Shown: positions 1 through 64,000 of the stretch, one piece after another
How the letters are laid out: the number at the start of each line of letters is the position of its first letter
Numbering within the stretch: position 1 is the stretch's first letter
DNA from: an uncultured Jannaschia sp.
GTDB taxonomy: Bacteria > Pseudomonadota > Alphaproteobacteria > Rhodobacterales > Rhodobacteraceae
Reading direction: 5' to 3'
Assembly (NCBI RefSeq): GCF_947503795.1
Contig: NZ_CANNEZ010000002.1
Location: 496,001 to 560,000 of the forward strand
DNA length: 64,000 nucleotides
The notes under the pieces: generated by a model
The model's input: only the letters and a program-made list of their open reading frames with translations
What the model was told of the DNA's origin: nothing
Database searches by the model: none
Translations under genes and position numbers: made by a program

Positions 1-1
1 G

Positions 2-445
2 CCGCTGGGGACCTCGCTGTCGGAGACCGAGGACCTGCGTTGGAGTATCTCGCCCCGCCGCAAGCTCCGCGCGGTCGGCGCGACCGACATGGCGGGGGAT
101 ACGCCCGCCTTTCTCGAGGCCCTGCTGCGGGTCCGGCAGGACGCCGATCTCTACGCGGTAAAGGAGGAGACGGTGGCCCTGCGCGACGAGACGCTGTTCT
201 CGGCCGAGATCGCGCTGCCCTCGGACCTGACCGAAGGCAATTACGACACTCGCATCTTCCTGACGCGGGACGGGGCGGTGATCGACGTCTACGCAACATC
301 GATCTTCGTCCAGAAGGTCGGATTGGAGCGGATGATCTACAACCTCGCCCACGAACAGCCGCTGATTTACGGGCTTCTGTCGCTCTTCATCGCGATCTCG
401 GCGGGATGGCTCGCCTCGACGGTGTTCCGCTACATCCTGCCCTAG
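2..445 (+). CDS. TIGR02186 family membrane protein, C-terminal part (partial)
   Basis: The reading frame is open from the first bases of the window and ends with a TAG at 443-445, so only the last 147 codons are present. The final part has one hydrophobic segment (about residues 118-140 of the visible part, rich in Leu/Ile/Ala) followed by a short basic tail, which suggests an extracytoplasmic domain anchored by a C-terminal membrane helix. The sequence resembles the TIGR02186 family of alphaproteobacteria, whose function is unknown and which often sits beside a TauE/SafE-type exporter. That neighbour would lie outside this window. The stop codon overlaps that of the convergent SDR gene. Confidence 0.75.
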   Translation, partial: PLGTSLSETEDLRWSISPRRKLRAVGATDMAGDTPAFLEALLRVRQDADLYAVKEETVALRDETLFSAEIALPSDLTEGNYDTRIFLTRDGAVIDVYATSIFVQKVGLERMIYNLAHEQPLIYGLLSLFIAISAGWLASTVFRYILP

Positions 446-1167
446 CCGCGACCGACATAGGGCATGGCGTTGGCCATGATCGTCATCGTCAGCACGTTCG
501 CTTCGGGCGGCAGGCTCGCCATGTGGAGGACCGCGCGGGCGGCGTCGGCCACGTCCATGGTCGCCACGCCCGCGTCCCCCGCCGCGCGCTGCGCGTGGTC
601 CAGCGCCTCGACCATGGGGGTCCGGGCGTTGCCGATGTCGATCTGGCCGCAGGCGATCCCGAGCGCGCGCCCGTCGAGCGCAAGCTGTTTCGTCAGACCC
701 GTGATCGCGTGCTTGGTGACGGTGTAGCTGACCGCGCCCTCTCGCGGGACATGGGCCGAGATCGAGCCGTTGTTGACGATCCGCCCGCCGCCTTGGGCGC
801 GCATCACCCGGAATGCCGCGCGGGCCATCAGGAACATGCCGGTCAGGTTGACCGCGACGGCGCGGTCCCAATCCTCCAGTGGCACCTCGTCGATGGGCGC
901 GGCGGGCACGAACAGCCCTGCATTATTGAAGAGCACGTCGAGGCGGCCCGCGCGCTCGGTGAACATGTCGGTCACGCGGTCGCAGGCCTCGGGGTCTGTG
1001 ACGTCGCCGGGCAGGACATGGGCGTTCGGATGGTCGCCCGCCACCTCGGCCAGCGCATCGGCGCGGCGCGCCATCAGGCCGACGGTCCAGCCCGCGTCGA
1101 GAAAGATCCGCGCGGTCGCGGCACCGATGCCCGACGACGCGCCTGTGATGAGAATGGTGCGGGTCAT
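442..1167 (-). CDS. SDR family NAD(P)-dependent oxidoreductase
   Basis: A 241-aa classical short-chain dehydrogenase/reductase. The cofactor motif TGASSGIG is at residues 8-15, NNAG at 81-84, a catalytic Ser at 135 or 137, and the YxxxK pair is Y148/K152. The general family resemblance is to YdfG-type 3-hydroxy acid or serine dehydrogenases, but the substrate cannot be read from the sequence. The start ATG overlaps the stop of the upstream helicase gene by four bases (ATGA), so the two are probably translated together. The C-terminus meets the convergent TIGR02186 gene with overlapping stop codons. Confidence 0.9.
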   Translation of the reverse strand: MTRTILITGASSGIGAATARIFLDAGWTVGLMARRADALAEVAGDHPNAHVLPGDVTDPEACDRVTDMFTERAGRLDVLFNNAGLFVPAAPIDEVPLEDWDRAVAVNLTGMFLMARAAFRVMRAQGGGRIVNNGSISAHVPREGAVSYTVTKHAITGLTKQLALDGRALGIACGQIDIGNARTPMVEALDHAQRAAGDAGVATMDVADAARAVLHMASLPPEANVLTMTIMANAMPYVGRG

Positions 1168-2690
1168 TCCTGGGTCTCCTGTTCGAGCGTCAACGGGGCG
1201 GGTTCGGCCTTCAGGTCCGACGTGTCGAGCGCGTGCTGCGGCAAGGCCAGCGCATAGCGCCTGACCCAGATGAGCTGCGTCGCCGCGCGGGTGATCGCGA
1301 CATAGGCCAGGCGCTTCCAGAGATGCTGGCCCGCCTCGATCCGCCCCGCGCGGGACGCGGCGTAGAGATCGGGGGCGAAGACCTGCACCCGGTCCCATTG
1401 CGACCCCTGCGCCTTGTGGATCGTGACGGCGGCACCGTGCAGGAAGGCCGCGCCCATGCGGGCCGCGAAGGGCAGGAACGGCTCTTCCTCGTCGGGATGC
1501 TCGATCTTGACGATGCTGCTGACGCTGATCTCGGGCTCGGGCGCGCCGACGACATGGAGCTTGGAGAAGCCGGGCTTCCGTCCGGGCCCCAGATAGACGA
1601 CCTGCGCGCCCTTGATGAGGCCCCGCGCCTCGAGGTCGATACGCCGCTTTCGATGCTTCAGCGGCAGCTCCAGCCCGTCGCAGATCAGGGGCTCGCCCGG
1701 CAGCATCTGCGTGTCGTCGGCCCCATGGGCGCCGCGGAAGGCGCGGATCAGGCGTATGCGCGTGGCATTGCGCCAGACGAGTACCGGAGAGCGGGCCATC
1801 AGGTCGCTGTCGACCCGGCCCGCGACCTGCACGCGGTCGTCGGAGGCGGCGGCGTCCTCGATCATCTGCTCGAAGCTGTGGAAGTCGAGGTCGGGATCGC
1901 CGAGGGCATGGGCGAGATCGAGGATCGGGTTGTCCGCCGCCTGACGGTGGACGCGGTCGAGATGCTTGAGATCGTCGCCCGAGAAGCGGTCGAACACCAT
2001 TCGGCCCGACTGATTCACGGGGGCGAGCTGGGCCGGGTCGCCGAAGAGGACGAGGGTGGGGAAGATCTCCTTCAGGTCCTCGAACTGCTTGTCGTCGAGC
2101 ATCGAGGATTCGTCGACGAAGCCCACATCCAGCGGACTGTCGCGCCGCTTCCACCCGGTGATGAAGTCGCTGCCCCTGAGCCCCGCCGCGGCCAGCGCGC
2201 CCGGCACACTGGAGGTCTCGTCGTAGACGCGCTTGGCGCGGTCGAGCGCCTCGTCGGTCAGGCCCTCGACCGTGGGGCGGGGGCCGCCCTCGGCCAGCCA
2301 CTCGGCGATCTTCTCGTACTCGGGATCATAGACCGGCGTGTAGAGAATGCGGTGGATCGTGGTGGCGGGCACGCCGCGGGTCCGCAGGACGCTCGCGGCC
2401 TTGTTGGTCGGGGCCAGCACGGCGAGGGTGCGGCGATCCTTGCGCTTGCGCTCGTAATCGCCCGAGACGAGGTCCAGCCCCGCCTCGCGCAGGTCCTTGA
2501 CCATCGCGGCCAGCAGCAGCGTCTTGCCCGACCCCGCCTTGCCGGTGATCGCGATGACGCGGCTGTCATCGTCCTCGCGCGGGCCGGCGAATTCGCCGAT
2601 ACCGATTCCGCTGTCGGACAGGATCTCGGCGATGCGATCCCAGGCCTCGGCCTGATCTGGAGAAAGCGTCGTGGCGGGGGGCGTCGTCAT
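1164..2690 (-). CDS. RecD-like superfamily 1 DNA helicase/ATPase
   Basis: A 508-aa P-loop protein. Walker A (GKAGSGKT) is at about residues 50-57, the Walker B-like VDESSM at about 190, and a UvrD_C_2-type segment (THIKAQG-like IHKAQGSQWD) at about 425, followed by the YVAITRA motif near 470. These are the motifs of RecD/Dda-type 5'-3' helicases. The length is shorter than RecD (about 600 aa) and no recB or recC neighbour is visible, so it is more like the stand-alone ATP-dependent RecD-like proteins common in alphaproteobacteria. A role in DNA repair or replication restart is inferred from the family only. It is the first gene of a two-gene unit with the SDR oxidoreductase. Confidence 0.88.
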   Translation of the reverse strand: MTTPPATTLSPDQAEAWDRIAEILSDSGIGIGEFAGPREDDDSRVIAITGKAGSGKTLLLAAMVKDLREAGLDLVSGDYERKRKDRRTLAVLAPTNKAASVLRTRGVPATTIHRILYTPVYDPEYEKIAEWLAEGGPRPTVEGLTDEALDRAKRVYDETSSVPGALAAAGLRGSDFITGWKRRDSPLDVGFVDESSMLDDKQFEDLKEIFPTLVLFGDPAQLAPVNQSGRMVFDRFSGDDLKHLDRVHRQAADNPILDLAHALGDPDLDFHSFEQMIEDAAASDDRVQVAGRVDSDLMARSPVLVWRNATRIRLIRAFRGAHGADDTQMLPGEPLICDGLELPLKHRKRRIDLEARGLIKGAQVVYLGPGRKPGFSKLHVVGAPEPEISVSSIVKIEHPDEEEPFLPFAARMGAAFLHGAAVTIHKAQGSQWDRVQVFAPDLYAASRAGRIEAGQHLWKRLAYVAITRAATQLIWVRRYALALPQHALDTSDLKAEPAPLTLEQETQE

Positions 2691-2708
2691 CGCCCCCTTG
2701 TGGCGGGT

Positions 2709-3341
2709 TCAGGCCCCGGACGGAAGGGCGACCGGCAGCGGGAGGTCACCGAATGCGTCCTCGAACCAGCCGCGCGAGATGCGGGCCGCGATGCCCGTCG
2801 CTGTGCAGAGCGCGTCGTGCAGCTCGGCGTCGAAGGTCCAGAGCCCGGCCGCGATTCCGTCCCGGGGACGGCCCAGCAGTTCCGGCTCCCACCCGAGGCG
2901 GCGGTAGACGCGCGTCATCGGCGCATCGAACACCCCGAGCGCATGGGTCAGGCCGAAGCCGAGGCCGAGCTCGCTCGCCCCGAGGAGGAGTTCGCGCGCC
3001 ATGCCCGGTCCCGCGTCGGGGGCAAGGCAGAACCGCGTGCATTCCCAGATCCGGCCCGAGCGCAGCGGCCCGCCCTCGACCAGATGCGGGAACACGTCGG
3101 CCATCATGTGCGGCCCCGTGGTCGGCAGGAACCGCATCGAGCCCGCATGGGCGCCCCGCGCGTCCTCGGCCACGACATAGAGCGGATCCATCCCATCATA
3201 GGCGTCCGTCTCCCAGCCGAAGGGGTCGACCTGCACCTCCCAGCCCATGCGGTCGCGGAACTGGACGGTGCGGTCGCGGAACATGTCGGCGGCCAGCTCG
3301 GCATGGCGGGGCAGGTCTGCGGCGTAGATGTAGCGGATCAT
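2709..3341 (-). CDS. luxI: Acyl-homoserine-lactone synthase (LuxI family)
   Basis: A 210-aa autoinducer synthase that joins an acyl chain from acyl-ACP (or acyl-CoA) to S-adenosylmethionine to make an N-acyl-homoserine lactone. The residues invariant in the family are present: R24, F28, W34, an acidic pair at E44/D49, R70, F84, E100 and R103 (the RIWECTRF block). It lies 115 bp downstream of the luxR stop on the same strand, and the gap holds repeats that look regulatory (see 3363-3404). The acyl-chain length cannot be predicted from sequence alone. The start ATG follows a GGAGGG Shine-Dalgarno-like stretch. Confidence 0.95.
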   Translation of the reverse strand: MIRYIYAADLPRHAELAADMFRDRTVQFRDRMGWEVQVDPFGWETDAYDGMDPLYVVAEDARGAHAGSMRFLPTTGPHMMADVFPHLVEGGPLRSGRIWECTRFCLAPDAGPGMARELLLGASELGLGFGLTHALGVFDAPMTRVYRRLGWEPELLGRPRDGIAAGLWTFDAELHDALCTATGIAARISRGWFEDAFGDLPLPVALPSGA

Positions 3342-3362
3342 CGGACGTCCCTCCGGTCTGTG

Positions 3363-3404
3363 TGACGAAAGGGGCTGAGGCCGCGCAGCTTGACGAAAGG
3401 TTAC
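3363..3404 (-). promoter_or_regulatory. luxI upstream region: direct repeat, CtrA-like box and dyad
   Basis: The ten-base sequence TGACGAAAGG occurs twice (3363-3372 and 3391-3400), 28 bp apart. The second copy is part of 3390-3404, which on the coding strand reads GTAACCTTTCGTCAA, close to the CtrA consensus TTAA-N7-TTAA with one mismatch per half. Next to it, 3374-3389 is an imperfect dyad GCTG-N8-CAGC, a possible but non-canonical lux-box. All lie 20-65 bp before luxI, where a promoter would be expected. The assignment to CtrA or LuxR is inference. Confidence 0.4.
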
Positions 3405-3428
3405 CGCGCGCCCGCGAAGATTTTGCGC

Positions 3429-3456
3429 AACAGGGCCTGTTCGGCCGGAGGGCCGA
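3429..3456. repeat. Two adjoining palindromes just after luxR
   Basis: A perfect 6-bp inverted repeat around one base, AACAGG-G-CCTGTT (3429-3441), shares its last base with a second one, TCGGCC-GGAG-GGCCGA (3441-3456), immediately downstream of the luxR stop codon. The hairpin nearest luxR lacks a following T-run on the minus strand, so it is not a convincing terminator. It may stabilise the luxR mRNA end or bind a protein. Confidence 0.4.
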
Positions 3457-4170
3457 TCAGAGGTTGATCAGCCCGCGCGACAGGGCGTTGGCCACCGCAT
3501 GGGTGGTGTTGATTGCCCCGAGCTTGTGGCGCGCACTCTCGATATAGACGCGGAGGGTGTTCTCGGAGATCGACAGCCGCTCGGCGGCCTGCGCCCGGCT
3601 GCGGCCGGCCGCCAGGAGCGTCAGCGTGTCCGCCTCCCGCCGCGAGAGCGCCGGTGCGGGCGTCTGCGGCGCATCTCCGTCGAGAACGAGCGCGCGCTCG
3701 TTCACGTAATGCGCGGCCAGAAGCAGGTCATCGAGATGCGCCCGCGTGAACCTGCCCCAACTGTCATCCGCGACCTTGTGGTTGACGGTGAAGAGCGCGA
3801 ACTGCCCCGACGGTCCCCGGATCGGCAGGCTGAACCCCTGGTTCCCGAGCCCGTGTCCGATGCCCTCGGCCAGAAGCGCGCGGGCCGGACGCCCGGACCA
3901 GTCGAGCCGCTTCCAATCGACGGGCGTGAACCGCCGGAAGCAGGCCAGCACGACCGGATCGATGGTCTGGAAGTTCTGTTCGACATAGGCCGCGACCCAA
4001 TCCGGCGCGTAGGTGAGCGCGGCCCATTGGGCGCCGCCCGACTTGACCGAATGATAGACGAGATGTTCGACATCGTAGGCGTCGCGCAGGTCGAAGACGG
4101 CATCCTGCAGATCGGTCAGGTCGCGGCAGTCACCCAGCCGCTCCAGCACGTCGTCCAGCTTTCGTGCCAT
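3457..4170 (-). CDS. luxR: LuxR-family quorum-sensing transcriptional regulator
   Basis: A 237-aa regulator with an N-terminal autoinducer-binding domain (about residues 15-155) and a C-terminal GerE-type helix-turn-helix (about 172-235), containing the LSRREADTL and ISENTLRVY segments typical of LuxR DNA-binding domains. It should bind the acyl-homoserine lactone made by the LuxI downstream and control target promoters. The ATG at 4170 was chosen because the longer upstream reading has a non-LuxR-like, Arg/Ser-rich extension that is the shadow of the 64-aa gene in the other frame. The gene begins 41 bases inside that upstream gene, which implies coupled translation. Confidence 0.92.
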   Translation of the reverse strand: MARKLDDVLERLGDCRDLTDLQDAVFDLRDAYDVEHLVYHSVKSGGAQWAALTYAPDWVAAYVEQNFQTIDPVVLACFRRFTPVDWKRLDWSGRPARALLAEGIGHGLGNQGFSLPIRGPSGQFALFTVNHKVADDSWGRFTRAHLDDLLLAAHYVNERALVLDGDAPQTPAPALSRREADTLTLLAAGRSRAQAAERLSISENTLRVYIESARHKLGAINTTHAVANALSRGLINL

Positions 4171-4324
4171 CCGGCCTCGCCTCTTCCGCGGGGGAACGCT
4201 GCACAAGCTCGACCGATGCGACGACGATGGCCTCTTCCAGCTGCGAGGCCAGTTCGGGCAACCGGTTGGCATCCGCGAACCCCTTCAGGTCGCCCAGCAC
4301 TTCGATGATCCACTTCTTCGACAT
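4130..4324 (-). CDS. Small conserved protein upstream of luxR
   Basis: A 64-aa protein beginning MSKKWIIEVLGDLKGFA, with an amphipathic helical first half (alternating hydrophobic and charged residues to about residue 45) and a basic, Gly/Ala-rich tail. It has no signal peptide and no domain I can name. From memory, similar short proteins precede luxR-type genes in several roseobacters. Its 3' end overlaps luxR by 41 bases, so ribosomes finishing it could reinitiate on luxR. The Leu- and Ala-rich first half could be a protein-protein interface, but no function is established. A CtrA-type box lies 22 bp before its start. Confidence 0.7.
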   Translation of the reverse strand: MSKKWIIEVLGDLKGFADANRLPELASQLEEAIVVASVELVQRSPAEEARPDGTKAGRRAGAAG

Positions 4325-4346
4325 CCGAACGTTCCTTCCCAAGGGG

Positions 4347-4361
4347 TTAACGAAAGCTTAA
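4347..4361 (-). promoter_or_regulatory. CtrA-type box upstream of the luxR operon
   Basis: The sequence reads TTAAGCTTTCGTTAA on the coding strand, an exact match to the TTAA-N7-TTAA full CtrA binding site. It ends 22 bp before the start codon of the 64-aa gene, so it would overlap the promoter. Related boxes in the same orientation precede luxI and the DUF2793 gene (51920-51934). CtrA/quorum-sensing cross-talk is known in Rhodobacteraceae such as Dinoroseobacter; binding here is inference. Confidence 0.6.
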
Positions 4362-4469
4362 GCGATTCTACCGTGGAGCCGATCGGGGGAGATATTCGCG
4401 GTTTCTCCCTCCCCATTTCTGGTGGGTGTCGCGCATGGAACACCCTGACGCAGCGGAAGGCCTGGAACG

Positions 4470-4505
4470 AAAAAGGAACGACCCCGGACGGATCCGGGGT
4501 CGTTC
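4470..4505 (-). terminator. Rho-independent terminator of ccr
   Basis: A perfect 13-bp stem (4476-4488 with 4493-4505) around a CGGA loop is followed on the minus strand by five T residues (4474-4470). It starts 31 bp after the ccr stop codon. Confidence 0.9.
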
Positions 4506-4536
4506 ATCGCTACGAATCGTGGGGCAGAGGATCGCG

Positions 4537-5823
4537 TCAGGCGGCGGGACCGGCCTCGACCACGTCCTCGAGCGTACGCAGTCCCGTGCGGGGGGCCTGA
4601 ACGAGGACGGACATGTTGCCCGGCTTGTGCTCGTTGCGGCGCATCTTCATGTGCGCCTCGGGCAGATCGGCCCAGTCGAAGCATTCCGACATGCAGGGAT
4701 CGAGCCGACGCTCGACCATCAGGTTGTTGGCGGCACTCGCCTGCTTGAGATGGGCGAAATGGCTGCCCTGCAGGCGCTTCTGGTGCATCCACATGTAGCG
4801 GACGTCGAAGGTCAGGTTGAACCCGGTCGTGCCCGCGCAGATGACGACCATGCCGCCCTTCTTGCACACGAAGGTCGAGACCGGGAACGTCGCCTCGCCC
4901 GGATGCTCGAAGACCATGTCGACATTGTTGCCCTTGCCGGTGATCTCCCAGATGGCCTTGCCGAACTTGCGGGTCTCGGCGAACCAGGTCGCGTATTCGT
5001 CCGAGCCGACCTTGGGCAGCTGGCCCCAGCAGTCGAAATCGTTGCGGTTGATGACGCCCTTGGCCCCCAGACCCATCACGAACTCGCGCTTGGATTCGTC
5101 CGAGATGACGCCGATCGCGTTGGCGCCGGCCGTGTTGATGAGCTGGATCGCGTAGGAGCCGAGGCCGCCCGACGCACCCCAGACCAGCACGTTCTGGCCG
5201 GGCTTGAGGTCATGGGGCTCGTGCCCGAAGAGCATCCGGTAGGCGGTGGCGAGCGTCAGCGTGTAGCAGGCCGCCTCTTCCCAGGTCAGGTGCTTGGGGC
5301 GCGGCATGAGCTGCTGGGCCTGCACGTTGGTGAACTGCGCAAACGAGCCGTCGGGCGTCTCGTAGCCCCAGATGCGCTGGCTGGGCGAGTACATCGGGTC
5401 GCCGCCGTTGCAATGCTCGTCGTCGCCGTCGTCCTGGTTGCAGTGGATCACGACCTCGTCGCCGACCTTCCAGCGCTTCACCTTGTCGCCCACCGCCCAG
5501 ATGATGCCCGACGCGTCGGAGCCCGCGATGTGATAGGGCTGGCCGTGGCCGTCGAACGGGCTGATCGGTTGACCGAGCGAGGCCCAGACGCCGTTATAGT
5601 TCACGCCCGCCGCCATTACGAGAACGAGGACTTCGTGGCTGTCGAGGATGGGGACGTCGACGATCTCCTGCTGCATCGCGGTCTCGGGCTCGCCATGACG
5701 CTCGCGGCGGATCGCCCAAGCATACATCTGCTTCGGCACATGACCCATCGGGGGCATCTCGCCCATCTCGTAGAGGTCCTTCACCGCCGCCTCGTAAGTC
5801 GGGGTCTGCGTGTCGAGGGCCAT
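4537..5823 (-). CDS. ccr: Crotonyl-CoA carboxylase/reductase
   Basis: A 428-aa MDR-family enzyme that reductively carboxylates crotonyl-CoA with NADPH and CO2 to (2S)-ethylmalonyl-CoA, the key step of the ethylmalonyl-CoA pathway for C2 assimilation. The NADPH-binding segment WGASGGLGSYAIQL, the HIAGSDASG block and the C-terminal LDPCMSE and PRTGLRT blocks match Rhodobacter Ccr, whose length is about 430 aa. The start at 5823 (MALD...) was chosen over an ATG six bases earlier because GGAG is 8 bases upstream of it and too close to the other. It has its own terminator and lies back-to-back with the acyltransferase gene on the same strand, 113 bp downstream. Confidence 0.96.
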   Translation of the reverse strand: MALDTQTPTYEAAVKDLYEMGEMPPMGHVPKQMYAWAIRRERHGEPETAMQQEIVDVPILDSHEVLVLVMAAGVNYNGVWASLGQPISPFDGHGQPYHIAGSDASGIIWAVGDKVKRWKVGDEVVIHCNQDDGDDEHCNGGDPMYSPSQRIWGYETPDGSFAQFTNVQAQQLMPRPKHLTWEEAACYTLTLATAYRMLFGHEPHDLKPGQNVLVWGASGGLGSYAIQLINTAGANAIGVISDESKREFVMGLGAKGVINRNDFDCWGQLPKVGSDEYATWFAETRKFGKAIWEITGKGNNVDMVFEHPGEATFPVSTFVCKKGGMVVICAGTTGFNLTFDVRYMWMHQKRLQGSHFAHLKQASAANNLMVERRLDPCMSECFDWADLPEAHMKMRRNEHKPGNMSVLVQAPRTGLRTLEDVVEAGPAA

Positions 5824-5936
5824 GGCCATATCTCCGTCCTTGCCGCGTTGCGGAATCATTGTGCTGCGTTGCAACATGAATACCAAGGCCGCGGTAACAT
5901 TAAAACCCCGAAAGTACTGGCCGCGTAATTTTCTTG

Positions 5937-7298
5937 CTAGAGAAGTTTCTGCGCTGGCAGCGTGCGGGCGTAGAATTCGAAGACCTCGCCCCAGCCGGGC
6001 TGGGGCCGGATGGCATCGCCGTCGATCCGGAGCGCGCCGCGCACTTCGAGCATGCGCAGCGCCACGAGCGAGACCTCGGAGGCGTCCCGGCTGGCATGGT
6101 GCAGCGGATGGCCCGCAGCCCGGAGCGTCTCGGCCCGCGCGTCGAGATGGGCCGCAATCTCGGGGAGCGTGTGGTACCCTTCGGTCAGCGCCTCCGACAC
6201 AAGGGCCAGTGGGAGGACGGGCAGCCGCGCCTCGATGCGGTCGAGCAGAGTCGCCGCCAGCGCCGCGGTCGGGTCATCATGCCCCTGCCAGAGGAATTCA
6301 TGCAGCGACACGGGCTGCCCGAAGCTCACGGCGGCATACCCGAACCGGGTGAACCGTCGCGTCACGCGCAGCTGCAGATGCCGCCAGAGATAGCGCGCGA
6401 CCGTCCACCAGCGTAGCCGGAACGCGTGCTCGCCCTTCGACCCGGCGGCGATCAGCACGCGATCCTCCAGCACCCGTTCGTAATTCAGCGCGACGGGAAT
6501 GAAGACGATGTCGCGCGCATCCTCGGGGTCGTGATCGGTCACGAGATACGAGAGGATGCCGAGCTTTGGCGCCTGCAGCGCCCCGTCGCGCGACAGGCGG
6601 CCTTCGGGGAAGACGGCCTGCGTGATGCCCTTCTCGGTGGCGATCTGGACATAGCGTGCCAGCACCCGCCGATAGAGCGGGTTGAGATCGCGACGACGCA
6701 CGAAATAACCGCCCAGCGCCCGGATCAACGGCCGAAGCGGCCAGCGGCGGGCCCACTCGCCCACGGCATAGGCCAGCGCCGTCTGCCGCGCCGCGAGCCA
6801 GGTCACGAGGACGTAGTCCATGTTCGAGCGGTGGTTCAGGACGTAAATCACCGTGGCGTCGGGCGGGATATCCGCCAGCGCCTCGGCCTCCCCCGTGACG
6901 CGGACACGGTAGAGGCTGCGCGACAGCCAGCGCGAGAGGCGCATCGCGATCGAAAAGTAGAGCGTGGCCGAGAAGCCCGGCACGATCTCGCGGGCGTAGC
7001 GGCGCGCGGTCTCGAAGGCGACCTCCTCGGGAATGCGGTGGGTGCGGGCGTGATCGATGATGGCCTGCGCGACCGCCGGGTCGTGCGTCAGCCGGTTGAT
7101 GGTGTCCATCCGGCGCGCCAGCTTGAAGGGTTCGATCGGGCGCGTCAGCCGGGTGTTGAGCCGCGCCACCAGCCGCTCCGCGCGCTTGCGGAAGAACCAG
7201 CGCACCGACGGGAAGAGGAAGTTCGACGCGAACGTGACGGCGGCGAAGGCGCAGAGCAGCAGAAGCGCCCAGAGCGGGATTTCGATGATCCGGGTCAT
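5937..7298 (-). CDS. PlsB-like 1-acyl-sn-glycerol-3-phosphate acyltransferase
   Basis: A 453-aa membrane-associated acyltransferase. Residues 8-30 form a hydrophobic N-terminal segment. The catalytic HX4D motif is NHRSNMD (H156, D161) and the substrate-binding FPEGRLSRDG lies near 237, as in the PlsB/PlsC superfamily. The C-terminal 120 residues are less characteristic. It should act at the inner membrane in phospholipid synthesis, transferring an acyl group to glycerol-3-phosphate or its lysophosphatidate; which one is not clear from the sequence. It sits between ccr and the divergent ecm gene, an arrangement I recall from Rhodobacter relatives. Confidence 0.85.
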   Translation of the reverse strand: MTRIIEIPLWALLLLCAFAAVTFASNFLFPSVRWFFRKRAERLVARLNTRLTRPIEPFKLARRMDTINRLTHDPAVAQAIIDHARTHRIPEEVAFETARRYAREIVPGFSATLYFSIAMRLSRWLSRSLYRVRVTGEAEALADIPPDATVIYVLNHRSNMDYVLVTWLAARQTALAYAVGEWARRWPLRPLIRALGGYFVRRRDLNPLYRRVLARYVQIATEKGITQAVFPEGRLSRDGALQAPKLGILSYLVTDHDPEDARDIVFIPVALNYERVLEDRVLIAAGSKGEHAFRLRWWTVARYLWRHLQLRVTRRFTRFGYAAVSFGQPVSLHEFLWQGHDDPTAALAATLLDRIEARLPVLPLALVSEALTEGYHTLPEIAAHLDARAETLRAAGHPLHHASRDASEVSLVALRMLEVRGALRIDGDAIRPQPGWGEVFEFYARTLPAQKLL

Positions 7299-7456
7299 CG
7301 GCGGCGGGGCGGGGCGCGGCGCAGGTCCATTGTCCGCGAATATGGCCCGGTCTTGGACGAGGCTGGCAAGCGCGAAGGCGAGCTTGCTCCTGATCGCCCG
7401 GAACCTGTGGCTGGCCGGGGGCCTGTTGGCCCGCGCCTATGCCGCGCCGCGGCGAA

Positions 7457-7484
7457 TTGACACTTGCGCGATCTGTCCGATAAA
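7457..7484 (+). promoter_or_regulatory. Probable housekeeping promoter of ecm
   Basis: A perfect -35 hexamer TTGACA (7457-7462) is followed after 16 bp by GATAAA (7479-7484), four of six matches to the -10 consensus. This would give a leader of about 30 bases before the ecm ATG at 7522. It lies in the 223-bp gap between the divergent acyltransferase and ecm genes. Confidence 0.55.
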
Positions 7485-7521
7485 TTGGCTTTCGAGCAAT
7501 TTTGTTACCAAAGGCTTCGCC

Positions 7522-9483
7522 ATGTCGCAGAAAGACCGCCCCTGGCTCTTCCGGACCTATGCCGGCCATTCTACGGCGTCGAAGTCCAACGCGCTCTACC
7601 GCGCGAATCTCGCCAAGGGGCAGACCGGCCTCTCGGTGGCGTTCGATCTGCCGACGCAGACCGGCTACGACAGCGACCACGTTCTGGCGCGCGGCGAGGT
7701 CGGCAAGGTGGGCGTCCCGGTCAGCCATCTCGGCGACATGCGGACGCTGTTCGAGGACATTCCGCTCGAGGAAATGAACACCTCGATGACGATCAATGCG
7801 ACGGCGCCCTGGCTGCTCGCGCTCTATGTCGCGGTGGCCGAGGAGCAGGGCGCAGACGTCGCGAAGCTTCAGGGGACCGTCCAGAACGACCTCGTGAAGG
7901 AATACCTGTCGCGCGGCACCTACGTGCTGCCACCCCGGCCCTCGATGGGGCTGATCGCGGACGTGGCCGAATACTGCTATTCCGAGATTCCGAAATGGAA
8001 TCCGATGAATGTCTGCTCCTACCACCTGCAGGAGGCCGGTGCGACGCCGGAGCAGGAATTGGCATTCGCGTTGGCCACGGCGACCGCCGTTCTCGACGAA
8101 TTGCGCGACCGTGTGCCCGAGGCGGAGTTTCCGCGCCTCGTCGGCCGGATCTCGTTCTTCGTCAACGCGGGCATCCGGTTCGTCACCGAAATGTGCAAGA
8201 TGCGCGCCTTCGTCGAATTATGGGACGAGATCTGCCGCGATCGCTACGGCGTCGAGGACGCGAAGTTCCGCCGGTTCCGATATGGCGTGCAGGTGAATTC
8301 GCTCGGGCTGACCGAACAGCAACCCGAAAACAACGTCTACCGCATCCTTCTCGAAATGCTGGCCGTCACGCTGTCGAAGAATGCGCGCGCCCGCGCGGTG
8401 CAATTGCCCGCCTGGAACGAAGCGCTGGGATTGCCGCGCCCGTGGGATCAGCAATGGTCGCTTCGGATGCAGCAGGTCCTCGCCTATGAGACGGATCTTC
8501 TGGAATACGGCGATCTCTTCGACGGCTCGCCCGTGGTCGCGGCTAAGGTCGAGACCTTGAAGGATGGCGCACGCGCGGAATTGGCGCGGATCGACGAGAT
8601 GGGCGGCGCCGTCGACGCGATCGAATACATGAAGGGCCGGCTGGTCGAATCCAATTCGGACCGGTTGGGCGGCATTGAGCGGGGCGAGACCACGGTCGTC
8701 GGGGTCAACGCCTGGACCGATGGCGAGCCGTCCCCGCTGGTGGGCGAGGATGGCGGCATCATGGTGGTCGATCCGGGCGTGGAGGCCGATCAGATCGCGC
8801 GGCTCGACGCGTGGCGCACTGCCCGCGACGCCGCGGCCGTCAAGGCCGCGCTGAACGCGCTCTGGCAGGCTGCGACCGCGGGCGAGAACGTGATGCCACC
8901 GTCGATCGCGGCCGCCAAGGCAGGCGTCACGACCGGCGAATGGGCGGGTGTCATGCGCGCGGTCCATGGCGAGTACCGCGGCCCGACCGGGGTGGCGACC
9001 GGCGTGTCGAACCGGACCGAGGGGCTCGACGATCTGAGGGCGGCCGTGGATGCCGTGTCCGACCGGCTGGGCCGCCGCCTGACCTTCCTGATGGGCAAGC
9101 CTGGACTGGACGGTCATTCCAACGGCGCCGAACAGATCGCCGTCCGCGCACGCGATTGCGGAATGGCGATCCATTACGAGGGCATTCGCCTGACCCCCGA
9201 AGCGATCGTTTCCGCCGTGACTGAAAACGACGCCCATGTGGTTGGACTTTCTATCCTGTCCGGCTCGCATATCCCGTTGGTCGAGGACCTCATGGATCGA
9301 TTGCGCGCGGCCGGATTGGGCCATGTTCCCGTGATTGTCGGTGGGATCATCCCCGAGGACGATTCCGACAGATTGCGTGCGATGGGCGTGGCTGCGGTCT
9401 ATACGCCCAAGGATTTCGAATTGAACCGCATCATGGGCGATATTGTCGAACTGGCCGATCCGGGCGGGATTGCAGCAGAATGA
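7522..9483 (+). CDS. ecm: Ethylmalonyl-CoA mutase
   Basis: A 653-aa adenosylcobalamin-dependent mutase that converts (2R)-ethylmalonyl-CoA to (2S)-methylsuccinyl-CoA. The N-terminal two thirds are the mutase TIM barrel (starting near the FDLPTQTGYDSDH block at about residue 45). The C-terminal B12 domain carries the LDGHSNG (about 527-533), LSILSGSH and GGIIPEDD motifs; the His ligand of cobalt is in the DxHxxG signature. Length and sequence fit Ecm (MeaA-type) rather than the longer methylmalonyl-CoA mutase. The start was set at the ATG that gives the conserved MSQKDRPWLFRTYAGHS beginning. The gene uses TTG and AAT codons more than its neighbours. Confidence 0.96.
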   Translation: MSQKDRPWLFRTYAGHSTASKSNALYRANLAKGQTGLSVAFDLPTQTGYDSDHVLARGEVGKVGVPVSHLGDMRTLFEDIPLEEMNTSMTINATAPWLLALYVAVAEEQGADVAKLQGTVQNDLVKEYLSRGTYVLPPRPSMGLIADVAEYCYSEIPKWNPMNVCSYHLQEAGATPEQELAFALATATAVLDELRDRVPEAEFPRLVGRISFFVNAGIRFVTEMCKMRAFVELWDEICRDRYGVEDAKFRRFRYGVQVNSLGLTEQQPENNVYRILLEMLAVTLSKNARARAVQLPAWNEALGLPRPWDQQWSLRMQQVLAYETDLLEYGDLFDGSPVVAAKVETLKDGARAELARIDEMGGAVDAIEYMKGRLVESNSDRLGGIERGETTVVGVNAWTDGEPSPLVGEDGGIMVVDPGVEADQIARLDAWRTARDAAAVKAALNALWQAATAGENVMPPSIAAAKAGVTTGEWAGVMRAVHGEYRGPTGVATGVSNRTEGLDDLRAAVDAVSDRLGRRLTFLMGKPGLDGHSNGAEQIAVRARDCGMAIHYEGIRLTPEAIVSAVTENDAHVVGLSILSGSHIPLVEDLMDRLRAAGLGHVPVIVGGIIPEDDSDRLRAMGVAAVYTPKDFELNRIMGDIVELADPGGIAAE

Positions 9484-9548
9484 CCTTGCGGGAATGGAAG
9501 AACAATCCTATTGCGGATGAATAATGTCGCATATGGGGAGTGATTGCA

Positions 9549-9890
9549 TTGGCGAAACTGGACAAGATGAGCAAGGAAGAATTGGCGAAAGAGCGCGCGG
9601 AAACGGAAGCACGCCTCCGCGAACTGCAGAAGGCCGAGGCTGAATTCGACGGGCGCCGCCTGAAGGAAATGAAGGCCGATATCGAGAAGATGCTGGCGGC
9701 CGAAGGCTTTACGATGGCCGATCTCTTTGCAGGCCGTGCGCCGAAGAAGGCCGGTGGCGGTGCCAAGGCCCCCGCCAAATATCGCCATCCCGAGAATGCG
9801 TCGAAGACGTGGTCCGGTCGCGGGCGTCAGCCGCAATGGTTCAAGGATCATATCGACGGTGGCGGCAAGGCCGAGGACCTCTCGGTCTAG
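9549..9890 (+). CDS. H-NS-family nucleoid-associated protein
   Basis: A 113-aa protein with an N-terminal coiled-coil oligomerisation region (Lys/Glu-rich, about residues 4-50) and the C-terminal DNA-binding core [20 protein letters not shown] (about 80-99), the H-NS/HvrA signature that binds the minor groove of AT-rich DNA. It probably silences or bends DNA as HvrA and Spb do in Rhodobacter. The start is uncertain: a GGGGAG sequence eight bases before the TTG at 9549 supports that start ([11 protein letters not shown]). A GTG at 9540 or an ATG at 9567 are alternatives. The gene follows ecm by 65 bp and ends before a strong terminator. Confidence 0.88.
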
Positions 9891-9916
9891 ACCGCGCCGA
9901 CATTCCGGTGGATCAA

Positions 9917-9948
9917 GGGGACGGCCTGCTGCGGGCCGTCCCCTTTTT
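9917..9948 (+). terminator. Rho-independent terminator after the H-NS gene
   Basis: A perfect 10-bp stem, GGGGACGGCC with GGCCGTCCCC, around a 7-base loop, followed by TTTTT (9944-9948). It ends 18 bases before the deoD start. Confidence 0.9.
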
Positions 9949-9966
9949 CCTGTCCGGAGTGATCCC

Positions 9967-10671
9967 ATGACCCCCCATATCCGCGCCGAACCCGGCCAGA
10001 TCGCCAAGACCGTCCTGATGCCGGGCGATCCGCTGCGCGCGAAATGGGCGGCCGAGACGTTCCTCGACGCCCCCGAACTGGTGAACGACGTGCGCGGGAT
10101 GCTGGGGTTCACGGGCACGTGGCGCGGCAACCCCGTGACGATCCACGGATCGGGCATGGGGATGCCGTCGCTGTCGATCTACGCCAACGAATTGATTACG
10201 CAGTACGGGGCGAAGACGCTGATCCGGATCGGGTCCTGTGGAGCGATGCAGGCAGATGTCGCGGTCCGGGACGTGATCCTGGCCCAGACGGCGAGCAGCC
10301 TCTCGACCCCGTCGCGCGGCATCCTGCGGGAGGTGAACTTTGCACCCTGCGCCGATTGGGGCCTTTTGCGCGCCGCCGAAGCGGCGGCGCAGGCCAAGGA
10401 CAGCCGCGTGCATGTCGGCGGGATCTATTCGTCGGACGTGTTCTACGACGAACGGCCGGACCTGAACGAGCAGATGACCCGGCACGGCATCCTCGCCGTC
10501 GAAATGGAGGCCGCCGAACTCTACATCCTCGCCGCGCGTCACGGGTGCCGCGCGCTGGCCGTGCTGACGGTGAGCGACCATCTTCTGACCCATGAGGCGC
10601 TGCCGGCATCGGACCGGCAGCAGACCTTCGGGGACATGGTCGAGATCGCGCTCGAGGCGGCCTTCGCCTGA
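9967..10671 (+). CDS. deoD: Purine-nucleoside phosphorylase (DeoD type)
   Basis: A 234-aa enzyme of the PNP/UDP family that splits purine (deoxy)nucleosides with phosphate into base and (deoxy)ribose-1-phosphate in purine salvage. The phosphate-binding region MPGDPLRAK (about residues 19-27), [24 protein letters not shown] and the catalytic TVSDHL segment (about 205) are in place, and the length matches hexameric bacterial DeoD (about 235 aa). It stands alone between a terminator and the convergent decarboxylase gene, from which it is separated by a GC-rich hairpin. Confidence 0.95.
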
Positions 10672-10675
10672 CCGA

Positions 10676-10693
10676 GGCGGGCGGCGGCCCGCC
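10676..10693. terminator. GC hairpin between convergent deoD and decarboxylase genes
   Basis: A 7-bp perfect stem GGCGGGC/GCCCGCC around a four-base loop sits in the 27-bp gap between the two stop codons. There is no T-run on either strand, so any termination would be weak or Rho-dependent. Confidence 0.35.
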
Positions 10694-10698
10694 CCGGT

Positions 10699-11865
10699 TC
10701 AGATGACCAGCGTGTCGAGCGGCGGGAAGCCGTTGAAGCCCATCGACGAGTAGGTCGAGGTGTACGCGCCGCAATGGCGGATCGTGACCTTGTCGCCGGC
10801 CTTCAGCCCGACGGGCAGCTGGACGGGACGCTTCTCGTAGAGGACGTCGGCGCTGTCGCAGGACGGGCCGGCGAGGACGCAGGGGCCGGTCGGCTGGCCG
10901 TCGCGCGCGGTGACGATCTGGTAGCGGATCGCCTCGCCCTCGGTCTCGGCCAGGCCCGAGAAGCGGCCGATGTCGAGATAGACCCAGCGGTGCAGATCGT
11001 CCTCGGACTTCTTGGAGACCAGAAGGACCTCGGCGGCGATCGCACCGCATTCGGCCACGAGGCCGCGGCCCGGCTCGGCCATGATCTGCGGGACCGCGCC
11101 GAAGCGTGCCTCGACCAGGTCGATGACCGCGGCCGCATAGGCGGTCGGATGCTGGATCGACTCGCCGTAGAAGGCCGGGAAGCCGCCGCCGATGTTCAGA
11201 AGCTGCAGGTCGAAGCCCGCGCCCTGTGCGTCGTGCCAGATGGAAGCGACCTGATCGAGCGTGCCGGTCCACATCCGGGCCTCGCGCGTCTGCGAGCCGA
11301 CATGGAAGCTGAGGCCGAAGGGCACGAGGCCCAGATCGCGGGCAAGGCCGAGCAGCGAAAGCACCTTGTCGCGGGCGCAGCCGAACTTGCGCGAGAGCGG
11401 CCAGTCGGCTTCGGAATTGTCGACAATGACTCGGATATAGACGCGGGCGCCGGGGGCGTTCTCGGCGATCTTGACCAGCTCTTCCTCGGCGTCTGCGGCA
11501 AACAGCGTAATGCCGGCTTGGTGCGCGAAGCGGATGTCGGAGGCCTTCTTGATGGTGTTGCCGAAGGAGACATGGGCCGGATCGGCGCCCTGCGACAGCA
11601 CCAGCTCGATCTCGCCGCGCGACGCGGCGTCGAAGCCCGAGCCGAGCCCGACGAGGCGCTCGACGATGGCGACATGCGGGTTCGCCTTCACGGCGTAATG
11701 GATATGGGCCCGGCCGAGGCCGGCCGAGAGGGCGTGGAACTGACGCTCGACCGCGTCGACGTCGATGACCAGCGTCGGGTGCGCGAACTCGTGGGCGGCG
11801 ATGTAGGATTCAACGCGCGAGGGCGCAACGAGATCGGGACGGCCGAAGCCGGTTACTGCGTTCAT
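10699..11865 (-). CDS. Ornithine/lysine decarboxylase, fold type III
   Basis: A 388-aa PLP enzyme of the eukaryotic-type ornithine decarboxylase family, which makes putrescine (and often cadaverine) as the first step of polyamine synthesis. The PLP lysine is K60 in YAVKANP. The HVGSQ and EPGRG phosphate-binding blocks and the catalytic cysteine in AGPSCDSADVL (C-terminal third) are all present. The start at 11865 has GGAG six bases upstream; an in-frame ATG and a TTG lie just before it. Substrate choice between ornithine and lysine cannot be decided here. An inverted repeat 66 bp upstream could be an operator. Confidence 0.92.
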   Translation of the reverse strand: MNAVTGFGRPDLVAPSRVESYIAAHEFAHPTLVIDVDAVERQFHALSAGLGRAHIHYAVKANPHVAIVERLVGLGSGFDAASRGEIELVLSQGADPAHVSFGNTIKKASDIRFAHQAGITLFAADAEEELVKIAENAPGARVYIRVIVDNSEADWPLSRKFGCARDKVLSLLGLARDLGLVPFGLSFHVGSQTREARMWTGTLDQVASIWHDAQGAGFDLQLLNIGGGFPAFYGESIQHPTAYAAAVIDLVEARFGAVPQIMAEPGRGLVAECGAIAAEVLLVSKKSEDDLHRWVYLDIGRFSGLAETEGEAIRYQIVTARDGQPTGPCVLAGPSCDSADVLYEKRPVQLPVGLKAGDKVTIRHCGAYTSTYSSMGFNGFPPLDTLVI

Positions 11866-11930
11866 GGTCATCTCCAATAGACCCGGCCATCCCGAACACT
11901 CGGTGCAGACCGCTCACTTCCAAGGGAGAC

Positions 11931-11949
11931 GTTACCGTCGCTACGTAAC
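11931..11949. promoter_or_regulatory. Inverted repeat upstream of the decarboxylase gene
   Basis: GTTAC-N9-GTAAC lies 66 bp before the decarboxylase start in a 249-bp divergent gap. The dyad could be a repressor site; no regulator is known to me for this exact sequence. Confidence 0.3.
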
Positions 11950-12114
11950 CGTGCTTTTCAGCCGTGCCAGAGGCGCGTGCGTTGGCGTCTATGCGCGGGC
12001 AGATGGGGCCGTTCGCGGATTCGGTCAAGGCGGAAAATCGCGCGGAATCGCGGGATTGGAACGATGGGGCCCCGAGCGTGTTGTTTTGGCGACAACCCGC
12101 AACCGGAGATCGCC

Positions 12115-12267
12115 ATGACCACCTCGCTGAAACTGCTGACCGCCCTGCCCCTGATCGCGCTTCTGTCCGCCTGCGTGGGCGCCAACGACCGCGTCGACAC
12201 GCTGAGCGAAATCGAGGCCAACAACGACACCGACATCGTCGGCGACGGCATGGTCATCGGAAGCTGA
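12115..12267 (+). CDS. Small lipoprotein of unknown function
   Basis: A 50-aa protein with a short lipoprotein signal peptide: basic start, hydrophobic core LLTALPLIALL and lipobox LSAC with the modified cysteine at residue 20. The mature part is only about 30 residues, acidic and polar (Asp/Asn/Glu-rich), so it would be an outer- or inner-membrane-anchored peptide. AACCGGAGAT upstream provides a Shine-Dalgarno site. No homologue is recognised. It is followed by a strong bidirectional hairpin. Confidence 0.7.
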   Translation: MTTSLKLLTALPLIALLSACVGANDRVDTLSEIEANNDTDIVGDGMVIGS

Positions 12268-12299
12268 TCCGCGACCCGACCGAAATTTTCGCAAGACGA

Positions 12300-12327
12300 A
12301 CGGGCCCCCGCCAACGCGGGGGCCCGT
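12300..12327. terminator. Bidirectional hairpin terminator
   Basis: A perfect 12-bp stem ACGGGCCCCCGC / GCGGGGGCCCGT around CAAC, between the stops of the lipoprotein (+) and the peroxiredoxin (-) genes. The T-run is short (TTT) on the plus strand. Confidence 0.7.
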
Positions 12328-12334
12328 TTCGCAT

Positions 12335-12838
12335 TCAGGCCGCGCCGCGGGGCGGGCGGTCGTTGGCGCGGACGAAGTCGATCCCCGACAGGATGTCCGC
12401 GAAGGCGGGACGCCCGAACGGGACCGATTGCTGCCAATGCGCGCCGACCGTGCCGTCCGCCAGCACCCAGGTGAGCGCCGGTTCGGAAAAACGGGGCGGT
12501 TCCTTCTCGACGACGCGGTCCGAGACGTAGAGACCCCAGTTGCGGGCCGTGCCTTCGGTCATGCCGTACCCGATATCGATGCCGCCCACCGCCCAGTCCG
12601 CCGCGACAGTCCGCGCCCGATCTTCCGGGTCCATCGACATGGCGAGCACCGTCAGGCCCCGCTCGGCAAAGGCTGGGAGATGCGCCACGAGCTCTTCGAG
12701 CTGCTTGCGGCAGGCGGGGCAATGGAGCCCGCGGAAGAACACCACGAATGCCTCGCCCGGGATGGCCGACAGATCCATGTCCGGCCCGTCGAGACGATGC
12801 GCTGTCAGCGCGGGGGCGGGTGTTCCGGGCTTCGGCAT
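12335..12838 (-). CDS. Peroxiredoxin-like (AhpC/TSA) protein
   Basis: A 167-aa thioredoxin-fold protein. The active-site segment FFRGLHCPACRKQ (about residues 34-46) has a CxxC pair, and the rest follows the AhpC/TSA pattern. The first Cys is at the position of the peroxidatic cysteine of peroxiredoxins, while the CPAC arrangement also recalls thiol-disulfide reductases. It lacks a signal peptide and so should work in the cytoplasm. It starts 8 bases after the sdhB stop, at the end of the sdh operon, where it could protect against peroxide formed by the respiratory chain; that role is inference. Confidence 0.85.
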   Translation of the reverse strand: MPKPGTPAPALTAHRLDGPDMDLSAIPGEAFVVFFRGLHCPACRKQLEELVAHLPAFAERGLTVLAMSMDPEDRARTVAADWAVGGIDIGYGMTEGTARNWGLYVSDRVVEKEPPRFSEPALTWVLADGTVGAHWQQSVPFGRPAFADILSGIDFVRANDRPPRGAA

Positions 12839-12846
12839 GTCGACCT

Positions 12847-13626
12847 TCAGAGCTGACGCTCAACCATCATCTTCTTGATGTTCGCGATGGCCTTGGCGGG
12901 ATTCAGCCCCTTGGGGCAGGTCTTGGCGCAGTTCATGATCGTGTGGCAGCGGTAGAGCTTGAACGGATCTTCCAGATCGTCCAGCCGCTCGCCTGTCGCC
13001 TCGTCCCGGCTGTCGATGATCCAGCGATAGGCATGGAGAAGTGCGGCCGGCCCGAGATAGCGGTCGCCGTTCCACCAGTAGCTGGGGCAGGCGGTCGAGC
13101 AGGACGCGCACATGATGCACTCGTAAAGACCGTCCAGCTTCTCGCGGTCCTCGATCGACTGGCGCCATTCCTTGGCGGGGGTGTTGGACTTGGTCTCCAG
13201 CCACGGCATGACCGAGGCGTGCTGTGCGTAGAAATGCGTCAGGTCGGGGATCAGGTCCTTGATGACCGGCATGTGCGGCAGCGGATAGATCTTCACGTCG
13301 CCCTTCACGTCGTTGATGCCCCAGGTACAGGCGAGCGTATTCACCCCGTCGATATTCATCGCGCAGGACCCGCAAATCCCCTCGCGGCAGGAGCGGCGGA
13401 AGGTCAGGGTCGGGTCGATCTCGTTCTTGATCTTGATCAGCGCGTCCAGAATCATCGGCCCGCAGGTGTCGAGATCCACCCAATAGGTGTCCAGCCGCGG
13501 GTTCTTCCCGTCCTCGGGGTTCCAGCGATAGATCTGGAACTTGCGCAGGTTGCTCGCGCCCTCGGGCTTCGGCCAGGTCTGGCCGACGGTGATCTTCGAG
13601 TTCTTCGGCAGCGTGAATTGGACCAT
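12847..13626 (-). CDS. sdhB: Succinate dehydrogenase iron-sulfur subunit
   Basis: A 259-aa subunit that passes electrons from SdhA to the quinone site of complex II. All three clusters can be located: the 2Fe-2S motif [10 protein letters not shown] (C80, C85, C88, with C55 upstream), the 4Fe-4S motif [12 protein letters not shown] (about 170-181), and the 3Fe-4S/4Fe-4S ligands in [14 protein letters not shown] (about 231-244). Length is standard. It is unusually far (2.1 kb) from sdhA, with six small genes and a sulfotransferase in between, all on the same strand. Confidence 0.97.
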
Positions 13627-13639
13627 GGGTCGGTTCCTC

Positions 13640-13957
13640 TCAGAGGGAGTTCAGCAGCACGGGCAGACCCTCGGTCGCCAGGCATTGGATGGTGTCGGGA
13701 CGGCGCGCGATATCGAGCACGATACGCGTGGCGCCCGCGTCGTCGCGGGTCGCGGCGGAGGTGGCGAGCGTGACGATCTCGTCGCCACTCGCGTTGTCGA
13801 TGATGCAGTTCGTTGCGGGCTCCAGCGGGATGCCCGGAAAGCGCTCGGCCACGATGGGGTTCACGACCGACTTGGCTGCGGCACGGCTGACCTCGGTGCC
13901 GACGCCTGTGTTGCAGGACGCCAGGGCGGCAATCAGAAGAAGGGGTTCAAGCCGCAT
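13640..13957 (-). CDS. Small secreted protein in the sdh operon, two-cysteine type
   Basis: A 105-aa protein with a short lipoprotein-like signal ([10 protein letters not shown], Cys at about 15) and two further cysteines, in NCIIDNA and IQCLATEG, about 48 residues apart. The middle is rich in Ala, Thr and Asp with no recognisable domain. Cys spacing suggests a disulfide in the periplasm. The start ATG lies 11 bases inside the upstream sulfotransferase gene, and sdhB begins 13 bases after its stop, so it is cotranslated with both. No function is known. Confidence 0.75.
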
Positions 13958-14747
13958 CGCGCAACTCCTCGAGCCAGGCGGTGGGATGGGTTTCGTAGCC
14001 GAGCGTGACGAGGTCGGACCCGTGCGTCTCGGCGTAGATCTCGGCCACCTTGCGCGGCAGGCGGGTGCGCCATTGGGCGATCTTGCCGGACGCGACATGG
14101 GCGCCGACGCGCTCGCCGCGCGCCGCCTCGTCGGCAAGACCGCCGAACAGGCTGCGGTTCCAGAAGATGCGGCAACCCTGGTCGACCTCGGGTTCGGGCA
14201 GGCCCAGATCGCGCAGATGCTCGCGAAAGGCCCGGCAGTCGGTGTCCTGCATCAGGTCCTCGTAGCGCACCTCGATCGTATTGGGGCGGTCGTAGGTCCA
14301 GGCGGTCATCTCGGCGACGGTCTGCGCATGCTTCTCGCGCATTTCGAAGAGCAGGCGCTCTTGCTCGGAGGGCAAGGCGTTCAGGTGGGCCTGATACGTG
14401 CGGCCGCCGAGATCGTCGCGCGGCTCGTGCAGGAACTGTTCGCCTTCGGGCGGGGCGTGGAGGTGATAGCGCATGCCCGACAGAAGAACGTCACGCGGGT
14501 CGCGGATCATGTGCAGGATGCGCGCATCGGGCCGGTCGAGCAGGATATCGGGGAAGAGCGAGGACCACTGGAACAGGAACACGCGCTCGGCCTCGGGCAC
14601 CTTCTTCAGCCCCTGGTTCGGATAGACCACGTGATGCGCCACCCCGAGCTGGTTCGCCAACCGCCGGAACACCCCCCTGAGCCAGAGCGTGCCGGTCTTG
14701 TGATGGGTGCCGATGCAATAGAGGCGGGGCGCGATCAGGTCGGTCAC
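13947..14747 (-). CDS. Sulfotransferase family protein in the sdh operon
   Basis: A 266-aa protein with PAPS-dependent sulfotransferase signatures. The 5'-phosphosulfate loop is HHKTGTLWL (residues 15-23) and the 3'-phosphate motif is MIRDPRDVLLSGMRYH (about 80-95), followed by typical WTYDRP and VRYEDLM blocks. It lacks a membrane anchor, so it should be cytoplasmic. The acceptor is unknown; it could be a polysaccharide, lipid or small molecule. The GTG start overlaps the upstream stop (GTGA). Why it sits between sdhA and sdhB is not clear. Confidence 0.85.
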   Translation of the reverse strand: MTDLIAPRLYCIGTHHKTGTLWLRGVFRRLANQLGVAHHVVYPNQGLKKVPEAERVFLFQWSSLFPDILLDRPDARILHMIRDPRDVLLSGMRYHLHAPPEGEQFLHEPRDDLGGRTYQAHLNALPSEQERLLFEMREKHAQTVAEMTAWTYDRPNTIEVRYEDLMQDTDCRAFREHLRDLGLPEPEVDQGCRIFWNRSLFGGLADEAARGERVGAHVASGKIAQWRTRLPRKVAEIYAETHGSDLVTLGYETHPTAWLEELRDAA

Positions 14748-14986
14748 TGGCTGGCCCGCTCGGAGGTGCAGGCCAGAAGGCCCTCGATCTCGGCGTTGGA
14801 CATGGACGCGCCCGGATCGTTGATCATGTCGGGGCGTCCGATGGCATTCAGGCAGGAGGCGAGGCCCGGCGTCACCGCGCGGTCGGCATCGACGAAATCC
14901 GCCGCGCCGGGGCCGTTCCGGGCAAAGCCGCCGCCGCCGCCGATACAGGCCGACACGAGCAGGACGAGAGGCAGCGCGCGGATCAC
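14744..14986 (-). CDS. Small lipoprotein in the sdh operon, two-cysteine type
   Basis: An 80-aa protein starting at a GTG (14986) that overlaps the previous gene as GTGA. It has a lipoprotein signal (LVLLVSAC, then a run of glycines) and two mature cysteines in ASCLNAIG and LLACTSE. The pattern matches the neighbouring gene at 15505-15729 (ACLAEIG ... EACIRRR), so these are probably tandem paralogues. No domain or function is recognised. Confidence 0.72.
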   Translation of the reverse strand: MIRALPLVLLVSACIGGGGGFARNGPGAADFVDADRAVTPGLASCLNAIGRPDMINDPGASMSNAEIEGLLACTSERASQ

Positions 14987-15282
14987 GACCCCGTCCCCAG
15001 CGTTACGCCGACGATGGTCGGCTCGGGGCGTCCGGCCATGCGGCGGTCCATGCATTCGGCCAGCACCGCCCGCTCCGAGCGGGGATCGAACACCCGACTC
15101 GTGACGACCAGCTCGCCATCGGCCAGGCCACCGCCCGAGCCGACGCCGACGCCCACGCTGCCTGCGATCCCGTCGGCCAGCCGAGCCTCGGAGCGGCATT
15201 CGTGCAACGCCCGCTCGCGGGTCATCGGGACCGGCGCGCAGGCCGTGATCAAGACTGTCAGGAGAAGCAAAGTGCGAATCAT
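14983..15282 (-). CDS. Small lipoprotein in the sdh operon, glycine-rich
   Basis: A 99-aa protein with a signal peptide ending in the lipobox ITAC (Cys about 15), a mature HECRSEA cysteine near residue 29, a glycine/valine-rich stretch (SVGVGVGSGGG) and a second cysteine in LAECMDRRM near 77. The general layout follows the tandem family. The start overlaps the upstream stop as ATGA (15279-15282), indicating coupled translation. Function unknown. Confidence 0.72.
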   Translation of the reverse strand: MIRTLLLLTVLITACAPVPMTRERALHECRSEARLADGIAGSVGVGVGSGGGLADGELVVTSRVFDPRSERAVLAECMDRRMAGRPEPTIVGVTLGTGS

Positions 15283-15497
15283 CGCGGCACCGCCCCGCAA
15301 GCGTCCAGCCGGGCGAGATCCGCCGCCGAGCGCGTCACGATCGTGCCGTCCCGAACGGTGACGCCCTGTTCGCGCGCGCAGTCGAGATAGGCCGCGCGCC
15401 GCGCCTCGGGACCAGTAGGCATGCAGGCCACGAGCGCCAGCGGCAGGGCCGCTCCGACACAGCGCAGGCTTCGCCCGAAGGTCGCGGGGCGCGTCAC
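15279..15497 (-). CDS. Small secreted protein in the sdh operon
   Basis: A 72-aa protein starting at GTG with a hydrophobic signal ending LALVAC at about residue 25, and two cysteines later in LDCAREQG and LDACGAVPR. It fits the two-cysteine pattern of its neighbours, although the n-region before the hydrophobic core is long and basic. It starts 8 bases after the previous stop and ends inside the next start (ATGA). No homologous family is recognised. Confidence 0.65.
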   Translation of the reverse strand: MTRPATFGRSLRCVGAALPLALVACMPTGPEARRAAYLDCAREQGVTVRDGTIVTRSAADLARLDACGAVPR

Positions 15498-15504
15498 CGT
15501 CCCG

Positions 15505-15729
15505 TCAGCTCCGCCGCCGGATGCAGGCTTCGAGCGCAGCCTGCTCCTCGGGCGTCAGCTCGACCGAGGCGCCTTCGGTCACGCGGTCGGGCAGCACCGG
15601 CTTGCCGATCTCGGCGAGGCACGCATTCACCACGAGGCGGACGCCATCATCCACCGCGACGGCCGGACCGGACGGGGCAGGCTGGCAAGCCATGAGGGCG
15701 AGCGGGGCGAGAAGAAGGAAATTGCGCAT
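15505..15729 (-). CDS. Small lipoprotein in the sdh operon, two-cysteine type
   Basis: A 74-aa protein with an N-terminal lipoprotein signal (LLLAPLALMAC, Cys 15), a mature part beginning with Gln/Pro/Ser, and cysteines at about 37 (NACLAEIGKP) and 69 (EACIRRR). It overlaps the sdhA stop by one base, so it is directly coupled to sdhA translation. It is the first of five tandem small exported proteins. A role in complex II assembly is conceivable from context only. Confidence 0.72.
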   Translation of the reverse strand: MRNFLLLAPLALMACQPAPSGPAVAVDDGVRLVVNACLAEIGKPVLPDRVTEGASVELTPEEQAALEACIRRRS

Positions 15730-17540
15730 CAGTACACTCGTGCTTTCGGGGCGATTTTCTTGAGGTCGATCCCGCCGTCATTGTGCGACGTCAGCGGGTT
15801 CACATGGACACCGCGATAGCCGAGATCCGACGTTGCCGCGTCTCCCTGGAACCAGACGAGGCTGTGCTTGCGCCAGTTCTCGTCGTCGCGGTCGGGGAAA
15901 TCCTCGTGAGCATGGGCACCGCGGCTTTCCTTGCGGGCCTCGGCCGCGACGACGGTCGCGACGGCGTTGGGCATCAGGTTGGCCAGCTCAAGCGTCTCCA
16001 TCAGGTCGGAGTTCCAGATCAGCGTGTTGTCGGTGACGGCCACGTCCGGCAGCTTGCCCGCGATGTCCTCCATCTTCTCCTTGCCCTGCGCGAGGGTTTC
16101 GGACGTCCGGAAGACGGCGGCGTCCTCCTGCATGGTCTTCTGCATCTCGAGCCGCAGCTCGGCGGTGCCGACCTGTCCGCGCGCGTGGCGCAGCCCATCG
16201 AACCGCGCCAGCGCCATCTCGACCGAGCGCATGTTGGGCGTGGGCACGGCGCTGTCGGCATCGACCACCTCGCCCGCGCGGATGGCAGCGGCGCGTCCGA
16301 AGACCACCAGATCGATCAGGCTGTTCGAGCCGAGGCGGTTCGCACCGTGAACGCTCGCACAGCCCGCCTCGCCCACGGCCATCAGGCCGGGTGCGACGCG
16401 GTCGGGCGCGTCCGGCGTGGGCGCCAGCACCTCGCCCCAGTAATTCGTCGGGATACCGCCCATGTTGTAATGCACCGTCGGCAGAACGGGGATCGGCTCC
16501 TTGGTGACGTCGACGCCCGCGAAGATGCGCGCGCTCTCGGAGATGCCGGGCAGGCGCAGGTGAAGCGTCTCGGGCGGCAGGTGGCTGAGGTTCAGGTGGA
16601 TGTGGTCGCTGTCCTTGCCGACGCCCCGACCCTCGCGGATCTCCATCGTCATGCAGCGCGAGACCACGTCGCGCGAGGCGAGATCCTTGTAGGTGGGCGC
16701 ATAGCGCTCCATGAACCGCTCACCCTCGGAATTCGTGAGGTAGCCGCCCTCGCCGCGCGCCCCTTCGGTAATGAGGCAGCCCGCGCCGTAGATGCCGGTC
16801 GGGTGGAACTGCACGAACTCCATGTCCTGCAGGGGCAGGCCCGCGCGCGCGACCATGCCGCCGCCGTCACCGGTGCAGGTATGGGCGGAGGTGGCCGAGA
16901 AATAGGCCCGGCCGTAGCCGCCGGTCGCCAGCACGGTCATCTTGGCCGAGAACAGGTGCAGCGTGCCGTCGTCGAGCTTCCAGCAGAGCACGCCCTGACA
17001 TTCGCCGTCGTCCGACATGATCAGGTCGATGGCGAAATACTCGATGAAGAACTCGGCCTTCTGCTTGAGGCTTTGTCCATAGAGCGTGTGCAGGATCGCG
17101 TGGCCGGTGCGGTCGGCGGCCGCGCAGGTACGCTGCACGGGCGGGCCCTCGCCGTATTCGGTGGTGTGGCCGCCGAAGGGCCGCTGGTAGATCTTGCCCT
17201 CTTCCGTGCGCGAGAAGGGCACGCCGTAATGCTCCAGCTCGTAGACGGCCTTGGGCGCCTCGCGGGCGAGGTATTCCATCGCGTCCGTGTCGCCCAGCCA
17301 GTCCGATCCCTTGACGGTGTCGTACATGTGCCATTGCCAGCTGTCGGGGCCCATGTTGCCCAAGGACGCGGCGATGCCGCCCTGGGCCGCGACCGTGTGC
17401 GATCGGGTCGGGAAGACCTTCGTGATGCAGGCGGTGCGCAGGCCCTGCTCGGCCATCCCGAGGGTCGCGCGCAGGCCCGCGCCGCCGGCACCGACCACGA
17501 CGACGTCGTATTCGTGGGTCTCGTATTCGTAGGCAGCCAT
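15729..17540 (-). CDS. sdhA: Succinate dehydrogenase flavoprotein subunit
   Basis: A 603-aa catalytic subunit of complex II that oxidises succinate to fumarate. The FAD dinucleotide fold begins [14 protein letters not shown] (about 15), the FAD-linking histidine is in SHTVAAQGG (about 47), and the catalytic segments [15 protein letters not shown] and the C-terminal [10 protein letters not shown] are present. Length is standard. It is preceded by sdhD (11-bp gap) and followed immediately by the small lipoprotein genes. Confidence 0.98.
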
Positions 17541-17550
17541 GTCGGTCTCC

Positions 17551-17922
17551 TTAGAGGGCCAGGCGGATCAGGGCGTAAACGCCGATCAACGCCGCGCCGT
17601 AGCTGAGGCAGGTGGTCGCAACGATCGCGACCTTGCGGGCGGTGCCCGGCACGTAGTCCTCGATCAGGACCTGCACGCCCTTGGCGAAGTGGATCCAGCC
17701 CACGACCAAGGTCAGCAGCGCGACGAGGGCCGGGAACGGGCGGGAGTAATAAGCGACGACCTCCGGCCAGGGTTCGCCCAGCGCGGCGCCGAAGGTGAAC
17801 ACGAAAAGCGGCACGAGTATCACCAGCGCCGCCGAAAGGACGGTCTGGTGCCAGTGATGCGTCGTGCCCGATCCGGCGGAGCCGAGGCCGGAGACACGCT
17901 TGCGGTCAGTCAGGTAAGCCAT
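17551..17922 (-). CDS. sdhD: Succinate dehydrogenase membrane anchor subunit D
   Basis: A 123-aa protein with three hydrophobic segments (about residues 26-48, 62-82 and 98-121). The HHWHQ block before the first helix and [14 protein letters not shown] after the second are the regions that contact the quinone and heme b in SdhD. It anchors SdhAB to the inner membrane together with SdhC, from which it is separated by 9 bp. Confidence 0.92.
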
Positions 17923-17931
17923 GCGCGTGCC

Positions 17932-18315
17932 TCAGAGGATCAGGATGGTGAGAAGGGTCAGCAGGATCGAGCCGCCGATGATACCCCAACCGAGCTTTTC
18001 CGCGGTCTCGACTTCGAGGCCGTAGCCCTGGTCCCAGATCAGGTGCCGGATGCCCGCCAGCGTGTGATACCAGAGCGCCCAGATCGATCCGAGGAACACG
18101 AGCTTGCCGAACCACGAGGTCAGCACCGCGTCCGCGGTCGCGAAGGCTTCCGGGCCGGCGGCGGCGGCCACGAACCACCAGGTGATCAGAAGTCCCCCGA
18201 CGACGAGCGCATTGCCCGTGATCCGCGTCAGGATCGAGGTCATCGACGTCAGCTGCGGCCGGTAGACCTGCAGATGCGGGGAGAGCGGGCGGTTGCCGCG
18301 GTTCACGTCGGCCAT
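17932..18315 (-). CDS. sdhC: Succinate dehydrogenase cytochrome b556 subunit
   Basis: A 127-aa membrane protein. It starts with the family block RPLSPHLQVYRPQLTS and has three hydrophobic segments; the heme b ligand His is in WYHTLAGIRHLIWD (about residues 82-95). It is the first gene of the sdh operon. The start was set at the ATG at 18315 with an AGGAAGGAG sequence just upstream; a longer frame exists but is not SdhC-like. The paired palindromic element at 18434-18462 lies 118 bp upstream. Confidence 0.94.
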   Translation of the reverse strand: MADVNRGNRPLSPHLQVYRPQLTSMTSILTRITGNALVVGGLLITWWFVAAAAGPEAFATADAVLTSWFGKLVFLGSIWALWYHTLAGIRHLIWDQGYGLEVETAEKLGWGIIGGSILLTLLTILIL

Positions 18316-18433
18316 GCGACGCTCCTTCCTGGTCGTTATTCGGTCGTCGTCGGTGACGGTTCTACCGATCTGCGCGGCAGTGTCACGGGGTTGCGGGGTC
18401 GCAGGGGCGGGAATCGCGCCGCCGGGCCACTCC

Positions 18434-18462
18434 GTGATCACGTCAAGATGACCTGTGATCAC
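18434..18462 (-). promoter_or_regulatory. Paired GTGATCAC palindromes upstream of sdhCDAB
   Basis: Two identical 8-bp palindromes GTGATCAC at 18434-18441 and 18455-18462, separated by 13 bp (21 bp centre to centre, two helical turns). The same pair with identical spacing occurs at 23996-24024 before sucC, and both are 116-118 bp from the first start codon. This points to one regulator for both TCA operons. The regulator is not identified. Confidence 0.6.
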
Positions 18463-18527
18463 GGACGATGGGGAACCGGCCCCGCAGGCCAGCGTTTTGC
18501 TGATCGGAAATCGAATGGAGCAGGCTG

Positions 18528-18875
18528 ATGTCGAAATCTCGCGATGAAATCTGGGACGAATGGGGCGACCTCGTGAACATGGCACCGGCCGAAATCGAGG
18601 ACTGGCTCGCGACTGACGAGTCGAAATCGGTCGGCGCCGACAGCGGGGACGGCACGTCGAAGGGTCGCAAATCCGGCCAGCGCATCGTCGAGATCAAGCG
18701 GACCAACAAGGACGACCTGTCCGATGACGACTGGGATCACATGGGCAAGGTCGTCGGCTACATCAAACGCCACGGCGCGCAGGTGCCGGACGAGCCCGAG
18801 GGATCGGACTGGGCCTACTCGCTGAAGAACTGGGGGCACGATCCATTCGGCGAGAATGGTGTCGCCAAGGGCTAG
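18528..18875 (+). CDS. DUF3140 domain protein
   Basis: A 115-aa acidic, soluble protein. The N-terminal half (IWDEWGDLVNMAPAEIEDWL) and the IVEIKRTNKDD segment with DWDHMGKVVGYIKRH match the DUF3140 family, which is sometimes called DNA-binding without evidence known to me. It is divergent from sdhC, so the paired palindrome between them could serve either gene. Its stop codon overlaps that of the convergent DUF4344 gene. Confidence 0.82.
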   Translation: MSKSRDEIWDEWGDLVNMAPAEIEDWLATDESKSVGADSGDGTSKGRKSGQRIVEIKRTNKDDLSDDDWDHMGKVVGYIKRHGAQVPDEPEGSDWAYSLKNWGHDPFGENGVAKG

Positions 18876-19558
18876 TGCGCGTCGCCGCCGAGCACGTCCA
18901 GAAGCTCGGTGCAGATCACGATCCGCTCGGCCTCGCCATAGTAGAAGGCGTTCGGTTCGCCGCAATCCTCGACCTCGACGGGCACCGGTCGGGGCAACGC
19001 GATGCGGCGGTTCACACGCTTGATGTCGCGCGACAGGGCGCCCAGCCGGTGACTGCCGCGCCCCAGACGCAGGCTGTCGGCGCGCACGCCCGGCGCGGGG
19101 GCCAGATCGTCGAGCACCGGCGCCCAGGCCGCATCCATGTCGGCGGCATCGGACCGGCATCGCTCGGCCTCGTCGGGCGGCATCCCCAGCGCCCGCGCCA
19201 GATCGCCCCGCTGCACCGGCTTGCCGCCGTAGAACAGGCAGATCGCCCGCGCAAGACGCTGGCCCGAGGGCATGTATTGCGCCCAGTTGTCGAATAGCTC
19301 GGTTGCGGCTTCGGCGCGGTACCGCTCGGTCGTGTCGGTCACGATCTGCGTCATCTCGGCCTCGGAATGGAGCCGCAGCGCGAGCGCCAGCGCGAAGGCA
19401 TCCGCAGCCGTCTCCTCGACGCCGTAGACCGGCAGCTCGAGCTGGTCGAACACCGCGTGCCCGACCTCGTGGTACAGCGTCATACGCAACTCGCTTCGCA
19501 TCGGATCGGCGAGGGCCGGGACCGCGAAAACCAGAAGCAGAAGCGCCAGACCCCTCAT
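18872..19558 (-). CDS. DUF4344 metallopeptidase-like secreted protein
   Basis: A 228-aa protein with a cleavable signal peptide (hydrophobic core ALLLLVFAVPALA, cut after about residue 18) and a zinc-peptidase HEVGH motif (about 32-36) followed by EETAADAFA, which could supply the third ligand. This is the DUF4344 pattern. It would act in the periplasm on an unknown substrate. It is the last gene of the mcl2-nnrU-DUF1737-mch operon and its start overlaps the mch stop as ATGA. Confidence 0.8.
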   Translation of the reverse strand: MRGLALLLLVFAVPALADPMRSELRMTLYHEVGHAVFDQLELPVYGVEETAADAFALALALRLHSEAEMTQIVTDTTERYRAEAATELFDNWAQYMPSGQRLARAICLFYGGKPVQRGDLARALGMPPDEAERCRSDAADMDAAWAPVLDDLAPAPGVRADSLRLGRGSHRLGALSRDIKRVNRRIALPRPVPVEVEDCGEPNAFYYGEAERIVICTELLDVLGGDAH

Positions 19559-20580
19559 GCCGGCATCAACGCCCAGTAATCTAGGTCCAGCAGGACATCC
19601 GCGCCATATTTGCCATCCTCGCCGCGCAGGTCGAACGCCGCGCCCCGCGTCGCGACCAGCCGAAGGCGCAGCGCGGCGATACCGGGTGCGACCTCGGCCC
19701 TGTCCAGAACCTCGGACCACGCGCGCACCGTGTCGCCCGCGAAGCACGGGTTCGCATGGGCGCCGGAGTTGATTGCGACGATCATCTGCGCATTGGCCAG
19801 CCCGTTGAATGACAGCGCGCGCGCCAGGCTGATGACATGCCCGCCATAGATCAGGCGCTTGCCATCCTCGCGGTGGGTGGCGTCGAAATGGACCTTGGCC
19901 GTGTTCTGCCAAAGCCGGGTGGCCAGCATATGCTCGGCTTCCTCGATCGTGGTGCCGTCGACATGGTCGATCCGCTCGCCGATCGCGTAATCGGACGCGC
20001 GATGCCGCTCGCCCGCCAGGTCGAAATCGTAGGTGTCGAAGGTCAGGTCCTCGGGGATCGCCAGCGCATCGGCGGCCACGTGATCGGACAGTTCGGGAAT
20101 GGCGGTCTCGGGTGCCGGGGCGTCTTGGTCCCGCTTGCGCACCATGACCCAGCGCACGTAGCGAAGGACCGCTTCGCCGTTCTGGTCGAACCCGGTCGTG
20201 CGCACCCAGACGACGCCGGACCGCCCGTTCGAGTTCTGCTTTAGGCCGATCACCTCGGATTCCGAGCGCAGCGTGTCGCCGGGCCACACAGGCTTCAGGA
20301 ACCGCCCTTCGGCATAGCCGAGATTGGCGACGGCGTTGAGCGAGATGTCGGGGACGGTCTTCCCGAACACCGTGTGGAACACCAGAAGATCGTCCAGCGG
20401 CGCACCGTCGAGGCCGCAATCGATCGCGAAGGCATCCGAGGAATGGAGTGCGAAACGCTGCGGGTAGAGCGCGTGATACAGCGCGCGTTCGCCTTCGGCC
20501 AAGGTGCGCGGCACGGCGTGGCGGATGACCTCGCCCAGTCGGTAGTCCTCGAAGAAGCGGCCCGGATTGGTCTTGGTCAT
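19555..20580 (-). CDS. mch: Mesaconyl-C1-CoA hydratase
   Basis: A 341-aa enzyme made of two MaoC-like hot-dog domains. It hydrates mesaconyl-C1-CoA to beta-methylmalyl-CoA in the ethylmalonyl-CoA pathway. The conserved NPGRFFEDYRLGE beginning, SSDAFAIDCG, GKTVPDISLNAVANLGYAEG, GLKQNSNG and GGHVISLARALSFNGL blocks match Rhodobacter Mch closely, and the length is the same (about 343 aa). It follows the DUF1737 gene (ATGA overlap). Its substrate supply is the product of methylsuccinyl-CoA dehydrogenase, which is not in this window. Confidence 0.93.
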   Translation of the reverse strand: MTKTNPGRFFEDYRLGEVIRHAVPRTLAEGERALYHALYPQRFALHSSDAFAIDCGLDGAPLDDLLVFHTVFGKTVPDISLNAVANLGYAEGRFLKPVWPGDTLRSESEVIGLKQNSNGRSGVVWVRTTGFDQNGEAVLRYVRWVMVRKRDQDAPAPETAIPELSDHVAADALAIPEDLTFDTYDFDLAGERHRASDYAIGERIDHVDGTTIEEAEHMLATRLWQNTAKVHFDATHREDGKRLIYGGHVISLARALSFNGLANAQMIVAINSGAHANPCFAGDTVRAWSEVLDRAEVAPGIAALRLRLVATRGAAFDLRGEDGKYGADVLLDLDYWALMPA

Positions 20581-20783
20581 TGCTGTCCCAGTTTCATGTC
20601 GGGGCCGTATTCGGCGTCGATATCCTTCGTGACGGCCTGCGCGCATCGCATGACGCCCGACGTCGGATCGGCCGCATAGGTCGGCGCGCCGTGAAGGATC
20701 CAGCCCTGCGCCAGCGCGGCGCTGACCTTGTGGCAGAATGCCGAATCGTCCTCACCCGTCAGCAGGCGATAGAGCGTCGCCAT
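20577..20783 (-). CDS. DUF1737 domain protein
   Basis: A 68-aa soluble protein. The segment LYRLLTGEDDSAFCHKVSAALAQGW, read in pieces, matches the DUF1737 family of short proteins with an FCHRV-type motif. No function is established. Overlaps the nnrU stop by one base and mch by ATGA, so it is cotranslated in the middle of the operon. Confidence 0.8.
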   Translation of the reverse strand: MATLYRLLTGEDDSAFCHKVSAALAQGWILHGAPTYAADPTSGVMRCAQAVTKDIDAEYGPDMKLGQQ

Positions 20784-21340
20784 CAGCCCATGCCCGTGGG
20801 CGACGGCCCGATCCAGCCATGGATGAGGTAGACCACGACGTAGAGGACAAGCGCCGCGATGACGGCTGTGACTTCCTTCTTGACCGGAACGGGATGGGCC
20901 GGGGTCGCCGTTGGCGCGATGCGGTTGAGCATCACGATCGTGCCCAGTGCCCAGAGCAGGAGCCCGCCGAAGAGGAGGATCGACGCGACTTGTCCGTTCA
21001 CCAGAAGATGTGCTGCCGCCCAGATCGAAAAGCCCACGAGCTGCGGGTGGACGACGGCGCGGGCCACACGGGTCTTCGCGCCCGACGTGGCAAAGAAATA
21101 GAACGCGACCAGCACGAGCAGGTTGTTGACCGGATAGGTCCAGGCCCCGAGCGCCCAGACCGGATCGAACGGCGCCCACCGATAGCCGAAGATCATCAGG
21201 AGCAGCGAGACGACGATCGCGCCCGTCACGAGACCCTTGCCCGGCTCGCCCATCGCGGCGCGGCGCTCGGGCGCGACCCGCTTGAAGACATGCGCTCCCG
21301 TCCAGAGGGCAAGGCCCAGTACGATCAGCAGGTATCCCAT
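20783..21340 (-). CDS. NnrU family membrane protein
   Basis: A 185-aa integral membrane protein with about five or six hydrophobic segments (first at residues 3-20, last at about 160-180). The HVFKRVAPERRAAMG, NNLLVLVAFYFFA and VVHPQLVGFSIWAAAHLLVNG blocks match the NnrU family, first described near nitrite/nitric oxide reductase genes in Rhodobacter. Here it lies 4 bp after mcl2 in a carbon-metabolism operon, where a link to nitrogen oxides is not evident. Confidence 0.88.
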   Translation of the reverse strand: MGYLLIVLGLALWTGAHVFKRVAPERRAAMGEPGKGLVTGAIVVSLLLMIFGYRWAPFDPVWALGAWTYPVNNLLVLVAFYFFATSGAKTRVARAVVHPQLVGFSIWAAAHLLVNGQVASILLFGGLLLWALGTIVMLNRIAPTATPAHPVPVKKEVTAVIAALVLYVVVYLIHGWIGPSPTGMG

Positions 21341-21344
21341 CGGC

Positions 21345-22196
21345 TCAGCCCTCCAGCGCGGCGATCGCGTCCAGCTTTGCCAGCGTCCGGCGGGCGGTGT
21401 CCACATGAAGGTTCTCGACGATGCGTCCGTCGAGCACCGCGACCCCCTGCCCTTCGGCAATGGCGGCGTCGAAGGCGGCGATCTGGCGGCGGGCGAGATC
21501 GGCCTCGGCTTCGGTCGGTGCGAAGACGGCATTGGCGATGGCGACCTGTGCGGGATGGATCAGCGTCTTGCCGTCCATCCCGAAGGCGCGGCCCTGCTCG
21601 CATTCGGCCCGGAGACCGTCCTCGTCCTTGAAGGCATTGTAGACCCCGTCAATGCAGGGAATGCTCGCCGCGCGCGCCGCCAGGACGCAGGTCTGGAGCG
21701 CGGTGACGAGCGGCGCGCGGTCGGCCGCATCGCGCGACCCGATATCCTTGGCGAGATCGTTCGTCCCCAGGACGAGACCATCGGCCGCCCGCGCGATGCC
21801 CGCCGCGTCGAGGATGCCCGCGGGCGATTCCATCATCGCCCAGATGGCCGTGCCCTCGGGCAGCGCGCGGGCGGCGGCGGCGATGTCGTCCGGGTGCCCG
21901 ACCTTGGGCAGCAGCACCGCGTCGGGCGCCATCGTCGCGGCGGCGGCGAGGTCGTCCGCGCCCCAGGGCGTATCGGCCCCGTTGACCCGCACGATCCGAT
22001 AGCGGGCGCCGTATCCGCCGGTCGCAAGCGCGGTGGCGAGCGTATCGCGCGCGGCGACCTTCTCGTCCGGAGCAACGGCGTCCTCGAGGTCGAAGATGAT
22101 CGCATCGACGGGGAGGCTGCGGGCCTTGTCCAACGCGCGCGGCTTCGAGCCGGGGATATAGAGGACGGAGCGGAACGGGCGGTCTGTCGTGGTCAT
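21345..22196 (-). CDS. mcl2: (3S)-malyl-CoA thioesterase / CoA-ester lyase (Mcl2/CitE-like)
   Basis: A 283-aa HpcH/HpaI-citrate-lyase-family protein. FRSVLYIPGSK, DAIIFDLEDAVAPDEK and the Mg-binding MMESPAGILDA and KDIGSRDA blocks are in place. Sequence and length (about 280 aa) fit Rhodobacter Mcl2, the (3S)-malyl-CoA thioesterase that hydrolyses malyl-CoA to malate, rather than the longer Mcl1 lyase (about 318 aa). It is the first gene of the mcl2-nnrU-DUF1737-mch-DUF4344 operon, which supports a role in the ethylmalonyl-CoA pathway. A citE-type lyase activity cannot be excluded. Confidence 0.85.
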   Translation of the reverse strand: MTTTDRPFRSVLYIPGSKPRALDKARSLPVDAIIFDLEDAVAPDEKVAARDTLATALATGGYGARYRIVRVNGADTPWGADDLAAAATMAPDAVLLPKVGHPDDIAAAARALPEGTAIWAMMESPAGILDAAGIARAADGLVLGTNDLAKDIGSRDAADRAPLVTALQTCVLAARAASIPCIDGVYNAFKDEDGLRAECEQGRAFGMDGKTLIHPAQVAIANAVFAPTEAEADLARRQIAAFDAAIAEGQGVAVLDGRIVENLHVDTARRTLAKLDAIAALEG

Positions 22197-22241
22197 GGCG
22201 GTCTCCTGCAATCGCCGGCTGTGGACCACGACGCGCAACGA

Positions 22242-22259
22242 TTGGCAAGTTCGGGCCAA
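22242..22259. promoter_or_regulatory. Inverted repeat upstream of mcl2
   Basis: TTGGC-N8-GCCAA, 45 bp before the mcl2 start in a 264-bp divergent gap. A possible operator; the regulator is unknown. Confidence 0.3.
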
Positions 22260-22319
22260 GCTGACGCAGCATCCTTACCCATGCGCCCGCTGCCCTGCGG
22301 CGCGAACGCCGCGCGGTCA

Positions 22320-22334
22320 TTAATCCTTTCTTGA
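22320..22334 (+). promoter_or_regulatory. CtrA-like box in the mcl2/22461 divergent region
   Basis: TTAATCCTTTCTTGA resembles TTAA-N7-TTAA with one mismatch in the second half. It lies 126 bp before the plus-strand secreted-protein gene and 123 bp before mcl2. Spacing is loose, so this is a weak candidate. Confidence 0.3.
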
Positions 22335-22460
22335 GACGTCGCGCACATCCTTCACGGCATCGAAGTCGGATTCGGGCCCAGCGCCCGGCCCCATGAACCC
22401 GAGGACCCGCGATGATCGGCGTCCTCCCAGGGGTCGGTCACCGTCTGGAAAGGACGTGCC

Positions 22461-23901
<1,441 letters not shown>

Positions 23902-23924
23902 TCCACGCGGATCGCGACATTCAA

Positions 23925-23953
23925 GGCTCCGCCCCACCGGGCGGGGCCTTTTT
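23925..23953 (+). terminator. Rho-independent terminator of mdh
   Basis: A 10-bp GC-rich stem (GGCTCCGCCC with GGGCGGGGCC, one G-T pair) around CACC, followed by TTTTT (23949-23953). It lies 23 bp after the mdh stop. Confidence 0.9.
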
Positions 23954-23995
23954 CATGCGCGCCCGAATCGCGACCCAGGCCGGGCGGCCGAGATC

Positions 23996-24024
23996 GTGAT
24001 CACGCCCCGTATGACTGTGATCAC
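23996..24024 (+). promoter_or_regulatory. Paired GTGATCAC palindromes upstream of sucC
   Basis: GTGATCAC at 23996-24003 and 24017-24024, separated by 13 bp, ending 116 bp before the sucC ATG. It has the same sequence, spacing and distance as the element before sdhC (18434-18462). The second copy is extended to the 10-bp palindrome TGTGATCACA. Confidence 0.6.
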
Positions 24025-24140
24025 ATATGGTCGGTTTCTTGCCAGCCGCCCTCGTCTCGGCGGGTTTCCTGTTTATCCCTGCCGTCCCTCATGTCATGGC
24101 CGGATGCGACCCATTCACGACCGCCAAGGGGACGCGACGC

Positions 24141-25334
24141 ATGAATATCCACGAGTACCAGGCCAAGGCGCTTCTGCGCGATTACGGCGCCCCGGTCAGC
24201 GACGGCGTCGCCGTCACCAAGGCCACCGACGCCAAGAACGCCGCCGGCCAGCTCGACGGGCCGCTCTGGGTGGTCAAGGCGCAGATCCATGCGGGCGGCC
24301 GCGGCAAGGGCTCGTTCAAGGAGGCCGAGGCCGGCGACAAGGGCGGCGTGCGACTGGCCAAGTCGGTCGAGGAAGCCGCGGATCACGCCCGCGCCATGCT
24401 GGGCAACACGCTGGTCACCCACCAGACCGGCCCGGCGGGCAAGCAGGTCAACCGCATCTATATCGAGGACGGCTCCGAGATCGCGCGGGAGCTGTATCTC
24501 GCCCTTCTGGTCGACCGCGCCACGAGCCGTATCGGCTTCGTCTGCTCGACCGAGGGCGGCATGGATATCGAGGAGGTCGCCGCCTCGACCCCCGAGAAGA
24601 TCCTGAACTTCACGGTCGATCCGGCCACCGGCTACCAGCCGTTCCATGGCCGCCGTGTGGCGTTCGCGCTGGGCCTCGAGGGCGCGCAGATCAAGCAATG
24701 CGTCGCCCTGATGAGCAAGCTCTATGTCGCCTTCACCGAGAAGGACATGGAGATGCTGGAGATCAACCCGCTCATCGTGACCGACATGGGCGACCTCAAG
24801 GTGCTGGACGCGAAAGTCGGCTTCGACGGGAACGCCGTCTATCGCCACAAGGACATCGCGGAGTTGCGCGACGAGACGGAGGAGGACCCGAAGGAACTCG
24901 CCGCCTCCAAATACGACCTCAACTACATCGCGCTCGATGGTGAGATCGGCTGCATGGTGAACGGCGCGGGCCTCGCCATGGCGACGATGGACATCATCAA
25001 GCTCTACGGCGCGGAGCCGGCGAACTTCCTCGACGTGGGCGGCGGCGCCACCAAGGAGAAGGTGACGGAGGCGTTCAAGATCATCACCTCCGACCCGCAG
25101 GTGAAGGGCATCCTCGTCAACATCTTCGGCGGCATCATGCGCTGCGACGTCATCGCCGAGGGCGTGGTCGCCGCGGTCAAGGAAGTGGGCCTCAAGGTCC
25201 CGCTGGTCGTCCGGCTGGAGGGTACGAATGTCGAAGCGGGCAAGGACATCATCAACAATTCCGGTCTCGACGTGATCGCCGCCGACGACCTGAAGGACGG
25301 CGCCCAGAAGATCGTGAAGGCCGTGAAGGGGTGA
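24141..25334 (+). CDS. sucC: Succinyl-CoA synthetase beta subunit (ADP-forming)
   Basis: A 397-aa ATP-grasp protein that, with SucD, makes succinate and ATP from succinyl-CoA. The start [12 protein letters not shown], the ATP-grasp loop [14 protein letters not shown] (about residues 42-55), MEINPLIV, and the C-terminal GGATKEKV and [10 protein letters not shown] blocks match the family and its standard length. AAGGGG precedes the ATG by about 9 bases. It begins the suc operon, but unusually sucD is 1.4 kb downstream, with three small exported-protein genes in between. Confidence 0.97.
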
Positions 25335-25564
25335 GACGCGCACCGGCGCAGCCCCGGCGCATCACTCGACCACGCCCCCGCTCCCGCGGCGTTGTGCCGA
25401 TGCTCGCCGCGGCCAGCCTCCTGACCCTCGCGGCCTGCGCCAACGAGAACGGGGCCATTCCGTTCGACAGCGGCACCTGGTCGCTCCAGACCGATGCGCG
25501 GGGCAATCCCTATCCCGCGACGCGGGACGGAACGGGGCCTGTCCCGCTTGGGGTGTCCGACTGA
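25331..25564 (+). CDS. Small lipoprotein between sucC and sucD
   Basis: A 77-aa protein whose GTG start overlaps the sucC stop (GTGA, 25331-25334). After a basic, proline-rich N-terminus comes a lipoprotein signal, [13 protein letters not shown], with lipobox Cys at residue 36. An internal ATG at 25400 would give a typical short signal, so the true start is uncertain. The mature part is about 41 residues. No known family. Confidence 0.6.
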
Positions 25565-25568
25565 GATC

Positions 25569-26135
25569 ATGGGACGCAGCGCAGCATATGGACATCGCGC
25601 GGCGACCGCCCATCGGAGCGGCGCTCGGCTCGTCATCGCCGTCTTCGCGATCTGCGCGGCCGGGGCCCCCGCAGGCGCCAACCCGATCCGGTCGGACGCG
25701 CTCGCGGCCTTTGCGGCGCATTGCTTCAGCCCGCATCTGACCGCCGCGCGCGCGGCGCAAGTCATCGTGCCGACCGGCGCGCGGGTTGCGTTCTACGACC
25801 TCGCCCCGTTCTCCGCGTCGGCGCCCTCGCCTGCCGCGGGCGCGGTCACGCCGGGGACCGATCGGCGCTGCGAAGTGACGTTCGACGGCGAGGCGGGCGA
25901 GGCTGCGGCGGAGGTTGCGGCGGCAGCCCTCGCGGCCGAAGGCATTCGCACCGAGGCCCCCGTGCCCGACAGCCATCCCGCCGTCCCGGGCACCACGCTT
26001 CTGGGGGCACGCTACCTCAATCCGTCGCGCATCGCCGTCGTCCACACGGGCACGCGGCCCGGACCGAACGGACCCGAGACCTTCCTCAGCGTCGAGCGTC
26101 TGACGCCCGAGGCCAGCGCCCGGATCGCCCGATGA
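25569..26135 (+). CDS. Exported protein between sucC and sucD
   Basis: A 188-aa protein with a signal peptide (core [14 protein letters not shown], cleavage after ANA/GAN near residue 37). The mature part has two cysteines about 50 residues apart, in AHCFSPH and RRCEVTF, and a C-terminal segment [18 protein letters not shown]. The start at 25569 is five bases after the previous stop. No family recognised; the two-cysteine pattern is shared with other exported proteins of the TCA block. Confidence 0.75.
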
Positions 26136-26716
26136 TCCGCGCCGCCGCCCTCCTTGCCGCCGCGCTGGCGCTTGCCGCATGCCAGCCCGCGACGCAGACC
26201 GGGTTCAGCCAGGGCGCCGCCGAGATCGCGGGCCAGCGGATGGCGTTCACAGTCGAGGCCGTGTGCCTCAACAACCGCACGCGCGCGGGGCAGACGCGGG
26301 CCGCCCGCGCGCTCGATTTCCCCTTCGTCCAGCGCGAGGACGGCGGCACCGTCTATTCCAATCCCGGCACGCTGACCTTCCTTCGGATCGGTCCCGTGGC
26401 GCAGCAATCCATCACCAATCGCGACGGCGAGCGGATCGACGTGCCCGGCGGCAGCGGCTGTTCGGTGGGCTCGCCCGCCGTGGGCCTGCGCCAGTCGAAC
26501 GCCATCGCGGGGCAGATCCTCGCGCCGCGACTGGTGGACGGGTCGGGCACGCTCGACGGGCCGCTGGGCGCGGGGCTCAACCCCGCGGGCGGCGCCGGCT
26601 TCTTCTTCGAGGGGCTGACCATGACCACGCCGCTGGCCCGCACCACCCTGACCGATCCCGCGACGGGCGAGGCGCGCGCCTTCGACCACCCCGTCATTCT
26701 CATCGTGCACAACTGA
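26132..26716 (+). CDS. Lipoprotein upstream of sucD
   Basis: A 194-aa protein with a lipoprotein signal ([12 protein letters not shown], Cys about 17) and two mature cysteines, in EAVCLNNRT and GSGCSVGSP. The C-terminal part ([20 protein letters not shown]) is beta-rich. The start overlaps the previous stop as ATGA. sucD starts 25 bases after its stop. Function unknown. Confidence 0.77.
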
Positions 26717-26741
26717 CAGACTTCAAAAGACCGGAGACGAT

Positions 26742-27626
26742 ATGGCCATTCTCGTAGACGAACAGACCAAGGTGATCTGCCAAGGCTTCACCGGCTCGCA
26801 GGGCACCTTCCATTCCGAGCAGGCCATCGCCTACGGCACCAAGATGGTCGGTGGCGTCACCCCCGGCAAAGGCGGGCAGACCCATCTGGACCTGCCCGTC
26901 TTCGACAGCTGCCACGAAGCGGTGGCCAGAACGGGCGCGAATGCGTCCGTCATCTACGTCCCGCCGCCCTTCGCCGCGGATTCGATCCTCGAAGCGATCG
27001 ACGCCGAGATCCCGCTGGTGGTCTGCATCACCGAAGGCATCCCGGTGCTCGACATGATGAAGGTCAAGCGCGCGCTCGACGGCTCAAAGACGCGGCTGAT
27101 CGGGCCGAATTGCCCCGGCGTGATCACGCCCGACGCCTGCAAGATCGGCATCATGCCCGGTCATATCCACAAGCGTGGCTCCGTCGGCGTCGTGTCCCGT
27201 TCGGGGACGCTGACCTACGAAGCCGTCAAGCAGACCGCCGATATGGGACTGGGCCAATCCACCGCCGTCGGCATCGGCGGCGATCCGATCAAGGGGACCG
27301 AGCATATCGACGTGCTCGAGATGTTCCTGGCCGATGACGAGACCCAGTCGATCATCATGATCGGCGAGATCGGCGGCACCGCCGAAGAGGAAGCCGCGCA
27401 ATTCCTGGCCGATGAGCGCAAGAAGGGCCGCTGGAAGCCCACCGCCGGGTTCATCGCCGGGCGCACGGCGCCTCCGGGCCGCCGCATGGGCCACGCCGGC
27501 GCCATCGTCGCAGGCGGCAAGGGCGACGCGGAGTCGAAGATCGAAGCGATGAAGGCCGCGGGCATCATCGTGGCCGAAAGCCCCGCCACGCTGGGCGAGG
27601 CCGTCAAGGAGGCGATCGGCGGCTGA
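26742..27626 (+). CDS. sucD: Succinyl-CoA synthetase alpha subunit
   Basis: A 294-aa protein. The CoA-binding Rossmann domain starts [20 protein letters not shown] (residues 8-27), [16 protein letters not shown] follows, and the phosphorylated active-site His is in GHAGAIV (about 250). Pairs with SucC. The TGATGG junction with the next gene overlaps by one base. Confidence 0.97.
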
Positions 27627-28255
27627 TGGGTTTCCTGGAGGCCATACGCACCTGCTTTCGCAAGTACTTGACCTTCTCCGGTCGCGCAGGGCGGTCGGAG
27701 TTCTGGTTCTTCGTGTTGTTTGTGGTTCTCGGTTCGATCTTCTTGGTGATCGTGAACGGCATCCTTTTCGGACCCACCCACTCGCTGCAGACGATTACGT
27801 CCTATGATGGCAGCGGGACCGAGACGACATCGTACCGCGAGGTCGCCTCGTATGATGGCGGTTGGCTCGGCACGATCTTCACCTGGGGAATCATCGTGCC
27901 CGGTTTCGCAGTGACCTGGCGCCGCCTCCATGACCGGAATATCCGCGGCTGGTGGGCGCTCCTGCCCTATCTGGCTCCGTACCTGCTGATCGGCGCATTG
28001 ATTGCAACGACGATCGGCTTCCAAGCGATTCTTTCCGGCGGGGTCGAAGCCGTAATTTCCGGTGGCCTTCCCGTCGGCGTTCTTGCGGTAGGGCTGGCCG
28101 TGGTCCTGGCGTCCTGGGTCTGGTTCATCGTGAACCTCGCCAAGGAGGGCACGATCGGACCCAACCGCTTTGGCCCCTCGCCAGATGGGCCAGGCTTTCC
28201 GCCCGGCGTGGTTGTTCGCGTCCGAGACCTTCCGCATGTCGGGAGGTCGCAATGA
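27626..28255 (+). CDS. DUF805 membrane protein
   Basis: A 209-aa integral membrane protein. The N-terminal FSGRAGRSEFWFF and WRRLHDRNIRGWWALLPY blocks are the DUF805 signature, followed by three or four transmembrane segments and the C-terminal GTIGPNRFGPSP motif. The codon use (TTG, GTT, TCC, AAG) is less GC-biased than in the surrounding genes. It starts on the last base of sucD and is coupled to the exported-protein gene by ATGA. Confidence 0.88.
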   Translation: MGFLEAIRTCFRKYLTFSGRAGRSEFWFFVLFVVLGSIFLVIVNGILFGPTHSLQTITSYDGSGTETTSYREVASYDGGWLGTIFTWGIIVPGFAVTWRRLHDRNIRGWWALLPYLAPYLLIGALIATTIGFQAILSGGVEAVISGGLPVGVLAVGLAVVLASWVWFIVNLAKEGTIGPNRFGPSPDGPGFPPGVVVRVRDLPHVGRSQ

Positions 28256-28725
28256 TCCGCGCCGTTGCTCTTTGCCTCGCGGCCGCCCCCGCGGCCGGTC
28301 AACCCTGCGTCGAACCTGCCTTTGCGAATGCTTTGGCAGCCCTGCAAGCCGACGGATGGACCGTCGCGACCGAACTGACCGACACGCAGGCCGAGGCGCT
28401 CGCATGGAGCCGCGCGATCACCTACATGACAGGCGATGATGGTGGTCTGTCCCCCGAGCAGGTCCTCGATCTCCAGCGTCGCGCGGCCCCTGGCCTGCTG
28501 CGTCGGGTGGATACGGACTCGACGCGGTCGCGCGTCCTGATCCGCGGTGATGATGCCATGACGATTACCGAGACGGTCACGATCCCCGGCCAGATCGAAC
28601 GGCAATGTCGTCTCGCGACCGGGGCATCGTTGGACGACGTCCAGCCCGTCGACACCACCGGGTGGCCGGGCGCGCCCGTCCTTGCCGATTTGACGCTGAC
28701 CTTCCCGCAGGAGACCGACCGATGA
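28252..28725 (+). CDS. Exported protein upstream of sucA
   Basis: A 157-aa protein with a short signal peptide (VALCLAAAPAAG, cleavage near residue 16). One cysteine is in QPCVEPAF right after the signal and another in ERQCRLATG near residue 117. The region between is helical. The start overlaps the DUF805 stop and the stop overlaps the sucA start, both as ATGA. No family recognised. Confidence 0.72.
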   Translation: MIRAVALCLAAAPAAGQPCVEPAFANALAALQADGWTVATELTDTQAEALAWSRAITYMTGDDGGLSPEQVLDLQRRAAPGLLRRVDTDSTRSRVLIRGDDAMTITETVTIPGQIERQCRLATGASLDDVQPVDTTGWPGAPVLADLTLTFPQETDR

Positions 28726-31685
28726 CCGAACAGTCCCCCAATGACGTCTTCCGCTCCACGTCCTTCATGCAGGGGCACAACGCGGAATATCTCGAGCAGA
28801 TGTACGCCCGCTACGCCTCGGATCCGAGCGCCGTGGACGAGACGTGGAAGCAGTTCTTCGCCGCGCTCGAAGATGACGCAGGCGCGGTGCGGGCCGAGGC
28901 GGAAGGCCCGTCCTGGGCGCGCGCCGACTGGCCGCCGATGCCGTCGGGCGAGCTGACGGCGGCGCTGACCGGCGAATGGCCCGCCGATCCCAAGGAGGCG
29001 CAGGCGGCCGGCGACAAGATCCGCGCAAAGGCCGAGGCGACGGGGGCGACCGTCAGCGACGACCAGGTCAAGCGCGCCGTGCTCGACAGCATCCGCGCGC
29101 TGATGATCATCCGGGCCTACCGGATCCGGGGGCATCTGGCCGCCGATCTCGACCCGCTGGGCATGCGCGCCGAGACGCCGCATCCCGAGCTCGATCCCGC
29201 GTCCTACGGCTTCACCGAGGCCGACATGGACCGGCCGATCTTCATCGACAACGTGCTCGGCCTTGAGGTCGCGACGCTGGGCGAGATCATCGCCATCCTG
29301 AAGCGCACCTATTGCGGCACCTTCGCGCTCCAGTACATGCACATCTCCGACCCAGAGCAGTCCTCGTGGCTCAAGGAACGGATCGAGGGCCTGGGCAAGG
29401 AGATCGAGTTCACCCAGAACGGGCGGCGCGCGATCCTCAACAAGCTGGTCGAGGCCGAGGGCTTCGAGAAGTACCTGCACGTCAAGTACATGGGCACCAA
29501 GCGCTTTGGCCTCGACGGCGGCGAGGCGCTGATCCCCGCGATGGAGCAGATCATCAAGCGCGGCGGCCAGCTGGGCCTGTCGGACATCGTCATCGGGATG
29601 CCCCACCGGGGGCGCCTCAGCGTCCTCGCGAACGTGATGGAGAAGCCCTACAAGGCGATCTTCAACGAATTCCAGGGCGGCAGCTTCAAGCCCGAGGACG
29701 TCGATGGCTCGGGCGACGTCAAGTATCACCTCGGCGCGTCCTCGGACCGGGAATTCGACGGCAACGAGGTGCATATCTCGCTGACCGCGAACCCGTCGCA
29801 TCTCGAGGCGGTGAACCCCGTCGTCCTCGGCAAGGTCCGGGCCAAGCAGGACCAGCTCGGCGACAGCGACCGCACCAAGGTGACAGGGCTTCTTCTGCAT
29901 GGCGACGCGGCTTTCGCGGGACAGGGCGTCGTGGCCGAATGCTTCGCGCTCTCTGGCGTGCGGGGTCACAAGACCGGCGGCACGATCCATATCGTCGTCA
30001 ACAACCAGATCGGGTTTACGACCGCGCCGCATTTCTCGCGGTCCTCGCCCTACCCGACCGACAACGCGCTGGTGGTCGAGGCGCCGATCTTCCACGTCAA
30101 CGGCGACGACCCCGAGGCGGTCGTCCATGCCGCCCGTGTGGCCATCGAGTTCCGCCAGAAGTTCCACCGCGACGTGGTGCTCGACATCTTCTGCTACCGC
30201 CGCTTCGGCCATAACGAGGGGGACGAGCCGATGTTCACCAACCCCCTGATGTACAAGCAGATCAAGCAGCAGAAGACGACGCTGACCCTTTATACCGAGC
30301 GGCTGGTCCGCGACGGGCTGATCCCCGAGGGCGAGATCGAGGACATGAAGGCCGCGTTCCAGGATCGCATGGCCGAGGAGTTCGAGGCCGGCAAGGACTA
30401 CAAGCCCAACAAGGCCGACTGGCTGGACGGCCGCTGGTCCCATCTCGATCGCCGCAAGGAGGACGATTACGTCCGTGGCCAGACCGCCATCCCCGAGGAG
30501 ACGCTGGCCGATGTGGGGCGCGCGCTGACGACGGCGCCGGACGACTTCCCGTTGCACAAGACGATCGGGCGGCTGCTCGAGGCGAAGTCAAAGATGTTCG
30601 AGAGCGGCGCGGGATTCGACTGGGCAACCGCTGAAGCGCTGGCCTTCGGATCGCTTCTGACCGAGGGCTACAAGGTTCGGCTCGCCGGGCAGGATTCGAC
30701 GCGGGGCACCTTCAGCCAGCGCCATTCCGGCCTCGTCAACCAGGCCACGGAGGAGCGGTACTATCCGCTCAACCATATCCGCGAGGGTCAGGCGCATTAC
30801 GAGGTGATCGACAGCGCCCTGTCGGAATACGCCGTCCTCGGCTTCGAATACGGCTACAGCCTCGCCGAGCCCAATGCCCTGACCATGTGGGAGGCGCAGT
30901 TCGGCGACTTCGCCAACGGCGCGCAAATCATGTTCGACCAGTTCATTTCGTCGGGCGAGTCGAAGTGGCTGCGGATGTCGGGGCTCGTCTGCCTCCTGCC
31001 CCACGGGTTCGAGGGTCAGGGCCCCGAGCACTCCTCGGCACGGCTCGAACGCTTCCTGCAGATGTGCGGCTCCGACAACTGGATCGTCGCCAATTGCACG
31101 ACGCCCGCCAACTATTTTCACATCCTGCGCCGCCAGCTGCATCGCGACTTCCGCAAGCCGCTGATCCTGATGACGCCCAAATCCCTTCTGCGTCACAAGC
31201 TGGCCGTGTCGAAGACCGAGGAATTCACCACCGGCTCCAGCTTCCACCGCGTGCTCTGGGACGACGCGCAATACGGCAACTCGGACACCGAGCTGGTGCC
31301 GGACGACGAGATCAAGCGCGTCGTCATCTGCTCGGGCAAGGTCTATTTCGACCTGCTGGAGGAGCGGGACGCGCGCGGCATCACCGATGTCTACATCCTG
31401 CGGCTGGAGCAGTTCTATCCGTTCCCCGCGCTCTCGATGGTCAACGAACTCAGCCGCTTCAAGGGCGCCGAGTTCGTCTGGTGCCAGGAGGAGCCGAAGA
31501 ACCAGGGCGGCTGGACCTTTGTGGATCCGAACATCGAATGGGTGCTGACCCGCATCGGCGCCAGCCACACCCGCCCCCGCTATGTCGGGCGCGCCGCCTC
31601 CGCTTCGCCCGCGACGGGCCTCGCGAGCCAACACAAGTCACAACAAGCCGCGCTCGTCGACGAAGCGCTGAGCATGGAAGGTTAA
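28722..31685 (+). CDS. sucA: 2-oxoglutarate dehydrogenase E1 component
   Basis: A 987-aa thiamine-diphosphate enzyme that decarboxylates 2-oxoglutarate and transfers the succinyl group to SucB. The start segment [29 protein letters not shown], the [13 protein letters not shown] block, and the C-terminal EEPKNQGGW motif are typical, and the length matches bacterial SucA (about 930-990 aa). ThDP-binding residues lie in the [15 protein letters not shown] region (about 295). Confidence 0.98.
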
Positions 31686-31689
31686 GCGC

Positions 31690-33225
31690 ATGACGATCGA
31701 CGTGAAGGTCCCCACCCTGGGCGAATCCGTGACCGAGGCCACCGTGGCCACCTGGTTCAAGAAGCCCGGCGATGCCGTCGCCACCGACGAGATGCTCTGC
31801 GAGCTCGAGACCGACAAGGTCACCGTCGAGGTGCCCTCGCCCGCCACGGGCACGCTGGGCGAGATCGTCGCGGCCGAAGGCGAAACCGTGGGTGTCGACG
31901 CGCTGCTCGCGACCATCTCCGAAGGCGCGGGCGCGCCCGCCTCCGACGAGGCCCCCGCCGCCGTGGCCGAGCCGGGATCCTCCGGCGATGCCCCGGCCGA
32001 GGCGTCCGGTAACGCGGGCGGCGAAGCCGTCGATGTCATGGTCCCCGCGCTGGGCGAGAGCGTGACCGAGGCGACGGTGGCGACGTGGTTCAAGGCGGCG
32101 GGCGACGCGGTCGCGCAGGACGAAATGCTGTGCGAACTGGAGACCGACAAGGTCTCAGTCGAGGTGCCCGCCCCCGCCGCGGGCACGCTGGGCGAGATCA
32201 TCGCCAAGGAAGGCGAGACGGTCGCCGCCGGCGGCAAGCTCGCCGTGATCCAGGCCGGGGCCGGTGCCGCCGCGGCCGCCCCGAAGGCCGCCGAAGCACC
32301 CGCCGGGGTCGGTGGTGACAGCGGCGGCCCCAAGGGCGACGTCGAGGATGCGCCCTCGGCCAAGAAGCTGATGGCCGAGAAGGGCCTCTCCTCCGGCGAC
32401 GTGAAGGGCTCGGGCCGCGACGGCCGCGTGATGAAGGAAGACGTGCTGCGCGCGGCCGCCGCGACGGCCCCCGCGCCCGCCGCCCCTGCACAAGCCCCCC
32501 GCGCGCCCGTCTCCGCCGATCAGGCCGACCGCGAGGAGCGGGTCAAGATGACCCGCCTGCGCCAGACCATCGCCAAGCGCCTGAAGGACAGCCAGAACAC
32601 CGCCGCCATGCTGACGACCTATAACGAGGTCGATATGGGCGCGGTCATGGATCTGCGGTCCGAGTACAAGGACCTCTTCCAGAAGAAGCACGGCGTGAAG
32701 CTCGGCTTCATGTCATTCTTCACCAAGGCCTGCGTCCACGCCCTGAACGAGGTCCCCGAGGTCAATGCCGAGATCGACGGCACCGACGTCGTCTATCACC
32801 GCTACGTCAACATGGGCATCGCCGCGGGCACGCCGCAGGGCCTCGTCGTGCCCGTGATCCGCGACGCCGACGCCATGTCCTTTGCCGAGATCGAGAAGGC
32901 CATCGCCGAAAAGGGCGCGGCGGCCCGCGACGGCAAGCTCTCGATGGCCGACATGCAGGGCGGCACGTTCACCATCTCGAACGGCGGCGTCTACGGCTCG
33001 CTGATGTCCTCGCCGATCCTCAACCCGCCGCAATCGGGCATCCTCGGCATGCACAAGATCCAGGACCGGCCCATGGTCGTCGGCGGAGAAATCGTCATCC
33101 GCCCGATGATGTATCTGGCACTCAGCTACGATCACCGCATCGTGGACGGGAAAGGCGCGGTGACGTTCCTCGTGCGGGTGAAAGAGGCGCTCGAGGACCC
33201 GCGGCGGCTCCTGATGGATTTGTGA
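31690..33225 (+). CDS. sucB: Dihydrolipoyl succinyltransferase E2 with two lipoyl domains
   Basis: A 511-aa E2 of the 2-oxoglutarate dehydrogenase complex. Two lipoyl domains (about 1-78 and 114-190) each carry the ETDK lipoylation motif (K43 and K154) and are nearly identical. They are followed by an Ala/Pro-rich linker, a peripheral-subunit-binding domain ([11 protein letters not shown], about 224-260) and the catalytic CoA-acyltransferase domain with DHRIVDGKG near the C-terminus. E. coli SucB has one lipoyl domain and about 405 aa; the two-domain form is common in this clade. Starts 4 bp after sucA. Confidence 0.97.
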
Positions 33226-33251
33226 CCAAGCACCGATATCTTATATGAAGC

Positions 33252-33288
33252 GGCCGTCATCCCGGGGATCGTTCCGGGACTGACGGCC
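33252..33288 (+). other. Long hairpin after sucB
   Basis: A 14-bp stem with one bulge, GGCCGTCATCCCGG against CCGGGACTGACGGCC, lies 27 bp after the sucB stop. It is followed by CCCCC rather than a T-run. It may reduce readthrough to lpd or stabilise the upstream mRNA. Confidence 0.45.
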
Positions 33289-33324
33289 CCCCTCGTATCG
33301 TTGATCTGGATCTGCCGAGACCCC

Positions 33325-33501
33325 ATGACCCCCACCACCCGCGCCATCGCCTTCTGGCTCCTTCGCGTCGGCCTCGCCGTCCTTCTCGTCATCGGTTTGC
33401 AGGCGTGGCGCGGGCCGGATCCGATGCTGTGGTATCTCGTGGCAGGCTACGCGCTGATCTCGGCCTTCACGACCTACATGATCGTCCGGTCGCGCAAGTG
33501 A
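33325..33501 (+). CDS. Small membrane protein between sucB and lpd
   Basis: A 58-aa protein with two hydrophobic segments (about residues 6-25 and 33-50) and a basic C-terminus (VRSRK). No family recognised. The stop overlaps the GTG start of the MAPEG gene (GTGA). A role in the 2-oxoglutarate dehydrogenase complex is not suggested by anything in the sequence. Confidence 0.65.
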   Translation: MTPTTRAIAFWLLRVGLAVLLVIGLQAWRGPDPMLWYLVAGYALISAFTTYMIVRSRK

Positions 33502-33908
33502 CCCCCGAACTCACCGCCCTCGCCCTCGCGATCCTCTTGCAGGCCGTGCAGTTCGTCCTGATGGCCGTCCCCGCCAATCTCGAGCTCGGGCCGGGCAAGA
33601 CCACCTCCGCTCGCGACCGCTCCAAGATCGGCGGCGATCTGGTAGACCAGATGTCGGACCGGACCGCGCGCCTCTATCGGGCGATGAACAATCATTTCGA
33701 AGGGCTGATCCTCTTCACCGCCGCCGTGGCCCTCGTCACGCTGTCCGGCAAGGCCACGGGCTTCACCGCCGCCTGCGCGTGGATCTACCTCGTCGCGCGC
33801 GTGCTCTATGTCCCCGCCTATGCCTTCGGCTGGCGGCCCTGGCGGTCCTACATCTGGTTCGTGGGGTTCACGGCGACGCTTGCGATGGTTATCTCGACTC
33901 TCATCTGA
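33498..33908 (+). CDS. MAPEG family membrane protein
   Basis: A 136-aa protein with four transmembrane segments. The [15 protein letters not shown] and [16 protein letters not shown] blocks match the MAPEG family (membrane proteins in eicosanoid and glutathione metabolism). Bacterial members have mostly unknown roles. The GTG start at 33498 overlaps the previous stop by four bases. Confidence 0.87.
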
Positions 33909-33984
33909 TCCCTTCGATGTTCGCGAAATATGCCGGGGGGTGCGGGGGGCTGGCCCCCCGTCGGCCGGCAAGAGGAAACGACCC

Positions 33985-35379
33985 ATGGCCCAATATGACG
34001 TCATCATCATCGGCTCCGGCCCCGGCGGCTACGTTTGCGCCATCCGCTGCGCGCAACTGGGCCTGAAGACCGCCGTCGTCGAGGGGCGCGAGACGCTGGG
34101 CGGCACCTGCCTGAATGTCGGCTGCATCCCGTCGAAGGCGCTGCTCCATGCCAGCCACCAGCTCCACGAGGCCGAGCACAACTTCGCCAAGATGGGTCTC
34201 AAGGGCAAAAGCCCCTCGGTCGACTGGAAGCAGATGCTCGCCTACAAGCAGGACGTCATCGACCAGAACACCAAGGGCATCGAGTTCCTGTTCAAGAAGA
34301 ACAAGATCGACTGGCTGAAGGGCTGGGGCTCGATCCCCGCCGCGGGCCAGGTGAAGGTCGGCGACGATGTCCACGAGGCCAAACACATCATCATTGCGTC
34401 CGGCTCCGACAGCGCGGCCGTGCCCGGCGCCGATGTCACCGTCGACGAGGAGATCGTCGTCACCTCGACCGGCGCGCTCGAGCTGTCGAGCATCCCCAAG
34501 GAGATGGTCGTGATCGGCGGCGGCGTCATCGGGCTGGAGCTGGGCTCGGTCTATGCCCGGCTGGGCAGCGCCGTGACCGTGGTCGAGTATCTCGACGCCA
34601 TCACCCCCGGTCAGGATGCCGAGGTCGCCAAGCAGTTCCAGCGCCTTCTCCAGAAGCAGGGGCTCAAGTTCATCACCGGCGCCGCCGTGTCCAAGGTGAC
34701 GACGAAGAGCGGCAAGGCGGACGTGACCTACACCCTCCGCCGCGACGAGAGCGAGCACACGCTCAGGGCCGATTGCGTCCTCGTGGCGACGGGGCGCAAG
34801 CCCCATACCGACGGGCTGGGCCTCGACGCGCTGGGCGTCAAGCTGACCGGGCGCGGCCAGATTGCGGTGGACGACGACTACAGCACCAGCGTCGACGGTA
34901 TCTACGCCATCGGCGACGTGATCGAGGGGCCGATGCTGGCCCACAAGGCCGAGGACGAGGGGATGGCCATCGCCGAAATCCTGGCCGGGCAGGCCGGGCA
35001 CGTGAACTACGAGGTCATCCCCGGCGTGATCTACACCCATCCCGAGGTCGCGAGCGTCGGACTGACGGAGGAACAGCTCAAATCCGAAGGCCGCGCCTAC
35101 AAGGTCGGCAAGTTCGCCTTCATGGGCAACGGGCGCGCCAAGGCGAATTTCGCGGGCGACGGCTTCGTCAAGATGCTGGCCGACAAGGAGACGGACCGCA
35201 TCCTCGGGTGCCACGTGATCGGGCCGATGGCCGGTGACCTGATCCATGAGGTCTGCGTCGCGATGGAGTTCGGCGCCGCGGCCGAGGATCTGGCTCGCAC
35301 CTGCCACGCCCACCCGACCTATTCCGAGGCCATGCGCGAAGCGGCGCTGGCCTGCGGCGACGGCGCGATTCACGCCTGA
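33985..35379 (+). CDS. lpd: Dihydrolipoyl dehydrogenase
   Basis: A 464-aa flavoprotein (E3) that reoxidises the dihydrolipoyl groups of SucB with NAD+. FAD fold GSGPGGY (10-16), redox disulfide [11 protein letters not shown] (C42, C47), NAD fold [17 protein letters not shown] (about 180) and the C-terminal HAHPTYSEA with catalytic His (about 443) are present. The start [10 protein letters not shown] has AGAGGAAACGACCC upstream. It closes the suc operon and can also serve other lipoyl complexes. Confidence 0.97.
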
Positions 35380-35717
35380 CGCGGCCAAGCTGCGCAGTCA
35401 GTCGGGCCGGACCGCGCCTCGAGCGGGGTCCGGTTATCGGTGCGATGGGCTTCTGCGGATCGCTATGTGCGAGACATGGTCCCGAGGCAGGCCGGCCGGA
35501 TGCGGCAACACCCCCATTCGGGCGCTTTGCGTTGGTATCATGGCCTCGGCGCGGCACTATTTCTGTTTTTCCAACAATGGCTTATGGAATGCGGCAAGGC
35601 AACGCGCCCGCGTCGAAAATGACCGCCCTTCCGCCATCATCCATATCGACCGGGCCGCAGTAATGCCGCCTTCCTGCGTCATGGTTTCCGGACCATCGCT
35701 CCGGAATTCTTGTACCA
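35380..35717. other. 338-bp intergenic region between lpd and the next gene
   Basis: No gene was found here. A hairpin at 35407-35433 (CCGGACC against GGTCCGG) may end the lpd transcript, but it lacks a T-run. AT-richer patches occur at about 35570-35600. A 7-bp inverted repeat, TTCCGGA-N7-TCCGGAA, lies at 35686-35706, just before the next start codon (see its own entry). Confidence 0.5.
35686..35706. promoter_or_regulatory. Inverted repeat just upstream of 35718
   Basis: A perfect 7-bp dyad TTCCGGA and TCCGGAA, spaced by CCATCGC, ends 11 bp before the GTG start. It could be an operator or an RNA hairpin next to the ribosome binding site. No regulator is known for it. Confidence 0.4.
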
Positions 35718-36350
35718 GTGACCCGCTTTTCCCTCCTCCTCCGCTCCTTCGCGCCGACCGCCCTCGGGGCGGCCGCCACCGCATCGCGCGCCATCGCCGA
35801 CCCGATCGTCGAACAGCCGGCATTCGGCGTGTTCCCGACCGGGCTTCTCGACGGGTTCGATCCGGCCCAGCTGCTGCCCTGGGTCGCGGGCTGCATCGCC
35901 GTCGCCGCCGTGGCCGTGATGATCGGGGACCGGTTGCGGCGCCGTCGCCGCGACATGCGCCAGGCGATCCTCGGTCTCGGCAACGGGCCGCGCTTCCGCG
36001 CCGTCGACGCGATCTGCCACGCGGTCTGGAAGGGCCGGAAGATCGAGGGCGAGCGCCTCAAGCGCGCCCTCGAGATCGCGCGCGCCACCACGGATATGGA
36101 CTACACGGCCGACCATATCCGCGAGGCGGCCGCCCGCGCCGACCGCGTCCACCTGCCGCTGAGCTTCCGCTGGATGCGCGAGGGGCTGACCGATGCCGAG
36201 AAGATGGTGATCTTCAACTCGACGCTCTCCGTCCTCCTGGCCGACGCGCCGCTGACCCATGCCGACCGCGCCTTCCTCGGCCGTCTCACCCGCGGCCTCG
36301 GCCTCAAGCGCCGCCACCTCCGCAACTTGGGGCGGCTGCTGCCGGAGTGA
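35718..36350 (+). CDS. Hypothetical protein with C-terminal TerB-like helical region
   Basis: A 210-aa protein starting at GTG. A hydrophobic segment (about residues 57-70, VAGCIAVAAVAVMI) is followed by a basic RRRRR stretch, so it looks anchored in the membrane with the C-terminal domain in the cytoplasm. The last 120 residues are helical, and the LTDAEKMVIFNSTLSVLLADAPLTHADRAFL region resembles the TerB fold only loosely. No precise family assigned. Confidence 0.6.
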   Translation: MTRFSLLLRSFAPTALGAAATASRAIADPIVEQPAFGVFPTGLLDGFDPAQLLPWVAGCIAVAAVAVMIGDRLRRRRRDMRQAILGLGNGPRFRAVDAICHAVWKGRKIEGERLKRALEIARATTDMDYTADHIREAAARADRVHLPLSFRWMREGLTDAEKMVIFNSTLSVLLADAPLTHADRAFLGRLTRGLGLKRRHLRNLGRLLPE

Positions 36351-36487
36351 GGGGGATGGGGACGGGCCAGCCACCCTTCACCGGACCCGTATGCCGCCCC
36401 CCGAGAGGTCCCTGCAAAGACACCCTTCAACGTGCGCGGCCGGACTGTCATGATGGCGGTGGATCATTCCTTCGGATCAAGGCGCTC

Positions 36488-37426
36488 ATGGTCGTGGAGA
36501 CGTCCCCTTCCCTCGGCAGAGGTCGCCGCATCGCCGCGTTCGTCCGCCGCAATCGCGGCAATGTGCTGTCGGCCGGAACCCGGATCGCGACCGCGCGCCT
36601 GATGTCGCGGCCGTGGACGCGCTCGATCCTCCGGAGTGCCATGCGATCCCGGGATCCCGATCGGTGGGCCTTCGCCACGGGCTGCTACAATTCGGGCACG
36701 ACGATCATCGCGCGGATCCTCGCCGCGCATCCCGGCATCTCCGCCTTGCCGATCGAAGGGGTGAACCTGACGGATGCGTTTCCCGATCTCGAAGCGGGCG
36801 GGTGGCAGCGGATGTGGCACCGCAACGACGTCATCGCCGCGGCCTTCTCGCCCGACCCGGCCGAGCTGGCCCGGACGGCCATCCGCGACTGGTCCCCCTG
36901 GTGCGCGCCCGGCACGACCGTGATGCTGGAGAAATCGATCATCCATACGCGCTGGATGCCGCTTCTGGACCGAGCCTTCCCCGATGCGCGCTTCATCTTC
37001 ATCCTGCGCAACGGCCTCTGTGCCTGCGAAGGCATCCTTCGGCGGGCGCGACCCTCCGGCCGGGCTGCGACGGAGTTGGGATCGGATGCCTACGCCCCGG
37101 AAGAGGCCGCGCGCCAGTGGATTGCATCGAATGCGCCCCTTCTCGGAGACGCGCCCGCACCCTCGCGGATGCTGGTCGTCCGGTACGAGGCATTCGTCGC
37201 CGACCCGGTGCGTGAATTGCGCCGAATCCTCGATCATCTCGACCTGGATGCAAGCGTCGTCGGGATGACGACGTCCGGCCTCGTGCGCATGGGTAAGCTG
37301 GAATTCGAGGTCGTGGATCAGAACCCCGCCAGCCTCGCGCGGCTGGCCACGGACACACGCGAACGGCTCGAGACCGCGCTGTCGCCGGCGCTCGCGGCGC
37401 TTGGGTATGGCGGGTCCGGGCCATGA
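36488..37426 (+). CDS. Sulfotransferase family protein (polysaccharide locus)
   Basis: A 312-aa protein with sulfotransferase signatures: the 5' PSB-like GCYNSGTTIIARILAAHPG (about residues 63-81) and the 3' region FIFILRNGLCACEGILR (about 165-181). The FATGCYNSGTT start follows a basic N-terminus. PAPS would donate sulfate to a sugar acceptor. It is the first gene of a three-gene plus-strand group (sulfotransferase, deacetylase, polymerase) at the end of the exopolysaccharide locus; its stop overlaps the next start by four bases. Confidence 0.78.
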   Translation: MVVETSPSLGRGRRIAAFVRRNRGNVLSAGTRIATARLMSRPWTRSILRSAMRSRDPDRWAFATGCYNSGTTIIARILAAHPGISALPIEGVNLTDAFPDLEAGGWQRMWHRNDVIAAAFSPDPAELARTAIRDWSPWCAPGTTVMLEKSIIHTRWMPLLDRAFPDARFIFILRNGLCACEGILRRARPSGRAATELGSDAYAPEEAARQWIASNAPLLGDAPAPSRMLVVRYEAFVADPVRELRRILDHLDLDASVVGMTTSGLVRMGKLEFEVVDQNPASLARLATDTRERLETALSPALAALGYGGSGP

Positions 37427-38319
37427 GTCGCGTTACCATCACGCTCGATTTCGAATGCGGATGGGGCGCCATCGGCGACGGCATGTGGCGCACCCGCGAG
37501 GCGGCTGGCGTCTACGACCGGATGCGCGACGACGTTCCCCGGTTCGTCGATACGCTCGGTCGCCTCGGGCTCGAACTCACATGGGCCTGCGTCGGCGCGA
37601 TGATCTCGGACCCCGCGGACATCCGTATCGACCATCTCGGCGGACGGTTCGCGACTGAGGCCTGCCGGTTCCTCGACGAGGCGCGTCCGACGTCACGGGA
37701 TGCGCGCGATCTTCTCGGCGTCGTGCGCGCATGCCGATATCCGCAATCCTTCGGAAGCCACACCTACACCCATGTCCTTCTGGACGATCCGGACCAGAGC
37801 CGCGACGGGGTCGCCCGCGAACTGGAGCGGGCCCGCGCGGCCAACGACGCGGCCGGGATCGCGTCGAACCTCCTGGTGTTTCCCCGGAACCGCGCGGCCC
37901 ATCTCGACCTCGTTGCGGCATCAGGATTCCATCGCGTCCGCCTCGCCCCCGATCCGCCGACCGGCGGGATGGGCGTCATCGCGGCAGCCTTGCCAGGTCT
38001 TCTTGGTCGTGGAGCCCGCTCGATCTTTACCCCGCCTGCCGCAGCACGGCGATACGCTCATCCCGCAGGTCCCGAGGCCGAGACGGGCACGGCCCTACTG
38101 GACTGGGGCACCCAGCCCGCAATCGGCAAGCGCGCCGCCACGCGGCGACGGATCCGGCGCAGCCTCGACGCAGCGCGATCGGGACAGCCGGTTCACCTTT
38201 GGGTCCACCCCTACAATTTCAGCGAGACGCCGGGCCTGATGTCCGAGACGATCGATACCCTCGAAGATATCGCACGTCTGCGCGACCGCTCCGAGATCAT
38301 CGTAGAGGGATTCGCATGA
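37423..38319 (+). CDS. Polysaccharide deacetylase (NodB-like)
   Basis: A 298-aa carbohydrate esterase 4-type protein. The catalytic Asp lies in TLDFECGWG (about residue 9) and the metal-binding histidines in SHTYTH (about 108-113). The HPYNFSE block (about 263) could supply a further catalytic residue. No signal peptide is seen, so it probably acts in the cytoplasm or is exported otherwise. It should remove N-acetyl groups from amino sugars of a precursor or polymer. Confidence 0.82.
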   Translation: MSRVTITLDFECGWGAIGDGMWRTREAAGVYDRMRDDVPRFVDTLGRLGLELTWACVGAMISDPADIRIDHLGGRFATEACRFLDEARPTSRDARDLLGVVRACRYPQSFGSHTYTHVLLDDPDQSRDGVARELERARAANDAAGIASNLLVFPRNRAAHLDLVAASGFHRVRLAPDPPTGGMGVIAAALPGLLGRGARSIFTPPAAARRYAHPAGPEAETGTALLDWGTQPAIGKRAATRRRIRRSLDAARSGQPVHLWVHPYNFSETPGLMSETIDTLEDIARLRDRSEIIVEGFA

Positions 38320-38344
38320 CCCGCAGCATGTCGACACACGATCC

Positions 38345-39751
38345 ATGAGCGAATACGCCATATCGATCGCCATTCTCGGCGTTCTGCCATCGCTGATCTT
38401 CTTCGGGATGGCGGCCATCGAGGGGACACGCGGCCGGGGCCCGTCGCCGATGCGGGTGATGGCATGGACCTTCATGCTCGGCTACGCCCTCAAGAGCCTC
38501 TACCTCGCCTATGCGGTGGATCGGGACGCGCCGTTCGCTACGGACTGGCTGTCGCGGGACATTATCGACCTCGGACAACTGGCGACGTTTCTCTTCATCG
38601 CAGCCCTTGTCGCGGGCTATATCGCGTCCACACTCTACTTCGAGGGCAGGCCGCCGCGCGTCCCCAGACCGAAGCCCGTAGGGATGGACATGACGGGCAT
38701 CTACTGGGGCGTCTTCGCCCTGTCCTGCGGGCTGATGATCGCCTTTTTCATCAAGATGGATTTCATCGACCAACTCGTGAACCTCAGGTTCGCCGCAGCC
38801 AAGCAGTTCATCCAGGAAGAAACCGGCGTGGCCAGTTCGCTCGGATTCCTGACTGTGGGCGCGGACATCCTGTTGATCTTCTTCGCCTACCGCCTTGCCA
38901 ACGCGCCGATGCCCAGGCTTTGGGATATCCACCTTCTCGCGCTCTACTTCTCGAGCCTCTGTTTCATGCTTTCCAGCCGCCGATCCGGTGTCCTGATCAT
39001 CATGATTCTGCTCGTCCTCGTGGTCACAGCCGCGCGCGCCCGCTCGGTCCCGGCGACTCAGCCCCGTCGACGGAGTCGACTGGCCACGGGCGCGATCGGA
39101 GCCGGGTTCGCCCTCCTGCTTCTGGCATTCGTGGGACAGGTCAGAACCGACGGCGAGACTGCGGCGCGGGACATCGACATCGTCCGCGCGGTCGAGACGA
39201 CGGCGGGCCATTTCTTCGAGGGGGCCTATTTCCTCGATCCGGCGAAGGTTTCGGTCATAATCACCGAGACGCGACGACGCGGAGACTACCTTCTCGGCAG
39301 CAGCATCGGTGCGGTGATCTTCACGCCTATCCCGCGCGTCATCTGGCCGGAGAAGCCCGTGATCCGGATCGGTCCATATGTCGGACAGGAGCTTCTGGGC
39401 TACAACAACAGGTCAGGTGCGCCACCGGGCGCAGTCGGCGAACTCTACATGAATTTCGGTTGGGGCGGTATCGTCGCGGGCGGGCTGATCTTCGGTCTCC
39501 TGCTTGGCCATGGCTGGGCGCGGTTCCGGGCCTCCGACGCGACATCCCAGCCCATCGTGCGATACGTCCTGACGGTCATGTTCGTCCTGTTCTGCCTGAA
39601 CGTGGATTTCGGCTTCGCGATTTTGACCCTCATCAAGTACATCGCGGCCGCCTCGATCGCCTCCGCCTATTGGCGACACCGACGCCCGGCACGCGCGCAT
39701 ACCAGGTCTGCGATCGACCTGCCGCGGCGCCGCATTCCGCTCGCGCAATAG
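38345..39751 (+). CDS. Wzy-like oligosaccharide repeat-unit polymerase
   Basis: A 468-aa integral membrane protein with about ten hydrophobic segments spread over its length, and a longer loop (about residues 280-350) between two halves, as in O-antigen/EPS polymerases. Sequence conservation in this family is poor, so the call rests on the topology, the length and the neighbours. It should polymerise repeat units in the periplasm. The stop is 34 bp from that of the convergent acetyltransferase gene. Confidence 0.72.
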   Translation: MSEYAISIAILGVLPSLIFFGMAAIEGTRGRGPSPMRVMAWTFMLGYALKSLYLAYAVDRDAPFATDWLSRDIIDLGQLATFLFIAALVAGYIASTLYFEGRPPRVPRPKPVGMDMTGIYWGVFALSCGLMIAFFIKMDFIDQLVNLRFAAAKQFIQEETGVASSLGFLTVGADILLIFFAYRLANAPMPRLWDIHLLALYFSSLCFMLSSRRSGVLIIMILLVLVVTAARARSVPATQPRRRSRLATGAIGAGFALLLLAFVGQVRTDGETAARDIDIVRAVETTAGHFFEGAYFLDPAKVSVIITETRRRGDYLLGSSIGAVIFTPIPRVIWPEKPVIRIGPYVGQELLGYNNRSGAPPGAVGELYMNFGWGGIVAGGLIFGLLLGHGWARFRASDATSQPIVRYVLTVMFVLFCLNVDFGFAILTLIKYIAAASIASAYWRHRRPARAHTRSAIDLPRRRIPLAQ

Positions 39752-39785
39752 GCGTTGTGTGGCGCGGCTCCGCGCGATCCCAGGC

Positions 39786-40406
39786 TCAATCGCCCGAGGT
39801 GCCCCGAGGCCGCGCCGGCATGCCGGTCATCGTCGCGCCCGGTTCGACATTCTTCGTGACCACCGCACCGGCTCCGAGCACCGCCGCCGCGCCGATATGC
39901 ACGCCCGGCAAGATGCGGACCCCCATTCCCACGTGGATGTCGCGGTCGAGAACGACCTCGGCCCGTATTGCCGTGCCCCCGACAGGCGATCGCCCGTCCG
40001 ACGCCGGCCCGTTCGTGATGGAGTAGATCACGACTCCGCTCGACAGCGCGCACCCGTCCCCGATCACGACTCCGCCCGAGGCGGCCAAGACGGAATTGTG
40101 CGAGATGTGACAGTCGCGGCCAATCCGGCAATGCCCCTCCCGCCCGATGACGATTACGACCCCGTGGCGGATCGAGGAACCGTCACCGATCTCGAGACGC
40201 GCGGGATGATCGACGACGACGTGGCGACCGATTCGCTTGGCGCGCCAGCCGTATCGGAGGTTGAGGAGCGTCGCGCGCGCACGTTCCTCGACCGCCATGC
40301 CGCGCCAGCCGCCACCGAGCGATACGAACCAGCCCGCACCCCGGGATACGATCTCGACCAGAGGACCGGGCAGGATCGCCGCACGCAGGTTTCGAAAAAG
40401 TGCCAT
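39786..40406 (-). CDS. Hexapeptide-repeat acetyltransferase
   Basis: A 206-aa protein with a left-handed beta-helix: repeated hexapeptides such as IGDGSS, IGREGH, IGRDCH, IGDGCA and VHIGAA from about residue 70 to 185, and the C-terminal GAVVTKNV typical of WcaF/NodL-type acyltransferases. The first 65 residues are helical and hydrophobic. It probably O- or N-acetylates a sugar of the exopolysaccharide. It lacks the N-terminal Rossmann domain of PglD. Last gene of the ten-gene minus operon, 14 bp after the flippase gene. Confidence 0.8.
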   Translation of the reverse strand: MALFRNLRAAILPGPLVEIVSRGAGWFVSLGGGWRGMAVEERARATLLNLRYGWRAKRIGRHVVVDHPARLEIGDGSSIRHGVVIVIGREGHCRIGRDCHISHNSVLAASGGVVIGDGCALSSGVVIYSITNGPASDGRSPVGGTAIRAEVVLDRDIHVGMGVRILPGVHIGAAAVLGAGAVVTKNVEPGATMTGMPARPRGTSGD

Positions 40407-40420
40407 GCCCCGCGCCTCCC

Positions 40421-41920
40421 TCAGGCCTTGTCCACGAACCCGGCTCGCACGGCAGGGTGCATCATCGCTGCCATCAAGACCATCGCGACCGGCACGTAGA
40501 TCCATTGCGCTGACCCCGGAAGCCACAGGCACATCACAGCGAGCGCCGATGCCAACGCGAGTGGCGCGATTGCGATGCCCCACAAGCGCCCCGCCGTCCC
40601 ACCGAGCCTTCGGGCGACCGCACGGGGCAAGACCCAGAGATGCACGACGAGGTGAATGGCCGAGAAGGCGGAGGTGATCATCGCGATGGCCATGCCGAGC
40701 GAGGGCTGCCAGAACAGCACCGCCCCGAGGACGCCGGCGTTCAACAGCGCGCCAAAAAAGAGGGCGGGCGCGTAGTCACCGACCGCCCCGCGCCCGTTCA
40801 GAAGCTTCATCCACGGCTCCGAGACGGCCCGCGCGTAGGCCCCGACGATAAGCAGCCGAACGGCCCATGCGATCAGTTCGACACGGACATCCCCCCCCAA
40901 CAGCGCGGGTCCGAGCCAAATCTGCAAGAGCGGTTCGGCGAGAAGCCAAAGCCCCACCAGAGGGAAGGCCGCGAAGACAGCCTGGAGATACGTGCTCTGC
41001 CGCAGGAGCCGCGAGGCCTCCGCTGCGTGGCGCATCCGCGAGATCGACGCGTCGAGCCCGATCACGAGCCCCATCGTCGCCTGGCGGGTATAGGCCATCA
41101 TCAGGAACGCCATCCCGAGCGCCAGCGTGCCCGCGGGACCATAGGCGAAGGTCGCCGCCAGCGTGCCGAGCCTGAGATGCAAAAGGAATCCGACGACGAT
41201 CAGGAGGTTGTATCCAACGAGATTCCGCAGGAGCGCGAGATCCGGGTGGCCAGATCCGACCGAACTGGACTCCTGATGCTGTGGACTGGTCTTGCGTCCG
41301 GCAAGGACGACCAGCGCCTGCACGGCGCAATAGATGATCGTGGCCACGACGTAGAATGCGACGAGCCCGGTATTCGGATCCGGATCGGTGACGAGCCAGA
41401 CCACGAGGAGAATGGCCCCCAGCTCCGCGAGGCGCTCGGCTGTCAGGGCGAGGTTGAACGCGATCACCCGTCCGGACACGAGAAGGCCGTAGAGCGCGGG
41501 CGTCGCGAGGCTGGATGCCACCAGTTGTATCGCCGCGCAGGCCATGGCGATGCGCAGCGGCCCGGACGCGATCTCGCCCAGGCCGGGTCCGGCGAACATC
41601 GTGAAAGCGGCAAAACCCAGCCCGCCGATCAGCGCCGCCAGAACGGCTGCACGCCGAACCGTCGCGACGGCGTCGGCCGCACGCGTCGGCGGGCCGGCCC
41701 AACTGGCGCCGAGAATGGGAACGGCCGATTCCTGAAGTACGATCTTGCCGATCTGCGCGAAGCCGGTGATCGCGACGATCAGGAGATAGGCGGCCAGCAT
41801 ATCCGCGTCGATTCCGCCGAGCAGGCGAATGATCAGAAGTCCCGACGCGAAGGTGACGGCGAGGCGCCCGTAATTCGACAGGATCCGCGCCCGCTCGGAT
41901 ATCGGAGCGGGCCCCGTCAC
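40421..41920 (-). CDS. Wzx-like polysaccharide flippase
   Basis: A 499-aa membrane protein with about 12 transmembrane segments of the MATE/Wzx type. The NLVGYNLLIVVGFLLHLRLG and ASISRMRHAAEASRLLRQSTY regions fit this family. It should move the lipid-linked repeat unit across the inner membrane. The GTG start at 41920 overlaps the upstream glycosyltransferase stop by four bases (GTGA). Confidence 0.8.
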   Translation of the reverse strand: MTGPAPISERARILSNYGRLAVTFASGLLIIRLLGGIDADMLAAYLLIVAITGFAQIGKIVLQESAVPILGASWAGPPTRAADAVATVRRAAVLAALIGGLGFAAFTMFAGPGLGEIASGPLRIAMACAAIQLVASSLATPALYGLLVSGRVIAFNLALTAERLAELGAILLVVWLVTDPDPNTGLVAFYVVATIIYCAVQALVVLAGRKTSPQHQESSSVGSGHPDLALLRNLVGYNLLIVVGFLLHLRLGTLAATFAYGPAGTLALGMAFLMMAYTRQATMGLVIGLDASISRMRHAAEASRLLRQSTYLQAVFAAFPLVGLWLLAEPLLQIWLGPALLGGDVRVELIAWAVRLLIVGAYARAVSEPWMKLLNGRGAVGDYAPALFFGALLNAGVLGAVLFWQPSLGMAIAMITSAFSAIHLVVHLWVLPRAVARRLGGTAGRLWGIAIAPLALASALAVMCLWLPGSAQWIYVPVAMVLMAAMMHPAVRAGFVDKA

Positions 41921-42996
41921 GACAGACCTTCGATCAGGCGCGCCGCGATCCTGTCGGCGCAGCTTCGCGCATCGAACGTCCGGGCCCATAGCCGACCCGC
42001 CTCGACCTCCGTCGCCCGTCTCGAGGCATCATCGAGCGCGACGAGCCGTGTCACGAGCCCGTCGACATCGCCATCCCGCGCGAGGGGAACCGAGGGGCCA
42101 ACGCTCTCCCGTATGGAGGCGACATCGTATCCCGCAACGGGGCATCCCGCTGCCATCGCTTCGACGGCGACCATGAAGAAGGATTCTAGGGCGGACGTTG
42201 CCAGCATTGCCCAGGATATGGCCAGCATCTCCTCCAGCGCGGAGGGCGCGACATAGCCCCTCCAGCGAATGGTCGGGTCGCTCTCGATGGCCACGCGCAG
42301 GCGCTCGGGCAAGGACGCTCGGATGTCGGCGGCGTTTCCGACCAGATCGAGCGTCGCATGCGGCCGGCCCGCGTCGCGGTATCGTCGAAACGCCTCGATC
42401 GCCAATGCATTTCGCTTGTGTCGGGCACCCGAGGTCACGGCGATGAGGCGGCCGGGAACCGGTTCGGCAGGGGGCCGCGTGGGAAGGTCGACGCCGATAT
42501 GCAAGACCTCGCCGACGTCAGCGCGGCCCGTCATGTTGGCCGCACGGTCATGCAGATAGCAGGATTCGAAGAGGTTCAGCCTTGATCGCGCCAAGGCCCG
42601 CAGCGCCGCGCGCCGCTGGGCGAATGCGCGCAGGCTTCCGACGGCTCGACGCCGTTCACGCCATGGCAGGAACGGGATCAGGTTCATGTGGAAGGTGGCC
42701 TGCGGCAGGTCGGTCGGCGTGTGGTAATTCAGGCTGAGAACCGCGTCCGCTCCGACATGTCTCAGCAGGTCGGGCAATCTGGTCGCGCGAAAGACCTGGG
42801 TGCGCAGGATTCCCGAGGCCTGCGGATGCACGAGGCGTGTGCCCGCCTGCGACGCCGCGTTCCCCGGCAGGGTCCGCGACGTGATAACCGTGACCTTCGC
42901 GCCGCGCCGTTCGAGCGCATCGGCGATCCGGTCCATGACGACGACGCCGCCGCCCTGCGCGAGGTTCAGGGCGTCTATCGCGATATGGGGGCTCAT
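41917..42996 (-). CDS. Glycosyltransferase family 4
   Basis: A 359-aa GT-B fold enzyme. The N-terminal LNLAQGGGVVVMDRIADALE loop and the C-terminal ALESFFMVAVEAMAAGCPVAGYD nucleotide-sugar site (about residues 270-295, with the E of the EX7E motif) match GT4. It adds a sugar to the growing lipid-linked repeat unit. ATGA overlap with the upstream gene and GTGA overlap with the downstream gene. Confidence 0.88.
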   Translation of the reverse strand: MSPHIAIDALNLAQGGGVVVMDRIADALERRGAKVTVITSRTLPGNAASQAGTRLVHPQASGILRTQVFRATRLPDLLRHVGADAVLSLNYHTPTDLPQATFHMNLIPFLPWRERRRAVGSLRAFAQRRAALRALARSRLNLFESCYLHDRAANMTGRADVGEVLHIGVDLPTRPPAEPVPGRLIAVTSGARHKRNALAIEAFRRYRDAGRPHATLDLVGNAADIRASLPERLRVAIESDPTIRWRGYVAPSALEEMLAISWAMLATSALESFFMVAVEAMAAGCPVAGYDVASIRESVGPSVPLARDGDVDGLVTRLVALDDASRRATEVEAGRLWARTFDARSCADRIAARLIEGLS

Positions 42997-44180
42997 CGCG
43001 CCGCCCGGATGCGCGCCATCAGGTCCACCCAGGCGTCCAGCGCAGCCATACGCGCCGTTGCGGCATCCGGGCGGGCCCGCACTGCCGCCTTGGCACGGGC
43101 TAGGGTCTCGGGCGCGGTCAGCGCCGCGAAGGCCGCCGCGATGTCCTCGGGGTCCCGCGTTGCCGTAACCCGTCCGAGCCCCTTGCCTTCGATATCCGAG
43201 GCCAGGGCACGTTCGGGATCAGCCAGCACCAGCACGGGCAGACCGAGCCCGAGATAGGTTTCCGTCTTCGACGGGTAGGCGACCGCCTCGATCCCGCTTC
43301 GAAGTGAAACGAGACCGATATCGGCACCGGCAATGATTGGCTCGGCCTCGGCGTAAGGTCGCCGGTCGAGGAAGCGAATGCGCGGATGGTCCCCGAACCG
43401 CGCCCGCAGATCTGCGCGGAGAGCCCCGTCACCCATCAGGACGACCTCCCAGTCCGGGGATCGATCGAGGGCCAACGAAAGCCCCTCCAGAAGGACCGGA
43501 AGGTCCTGGAACCGCCCCATGTTGCCCGCGAAGATGGCCCGCCGCCGTCCGCTGTCGGGCGGCACGGGTGCATGGCCAGATGGCGCATCGAGTGTGAAAT
43601 TGTTCAGAATGGTGACGTCGGGAATGGACGCACCGCGCGCCCGTATCGTCTGCGCCATGTCCTCGGACAGGGTGACGATCGCGTCGCTGCGCTTCAGCGT
43701 GCGCGTGTCCAGTACCCGTAGCATATCATAGACCGGCGACCGACCGACCAGCCCGCCACTGATCCGGCTGGCCTCGGGATGGACGTCCTGCACGTGGTAG
43801 ACGAAGGCGGCGCCGACACGGCGCGCCGCGGCCGACGCCGTGGCGGCGGCGATCACCGGCGGGAAGCTGGACGCCGTCACGACATCCGGGCGGAGATCTT
43901 CGACCTCCCGACGAATGGCGCGACAATAGGCCAAGGCGTTCGATGCCCGCACCCTGCCCGCCCGCGACCCTTCCGCCCGTACGGCGACCCGGTGTACCGA
44001 CATGCCGCAGATCCGCTCACGCATCGGCGCCTCCGGCGCGTCATCGGTATATGACGGGATCGACGCCAGGACGTGGACGTCATGCCCCGCCGCCGACAGC
44101 GTTTCCGCGATGGCCTTGAGCATCCAGCCATAGGGCGGGCTGTCCGGCCAGAAATAGCGGTGGGTGAGGAGGATCTTCAT
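42993..44180 (-). CDS. Glycosyltransferase (WbuB-like, GT4)
   Basis: A 395-aa GT-B enzyme beginning MKILLTHRYFWPDSPPYG, with the C-terminal GLPVLVLADPERA and FAGNMGRFQDLPVLLEGL regions of the donor-binding domain. The beginning resembles WbuB-type L-fucosamine transferases of O-antigen clusters, which would agree with the CapEFG genes of this operon, but acceptor and donor specificities are inference. Translation is coupled at both ends by ATGA overlaps. Confidence 0.87.
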   Translation of the reverse strand: MKILLTHRYFWPDSPPYGWMLKAIAETLSAAGHDVHVLASIPSYTDDAPEAPMRERICGMSVHRVAVRAEGSRAGRVRASNALAYCRAIRREVEDLRPDVVTASSFPPVIAAATASAAARRVGAAFVYHVQDVHPEASRISGGLVGRSPVYDMLRVLDTRTLKRSDAIVTLSEDMAQTIRARGASIPDVTILNNFTLDAPSGHAPVPPDSGRRRAIFAGNMGRFQDLPVLLEGLSLALDRSPDWEVVLMGDGALRADLRARFGDHPRIRFLDRRPYAEAEPIIAGADIGLVSLRSGIEAVAYPSKTETYLGLGLPVLVLADPERALASDIEGKGLGRVTATRDPEDIAAAFAALTAPETLARAKAAVRARPDAATARMAALDAWVDLMARIRAAR

Positions 44181-45298
44181 CCCGGCGACAGAAGGTCGCT
44201 GACGCGGCCGATCACCTCGTCCTGCTCGGAACGGGTCAGGTCGCTGCCCGAGGGCAGGCAGAGGCCACGCGAGAAGAGGTCTTCGTCCACGCCTTGCCCA
44301 ACATAACGGGCGCCCGCGAAGAGCGGCTGCAGATGCATCGGCTTCCAGAGCGGGCGCGCCTCGATCCCGTGATCCGCCAGCGTGCGGCGCATCCGTTCGC
44401 GGTCGGGGCCACCCTCGGGCAGCGCGAGCGCGGTCAGCCAGTGCGTCGAGCGATGGCCGTCCGGCTCGGGCATCATCCGGACCCCGAGGGGCGTCAGCGC
44501 ATCCGCGTAGCGCGCGAAGATTGCGCGGCGGGCGGCGATGCGAGCATCCAGCACGTCGAGCTGGCCGAGCCCGATCGCCGCGCAGACATTCGACAGCCGG
44601 TAATTGTAGCCATAGGTCGAATGCTCGTAATGCGGCGCGGGATCGCGCGCCTGCGTGGCAAGAAACCGCGCCCGGTCCGCCCAGTCCGCGTGCCGGGTCA
44701 CGAGCATCCCGCCCCCGGACGTGGTGATGATCTTGTTGCCGTTGAAGCTGAGGATCGCGGCATCGCCGCCGGTGCCCGCCGGGCGGCCCCCGATCGTCGC
44801 GCCGAGGCTTTCGGCGCTGTCCACCACCACGCGCACGCCATGCTGCACGGCGAGGGCCTCGATCGCGGCGAGATTTGCCGATTGCCCGTACAGATCGGTC
44901 GGAACGATGACCTTCGGGAGGGTTCCGGCCGTCGCCGCATCGCGCAGCGCCGCCTCGAGGAGGTCCGTGTCGATCGTCCAGCTTGCCGGCGAGAGGTCGA
45001 AGAAGACGGGCGTCGCACCTTCGTAGAGGACCGGGAAGACGCCGCCCGCGAAGTTCATCGAGGTCGTCCAGACCTCGTCGCCGCGCGTCACACCGGCAAT
45101 CCTGAGTGCTAGATGCAGAGCCGCCGATCCCGACGACAGTCCGACGCAATGCACGCCATGCCCCAGCCGCGCAGCGATGGCCGCCTCGAACGCCTCGAGC
45201 TGCGGGCCGGCGGGCGCGATGAAATTGGCATCGAAGGCTGCCTGAACATGGGCGATCTCGGTGCCGCCCATATGCGGCTTGGACAGCAGGATCCTCAT
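44177..45298 (-). CDS. DegT/DnrJ/EryC1-type sugar aminotransferase (PglE-like)
   Basis: A 373-aa fold-type-I PLP enzyme. The PLP lysine lies in SFNGNKIITTSGGGML (about residues 185-200), with VDSAESLGA before it. This pattern is that of PglE and similar UDP-4-keto-6-deoxy-GlcNAc transaminases. It would place an amino group at C4 of a keto sugar. A dedicated PglF-type dehydratase is not visible; CapE may supply the keto sugar. Not required for UDP-FucNAc itself, so it probably makes a second amino sugar. Confidence 0.87.
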   Translation of the reverse strand: MRILLSKPHMGGTEIAHVQAAFDANFIAPAGPQLEAFEAAIAARLGHGVHCVGLSSGSAALHLALRIAGVTRGDEVWTTSMNFAGGVFPVLYEGATPVFFDLSPASWTIDTDLLEAALRDAATAGTLPKVIVPTDLYGQSANLAAIEALAVQHGVRVVVDSAESLGATIGGRPAGTGGDAAILSFNGNKIITTSGGGMLVTRHADWADRARFLATQARDPAPHYEHSTYGYNYRLSNVCAAIGLGQLDVLDARIAARRAIFARYADALTPLGVRMMPEPDGHRSTHWLTALALPEGGPDRERMRRTLADHGIEARPLWKPMHLQPLFAGARYVGQGVDEDLFSRGLCLPSGSDLTRSEQDEVIGRVSDLLSPG

Positions 45299-46173
45299 GC
45301 CGCGTCGCCTCCGCCTTGCTGCGCGACGTGGACCGACGCGATATGCGCTTCCGCCTCGGAGGAAAGTGGTGGCAGGTCGCGGGCCGCGCCCCTGCGGATC
45401 ATGTCGGAGGCGGCCCCGATGTCGTCCGGGGATGGCGACCGGCCCAACATCCCGGCGATCTCGGTCAGCACGGTCGCGGGGTTCGCGACCATGCGCTCAT
45501 AGGTGATCGTGATCCGGCGGTCGGGCGCGATGTCGGCCAGCGCGGTCGAGGCCGAGGTGACGCATTGGCCCCATTGCCGGGCGCAGAGGACATCAAGCGG
45601 CACCTCCGGGTCGGCCCGAAACCCGTCCGGCCGGGGACCCCACATCGCCATGCGCGGCGCGGACCCGGACCGAAGCGCGATGCGGTTCTTCAAATAGCGG
45701 CCCGCATAGACGGGGAGATCAATGAGCGGCACGTAGCGGAGCTTTCGCAGGTAGTAGCCAAGGGCGGGAAGTTCGAGCTCGCCGCGCCAGCGCTTCATCG
45801 CCGAGGGGACGACCGCGCGTCCATCGCGCAGGATATGCACGAAGTGCGCCTCCGGCAGAATCGCGTCGACGAAGGGCACCCGGAGCGTGTTCGCGCAGGT
45901 CTTCTCGACCAGGATGTCGGGGTGACCCTGTCGCCGCCAGGCGGCGACGAAGGCACCCCGGACAAAAGACCGGATCTCGGCCGTCGCGCGTTCGGGCGGC
46001 AGGGCGTCGGACGGATGGCGCAGGTTCCCGTGTCGCCAGACGGCGTTGATCTCGTCGCAGGGCCAGGTGCCGAAGCCGGGCAGCCGGGTCAGCATGTCCC
46101 GCAGCGCGTTCGTGCCGGAACGGGCGGCGCCGATGATGATCAGGGGCTGGAACGGGAGCGGCTCGTCCGTCAC
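45295..46173 (-). CDS. Sulfotransferase in the polysaccharide operon
   Basis: A 292-aa protein starting at GTG (46173) with the 5' PSB motif IIIGAARSGTNALRDMLTRLPG (residues about 12-33, read in two parts) and the 3' phosphate motif FVHILRDGRAVVPSAMKRW (about 124-142). EKTCANTLRV is the usual acceptor-side element. Since it is the fifth gene of the exopolysaccharide operon, sulfation of a sugar is likely. Overlaps: GTGA with the upstream sugar transferase stop and ATGA with the next gene. Confidence 0.85.
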   Translation of the reverse strand: MTDEPLPFQPLIIIGAARSGTNALRDMLTRLPGFGTWPCDEINAVWRHGNLRHPSDALPPERATAEIRSFVRGAFVAAWRRQGHPDILVEKTCANTLRVPFVDAILPEAHFVHILRDGRAVVPSAMKRWRGELELPALGYYLRKLRYVPLIDLPVYAGRYLKNRIALRSGSAPRMAMWGPRPDGFRADPEVPLDVLCARQWGQCVTSASTALADIAPDRRITITYERMVANPATVLTEIAGMLGRSPSPDDIGAASDMIRRGAARDLPPLSSEAEAHIASVHVAQQGGGDAA

Positions 46174-46760
46174 GGCCGCAGCGTCCTGACGATATAGCGG
46201 ATATCCTCCGCGAGGCTCCAATCGTCGAGATAAGCGAGGTTGATCCGCACCTTGTCGGGCCAGATCGTCCGATCGTTGAAGGCAACCGGGTCGGCCTGCG
46301 CCGCGAGCAACGCCTCCTCGTCGCGGTATTTCAGGGTCGCCGGGCCGGTGATGCCCGGTCGAAGCGACATGACCCGTCGCCCCTCCCCTTCCAGGCGGTC
46401 GAGATAGCCCGGCACATCGGGGCGCGGTCCCACGAACGACATCTCGCCGCGCAGGATGTTCCAGAGCTGCGGCAGCTCGTCGAGCTTCCAGCGCCGCAGG
46501 AGCGCCCCCGTCGGCGTGATCCGCGGATCGTCGGCCGTCGTGATCAGGGGACCGTCCGAGAGCCGCATCGTCCTGATCTTGATGACCTCGAACGGCTGGC
46601 CGAACTGCCCGATCCGCGTCTGAAGAAAGAAACCGCTCGCGCCCGTGTCCCGGCGTGCGACGACCCAACAGACCGCGATCACCGGCCAGAGCATCGCCAG
46701 TCCGAGCCCCGCGCCGACAAGATCGAACGCGCGCTTCTGGAGGCGTTCGCCGTCGGTCAT
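46170..46760 (-). CDS. Short initiating sugar-phosphate transferase (PglC-like)
   Basis: A 196-aa monotopic phosphoglycosyl transferase. One hydrophobic N-terminal segment (AFDLVGAGLGLAMLWPVIAV, residues 10-29) is followed by the catalytic region with FEVIKIRTM, LRRWKLDELPQLWNIL and GEMSFVGPRPD. This is the WcaJ/PglC core without the long N-terminal membrane domain of WcaJ. It transfers a sugar-1-phosphate from UDP-sugar to undecaprenyl phosphate and so starts repeat-unit synthesis. Start and stop overlap its neighbours by four bases. Confidence 0.9.
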   Translation of the reverse strand: MTDGERLQKRAFDLVGAGLGLAMLWPVIAVCWVVARRDTGASGFFLQTRIGQFGQPFEVIKIRTMRLSDGPLITTADDPRITPTGALLRRWKLDELPQLWNILRGEMSFVGPRPDVPGYLDRLEGEGRRVMSLRPGITGPATLKYRDEEALLAAQADPVAFNDRTIWPDKVRINLAYLDDWSLAEDIRYIVRTLRP

Positions 46761-47890
46761 CGGATCCCGTCCCACGCGTTCGAAAGCCGTGCCGTCCCGA
46801 GGATCAGCTGGAGCACCCGTTCGGAGGTGTTGGTGACGGCGTAGTCCACCGGGATCTCGCGGGAGCGGCCCGCGGCCTCCCGCTCGGCATAAAGGGCGAC
46901 GGCGACGTCCACGGCCTCGGGGATCGTCTCGGGATCGAGGCCTGTGACCGCGATACAACCTGTGTCCATCGCCTCGGGCCGCTCGATCGCGTCGCGCGGC
47001 GTGACAGCCGGAAAGCCGAGGATCGCCGACTCCTCGGCGATCGTCCCGCTGTCGGAGATGGCACAGAAGGCCTGCATCTGGAGGGCGTTGTAGTCGTGAA
47101 AGCCGAACGGCTCCATCCAGCGGATCCGGGCGTCGGCTTCCTGCCCCAGGTCGTCCAGTCGCGCGCGGGTACGCGGATGGGTCGAGACGACGAGCGGCAT
47201 GTCGTGCCGGGCGGCCAGTGACCCGAGGATCGAGACGAGCGCGCCGAGCCGCTCGGGGCTGTCGACATTCTCCTCGCGGTGAAGCGAGACGATGAAATAG
47301 CCGCGCCGCGTCAGACCGAGCCGCGCCACCACGTCCGAGGCGTCGATCTTGGGGCGCGCGTGGTCCAGCACCTCGCGCATGGGCGAGCCGGTAAGGTAGA
47401 TGCGCCGATGATGAATGCCCTCGGAGAGCAGGTGCCGCCGCGCGTGCTCGGTATAGACGAGGTTGAAATCCGCGACGTGATCCACGAGACGGCGGTTCGT
47501 CTCCTCGGGGACATTGCGGTCGAAGGAGCGGTTGCCCGCCTCCATGTGATAGACGGGCACCTTCATGCGGCGGGCCATGATGGCCGCGATGGCGCTATTG
47601 GTGTCCCCGAGGATCAGAACGGCATCCGGCGCCTCGGCGGCGATGACCGCTTCGGACTTCGTCAGGATCGCGCCCAGCGTCTCGCCGAGCGTGCCGCCGC
47701 CGACGCCCAGCCAGTGATCCGGCGGCCGCAAATCCAGATCGTCGAAGAAGACGTCGCTCAGGCGCGGGTCCCAGTTCTGGCCGGTATGCACGAGCACATG
47801 GTCCAGATGCGTCTCCAGCCGCGTCATTACCCGGCTCAACCGAATGATCTCGGGCCGGGTGCCCAGGATGGTCATCACCTTGAGGGTCAT
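46757..47890 (-). CDS. capG: UDP-N-acetylglucosamine 2-epimerase-type enzyme (CapG/WbjD)
   Basis: A 377-aa non-hydrolysing epimerase. TILGTRPEIIRLSRV (about 7-21), HTGQNWD, GDTNSAIA, HMEAGNRSFDRNVPEETNRRL and SDSGTIAEESAILGFPAVT are its landmarks. In context with CapE and CapF it should catalyse the C2 epimerisation that gives UDP-N-acetyl-L-fucosamine. WecB-type UDP-ManNAc synthesis is the alternative, but CapE and CapF right upstream favour the FucNAc pathway. Overlaps CapF by ATGA. Confidence 0.87.
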   Translation of the reverse strand: MTLKVMTILGTRPEIIRLSRVMTRLETHLDHVLVHTGQNWDPRLSDVFFDDLDLRPPDHWLGVGGGTLGETLGAILTKSEAVIAAEAPDAVLILGDTNSAIAAIMARRMKVPVYHMEAGNRSFDRNVPEETNRRLVDHVADFNLVYTEHARRHLLSEGIHHRRIYLTGSPMREVLDHARPKIDASDVVARLGLTRRGYFIVSLHREENVDSPERLGALVSILGSLAARHDMPLVVSTHPRTRARLDDLGQEADARIRWMEPFGFHDYNALQMQAFCAISDSGTIAEESAILGFPAVTPRDAIERPEAMDTGCIAVTGLDPETIPEAVDVAVALYAEREAAGRSREIPVDYAVTNTSERVLQLILGTARLSNAWDGIR

Positions 47891-49008
47891 GTCTCGAGAA
47901 CCTTGTCGGCGTAGGTATCGGGTGCGGTCGGGTCGAAGAGGTCGTGGGTCCAGAACAGGGTCAAGAGCGGGTCCGGACCGACATTCTCGATGGAATGGGT
48001 CCAGAGCGTGGGCATGTCCACGGCCGCGGGTGCCGCCCCGGTGACGCGGTAGGTGCGCACGGCTGTCCCCAGCGCGGGCCGCATCCGGATATCGGCCTCG
48101 CCTTCGAGCACGAGGAACCGCTCGACCTTGCCGAGATGGAAATGGTCGCCGCGGGTCACGCCCGGTGCCGTCTTAGACAGGAAGGTCTGGCCGCCGCCAC
48201 CGCCCTTCACCGCCTCGAAGAGCATGCCGCGCGCATCCGTGTTCTGGGTCAGCGGGCGGGGCCAGCCGTCGGGGTATGTGGCGGCGCGGTAGCTGTTGAA
48301 GAGGTCGCGGTCGAACGGATCGGAAAGGTCGGGATAGGTGTTCGCGGTGTAGAGCCGATGGAACCGGCGCAACCGCTCCCAGAGGTCGGGCACCGGCATC
48401 GACCGGCCCTCGGGCTCGATCCGCCCCGGTTCGCCTGAGAGGGCTGCGCCGATGGCGACTTCCGCGGCCGCCCCGGCATGGAGAAGCTGGACCCTGCCAT
48501 CCGGGTCGAGATCGGGCCTCTCACCTGCCAGAAGCTTGGCGATCAGGGTCGCGGTGACGTTGTTGTAGAAGGGGCGCGCGCCCTCGCCGAAGATATGCGG
48601 CAGGCGCAGGTCGGTCATCGAGCCGATCCCGGCGATGATCTCGGCCGCCGCCGCCTTCGAACGTCCGTAGGGGGTCGCCGTCCCGGCATGGATGGAATTC
48701 GCATAGACGACATGGGGCGCCGATCCGGCGTCGCGGCAGGCCTCGGCCAAGCGGCGCGCGATCGCGGGATTGCCCGCTTCGACCGCATCGTCCGGGCCGC
48801 GATTGACGCCCGCGAAGTGCAGCACCGCATCCGCATCGGTCACGGCCTCCCGCAGCGTGGCGTCGTCTTGAAACCCGGCGCGATCCAGCGCAGCGGATCG
48901 GTAGGGCGGCGCGTCGCCGCGAAACCGTGCCGCGCAGTTGGCGGCGTGCAACCGGACCGCCGCATGGTGACCGATCAGCCCCGCCGTGCCGGTGACGACG
49001 ATCTTCAT
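47887..49008 (-). CDS. capF: UDP-sugar reductase with cupin domain (CapF/WbjC)
   Basis: A 373-aa bifunctional protein. The Rossmann domain begins MKIVVTGTAGLIGHH and carries YANSIHAGTATPYGRSK (catalytic S/Y/K region, about 110). The last 110 residues are a cupin with RGDHFHLGKVERFLVLEGEA (metal-binding histidines). This domain pair is characteristic of CapF, which epimerises at C3 and reduces C4 in UDP-FucNAc synthesis. Start set at 49008 (ATGA overlap with capE). Confidence 0.9.
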   Translation of the reverse strand: MKIVVTGTAGLIGHHAAVRLHAANCAARFRGDAPPYRSAALDRAGFQDDATLREAVTDADAVLHFAGVNRGPDDAVEAGNPAIARRLAEACRDAGSAPHVVYANSIHAGTATPYGRSKAAAAEIIAGIGSMTDLRLPHIFGEGARPFYNNVTATLIAKLLAGERPDLDPDGRVQLLHAGAAAEVAIGAALSGEPGRIEPEGRSMPVPDLWERLRRFHRLYTANTYPDLSDPFDRDLFNSYRAATYPDGWPRPLTQNTDARGMLFEAVKGGGGGQTFLSKTAPGVTRGDHFHLGKVERFLVLEGEADIRMRPALGTAVRTYRVTGAAPAAVDMPTLWTHSIENVGPDPLLTLFWTHDLFDPTAPDTYADKVLET

Positions 49009-50036
49009 CGCGTCCGCCACCCGGCGAGGGCCGCTTCAATTTCGGGCAGGGACAGCAGAAGACGCTCGACGCCCGCGACATCCAGGCGTTCGGTGTTGTG
49101 GGAATGGTAATCCTCGGCCCCACGCCCCGCGGGATCGCCTTCCGACAGGTAAGGCGCGTAGTTCAGATCACGCTCGTCCATCGAGATGCGGAAGTAGTCG
49201 CCCATATCCTCCGATTTGGCGAGTTCCAGCCCCGTGGCCAGCGTCTCGTAAAGCTTCTCGGCATGCCGCCAGCCGATCGCATCGACCGGATGGTCCGGCA
49301 CATCGAACAGGTTGGTCAGGGCCGTGACGAGGTCCGCGATGGTCGCGGCCGGCGCCTTCTTGACGAAGAGATCCCCCTGCCGCGCGTTCTCGAATGCATG
49401 GTGTACGAGGGCCACGCTGTCGCGCAGCGGCATCAGGAACCGCGTCATCGACGGCTCGGTCACCGTGATCGGCCGTCCCTCGCGGATCTGGCGCACGAAG
49501 AGCGGGATCACCGACCCGCGCGAATACATCACGTTGCCGTAGCGCACGGCGGAGATGACGGTCGGCCCGTCATCCCCGACCTCGCGGGCGCGCGCGACGG
49601 CGAATTTCTCCATCATCGCCTTCGATATGCCCATCGCGTTGACGGGCAGGACCGCCTTGTCCGTCGAAAGGCATACAACCGCGCGCACCTCGGCCGAAAC
49701 GGCCGACCCGAGCACGTTCTCGGAGCCGAGGATGTTCGTCCGCACGGCTTCGAGCGGAAAGAATTCGCAGGACGGCACCTGCTTCAGGGCGGCGGCATGA
49801 AACACCGCGTCAACGCCCTTCATGGCGCGGTCGACCGTGCTCCGATCGCGGATATCGCCGATATGGAAGCGCACCCGCGCGTCGCGCAGCTCGTTGCGCA
49901 GCGCGTCCTGTTTCTCCTCGTCCCGGCTGAGAACCCTGATTTCGGGCACGCCGCGGGCGAGCAGATCGCGCAGCATGTTTCGTCCGAACGACCCCGTCCC
50001 GCCCGTGATCAGGACGGTTTCGTGCGTGAGGCCCAT
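49005..50036 (-). CDS. capE: UDP-GlcNAc 4,6-dehydratase/5-epimerase (CapE/WbjB)
   Basis: A 343-aa SDR of the FlaA1/CapE type. The NAD motif TGGTGSFGRNM (about residues 12-22) and the CLSTDKAVLPVNAMGISKAMMEK region (about 125-147) with the S/M/K triad seen in FlaA1/CapE enzymes are present. It makes the 4-keto-6-deoxy sugar from which CapF and CapG form UDP-N-acetyl-L-fucosamine. A GTG six bases upstream (50042) with AGAGG before it is an alternative start. It is the first gene of the ten-gene minus operon. Confidence 0.9.
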   Translation of the reverse strand: MGLTHETVLITGGTGSFGRNMLRDLLARGVPEIRVLSRDEEKQDALRNELRDARVRFHIGDIRDRSTVDRAMKGVDAVFHAAALKQVPSCEFFPLEAVRTNILGSENVLGSAVSAEVRAVVCLSTDKAVLPVNAMGISKAMMEKFAVARAREVGDDGPTVISAVRYGNVMYSRGSVIPLFVRQIREGRPITVTEPSMTRFLMPLRDSVALVHHAFENARQGDLFVKKAPAATIADLVTALTNLFDVPDHPVDAIGWRHAEKLYETLATGLELAKSEDMGDYFRISMDERDLNYAPYLSEGDPAGRGAEDYHSHNTERLDVAGVERLLLSLPEIEAALAGWRTR

Positions 50037-50130
50037 GGGCACGGTTTCCTCTCGGCAGAGCCATCGATTCGGCCCTGCCGACTATGGCAACCTCACCCCG
50101 TGAAGGCCACCCGGGCCCCGCCGCGCCGTA

Positions 50131-51879
50131 TCAGTCGATCTCGGTCAGGCTACGCCCCGCGGGGGCCAGTCCGATCGTCCCGAGCGCATAGTCCGCGACC
50201 GGTACCTTCAGATCGACACTGCCATCGGCCGTGCGCTGCCCCGCGGCCAGCGGCTCGGGGGCGAAGGAGAGGCCTGCGAAACGAACCCCATGCTGCGCGC
50301 CCGTGTCGGCATAGGTGGTGTAACCGCCCGCCCGGTTCGAAAAATTGGGCAGCCACATCGCCTGGGCCGCCGCCGTGCCCGGCGCGAAGTTCGTCGCCGC
50401 ATTCCGCCCGGAGAGATCCGTACCCCCGATATAACCCGTCGCACGATACCAGGTGTCGTCCTGCGGCAGCACGTATCCCTCGCTGGCCACGTACTTGTAG
50501 GTTCCGCCGCTGTCGGTATTGGCCAGCCGCGTGCCCGCGGGCCAGATGCCGTTCGCGTCGTCGGGATTTGCCATGCTGGCGGGCAGCGGCGCTTTCAGCG
50601 TGATGGTGTTCGCCACCTTGTCCACGCCGGTCAGGTCGAACAGGTCCGCAAGGTAGATGCGGCTATAGTCGGAATAGAGGAACCCGCCCGAATTGCGATA
50701 ACCGAAGATGATGATGCCGCGCCGGTTCGCCGTCTGCACCGTCTCGTTCCAGCCGCTGGCGTCGACGAGCGAGACCACCGTGTCGCCGGGGGCCAGGGGT
50801 GCCGCAAGCTCGGTCAGGCTGTCGACGCCGCCATGGCGAAACCGCATGTGGTGCAGCGGGTTGATCTGGAGCCCGTCGATGTCCTTCAGGATGAGGCCGA
50901 TCAGCTGCTGGTGACGGCTCTCGTTGGGATGGGCGGACCAGTCGCCCGCGATGCTCTCCTGATGGATGGCGCAGCTCATCCGGTAGGTCGCGGAGGGATC
51001 GACGGGGAAGGATTCGGTGGTCGCCACGGGCCCCGGATAGTAGCCGCGGTAGAGGTTCGACCCCGCCATGCCCGGCGTCAGGGCCGTGTCGAACGTGAAG
51101 GCATCCGGGTAGTTGTAGCCGTTGCCCAGAAGGCCGGTGCCGTTCGTCATCAGGTCGAGGCCCCGCGACGCTACATAAGCCGCCGTGATCGGTGCCTCGG
51201 TCCCGAAGGCCGGATCGGTGAGGCCGTCGAGGCCCGCCGGGAACCGCGCACGCCCGGTAGCCGCATCGAGCACCATCGCCTCGGTCCAGGTCACGCCGTC
51301 GGCGCTCGTCTTGACGTGCAGATCGTCGTCGCCCGCCGTCCCGATCTCGACCCGACCCGACCATCCCGTCTGGAAGAGAAGCGACGCCGTGTCGCCGCCC
51401 GTGGCCTTGTTCAGCTTCACCTGCGTCCCCGCGCCCGCGTGGGTGACGAGCACCGCTTCCGAGGCGACGGCGAGCCGGTTGGTGTCGTCGGCGCCCGTGG
51501 CGATGCCGATCCGGTCGACCGTCTCGGGCGCGCCGCCGGCCTGATCCCAGTCCGATCCGGTCCAGACCCGGAGGAGAGCCGTTGCCCGGTCCCAGGCCAG
51601 CCAGCCCTCAGCCGGAACGTGGAACGCCCAGGCCCCGTCCGTCCGCACGGCGATCGCGCCGTCCTGACCCGCGAACGCCTCCGTTGCGCCGGTTGCCACG
51701 ATCCAGCGGTCGCCCTCGTCCGGCGTCAGGTCCGGGGTCGCCGCGACGCCCTCGACCGAGAGCTGCACGATCGCATCCAGCGCCCGCAGGGCCTCATTGT
51801 GGGTGACGTGCTTCTGGGCCTGGTTGGCCTGGATATAAGGCAGCGCCAGAAGGCGCGAGCGTTCGGATGACTGGGTCAT
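50131..51879 (-). CDS. DUF2793 domain protein, possible tail-fibre or surface protein
   Basis: A 582-aa protein. Its first 90 residues (LALPYIQANQAQKHVTHNEALRAL, IVATGATEAFAGQDGAIA) are the DUF2793 domain, found in phage and gene-transfer-agent related proteins of Rhodobacteraceae. The remaining 490 residues are Gly/Thr/Asp-rich, with no signal peptide. DUF2793 proteins are, as I recall, linked to tail fibres of the R. capsulatus gene transfer agent, but no other GTA gene is in the window. A perfect AGGAGG precedes the ATG, and a CtrA-like box is 40 bp upstream. Confidence 0.8.
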   Translation of the reverse strand: MTQSSERSRLLALPYIQANQAQKHVTHNEALRALDAIVQLSVEGVAATPDLTPDEGDRWIVATGATEAFAGQDGAIAVRTDGAWAFHVPAEGWLAWDRATALLRVWTGSDWDQAGGAPETVDRIGIATGADDTNRLAVASEAVLVTHAGAGTQVKLNKATGGDTASLLFQTGWSGRVEIGTAGDDDLHVKTSADGVTWTEAMVLDAATGRARFPAGLDGLTDPAFGTEAPITAAYVASRGLDLMTNGTGLLGNGYNYPDAFTFDTALTPGMAGSNLYRGYYPGPVATTESFPVDPSATYRMSCAIHQESIAGDWSAHPNESRHQQLIGLILKDIDGLQINPLHHMRFRHGGVDSLTELAAPLAPGDTVVSLVDASGWNETVQTANRRGIIIFGYRNSGGFLYSDYSRIYLADLFDLTGVDKVANTITLKAPLPASMANPDDANGIWPAGTRLANTDSGGTYKYVASEGYVLPQDDTWYRATGYIGGTDLSGRNAATNFAPGTAAAQAMWLPNFSNRAGGYTTYADTGAQHGVRFAGLSFAPEPLAAGQRTADGSVDLKVPVADYALGTIGLAPAGRSLTEID

Positions 51880-51919
51880 TGATCCCTCCTGTGACGATGG
51901 CAGGACTCGGATGGAGCAA

Positions 51920-51934
51920 TTAACGAAAGGTTGC
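51920..51934 (-). promoter_or_regulatory. CtrA-like box upstream of the DUF2793 gene
   Basis: On the coding strand this reads GCAACCTTTCGTTAA. Eleven of 15 positions are shared with the boxes before the luxR operon (4347-4361) and luxI (3390-3404), all oriented the same way with respect to their gene. It is 40 bp before the DUF2793 start and in the divergent gap with the epimerase gene. Only the second half matches the TTAA element. Confidence 0.4.
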
Positions 51935-51988
51935 CGCGCCCCGTCCCGATGGGGCATTGCGGCCCGGACCCTGGCCAAAGGCGCCCCC

Positions 51989-52999
51989 ATGTCCCGCATC
52001 CTGATCACCGGCACCGCCGGCTTCATCGGCTTCCACCTCGCCCGGCTGCTGCTGTCGCAGGGACACGAGGTGCGGGGGTATGACGGCATGACCGACTATT
52101 ACGACGTCGCGCTCAAGCGGCGGCGTCACGCCATGCTGCTCCAGTCCGAACGCTTCGCCGCCACCGAAGGGATGCTGGAGGACCAGGCCGCGCTCGACGC
52201 CGCGATCGATGCCTTCGCACCCGAGTTCATCGTGCATCTCGCGGGTCAGGCGGGCGTCCGCTACAGCCTCGAGGCTCCGCGCGCCTATATCGACGCCAAT
52301 GTCGTCGGCACCTTCAACGTCATGGAGGCCGCGCGACGGCACGCGGTCACCCACCTCCTCATGGCGTCCACGTCGTCGGTCTACGGCGCGAATACCGACA
52401 TGCCGTTCCGCGAGGACCAGAAGGCCGACACGCCGCTGACGATCTATGCGGCGACCAAGAAGGCATCCGAGGCGATGGGCCACGCCTGGGCCCATATCCA
52501 CGACCTGCCGATCACGATGTTCCGGTTCTTCACCGTCTACGGGCCCTGGGGCCGCCCCGACATGGCGCCGATCAAGTTCGCGGAGGCCATCACCGCGGGC
52601 AAGCCCATCGACATCTACAATGGCGGCGAGATGTGGCGGGACTTTACCTATGTCGAAGACCTCGTCCGCGCCATCGCGCTCCTGATCGACGTCCCACCCG
52701 TGCGGCCCACGGATGGTGCCGTGCCCGAGGGCGACAGCCTTTCGCCGGTCGCCCCCTACCGGGTGGTCAACATCGGAAATTCGGACAAGGTGCACCTGAT
52801 GGATTTCATTGCAGCCCTCGAAGACGCGTTGGGTACGAAAGCCATCCGCAACATGATGCCGATGCAGACCGGTGACGTGCCCGCGACTTGGGCCGATGCC
52901 ACCCTACTGCACCGCCTGACCGGATATGCCCCCGAGACCGACTACCGCGAGGGGACGCGACTGTTCGCCGAATGGTTCAAGACGTGGAAGAACCTCTAA
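51989..52999 (+). CDS. UDP-glucuronate 4-epimerase-like NAD-dependent epimerase
   Basis: A 336-aa extended SDR. GTAGFIG (8-14) binds NAD, STSSVYGANTDMPF contains the catalytic Ser, and YAATKKASE gives the YxxxK pair (about residue 152). The order of blocks (GYDGMTDYYDVALKRRR, VHLAGQAGVRYSLE, FFTVYGPWGRPDMA) is that of the LspL/Cap1J UDP-glucuronate 4-epimerases, which make UDP-galacturonate. It probably supplies a uronic acid for surface polysaccharide. Divergent from the DUF2793 gene. Confidence 0.88.
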   Translation: MSRILITGTAGFIGFHLARLLLSQGHEVRGYDGMTDYYDVALKRRRHAMLLQSERFAATEGMLEDQAALDAAIDAFAPEFIVHLAGQAGVRYSLEAPRAYIDANVVGTFNVMEAARRHAVTHLLMASTSSVYGANTDMPFREDQKADTPLTIYAATKKASEAMGHAWAHIHDLPITMFRFFTVYGPWGRPDMAPIKFAEAITAGKPIDIYNGGEMWRDFTYVEDLVRAIALLIDVPPVRPTDGAVPEGDSLSPVAPYRVVNIGNSDKVHLMDFIAALEDALGTKAIRNMMPMQTGDVPATWADATLLHRLTGYAPETDYREGTRLFAEWFKTWKNL

Positions 53000-53643
53000 C
53001 CCGCCAGCAAGCGCAATCCCTGTGTGACGTCCGCCCGCACCGCCAGTCTTAGCCCTGGTTCGTCCCCCGCGCGCAGCGCCGCGACGATCATCCGGTGGTT
53101 CTTGGGCAGTTCGGTCCGGTTCAGCCGCCCGTAGAGCGCGCGCATCGTCGGCCCCATCTGCAACCAGACCGTTTCGACCATGGCCAGCATCGCGGGCGCC
53201 TGGGCCCGCAGATAGAGCGTCCGGTGGAATTCGAGATTGGTCCGGATGTAGCCCGACGCGTCGTGCTTGGCGATCTGCTCGGCGATGGCGGTGTTGATCG
53301 CCTCCATCCGGTCGACCAGCGCCAGATGCGCGCGCGGCAGCGCCCGGATCGCCAGCTCCGGCTCGAGCAGCGAGCGCAGTGCGGCCAGTTCCTCGATCCG
53401 GTCGTTCGACAGGGCGGGCGTCGCGATCCGTCCGCTGGCCGAAAGCGACAACGCCCCCTCTGCCACCAATCGCCGCAGCGCCTCGCGGACCGGGGTCATG
53501 GACAGTCCGTAGTCCTTGCCGATCCCGCGCAGCGTCAGCGCCTGCCCCGGCGGCAGTTCGCCATGCATGATCCGCGTCCGCAGGCTGCGATACAGGCGGT
53601 CATGGGCGGCTCCGGCACCATCGGGAAGCGGGTTCAGCAGCAT
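52996..53643 (-). CDS. GntR family transcriptional regulator (FadR/FCD subtype)
   Basis: A 215-aa regulator with an N-terminal winged helix (about residues 14-75, RGIGKDYGLSMTPVREALRRLVAEG) and a C-terminal FCD domain with the metal-binding His pattern around NLEFHRTLYLRA. It ends convergently with the epimerase gene. Effector and targets are unknown; the TRAP/BKACE operon at 55.6-60.5 kb is one possible target. Confidence 0.9.
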   Translation of the reverse strand: MLLNPLPDGAGAAHDRLYRSLRTRIMHGELPPGQALTLRGIGKDYGLSMTPVREALRRLVAEGALSLSASGRIATPALSNDRIEELAALRSLLEPELAIRALPRAHLALVDRMEAINTAIAEQIAKHDASGYIRTNLEFHRTLYLRAQAPAMLAMVETVWLQMGPTMRALYGRLNRTELPKNHRMIVAALRAGDEPGLRLAVRADVTQGLRLLAG

Positions 53644-53682
53644 GGCGCGACTGTTCCCCGCCCGCGCCCCAAACGCAACGGC

Positions 53683-54384
53683 TCAGGCGAAGTCCACCGC
53701 ATGGAGCTCCGTTCCGCGGGTCCGGAGCCACGCGCGGCGCGGCTGCCAGTCGGGCATCAACCCCTCGACCTGCGCCCAGAATCGCGGCGAGTGATCCATG
53801 TGGACCAGATGCGCGACCTCATGCGCCGCGACGTAATCCAGCACCTCGGGCGGCGCCATGATCAGCCGCCACGAGAACATCAAATCGCCCCGCGACGTGC
53901 ACGACCCCCAGCGCGAGCGCGTATCCCGCATCGTGATCCGACCCGGCACACGCCCGAGGATCGCCGCGTGGCGATCGACCGCCTCGACCAGATGAGTGCG
54001 CGCCATCTCGCGCAGCAGCACCTTCACGCGCGCCCCGGCCCTCGCGTCGTCGGGCACGGCGATGGCATCACCGACATATCGCGCGGCGCGGCCCGGCCCT
54101 GCGATCACCGGCCGCTCGAGCCCCATCAGCGGCACCGTCCCGCCGACCCGAACCGGCCGCAAAGCGGGCACCGCCGCGACCTGCCGCGCGATCCATCCCG
54201 CCTGCGCGGCGATGAAAGCCTGCGCCTCGTCGATCGCGATCCCCCTCGGAAGCGTCAGTGCGACCACCCCGTCCGAACGTCCGACCCGCAGCGTCATCCG
54301 CCGCGCGCGCTTCGACGGCCGCAGCACGACCGACAGGCCGGGCGCGCCGGGCACGGGTAGTTGGTCTTGCGCTGGGCTGGGCAT
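53683..54384 (-). CDS. YgjP-type zinc metallopeptidase (DUF45)
   Basis: A 233-aa protein of the SprT/YgjP (M48-like) family. The zinc motif is HEVAH (about residue 190), with HSPRFWAQVE supplying the third ligand. TRSRWGSCTSRGDLMFSWRL before it is the family hallmark. No signal peptide; probably cytoplasmic. Physiological substrate unknown. The 100-bp gap upstream separates it from the divergent TIGR02300 gene. Confidence 0.88.
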   Translation of the reverse strand: MPSPAQDQLPVPGAPGLSVVLRPSKRARRMTLRVGRSDGVVALTLPRGIAIDEAQAFIAAQAGWIARQVAAVPALRPVRVGGTVPLMGLERPVIAGPGRAARYVGDAIAVPDDARAGARVKVLLREMARTHLVEAVDRHAAILGRVPGRITMRDTRSRWGSCTSRGDLMFSWRLIMAPPEVLDYVAAHEVAHLVHMDHSPRFWAQVEGLMPDWQPRRAWLRTRGTELHAVDFA

Positions 54385-54484
54385 GATGCCTCCGACCGGG
54401 GGCTTGCCACACCTGATCGGCTGTGGCATCCGGCCCCAATTCCCGACACCCGGGACCGTTCCCGGACGATATGAAGGATGCGAC

Positions 54485-54820
54485 ATGCCCAAGGAAGAAT
54501 GGGGCGTCAAGCGGGTCTGCCCGACCACCGGCAAGCGCTTCTACGACCTCAACCGCGACCCCGTCGTCAGCCCCTATACGGGCGAAGTCGTCAACGTGGA
54601 AACCGGCACGAAGACGCGCGTCCTCGTGGCCGACAAGGATGACGTCGACGCCAAGAAGGCCAAGGACGACGAGGATCTGCTGCTCGACGACGACGATGTC
54701 GAAGACGAGGAGGACGCCGATTCCACCGACGACGCCGTTCTGGAAGACGATGACGACGATGACGACACCGTCTCGCTGGACGAACTTGCGGTCGGAGACG
54801 ACGGCGACGACGACGATTGA
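54485..54820 (+). CDS. TIGR02300 family protein
   Basis: A 111-aa protein. The N-terminal KEEWGVKRVCPTTGKRFYDLNRDPVV segment (about residues 3-28, read in parts) with the CPTTGKRFYD core is the TIGR02300 signature of alphaproteobacteria, and the last 60 residues are a strongly acidic Asp/Glu tail. Function unknown; a zinc- or RNA-binding role is conceivable. Followed by tRNA-Ala. Confidence 0.92.
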   Translation: MPKEEWGVKRVCPTTGKRFYDLNRDPVVSPYTGEVVNVETGTKTRVLVADKDDVDAKKAKDDEDLLLDDDDVEDEEDADSTDDAVLEDDDDDDDTVSLDELAVGDDGDDDD

Positions 54821-54890
54821 TCGGGGGGCGGCGCGCGGGGTTTTTCCGCTTGCGCCGCTTCCGGGCCTGCCTTAGATCGCAGGCCGGTTA

Positions 54891-54966
54891 GGGGCCTTAG
54901 CTCAGTTGGTAGAGCGCCTGCATGGCATGCAGGAGGTCAGCGGTTCGACCCCGCTAGGCTCCACCA
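54891..54966 (+). tRNA. tRNA-Ala (anticodon GGC)
   Basis: A 76-base cloverleaf: acceptor GGGGCCT with AGGCTCC, anticodon stem CCTGC/GCAGG with loop ATGGCAT, T-loop GGTTCGACC, and an encoded CCA end. The anticodon GGC reads GCC/GCU alanine codons. Nothing nearby suggests an integrase or attachment site. Confidence 0.97.
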
Positions 54967-54988
54967 TCTCCTTATCCCACAGGTTCCG

Positions 54989-55651
54989 ATGCGCCCCTGG
55001 ATCGAACGCGCCCGTGCCGATGCGCCCGACGGCGACACGCTGCGCCTGATGCAGCGCGGCGACGAGTTCTCGATCCGGATCGCGGGCGGCAACGAGTTGA
55101 TGAACTCGCGGCTCGGCGGCTCGGAGGAGGCGCTGGCCCGGCTAGCGCTCGACCATCTCGACAGCCCCGCACCCCGCATCCTGATCGGCGGCCTCGGTAT
55201 GGGTTTCACCCTGCGCGAGGCGCAAGGCCGCCTTGGCCCCGATGCCCGCATCACCGTCGCCGAAATCGTGCCAGACCTCGCGGTTTGGGCGCGCGACGAC
55301 ATGGCGGACCTGTTTGACGGCTGCCTCGACGATCCCCGCGTGACGCTCGATCTGCGCGACGTCCGACAGGCGATTGCGGAGGGCGGCTGGGACGCGATTC
55401 TGCTCGATGTCGACAATGGCCCGGACGGGTTGACCCGACCGGGCAATGACGCGCTCTATTCCGAGACCGGGCTCCGGGCGAGCCGCGCGGCCCTCGCGCC
55501 TGGCGGCGTGCTCGCGGTCTGGTCGGCCCATCCCGCGCCCGCCTTCACGCGCCGCATGGAAACCGCCGGGTTCGACACCGCGACAGAAACCGTTCGCGCC
55601 GGCCGAGGGCGGCGCGGCCCCAAGCACGTCATCTGGATCGGGCGGCGCTAG
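54989..55651 (+). CDS. Spermidine-synthase-like methyltransferase-fold protein
   Basis: A 220-aa protein with a Rossmann nucleotide-binding region: ILIGGLGMGFTLREA (about residues 57-71), ITVAEIVPDLAVWA, and DAILLDVDNGPDGL (about 133-146). This matches spermidine-synthase-like proteins, but the enzymatic residues of true SpeE are not clearly present, so the substrate is open. The stop overlaps that of the convergent BKACE gene. Confidence 0.85.
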   Translation: MRPWIERARADAPDGDTLRLMQRGDEFSIRIAGGNELMNSRLGGSEEALARLALDHLDSPAPRILIGGLGMGFTLREAQGRLGPDARITVAEIVPDLAVWARDDMADLFDGCLDDPRVTLDLRDVRQAIAEGGWDAILLDVDNGPDGLTRPGNDALYSETGLRASRAALAPGGVLAVWSAHPAPAFTRRMETAGFDTATETVRAGRGRRGPKHVIWIGRR

Positions 55652-56475
55652 GCGCGCAGGCCCAGCATCGCACGTGCTTCAGCCGGGGTCGCCACCGGGC
55701 GTCCGTGCCGCGCGCAGACCTCCGCCGCCCGCGCCACGAGCGCCGCGTTCGACGGCGCGAGCGTCGCACCGTCCAGCCGGATGTTGTCCTCGAGCCCGGT
55801 CCGCAAGTGCCCACCCGCCGCCGCCGCCCAGTCGTTGAGCTCGATCTGGTGCCGCCCGATCCCCGCGGCGCACCATTCGCTGCCGGGGAGAAGCCGCTCG
55901 ACGGTGCGGACGTAGAAGTCGAACGTCTCGCGGTCGGCGGGCATCGCGTTCTTCACGCCCATGACGAACTGCACGTAGGCGGGCGCCGCCAACCGGCCGT
56001 CCGCATGCATCTTCGCCGCCTGATGGATATGGCTCAGGTCGAAGCACTCGATCTCGGGCTTGATCTCATGGGCCCGCATTTCGGCGGCAAGCCAATCGAC
56101 CAGATCGGGCGGGTTCTCGTAGACGCGGCTGGGGAAATTGTTCGATCCGACCGACAGGCTCGCCATGTCGGGGCGCAGCGGCAGCATCCCGCCCCGCGCG
56201 CGCCCCGCCCCCGACCGGCCCCCGGTCGAAAGCTGGACGATCATGCCCGGACACTCCGCCTCGATCCCCGCCTTCAGCGCCGCGAAGCGGTCGGGGTCGG
56301 AGGTCGGCGTGCCGTCATCCTCGCGGACATGGGCGTGACAGATGCTGGCCCCGGCCTCGAATGCGGCCCGCGTGCTTTCGACCTGCTCGGCCACGGTGAT
56401 CGGAACGGCAGGGTTGTCGCGCTTCTGCGGCACGGAGCCGGTGATCGCGACACAGATGATGGCGGATTTCGTCAT
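55648..56475 (-). CDS. BKACE family beta-keto acid cleavage enzyme
   Basis: A 275-aa DUF849 enzyme, whose members split a beta-keto acid with acetyl-CoA into acetoacetate and a CoA ester. The zinc-binding HAHVRE (about 49-54) and IECFDLSHIHQA (about 147-158) motifs, STGGRSG and GGHLRTGLEDN with the C-terminal conserved Glu are present. Family members act on 3-keto-5-aminohexanoate, dehydrocarnitine and similar acids. The last gene of the TRAP operon; its substrate is unknown. ATGA overlap with the dehydratase. Confidence 0.88.
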   Translation of the reverse strand: MTKSAIICVAITGSVPQKRDNPAVPITVAEQVESTRAAFEAGASICHAHVREDDGTPTSDPDRFAALKAGIEAECPGMIVQLSTGGRSGAGRARGGMLPLRPDMASLSVGSNNFPSRVYENPPDLVDWLAAEMRAHEIKPEIECFDLSHIHQAAKMHADGRLAAPAYVQFVMGVKNAMPADRETFDFYVRTVERLLPGSEWCAAGIGRHQIELNDWAAAAGGHLRTGLEDNIRLDGATLAPSNAALVARAAEVCARHGRPVATPAEARAMLGLRA

Positions 56476-57440
56476 GGTGCGGGCGTGCCTCCGGTCAGGA
56501 CCTGCGCCATCTTCGGCGCATCGATATTGCCGCCACAGAGGATAACCGCGACGTCGCGCCCCTGCATCGCGGCGCGCTCCTGCATCAGACCGGCGAGCGG
56601 CGCAGCCCCCGCGCCCTCGGCGGCGTGATGCGTGGCACTCCAGTAGAGGCGGATCGCCTCGGCCACGGCGTCGTCCGACACCGCGAGGATGCGCGCGGCA
56701 CCTTCGCGGTAAATGTCGAACGCGGCTTCGACCGGCATCCGCACGGCCATCCCGTCGGCGAAAGTCGCGGCCGAGTTCGTGGCGATCATCTCGCCCGCCT
56801 CGACCGATAGCTTGGCGGTCTGGGCGTTCTCGGACACCACGCCGACGATCTCGGCGCCGTGCCCCAGCGCGTCGCGCGCCGCGATACAGCCGCAGATGCC
56901 CGAGCCGCAACCGATCGGGACATAGAGCGTCTCGATTTCGGGATGCGCGCCCAGCAGCTCCCAGGCATAGGTCGCCACCCCGCGCACCAGTTCGCGGTGG
57001 AAGGGCGGCACGGGAAACAGGCCCTCGGTCTCGGCGGCCGCCATCGCCGCCTCGCGGGCGACGTCGAAATCGGCGCCGTGGACCCGCAGCTCCGCGCCCC
57101 AGGCTTCCATCGCGGCATTCTTATCCGGTGAATTCCCTTCGGGCACGTAGACCACCGCGCGCAGCCCCGCGGCGATCGCCGCCCGCGCCTGGCTCTGCCC
57201 GTGATTGCCGCGTGTCGCGGTAACGATGCCGGGACTGTCCGGATGCGTGCGGCGCAGCCAGTCGATCAACGTCACGCCGCCACGAACCTTGAACGCGCCG
57301 GTCGGATTGGCGTTCTCGTGCTTGACCACGACCCGCGCGCCCGTCGCCCGGTCCAGAAGCGGCCAACGGAGCTGCGGGCTTGGCGGCACCGTGCGGTGCA
57401 CAAGCGCGGCTGCGGCCTCTAGGTCCTCGACCGTGAACAT
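56472..57440 (-). CDS. Threonine dehydratase-like PLP enzyme
   Basis: A 322-aa fold-type-II PLP enzyme. The PLP lysine is in NPTGAFKVRGG (about residues 45-55), RGNHGQS follows, and the phosphate-binding GCGSGICG is near 175. It lacks a regulatory ACT domain. Such enzymes deaminate threonine, serine, 3-hydroxyaspartate or hydroxyectoine-derived amino acids. Here it belongs to a transport/catabolic operon, so a hydroxy-amino acid substrate is likely, but its identity is not given by the sequence. Confidence 0.87.
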   Translation of the reverse strand: MFTVEDLEAAAALVHRTVPPSPQLRWPLLDRATGARVVVKHENANPTGAFKVRGGVTLIDWLRRTHPDSPGIVTATRGNHGQSQARAAIAAGLRAVVYVPEGNSPDKNAAMEAWGAELRVHGADFDVAREAAMAAAETEGLFPVPPFHRELVRGVATYAWELLGAHPEIETLYVPIGCGSGICGCIAARDALGHGAEIVGVVSENAQTAKLSVEAGEMIATNSAATFADGMAVRMPVEAAFDIYREGAARILAVSDDAVAEAIRLYWSATHHAAEGAGAAPLAGLMQERAAMQGRDVAVILCGGNIDAPKMAQVLTGGTPAP

Positions 57441-57500
57441 GGTGACCCTCCTTCGATGGTTCGAAATGATACCGGTGGGGTCCGGAAGCTGCCCCCGGCG

Positions 57501-58811
57501 TCAGAGCAAGAACAACGTGATCGCCGGGAAGGCCACGAGGATCGCGACCCGCACGAGGTCGGACCCGACGAAGTAGATCACCGCGCGATAGGTCGCCAGC
57601 ATCGGCGTCGCCCGGTCCATCGCGTTGATGACGAAGAGGTTCATGCCCACCGGCGGCGTGATCAACCCGACCTCGACCACGATCAGCACGAGGATGCCGA
57701 ACCAGATCGCGACATGCTCGGCCGACATCCCGAAATCGAGTGCCCCGATCACCGGAAAGAAGATCGGAATCGTCAGAAGGATCATCGAGAGCGAATCCAT
57801 CAGGCACCCGAAGATCAGGTAGAAGACGAGGATCACGATCAGCACGGTCACCGGCGCGTAGCCCTGGGTCACCACCCATTCCGACATCTCCTGCGGCACC
57901 TGCGTCAGCGCGAGAAAGCCGTTGTAGAAGCCCGCGCCCAGCACGATGAAGAAGATCATCGCGGTCGATTTTGCGGTGACGGTGAAGCTCTCCATCAGCG
58001 TCCGACCGGTCAGCCCGCCATTGAGAAGCGCGATGAGCCCCGTACCCAGCGCGCCCACCGCAGCACCCTCGGTGGGCGTGAAGATGCCGCCATAGATGCC
58101 GCCGACGACTGCGACGAACACCACAAGCACCGGCCAGACGGCGGCGAGTTGGCGGAAACGCTGGCGCATCGGGATCGCGTCGCGGGTGCCCGCCGCCTCG
58201 GGATGCAGCCGCACGTAGATCGAGATCGCGATGACATAGCCCAATGCCGCGATCAGGCCGGGGATGAAGGCCGCGAGGAAGAGCTTCGCGATGTTTTGCT
58301 CGGTCAGGATCGCGTAGATCACGAGCACGACCGAGGGCGGGATCAGGATGCCCAACGTGCCGCCCGCGGCCAGGGTCGCGGTGGAGAAGCCGCCATCATA
58401 GCCGTAGCGCTTCAACTCGGGCAGGGCGACGCGCCCCATCGTGGCCGCCGTCGCCAGGCTCGATCCGCAGATCGCGCCGAAGCCCGCACAGGCCCCGATC
58501 GCCGCCATTGCGACCCCGCCACGCCTGTGCCCAAGGAACCCCTCCGCCGCACGAAAGAGAGCCTGGGACATGCCACCCAGCGTTGCGAAATGCCCCATCA
58601 GAAGGAACATCGGCACGATCGAAAGCGAGTAGGAGGAGAAGGTCGAATAGGTCTCGTTCTTCAACCGCGACAGCGCCACCACGTTGCCGCCCGTCACGAA
58701 ATAGAGCCCGACAAGGCCGACGAGGAACATCGCCAACCCGATGGGCACCCGCAGGAAGATGAGGATCAGAAGGGCCGGGAAGCTCGCCAGCCCGATTTCG
58801 AGATCGGTCAA
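57501..58811 (-). CDS. dctM: TRAP transporter large permease (DctM type)
   Basis: A 436-aa membrane protein with about 12 hydrophobic segments of the DctM/SiaM family. FLLMGHFATLGGMSQALFRAAEGFLGHRRGG, ATAATMGRVALPELKRYGYDGGFSTATLAAGGTLGILIPPS and ITPPVGMNLFVINA are its typical blocks, read in pieces. The start is the TTG at 58811, which overlaps the dctQ stop as TTGA. An internal start cannot be excluded. It transports the substrate, driven by the membrane gradient. Confidence 0.93.
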   Translation of the reverse strand: MTDLEIGLASFPALLILIFLRVPIGLAMFLVGLVGLYFVTGGNVVALSRLKNETYSTFSSYSLSIVPMFLLMGHFATLGGMSQALFRAAEGFLGHRRGGVAMAAIGACAGFGAICGSSLATAATMGRVALPELKRYGYDGGFSTATLAAGGTLGILIPPSVVLVIYAILTEQNIAKLFLAAFIPGLIAALGYVIAISIYVRLHPEAAGTRDAIPMRQRFRQLAAVWPVLVVFVAVVGGIYGGIFTPTEGAAVGALGTGLIALLNGGLTGRTLMESFTVTAKSTAMIFFIVLGAGFYNGFLALTQVPQEMSEWVVTQGYAPVTVLIVILVFYLIFGCLMDSLSMILLTIPIFFPVIGALDFGMSAEHVAIWFGILVLIVVEVGLITPPVGMNLFVINAMDRATPMLATYRAVIYFVGSDLVRVAILVAFPAITLFLL

Positions 58812-59386
58812 TGCTCCGCTCCCTCGGGCCGCAGGATGTCCGCGCCGGTGACCAGTTCGGCCACCCGAACGGCGGCGACATACGCCTGCGCAAGTGCCGC
58901 GATGACCGCGCCCGACAGCGCCGCCGCATAGGCCCACCAGATCGGGAACTGGATGAGGAAGGTGGTTTCACCGTAGCGCATCTTGGCCTCGGTCCCGAGC
59001 CAGAGCTGCACCGCGATCAGCACCAGAACGGCCGCGAAGACCAGCGCCCAGAGCGCCGAGAGGGCGCGGTTCGTCCCCCGTCCCAGCGCGTTGGTGAAGA
59101 TGTCGACCGACGCGTGGCCCCCGGTGATCTGTGTGATGGGAAGGAAGGCGAAGATGACGAAGGCCATGCCCGCCTCGATCAGTTCGAAATCGCCGTTGAT
59201 CGGCCCGATTCCCAGCGACAGCAGCCACTCGGCCGCGGTCACACCCTCGAACATATCGGCGTTCAGCACGCCGTTGAGGAACCGTCCGAAGATCGACAGG
59301 CAGGTCATGATGATCAGGCCCGACAGGACCAGCCCGCCGAGGATCGCCATGATCCGGGCCAGCGCCTCGATGATCTTCCGCAGCAT
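58808..59386 (-). CDS. dctQ: TRAP transporter small permease (DctQ type)
   Basis: A 192-aa membrane protein with four hydrophobic segments (about residues 10-32, 65-90, 106-128, 143-166). The FGRFLNGVLNADMFEGVTAAEWL, GGHASVDIFTNAL and FPIWWAYAAALSGAVIA regions fit DctQ of the TRAP-T family. It partners DctM in the tripartite transporter. Confidence 0.9.
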   Translation of the reverse strand: MLRKIIEALARIMAILGGLVLSGLIIMTCLSIFGRFLNGVLNADMFEGVTAAEWLLSLGIGPINGDFELIEAGMAFVIFAFLPITQITGGHASVDIFTNALGRGTNRALSALWALVFAAVLVLIAVQLWLGTEAKMRYGETTFLIQFPIWWAYAAALSGAVIAALAQAYVAAVRVAELVTGADILRPEGAEH

Positions 59387-59460
59387 GTCCGACCCCCGTC
59401 AATCGGCGGGGGCCGCGCCTGGTCGGACACGGCCCCCGTCTGTCACGCGCGACGCTAGCG

Positions 59461-60489
59461 TCAGCCCTCGTATTCGTCCATCAGTTGGCGCGCCTCGTCG
59501 ATCAGGGCCTGACCGTCGATGCCCTTCTCCTCCATCTCCGCGAGCCAGGCGTCGTAGACAGGCTGCGCGGCCTCGCGCCAGGCGGCGGCATCGGCTTCGG
59601 AGACGGTGACGATGTTGTTGCCCGCATCGACCGCGATCTGGCGTGACGGGATATCGGCATCCGACTGCGTGCCACCGGCGAAGACCGAGAACTCCAGCCC
59701 GGAATTGTCGTCGATCACCTGCTTGAGATCGTCGGGCAGGCCTTCGTAGCGCGCCTTGTTCATGGCAAGCACGAAGGTCACGTTATAGAGGTGGTTGCCT
59801 TCGAACTCGGTATGGTTCTGCACCAGCTCGGGGATCTTCAGCGCGGGCGTCACCTCCCACGGGATCGTCGTGCCGTCGATGACGCCCTTCGACAGCGCCT
59901 CGGGGATGGCGGGCACGGGCATGCCGACCGGCGTGGCCCCCAGCGTCTCGATCAGGGTGTTCACCTGCCGCGTGGCGCCGCGGATCTTGACGCCCTGCAT
60001 GTCGTCCGGCGTGACGATGGGATCGGCCGAATGGATCATGCCGGGGCCGTGGATCCACGTGCCCAGGATGTGCACGTCGGCGAAATCCTCCTGCATGTGC
60101 GTCTCGTACATCTGCCAGTAGGCGGCCGAGCCGGCGCGCGCGTTGTTGACCATGAACGGCAGCTCGAACACCTCGGTGCGCGGGAAGCGCCCCGGCGTGT
60201 AGCCCACGACGGTCCAGACCACATCGGCCACGCCATCGATCGCCTGATCCAGAAGCTGCGGCGGTGAGCCGCCAAGCTGCATCGACGGATAGCGCTCGAC
60301 CTCGATCCGGCCGCCCGAGGCCTCCTCGACGTTGTCGGCCCAGACGTCGAGGATCAGTTTTGGGACATTGGCCTGCGCGGGCAGGAACTGGTGCAGCTTC
60401 AGCGTCACCTCTTGGGCGGCAGCCGGCAGCGCGGTCAGTGCCAGCGCGGTGGCGCCCAGAAGGCCGGTAATCGTACGGCGGGTCAGCAT
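59461..60489 (-). CDS. dctP: TRAP transporter substrate-binding protein (DctP type)
   Basis: A 342-aa periplasmic binding protein with a Sec signal peptide (about residues 1-25, ending PAAAQ). The conserved arginine that holds the ligand carboxylate lies in KIRGATRQVNTLIETLGATPVGM, and PSMQLGGSPPQLLDQAIDG and GRFPRTEVFELPFM match the family. The ligand is therefore probably a carboxylic acid. It is the first gene of the operon that contains dctQM, the dehydratase and BKACE. Confidence 0.94.
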   Translation of the reverse strand: MLTRRTITGLLGATALALTALPAAAQEVTLKLHQFLPAQANVPKLILDVWADNVEEASGGRIEVERYPSMQLGGSPPQLLDQAIDGVADVVWTVVGYTPGRFPRTEVFELPFMVNNARAGSAAYWQMYETHMQEDFADVHILGTWIHGPGMIHSADPIVTPDDMQGVKIRGATRQVNTLIETLGATPVGMPVPAIPEALSKGVIDGTTIPWEVTPALKIPELVQNHTEFEGNHLYNVTFVLAMNKARYEGLPDDLKQVIDDNSGLEFSVFAGGTQSDADIPSRQIAVDAGNNIVTVSEADAAAWREAAQPVYDAWLAEMEEKGIDGQALIDEARQLMDEYEG

Positions 60490-60618
60490 GGTGTCATCCT
60501 CCCTGATGAACGAATGCGGGTCGCGCCTCTGTCGGGCGCGGCGTCCGCGGGCGAGCAGACCACAAGGCGGGGGCGGATGCCAAGCGGGAAACGTTACAGG
60601 TGCAACGAGTTTCGCCGG

Positions 60619-62679
60619 TCAGCGTTTCCCTTCGCGCAGCCACGCCCAGATCGACAGGCCGGTGGCCAGCAGAAGGAACAGCCACGCAGGCACGAGCGAC
60701 AAGATGCGCACATCCGCAGTCAGATAGGCCTCCCGCGGGGTCCAGCCGAGCCAGCCGCGGCCAACCGCGGTGCGCCCTTCGCGAACGGGGCGCAGGTCCG
60801 GGGCGCCCGCCTCGACGATGGCCGTTCCGCCATTCGTCGCCGCGGTCGCGTCGGCCAGCAGGGCATCCGTCGCGATGGTCTCGACGAATTCGCGCGGGGC
60901 TGCCGGACCGATGCCGATCACGGTCTCGCGGTCCCCTTCGGCCAGTCGCCAAAGCCCCTGCGCCGTTGCATCGACCGTGCCCACGAACCGGCCCGGCCCC
61001 TGCTCCTCGAGGGTCAGCGCGGTCTCGGTCCCGTCGGGCGCGGTCACCGTCACCGCACCAGGCGCATCGCCCAGCGTGCGTCGAGTGACCGTTATCTCCT
61101 GGCCCAGCGCGGTCGCCGACAGCGTTTCCTCCTCCAACTCCGGCTCCTGCATCAGCCAGTGGGCGAGGCGACGCAGCAGCTCGGCCTGCGGCCCGCCCCC
61201 CTCGTAGCCGCGATCCCAGAGCCAGACCTGATCCGACCCCAGAAGCGCCACGCGCCCGGCCTTGACGCGGTCGAGCACCAGAAGCGGCTCCTCGTCGACG
61301 CCCTGCATGACGATCTGCGCCTCTGCATTCACCTGCACCTGGATCTGGCGGAACCAGCGGCCCCAATCCGCGCCGTCGGTGCCGAATCCCGTCGGCAGAT
61401 CGCCGGTCACCGGATGCTTGGCACCGGTCTCGCTGATGGCAGGTGTGAAGGGCTGATCGAGCACGATGGCCGTCGGGGCCGCGGGCAGGATCGGCGCCAG
61501 CGGCGAGCGGTAGATGCTGTCGGCGGAGGCGAAATCCGGCCCCGCCGCGACGAGCAGAGCGCCGCCGTCTTCGACATACTGGCGTACGTTGTCGAGATAG
61601 ATCGCCGGCAGGATGCCGCGTCGCTGGTAGCGGTCGAAGATAATCAGGTCGAACTCGTCGATCTTGTCGAAGAAGAGCTCACGTGTCGGAAAGGCAATCA
61701 GGCTCAGCTCTGTCACGGGCACGCCATCTTGCTTGCCCGGCGGCCGCAGGATCGTGAAATGCACCAGATCGACCGCGCTGTCGGCCTTCAGAAGGTTGCG
61801 CCAGGTGCGCTGGCCGGGATGCGGCTCGCCCGAGACCAGAAGCACGCGCAGCCGGTCGCGCACGCCGTTGATCTGGACGACGGCGGCATTGTTGCGCGTC
61901 GTCAGCTCCCCCTCGGCCTCTGGGACGCGGAACTCGATCACGTTGCGGCCCCCATGCGGAAGCCGGACGGGCAGTTGCAGGTCCTCGCCCACGGGAATGC
62001 GGTACGCCTCCGGTTGGCCCCCGTCGATCGCCAGCTCGATATCGGCATCGGTGCCGATTTCGGCAGGCACGTCGCCCTGATCCTCGATGCGAAGGGTGAT
62101 CGTGAACTCCTCGTCGAGGATCGCGAAGGCCGGCGCGTTCGACACGATCAACCGACGGTCCCAATCGCCTGTGCGACCCGTCCGGAGAAGGTGCAGCGGC
62201 GCCGGAAGAGTCGGGGCAAGATCGGCGTCGTGGACCTGCCCGTCCGAGATCACGATGGCACCCGCGACCCGGTCGCGCGGCACCTCGGCCAGCATCTCCG
62301 ACAGCGCGGTCATGGCTTCGGTACCGGCGTCGCCCTCGCCGTCGCCCACGCGGGCCACACGGGTGTCGAGCCCGTCCGCCTCGGCCTCCTGCAGCAGATC
62401 CGCCAGCGCGGCCTCGGACTGCTCGGCGCGGTCCGACAGCCGCTGGCTGGCGCTGTCATCGACGACGACCAGCAAGATGTCCGACAGCGGCTCGCGCTCC
62501 TCGGTCTGGAGGCTCGGGTCCAGAAGCGCCACGGCTAGGACGCCGACGCCCAGCGCCCGAAGCCACCAGCCCGGCAGGCGGCGCCACGCGGCCAGAAGGC
62601 AGACGGCGAGCGCCACACCCGCCAACAGCGCAATCGCCCAGAGCGGCAGCATCGGATCGAAGAGGATATCGCGCGCCAT
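60619..62679 (-). CDS. Glutamine amidotransferase-like / VWA-type membrane protein
   Basis: A 686-aa membrane protein with N-terminal transmembrane segments (about 10-55) and a C-terminal one (about 660-680). The middle resembles a class-I glutamine-amidotransferase-like flavodoxin fold (ILLVVVDDSASQ, GAIVISDGQVHD, LLVAAGPDFASADSIY). Such proteins occur with MoxR, DUF58, VWA and DUF4159 genes in alphaproteobacteria; the substrate is unknown. The N-terminal region is in the minus-strand order after the DUF4159 gene, five bases away. Confidence 0.78.
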   Translation of the reverse strand: MARDILFDPMLPLWAIALLAGVALAVCLLAAWRRLPGWWLRALGVGVLAVALLDPSLQTEEREPLSDILLVVVDDSASQRLSDRAEQSEAALADLLQEAEADGLDTRVARVGDGEGDAGTEAMTALSEMLAEVPRDRVAGAIVISDGQVHDADLAPTLPAPLHLLRTGRTGDWDRRLIVSNAPAFAILDEEFTITLRIEDQGDVPAEIGTDADIELAIDGGQPEAYRIPVGEDLQLPVRLPHGGRNVIEFRVPEAEGELTTRNNAAVVQINGVRDRLRVLLVSGEPHPGQRTWRNLLKADSAVDLVHFTILRPPGKQDGVPVTELSLIAFPTRELFFDKIDEFDLIIFDRYQRRGILPAIYLDNVRQYVEDGGALLVAAGPDFASADSIYRSPLAPILPAAPTAIVLDQPFTPAISETGAKHPVTGDLPTGFGTDGADWGRWFRQIQVQVNAEAQIVMQGVDEEPLLVLDRVKAGRVALLGSDQVWLWDRGYEGGGPQAELLRRLAHWLMQEPELEEETLSATALGQEITVTRRTLGDAPGAVTVTAPDGTETALTLEEQGPGRFVGTVDATAQGLWRLAEGDRETVIGIGPAAPREFVETIATDALLADATAATNGGTAIVEAGAPDLRPVREGRTAVGRGWLGWTPREAYLTADVRILSLVPAWLFLLLATGLSIWAWLREGKR

Positions 62680-62684
62680 GGCCG

Positions 62685-64000
62685 TTAGTTCCCCAGCCGG
62701 TCGAGCAATGCGGGCACATGTACCTGGTCGGATTTGTAGTTCCCCGAGAGCACATGCATCACGAGGTTCACGCCGAACCGATACGCGATCTCGCGCTGCT
62801 GTTCGCCCGCGAAGCCCCGCCCCACGGGCAGGAGCGCGTTGCCCCGGCTGTCCACCGCCCAGGCGGCCGCCCAGTCGTTTCCACCGATCACCACGGGCGT
62901 CACCCCGTCATTGAGGTCCCGGAACGGCATTCCCGGCACGGCCTCGGTCGGGGGCGAGGCCTCGACCCAGAGGTCCGGCGAGTTGTAGCGCCCCGGCACA
63001 TCCTGCAGCAGGTAGAAGCTCCGCGTCATGACGTGATCGAGCGGCAGCGGCTCGAGCGGCGGGATGTCCAGCGGGGCGGCCAAATCACGCAACCGCTGGC
63101 TGGCGGGCGAGGACGAGCCGAAGCCCCCGATATCCGCGTCGCGCGTGTCGAAGAGGATCATGCCGCCGCCGCGCAGATACCGGTTCAGCTTGGCGTAGGC
63201 CGCGTCCGACGGGCGCGGCTGGTCCACCACGACTGGCCAGTAGAGGAGCGGGTAGAAGGCCAGCTCATCCGCCTCCAGATCGACGCCGCGGGGCAGGGAC
63301 GGCTCGACCGAGGTGCGCGCCGTCAGCACCGCCGACAGACCCGTGAGCCCCGCCAATGCCACCTCATCGACGGCGCGGTCGCCGGTGACGACATGGGCCA
63401 GCGCCACCTCGTCCGGGATCTGCGCGTCCTGCGCTCGGGCCTCGGGCACGATCATCGCGGCCAGCAGGACGACGGCGGCCGTCGTCGCGCCACGGCGCAG
63501 GCGCCCGCCGAGCCAGAGCGACGCCAATGCGTCGAGGGTCAGAAGCCCGAGGGCCAGCGCCAGGAGCCATGGCATCAGATCCGTCTCGGGCGCGCGATCC
63601 AGCCCTTCGACCACCGTTCCGGCCGGGTAATTCGCCGGAGCGAGCGTGGCGTCGGGGCCCAGCACGTTCACCGCGAGGCTCTGTCCCGGCCCTTCGTAAA
63701 GCCCCGGCGGCAGCTCGGCGGAGGGCACCGGCTCGACCAGCGCCTCGCCACCGATGCCGGCCATTGCGCCTGCGTCGCGCGCCGTACCGAAGCCATCAAG
63801 GACCACCCGCGCCACCCATGTCGTCCCTTCGAGATCTTCGGGCGCGGGCCGCGCAGGGCGGGTCGAAACGGCGAGCCGCTCCAGCATCTGCACGAAGAGC
63901 CCCGACAGCGGCAGGCTCGACCACTCCGCGTTGGCGGTCACGTGGAACAGCACGACCTGTCCTTGTCCCAGCGGCTTGCGCGTCACCAAGGGCGTGCCGT
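62685..64000 (-). CDS. DUF4159 domain membrane protein (partial)
   Basis: The frame is open through the right edge of the window, so the N-terminus is missing; about 438 codons are present. Two hydrophobic segments (LMPWLLALALGLLTLDALASL and TTAAVVLLAAMIVP) separate an upstream part from a C-terminal DUF4159 domain (NRYLRGGGMILFDTRDAD, SRGNALLPVGRGF, YRFGVNLVMHVLSGNYKSDQVH). Function unknown. It is the upstream partner of the glutamine-amidotransferase-like gene. Confidence 0.82.
   Translation of the reverse strand, partial: GTPLVTRKPLGQGQVVLFHVTANAEWSSLPLSGLFVQMLERLAVSTRPARPAPEDLEGTTWVARVVLDGFGTARDAGAMAGIGGEALVEPVPSAELPPGLYEGPGQSLAVNVLGPDATLAPANYPAGTVVEGLDRAPETDLMPWLLALALGLLTLDALASLWLGGRLRRGATTAAVVLLAAMIVPEARAQDAQIPDEVALAHVVTGDRAVDEVALAGLTGLSAVLTARTSVEPSLPRGVDLEADELAFYPLLYWPVVVDQPRPSDAAYAKLNRYLRGGGMILFDTRDADIGGFGSSSPASQRLRDLAAPLDIPPLEPLPLDHVMTRSFYLLQDVPGRYNSPDLWVEASPPTEAVPGMPFRDLNDGVTPVVIGGNDWAAAWAVDSRGNALLPVGRGFAGEQQREIAYRFGVNLVMHVLSGNYKSDQVHVPALLDRLGN

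Follow-up and report, generated by a model that had tools for sequence, protein, structure and literature searches.

Which protein recognizes the paired palindromes that precede the sdh and suc operons in this DNA, and what does their spacing say about the control of these operons? In the window, which here means the whole 64-kb stretch analysed, GTGATCAC-N13-GTGATCAC is read directly from the sequence at 18434-18441 and 18455-18462, and a second GTGATCAC-N13-GTGATCAC at 23996-24003 and 24017-24024. Both pairs have a start-to-start distance of 21 bp and a 13-bp spacer. The sdhC ATG (minus strand, 18315) lies 118 bp from its pair and the sucC ATG (24141) 116 bp from its own, exactly as the sequence-only reading of this locus had placed two palindromes, 13 bp apart, before each gene. 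The pair before sucC is followed on one strand by sucC, sucD, sucA and a sucB-like ORF, in that order. The pairs and the genes around them are:

18434 to 18462, no strand assigned: operator pair GTGATCAC-N13-GTGATCAC before sdhC, putative AkgR sites (from the sequence; kept before sdhC in relatives)
23996 to 24024, no strand assigned: operator pair GTGATCAC-N13-GTGATCAC before sucC, putative AkgR sites (from the sequence; kept before sucC in relatives)
17932 to 18315, minus strand: sdhC (ORF and translation; named from synteny and homology to the sdhC loci of relatives)
17551 to 17922, minus strand: sdhD (Sdh_cyt; Pfam)
15729 to 17540, minus strand: sdhA (Pfam)
12847 to 13626, minus strand: sdhB (Pfam)
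18528 to 18875, plus strand: DUF3140 gene, divergent from sdhC and unlikely to explain the operator (Pfam; next to sdhC at 6 of the 46 loci)
24141 to 25334, plus strand: sucC (Pfam)
26742 to 27626, plus strand: sucD (Pfam)
28605 to 31685, plus strand: sucA, 2-oxoglutarate dehydrogenase E1, start codon uncertain (Pfam)
31690 to 33225, plus strand: sucB-like, 2-oxoglutarate dehydrogenase E2 (ORF; named by eye from the translation)

The window holds five copies of GTGATCAC where 1.05 are expected, a number reached in 1 of 100 shuffles; the fifth copy, at 27120, is single and lies within sucD. Across the whole 3,463,450-bp genome, single GTGATCAC sites number 40, with no excess over the roughly 57 given by the scaled window shuffle rate, and a wider regulon drawn from these single sites was set aside. 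Pairs with a spacer of 5 to 25 bp (N5-25) occur twice in the 3.46-Mb genome, both times in the window, against about 0.01 expected from 40 randomly placed GTGATCAC, and the reversed control pattern yields no N5-25 pair anywhere in that genome. The enrichment in the genome concerns pairs, not single GTGATCAC; frequent random pairs, which the sequence-only reading had counted as damaging to its proposal, are not seen.

AkgR, which we take to be RSP_0981 of Rhodobacter sphaeroides, reportedly activates TCA-cycle genes in that species, the original paper being by Imam, Noguera and Donohue (mBio, 2015). In PMC6365646, GTGATCAC is reported as a motif of AkgR, a GntR-family protein named there as a transcriptional activator. 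The relevant part of PMC4344238 predicts RSP_0981 (GntR) to regulate RSP_0967-6 (succinyl-CoA synthetase), RSP_0974-6 (sdh), and RSP_0965-62 (2-oxoglutarate dehydrogenase), and names RSP_1663 and NtrC as further predicted regulators of sdh. The window resembles this R. sphaeroides regulon in its motif, in the GntR family of the regulator and in the targets (sdh, sucCD, and 2-oxoglutarate dehydrogenase), insofar as these excerpts describe it. The site is very probably of a known kind and marks AkgR rather than an unknown regulon. The earlier proposals, that no described TCA regulator has such a site and that the pair may define a new regulon, are therefore corrected: GTGATCAC is a reported AkgR motif (PMC6365646) and the same operons were already predicted targets of AkgR/RSP_0981 (PMC4344238). 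A new regulon was also rejected on the synteny in an R. sphaeroides-like genome (G094).

The host genome encodes 11 FCD-domain proteins, one of them in the window:

52996 to 53643, minus strand: akgR ortholog, GntR + FCD regulator of 215 aa, the likely binding protein (Pfam; R. sphaeroides-like synteny; family-wide presence)

G094 is R. sphaeroides-like in that its PufL is 100% identical to the R. sphaeroides query. In that genome, about 0.75 kb separates the end of sdhB from the ortholog of the window protein, which is 76% identical, and both sucC and sdhC are preceded by N13 pairs, so that ortholog and pairs at both operons occur together there as in the window. The excerpted coordinates in PMC4344238 place RSP_0773 near 2.515 Mb and RSP_1173 near 2.941 Mb; interpolation by hand puts RSP_0981 near 2.737 Mb, and the G094 ortholog is found at about 2.7397-2.7403 Mb. 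From the position after sdhB and the match to the interpolated coordinate, 52996-53643 on the minus strand is taken as the akgR ortholog, the label RSP_0981 resting on position. In contrast to G094, with akgR just after sdhB, the window has 34.5 kb between akgR and the sdh pair, and akgR is not beside sdhB. This synteny is not general, because of 80 named akgR loci, a good many of them shorter than 20 kb, just 5 contain sdhB. Moreover, no GntR-FCD gene was found near the pairs among the ORFs of at least 120 aa in 20 surrounding regions, each 16-20 kb long; akgR is further away in most of these genomes.

The nearest named relative of the G094 protein is from Cereibacter ovatus (94% identical). 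An alignment of 118 orthologs displays an FCD domain with conserved residues, from which no ligand could be deduced. By sequence, the window protein has its nearest relative of solved structure in McbR (PDB 4p9f, E 5.9e-23), which we take to be the E. coli protein and to have targets different from those of AkgR. RSP_1663, presumably CceR, is a LacI-family protein and thus from a different family than AkgR. It is predicted for sdh and mdh in R. sphaeroides in the excerpt of PMC4344238. According to the corresponding part of PMC6365646, the GntR-like PS417_07240 of Pseudomonas simiae (deoxyribonate oxidation) has the palindrome GTGATCAC upstream of its own gene, and AkgR is 32% identical to it. 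That system has a single palindrome and serves a different pathway, in contrast to the AkgR pairs.

With high confidence, we read each pair as a double operator for AkgR (GntR/FCD), on which two dimers would sit on one face of the DNA and activate sdh and suc from upstream; binding, cooperativity, and activation are all predictions of this model. One AkgR dimer would occupy each TGTGATCACA-like palindrome. The palindromes are 21 bp apart, that is, two helical turns, and therefore the two dimers would share one face and might bind cooperatively. From this upstream position they would contact RNA polymerase in a class-I-like manner, thereby activating the sdh and suc promoters. Activation of this type is suggested by the pair probably keeping its helical phase to the putative -35 element, which lies 47 bp from the pair for both window operons and 58, 69, or 80 bp from it before sdhC in relatives.

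The geometry was examined in a set of sdhC and sucC promoters in which sequences that agree throughout their last 150 bp were treated as one, and from which homologs matching after residue 4, covering fewer than 60 residues, or having less than 250 bp upstream were left out. Among the 101 promoters with an exact pair (46 sdhC, 55 sucC), 82 have a 13-bp spacer, 18 a 12-bp spacer, and one an 11-bp spacer, counts that are conditional in that nearly all pair-bearing promoters came from searches requiring an exact pair; a 14-bp spacer was allowed and is absent from these 101. The promoters in the set lacking an exact pair are L108 and L210 for sdhC and L143-L147 for sucC. When aligned, the 82 N13 pairs read TTT-GTGATCAC-A...T-GTGATCAC-AAA, an overall symmetry that extends beyond both palindromes.

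Downstream of the pair, GTGAC is present at 40-85 bp in 40 of the 46 sdhC promoters, the exceptions being L045, L046, L048, L078, L169, and L179; shuffled 40-90 bp windows give a mean of 2.1 of 46 and a maximum of 6 (200 trials). A TATTNA-like block follows GTGAC(T/A) at 16 bp in the alignment of these 40 promoters and, because of it, the two elements are most simply read as a putative -35 and -10 of sdhC. The corresponding elements in the window are:

18381 to 18386, minus strand: putative -35 of sdhC, GTGACA, 47 bp from the pair edge (GTGAC in 40 of 46 sdhC promoters)
18359 to 18364, minus strand: putative -10 of sdhC, TAGAAC, 16 bp after the -35 (alignment of 40 promoters)
24072 to 24077, plus strand: putative -35 of sucC, TTTATC, 47 bp from the pair edge, weak (T-rich block at 47-49 in the 55 sucC promoters)

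The distance from GTGAC to the pair falls at 47-50 bp (nine sdhC promoters), 57-60 bp (29), 69 bp (one), and 80 bp (one); the sdh pair of the window sits nearer to the promoter than that of G094 by one helical turn (47 vs 58 bp). The distance shifts in steps of about 10-11 bp, and these shifts amount to some five separate changes (the genus of the window, G177, G030, G085, and G002). Hence, a phase rule, by which the pair moves relative to the predicted promoter in steps of about one helical turn, is likely rather than proven. The Rayleigh value is 0.88 at 10.5 bp, which is not proof of phase since 10.0 and 11.0 bp give nearly the same (0.86 and 0.88) and most promoters inherit one distance. 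The phase of GTGAC suggests that activation by two AkgR dimers would be face-dependent. In the searched literature, outside which the original AkgR paper lay, no description of the paired geometry or its phase was found. As a separate observation, sucC promoters carry A/T-rich blocks about every 10 bp after the pair (10-13, 20-23, 30-32, 40-42, and 47-49), and these might bend the DNA.

The position of the pair relative to the promoter also bears on the sign of regulation and on the choice of target. GntR-family proteins are often repressors, and 65 bp separate the pair from the start codon of DUF3140, so that AkgR, or another protein, could repress sdh and suc or could mainly control the divergent DUF3140. 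We regard this as quite unlikely. The pair is located upstream of the putative -35 and not across the core promoter, and the excerpt of PMC6365646 calls AkgR a transcriptional activator. Moreover, DUF3140 adjoins sdhC in 6 of the 46 exact-pair sdhC loci, all from the host genus, while a probable phasing of the pair with the predicted sdhC promoter is seen across genera; an action on DUF3140 is therefore unlikely to explain why the site is kept. Thus the suggestion in the sequence-only reading that the sdh copy could act on either gene finds little support as regards DUF3140, which was rejected as a target on grounds of conservation, though the site may still have some effect on it. In two genomes of the host genus (G060 and G178), DUF3140 lies about 1.3 kb from sdhC.

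At least one exact N5-25 pair is present in 287 of 292 Rhodobacterales genomes, all Rhodobacteraceae, and the reversed control in one (G097), numbers to which no p-values are attached since the genomes are related to each other. In a class-wide set of 385 genomes, pairs occur in 5 of 5 genomes of the host family and in 5 of 380 from other families; the reversed control is found in one genome (G462), five times. Within the loci examined, which represent a minority of the 287 genomes, 73 of 76 N11-14 pairs are within 220 bp before sdhC or sucC (20-kb regions and one G058 pair are left out of this count), and the other three (L183, L184, and L196) have spacers of 13, 12, and 12 bp. Among 30 loci that came from an open N5-25 search, 27 are before sdhC or sucC, with spacers of 11-13 bp, and three elsewhere (10, 10, and 19 bp). 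The picture in the sequence-only reading of an operator pair on one DNA face, common to sdh and suc and kept at orthologous promoters, is supported.

Closer to the window, the sucC pair is found in 10 of 10 other genomes of the host genus and an exact sdhC pair in 6 of 10. The sdhC pair of G267 has one mismatch, and that of G080 (L284), GTGACCAC...GTGGTCAC, has two changes, which leave the pair symmetrical as a whole. G060 (L283) and G178 (L285) have no sdhC pair and still carry AkgR and the sucC pair. Absence in close relatives, which would have spoken against the proposal, is therefore not seen at sucC, whereas at sdhC retention is incomplete (six exact, two degraded, two none). Degraded sdhC pairs also occur in two other genera (L210, one mismatch; L108, two mismatches). 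Among the pairs in other families, those of G403 (L148) and G535 (L149), from one genus, are beside TonB-receptor-like ORFs (named by eye), and the L149 pair also adjoins a GntR-FCD gene whose product shares 29% identity with AkgR; a distant AkgR relative may use the same site there. The pairs of G590 and G692 are within long ORFs and look like chance. The fifth such genome is G764.

The distribution of AkgR itself largely follows that of the pairs. AkgR matches at E<=1e-70 in 287 of the 292 genomes (exceptions G023, G141, G231, G110, and G226) and at E<=1e-50 in 289 (without G023, G141, and G231), G110 and G226 having a diverged copy (49 and 47% identical). The five genomes without an exact pair are G110, G226, G141, G231, and G230. 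In the first four, the sucC promoter holds nothing resembling a pair, its best match having 5 or 6 mismatches of 16 (shuffled, 3 to 7). The sdhC promoters of G110, G226, and G231 likewise give 5-6 mismatches at best, and that of G141 gives 3, possibly a remnant. AkgR is present in G230, whose sucC promoter keeps a pair with one mismatch. The exception is G023, whose assembly of about 80 contigs contains two exact pairs and gives no match to AkgR at 1e-50.

A second GntR-FCD protein (G000 C1:2103275-2103898; L103 in G094) is likewise near family-wide. It matches strongly (E<=1e-78) in 288 of the 292 genomes and is present in G023; in G110, G226, G141, and G231, all of them pair-less, it is weak or absent. 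Because this pattern is nearly the same as that of AkgR, co-occurrence is supporting evidence only and does not single out AkgR. These data raise the possibility that the pairs are bound by a different, undescribed regulator such as this protein, which, unlike AkgR, is found in G023 where pairs are present. This, too, we consider very unlikely. The C1:2103275 ortholog is at 469 kb in G094, far from the RSP_0981 position, and for that reason the protein was rejected as RSP_0981 despite its near-perfect co-occurrence. Moreover, GTGATCAC is absent at 5 of 5 loci around its orthologs, whereas akgR often has one, and the published motif (PMC6365646) and predicted targets (PMC4344238), as excerpted, are those of AkgR/RSP_0981. 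When the 11 FCD proteins were compared by reciprocal best hits with three small genomes, in which 20 of 22 FCD regions were covered (six of the eight from G209), three candidates were left, the third being C1:221950. Finally, a chance or non-regulatory origin of the pairs, with which the lack of over-representation of single GTGATCAC would agree, has practically no probability left: it is already refuted by conservation (pairs in 287 of 292 genomes, the reversed control in one) and sits badly with two pairs against the 0.01 expected.

If AkgR is the protein that binds both pairs, the promoter of its own gene is of interest. Of 39 akgR loci, 21 carry an exact GTGATCAC between -130 and +30 relative to the aligned start; all 21 are among the 30 loci outside the host genus (none of 9 within it), and they include the diverged copies of G110 and G226. 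The site is absent from this interval in G094 and G230, and the window akgR has neither an exact nor a one-mismatch GTGATCAC there, so that the window genome and G094 are alike in this respect. Among 80 named akgR loci (the closest relatives of the G094 protein), 16 carry GTGATCAC, against 0.7 expected. By eye, a TTGAC-like element is seen shortly upstream of many of these sites, which for this reason probably overlap the core promoter, as self-repression would predict. The single palindrome suggests that, in many relatives, AkgR would repress its own gene; the host genus is without that site.

Taken further, the geometry raises the possibility of a two-dimer AkgR module on TCA operons, whose distance would evolve in whole helical turns only (47, 58, 69, and 80 bp). 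The pair, centred about 97-130 bp upstream of the predicted transcription start, would contact RNA polymerase, a single site would serve akgR self-repression, and geometry and phase would be family-wide for sdh and suc. For this extended model as a whole, we see the chances as evenly balanced. More broadly, the pairs offer a near family-wide prediction at the level of sequence, in which one regulator would act on two operons through one fixed operator geometry and so set TCA-cycle capacity.

Two minor observations concern neighbouring genes. In a genome of another genus (G273, L141), akgR and a DUF3140 homolog are 67 bp apart, which connects DUF3140 with AkgR a second time. In the window, a LuxI-type autoinducer synthase (2709-3341, minus strand) is located beside a LuxR-type receptor (3457-4272, minus strand), together a quorum-sensing pair according to Pfam.
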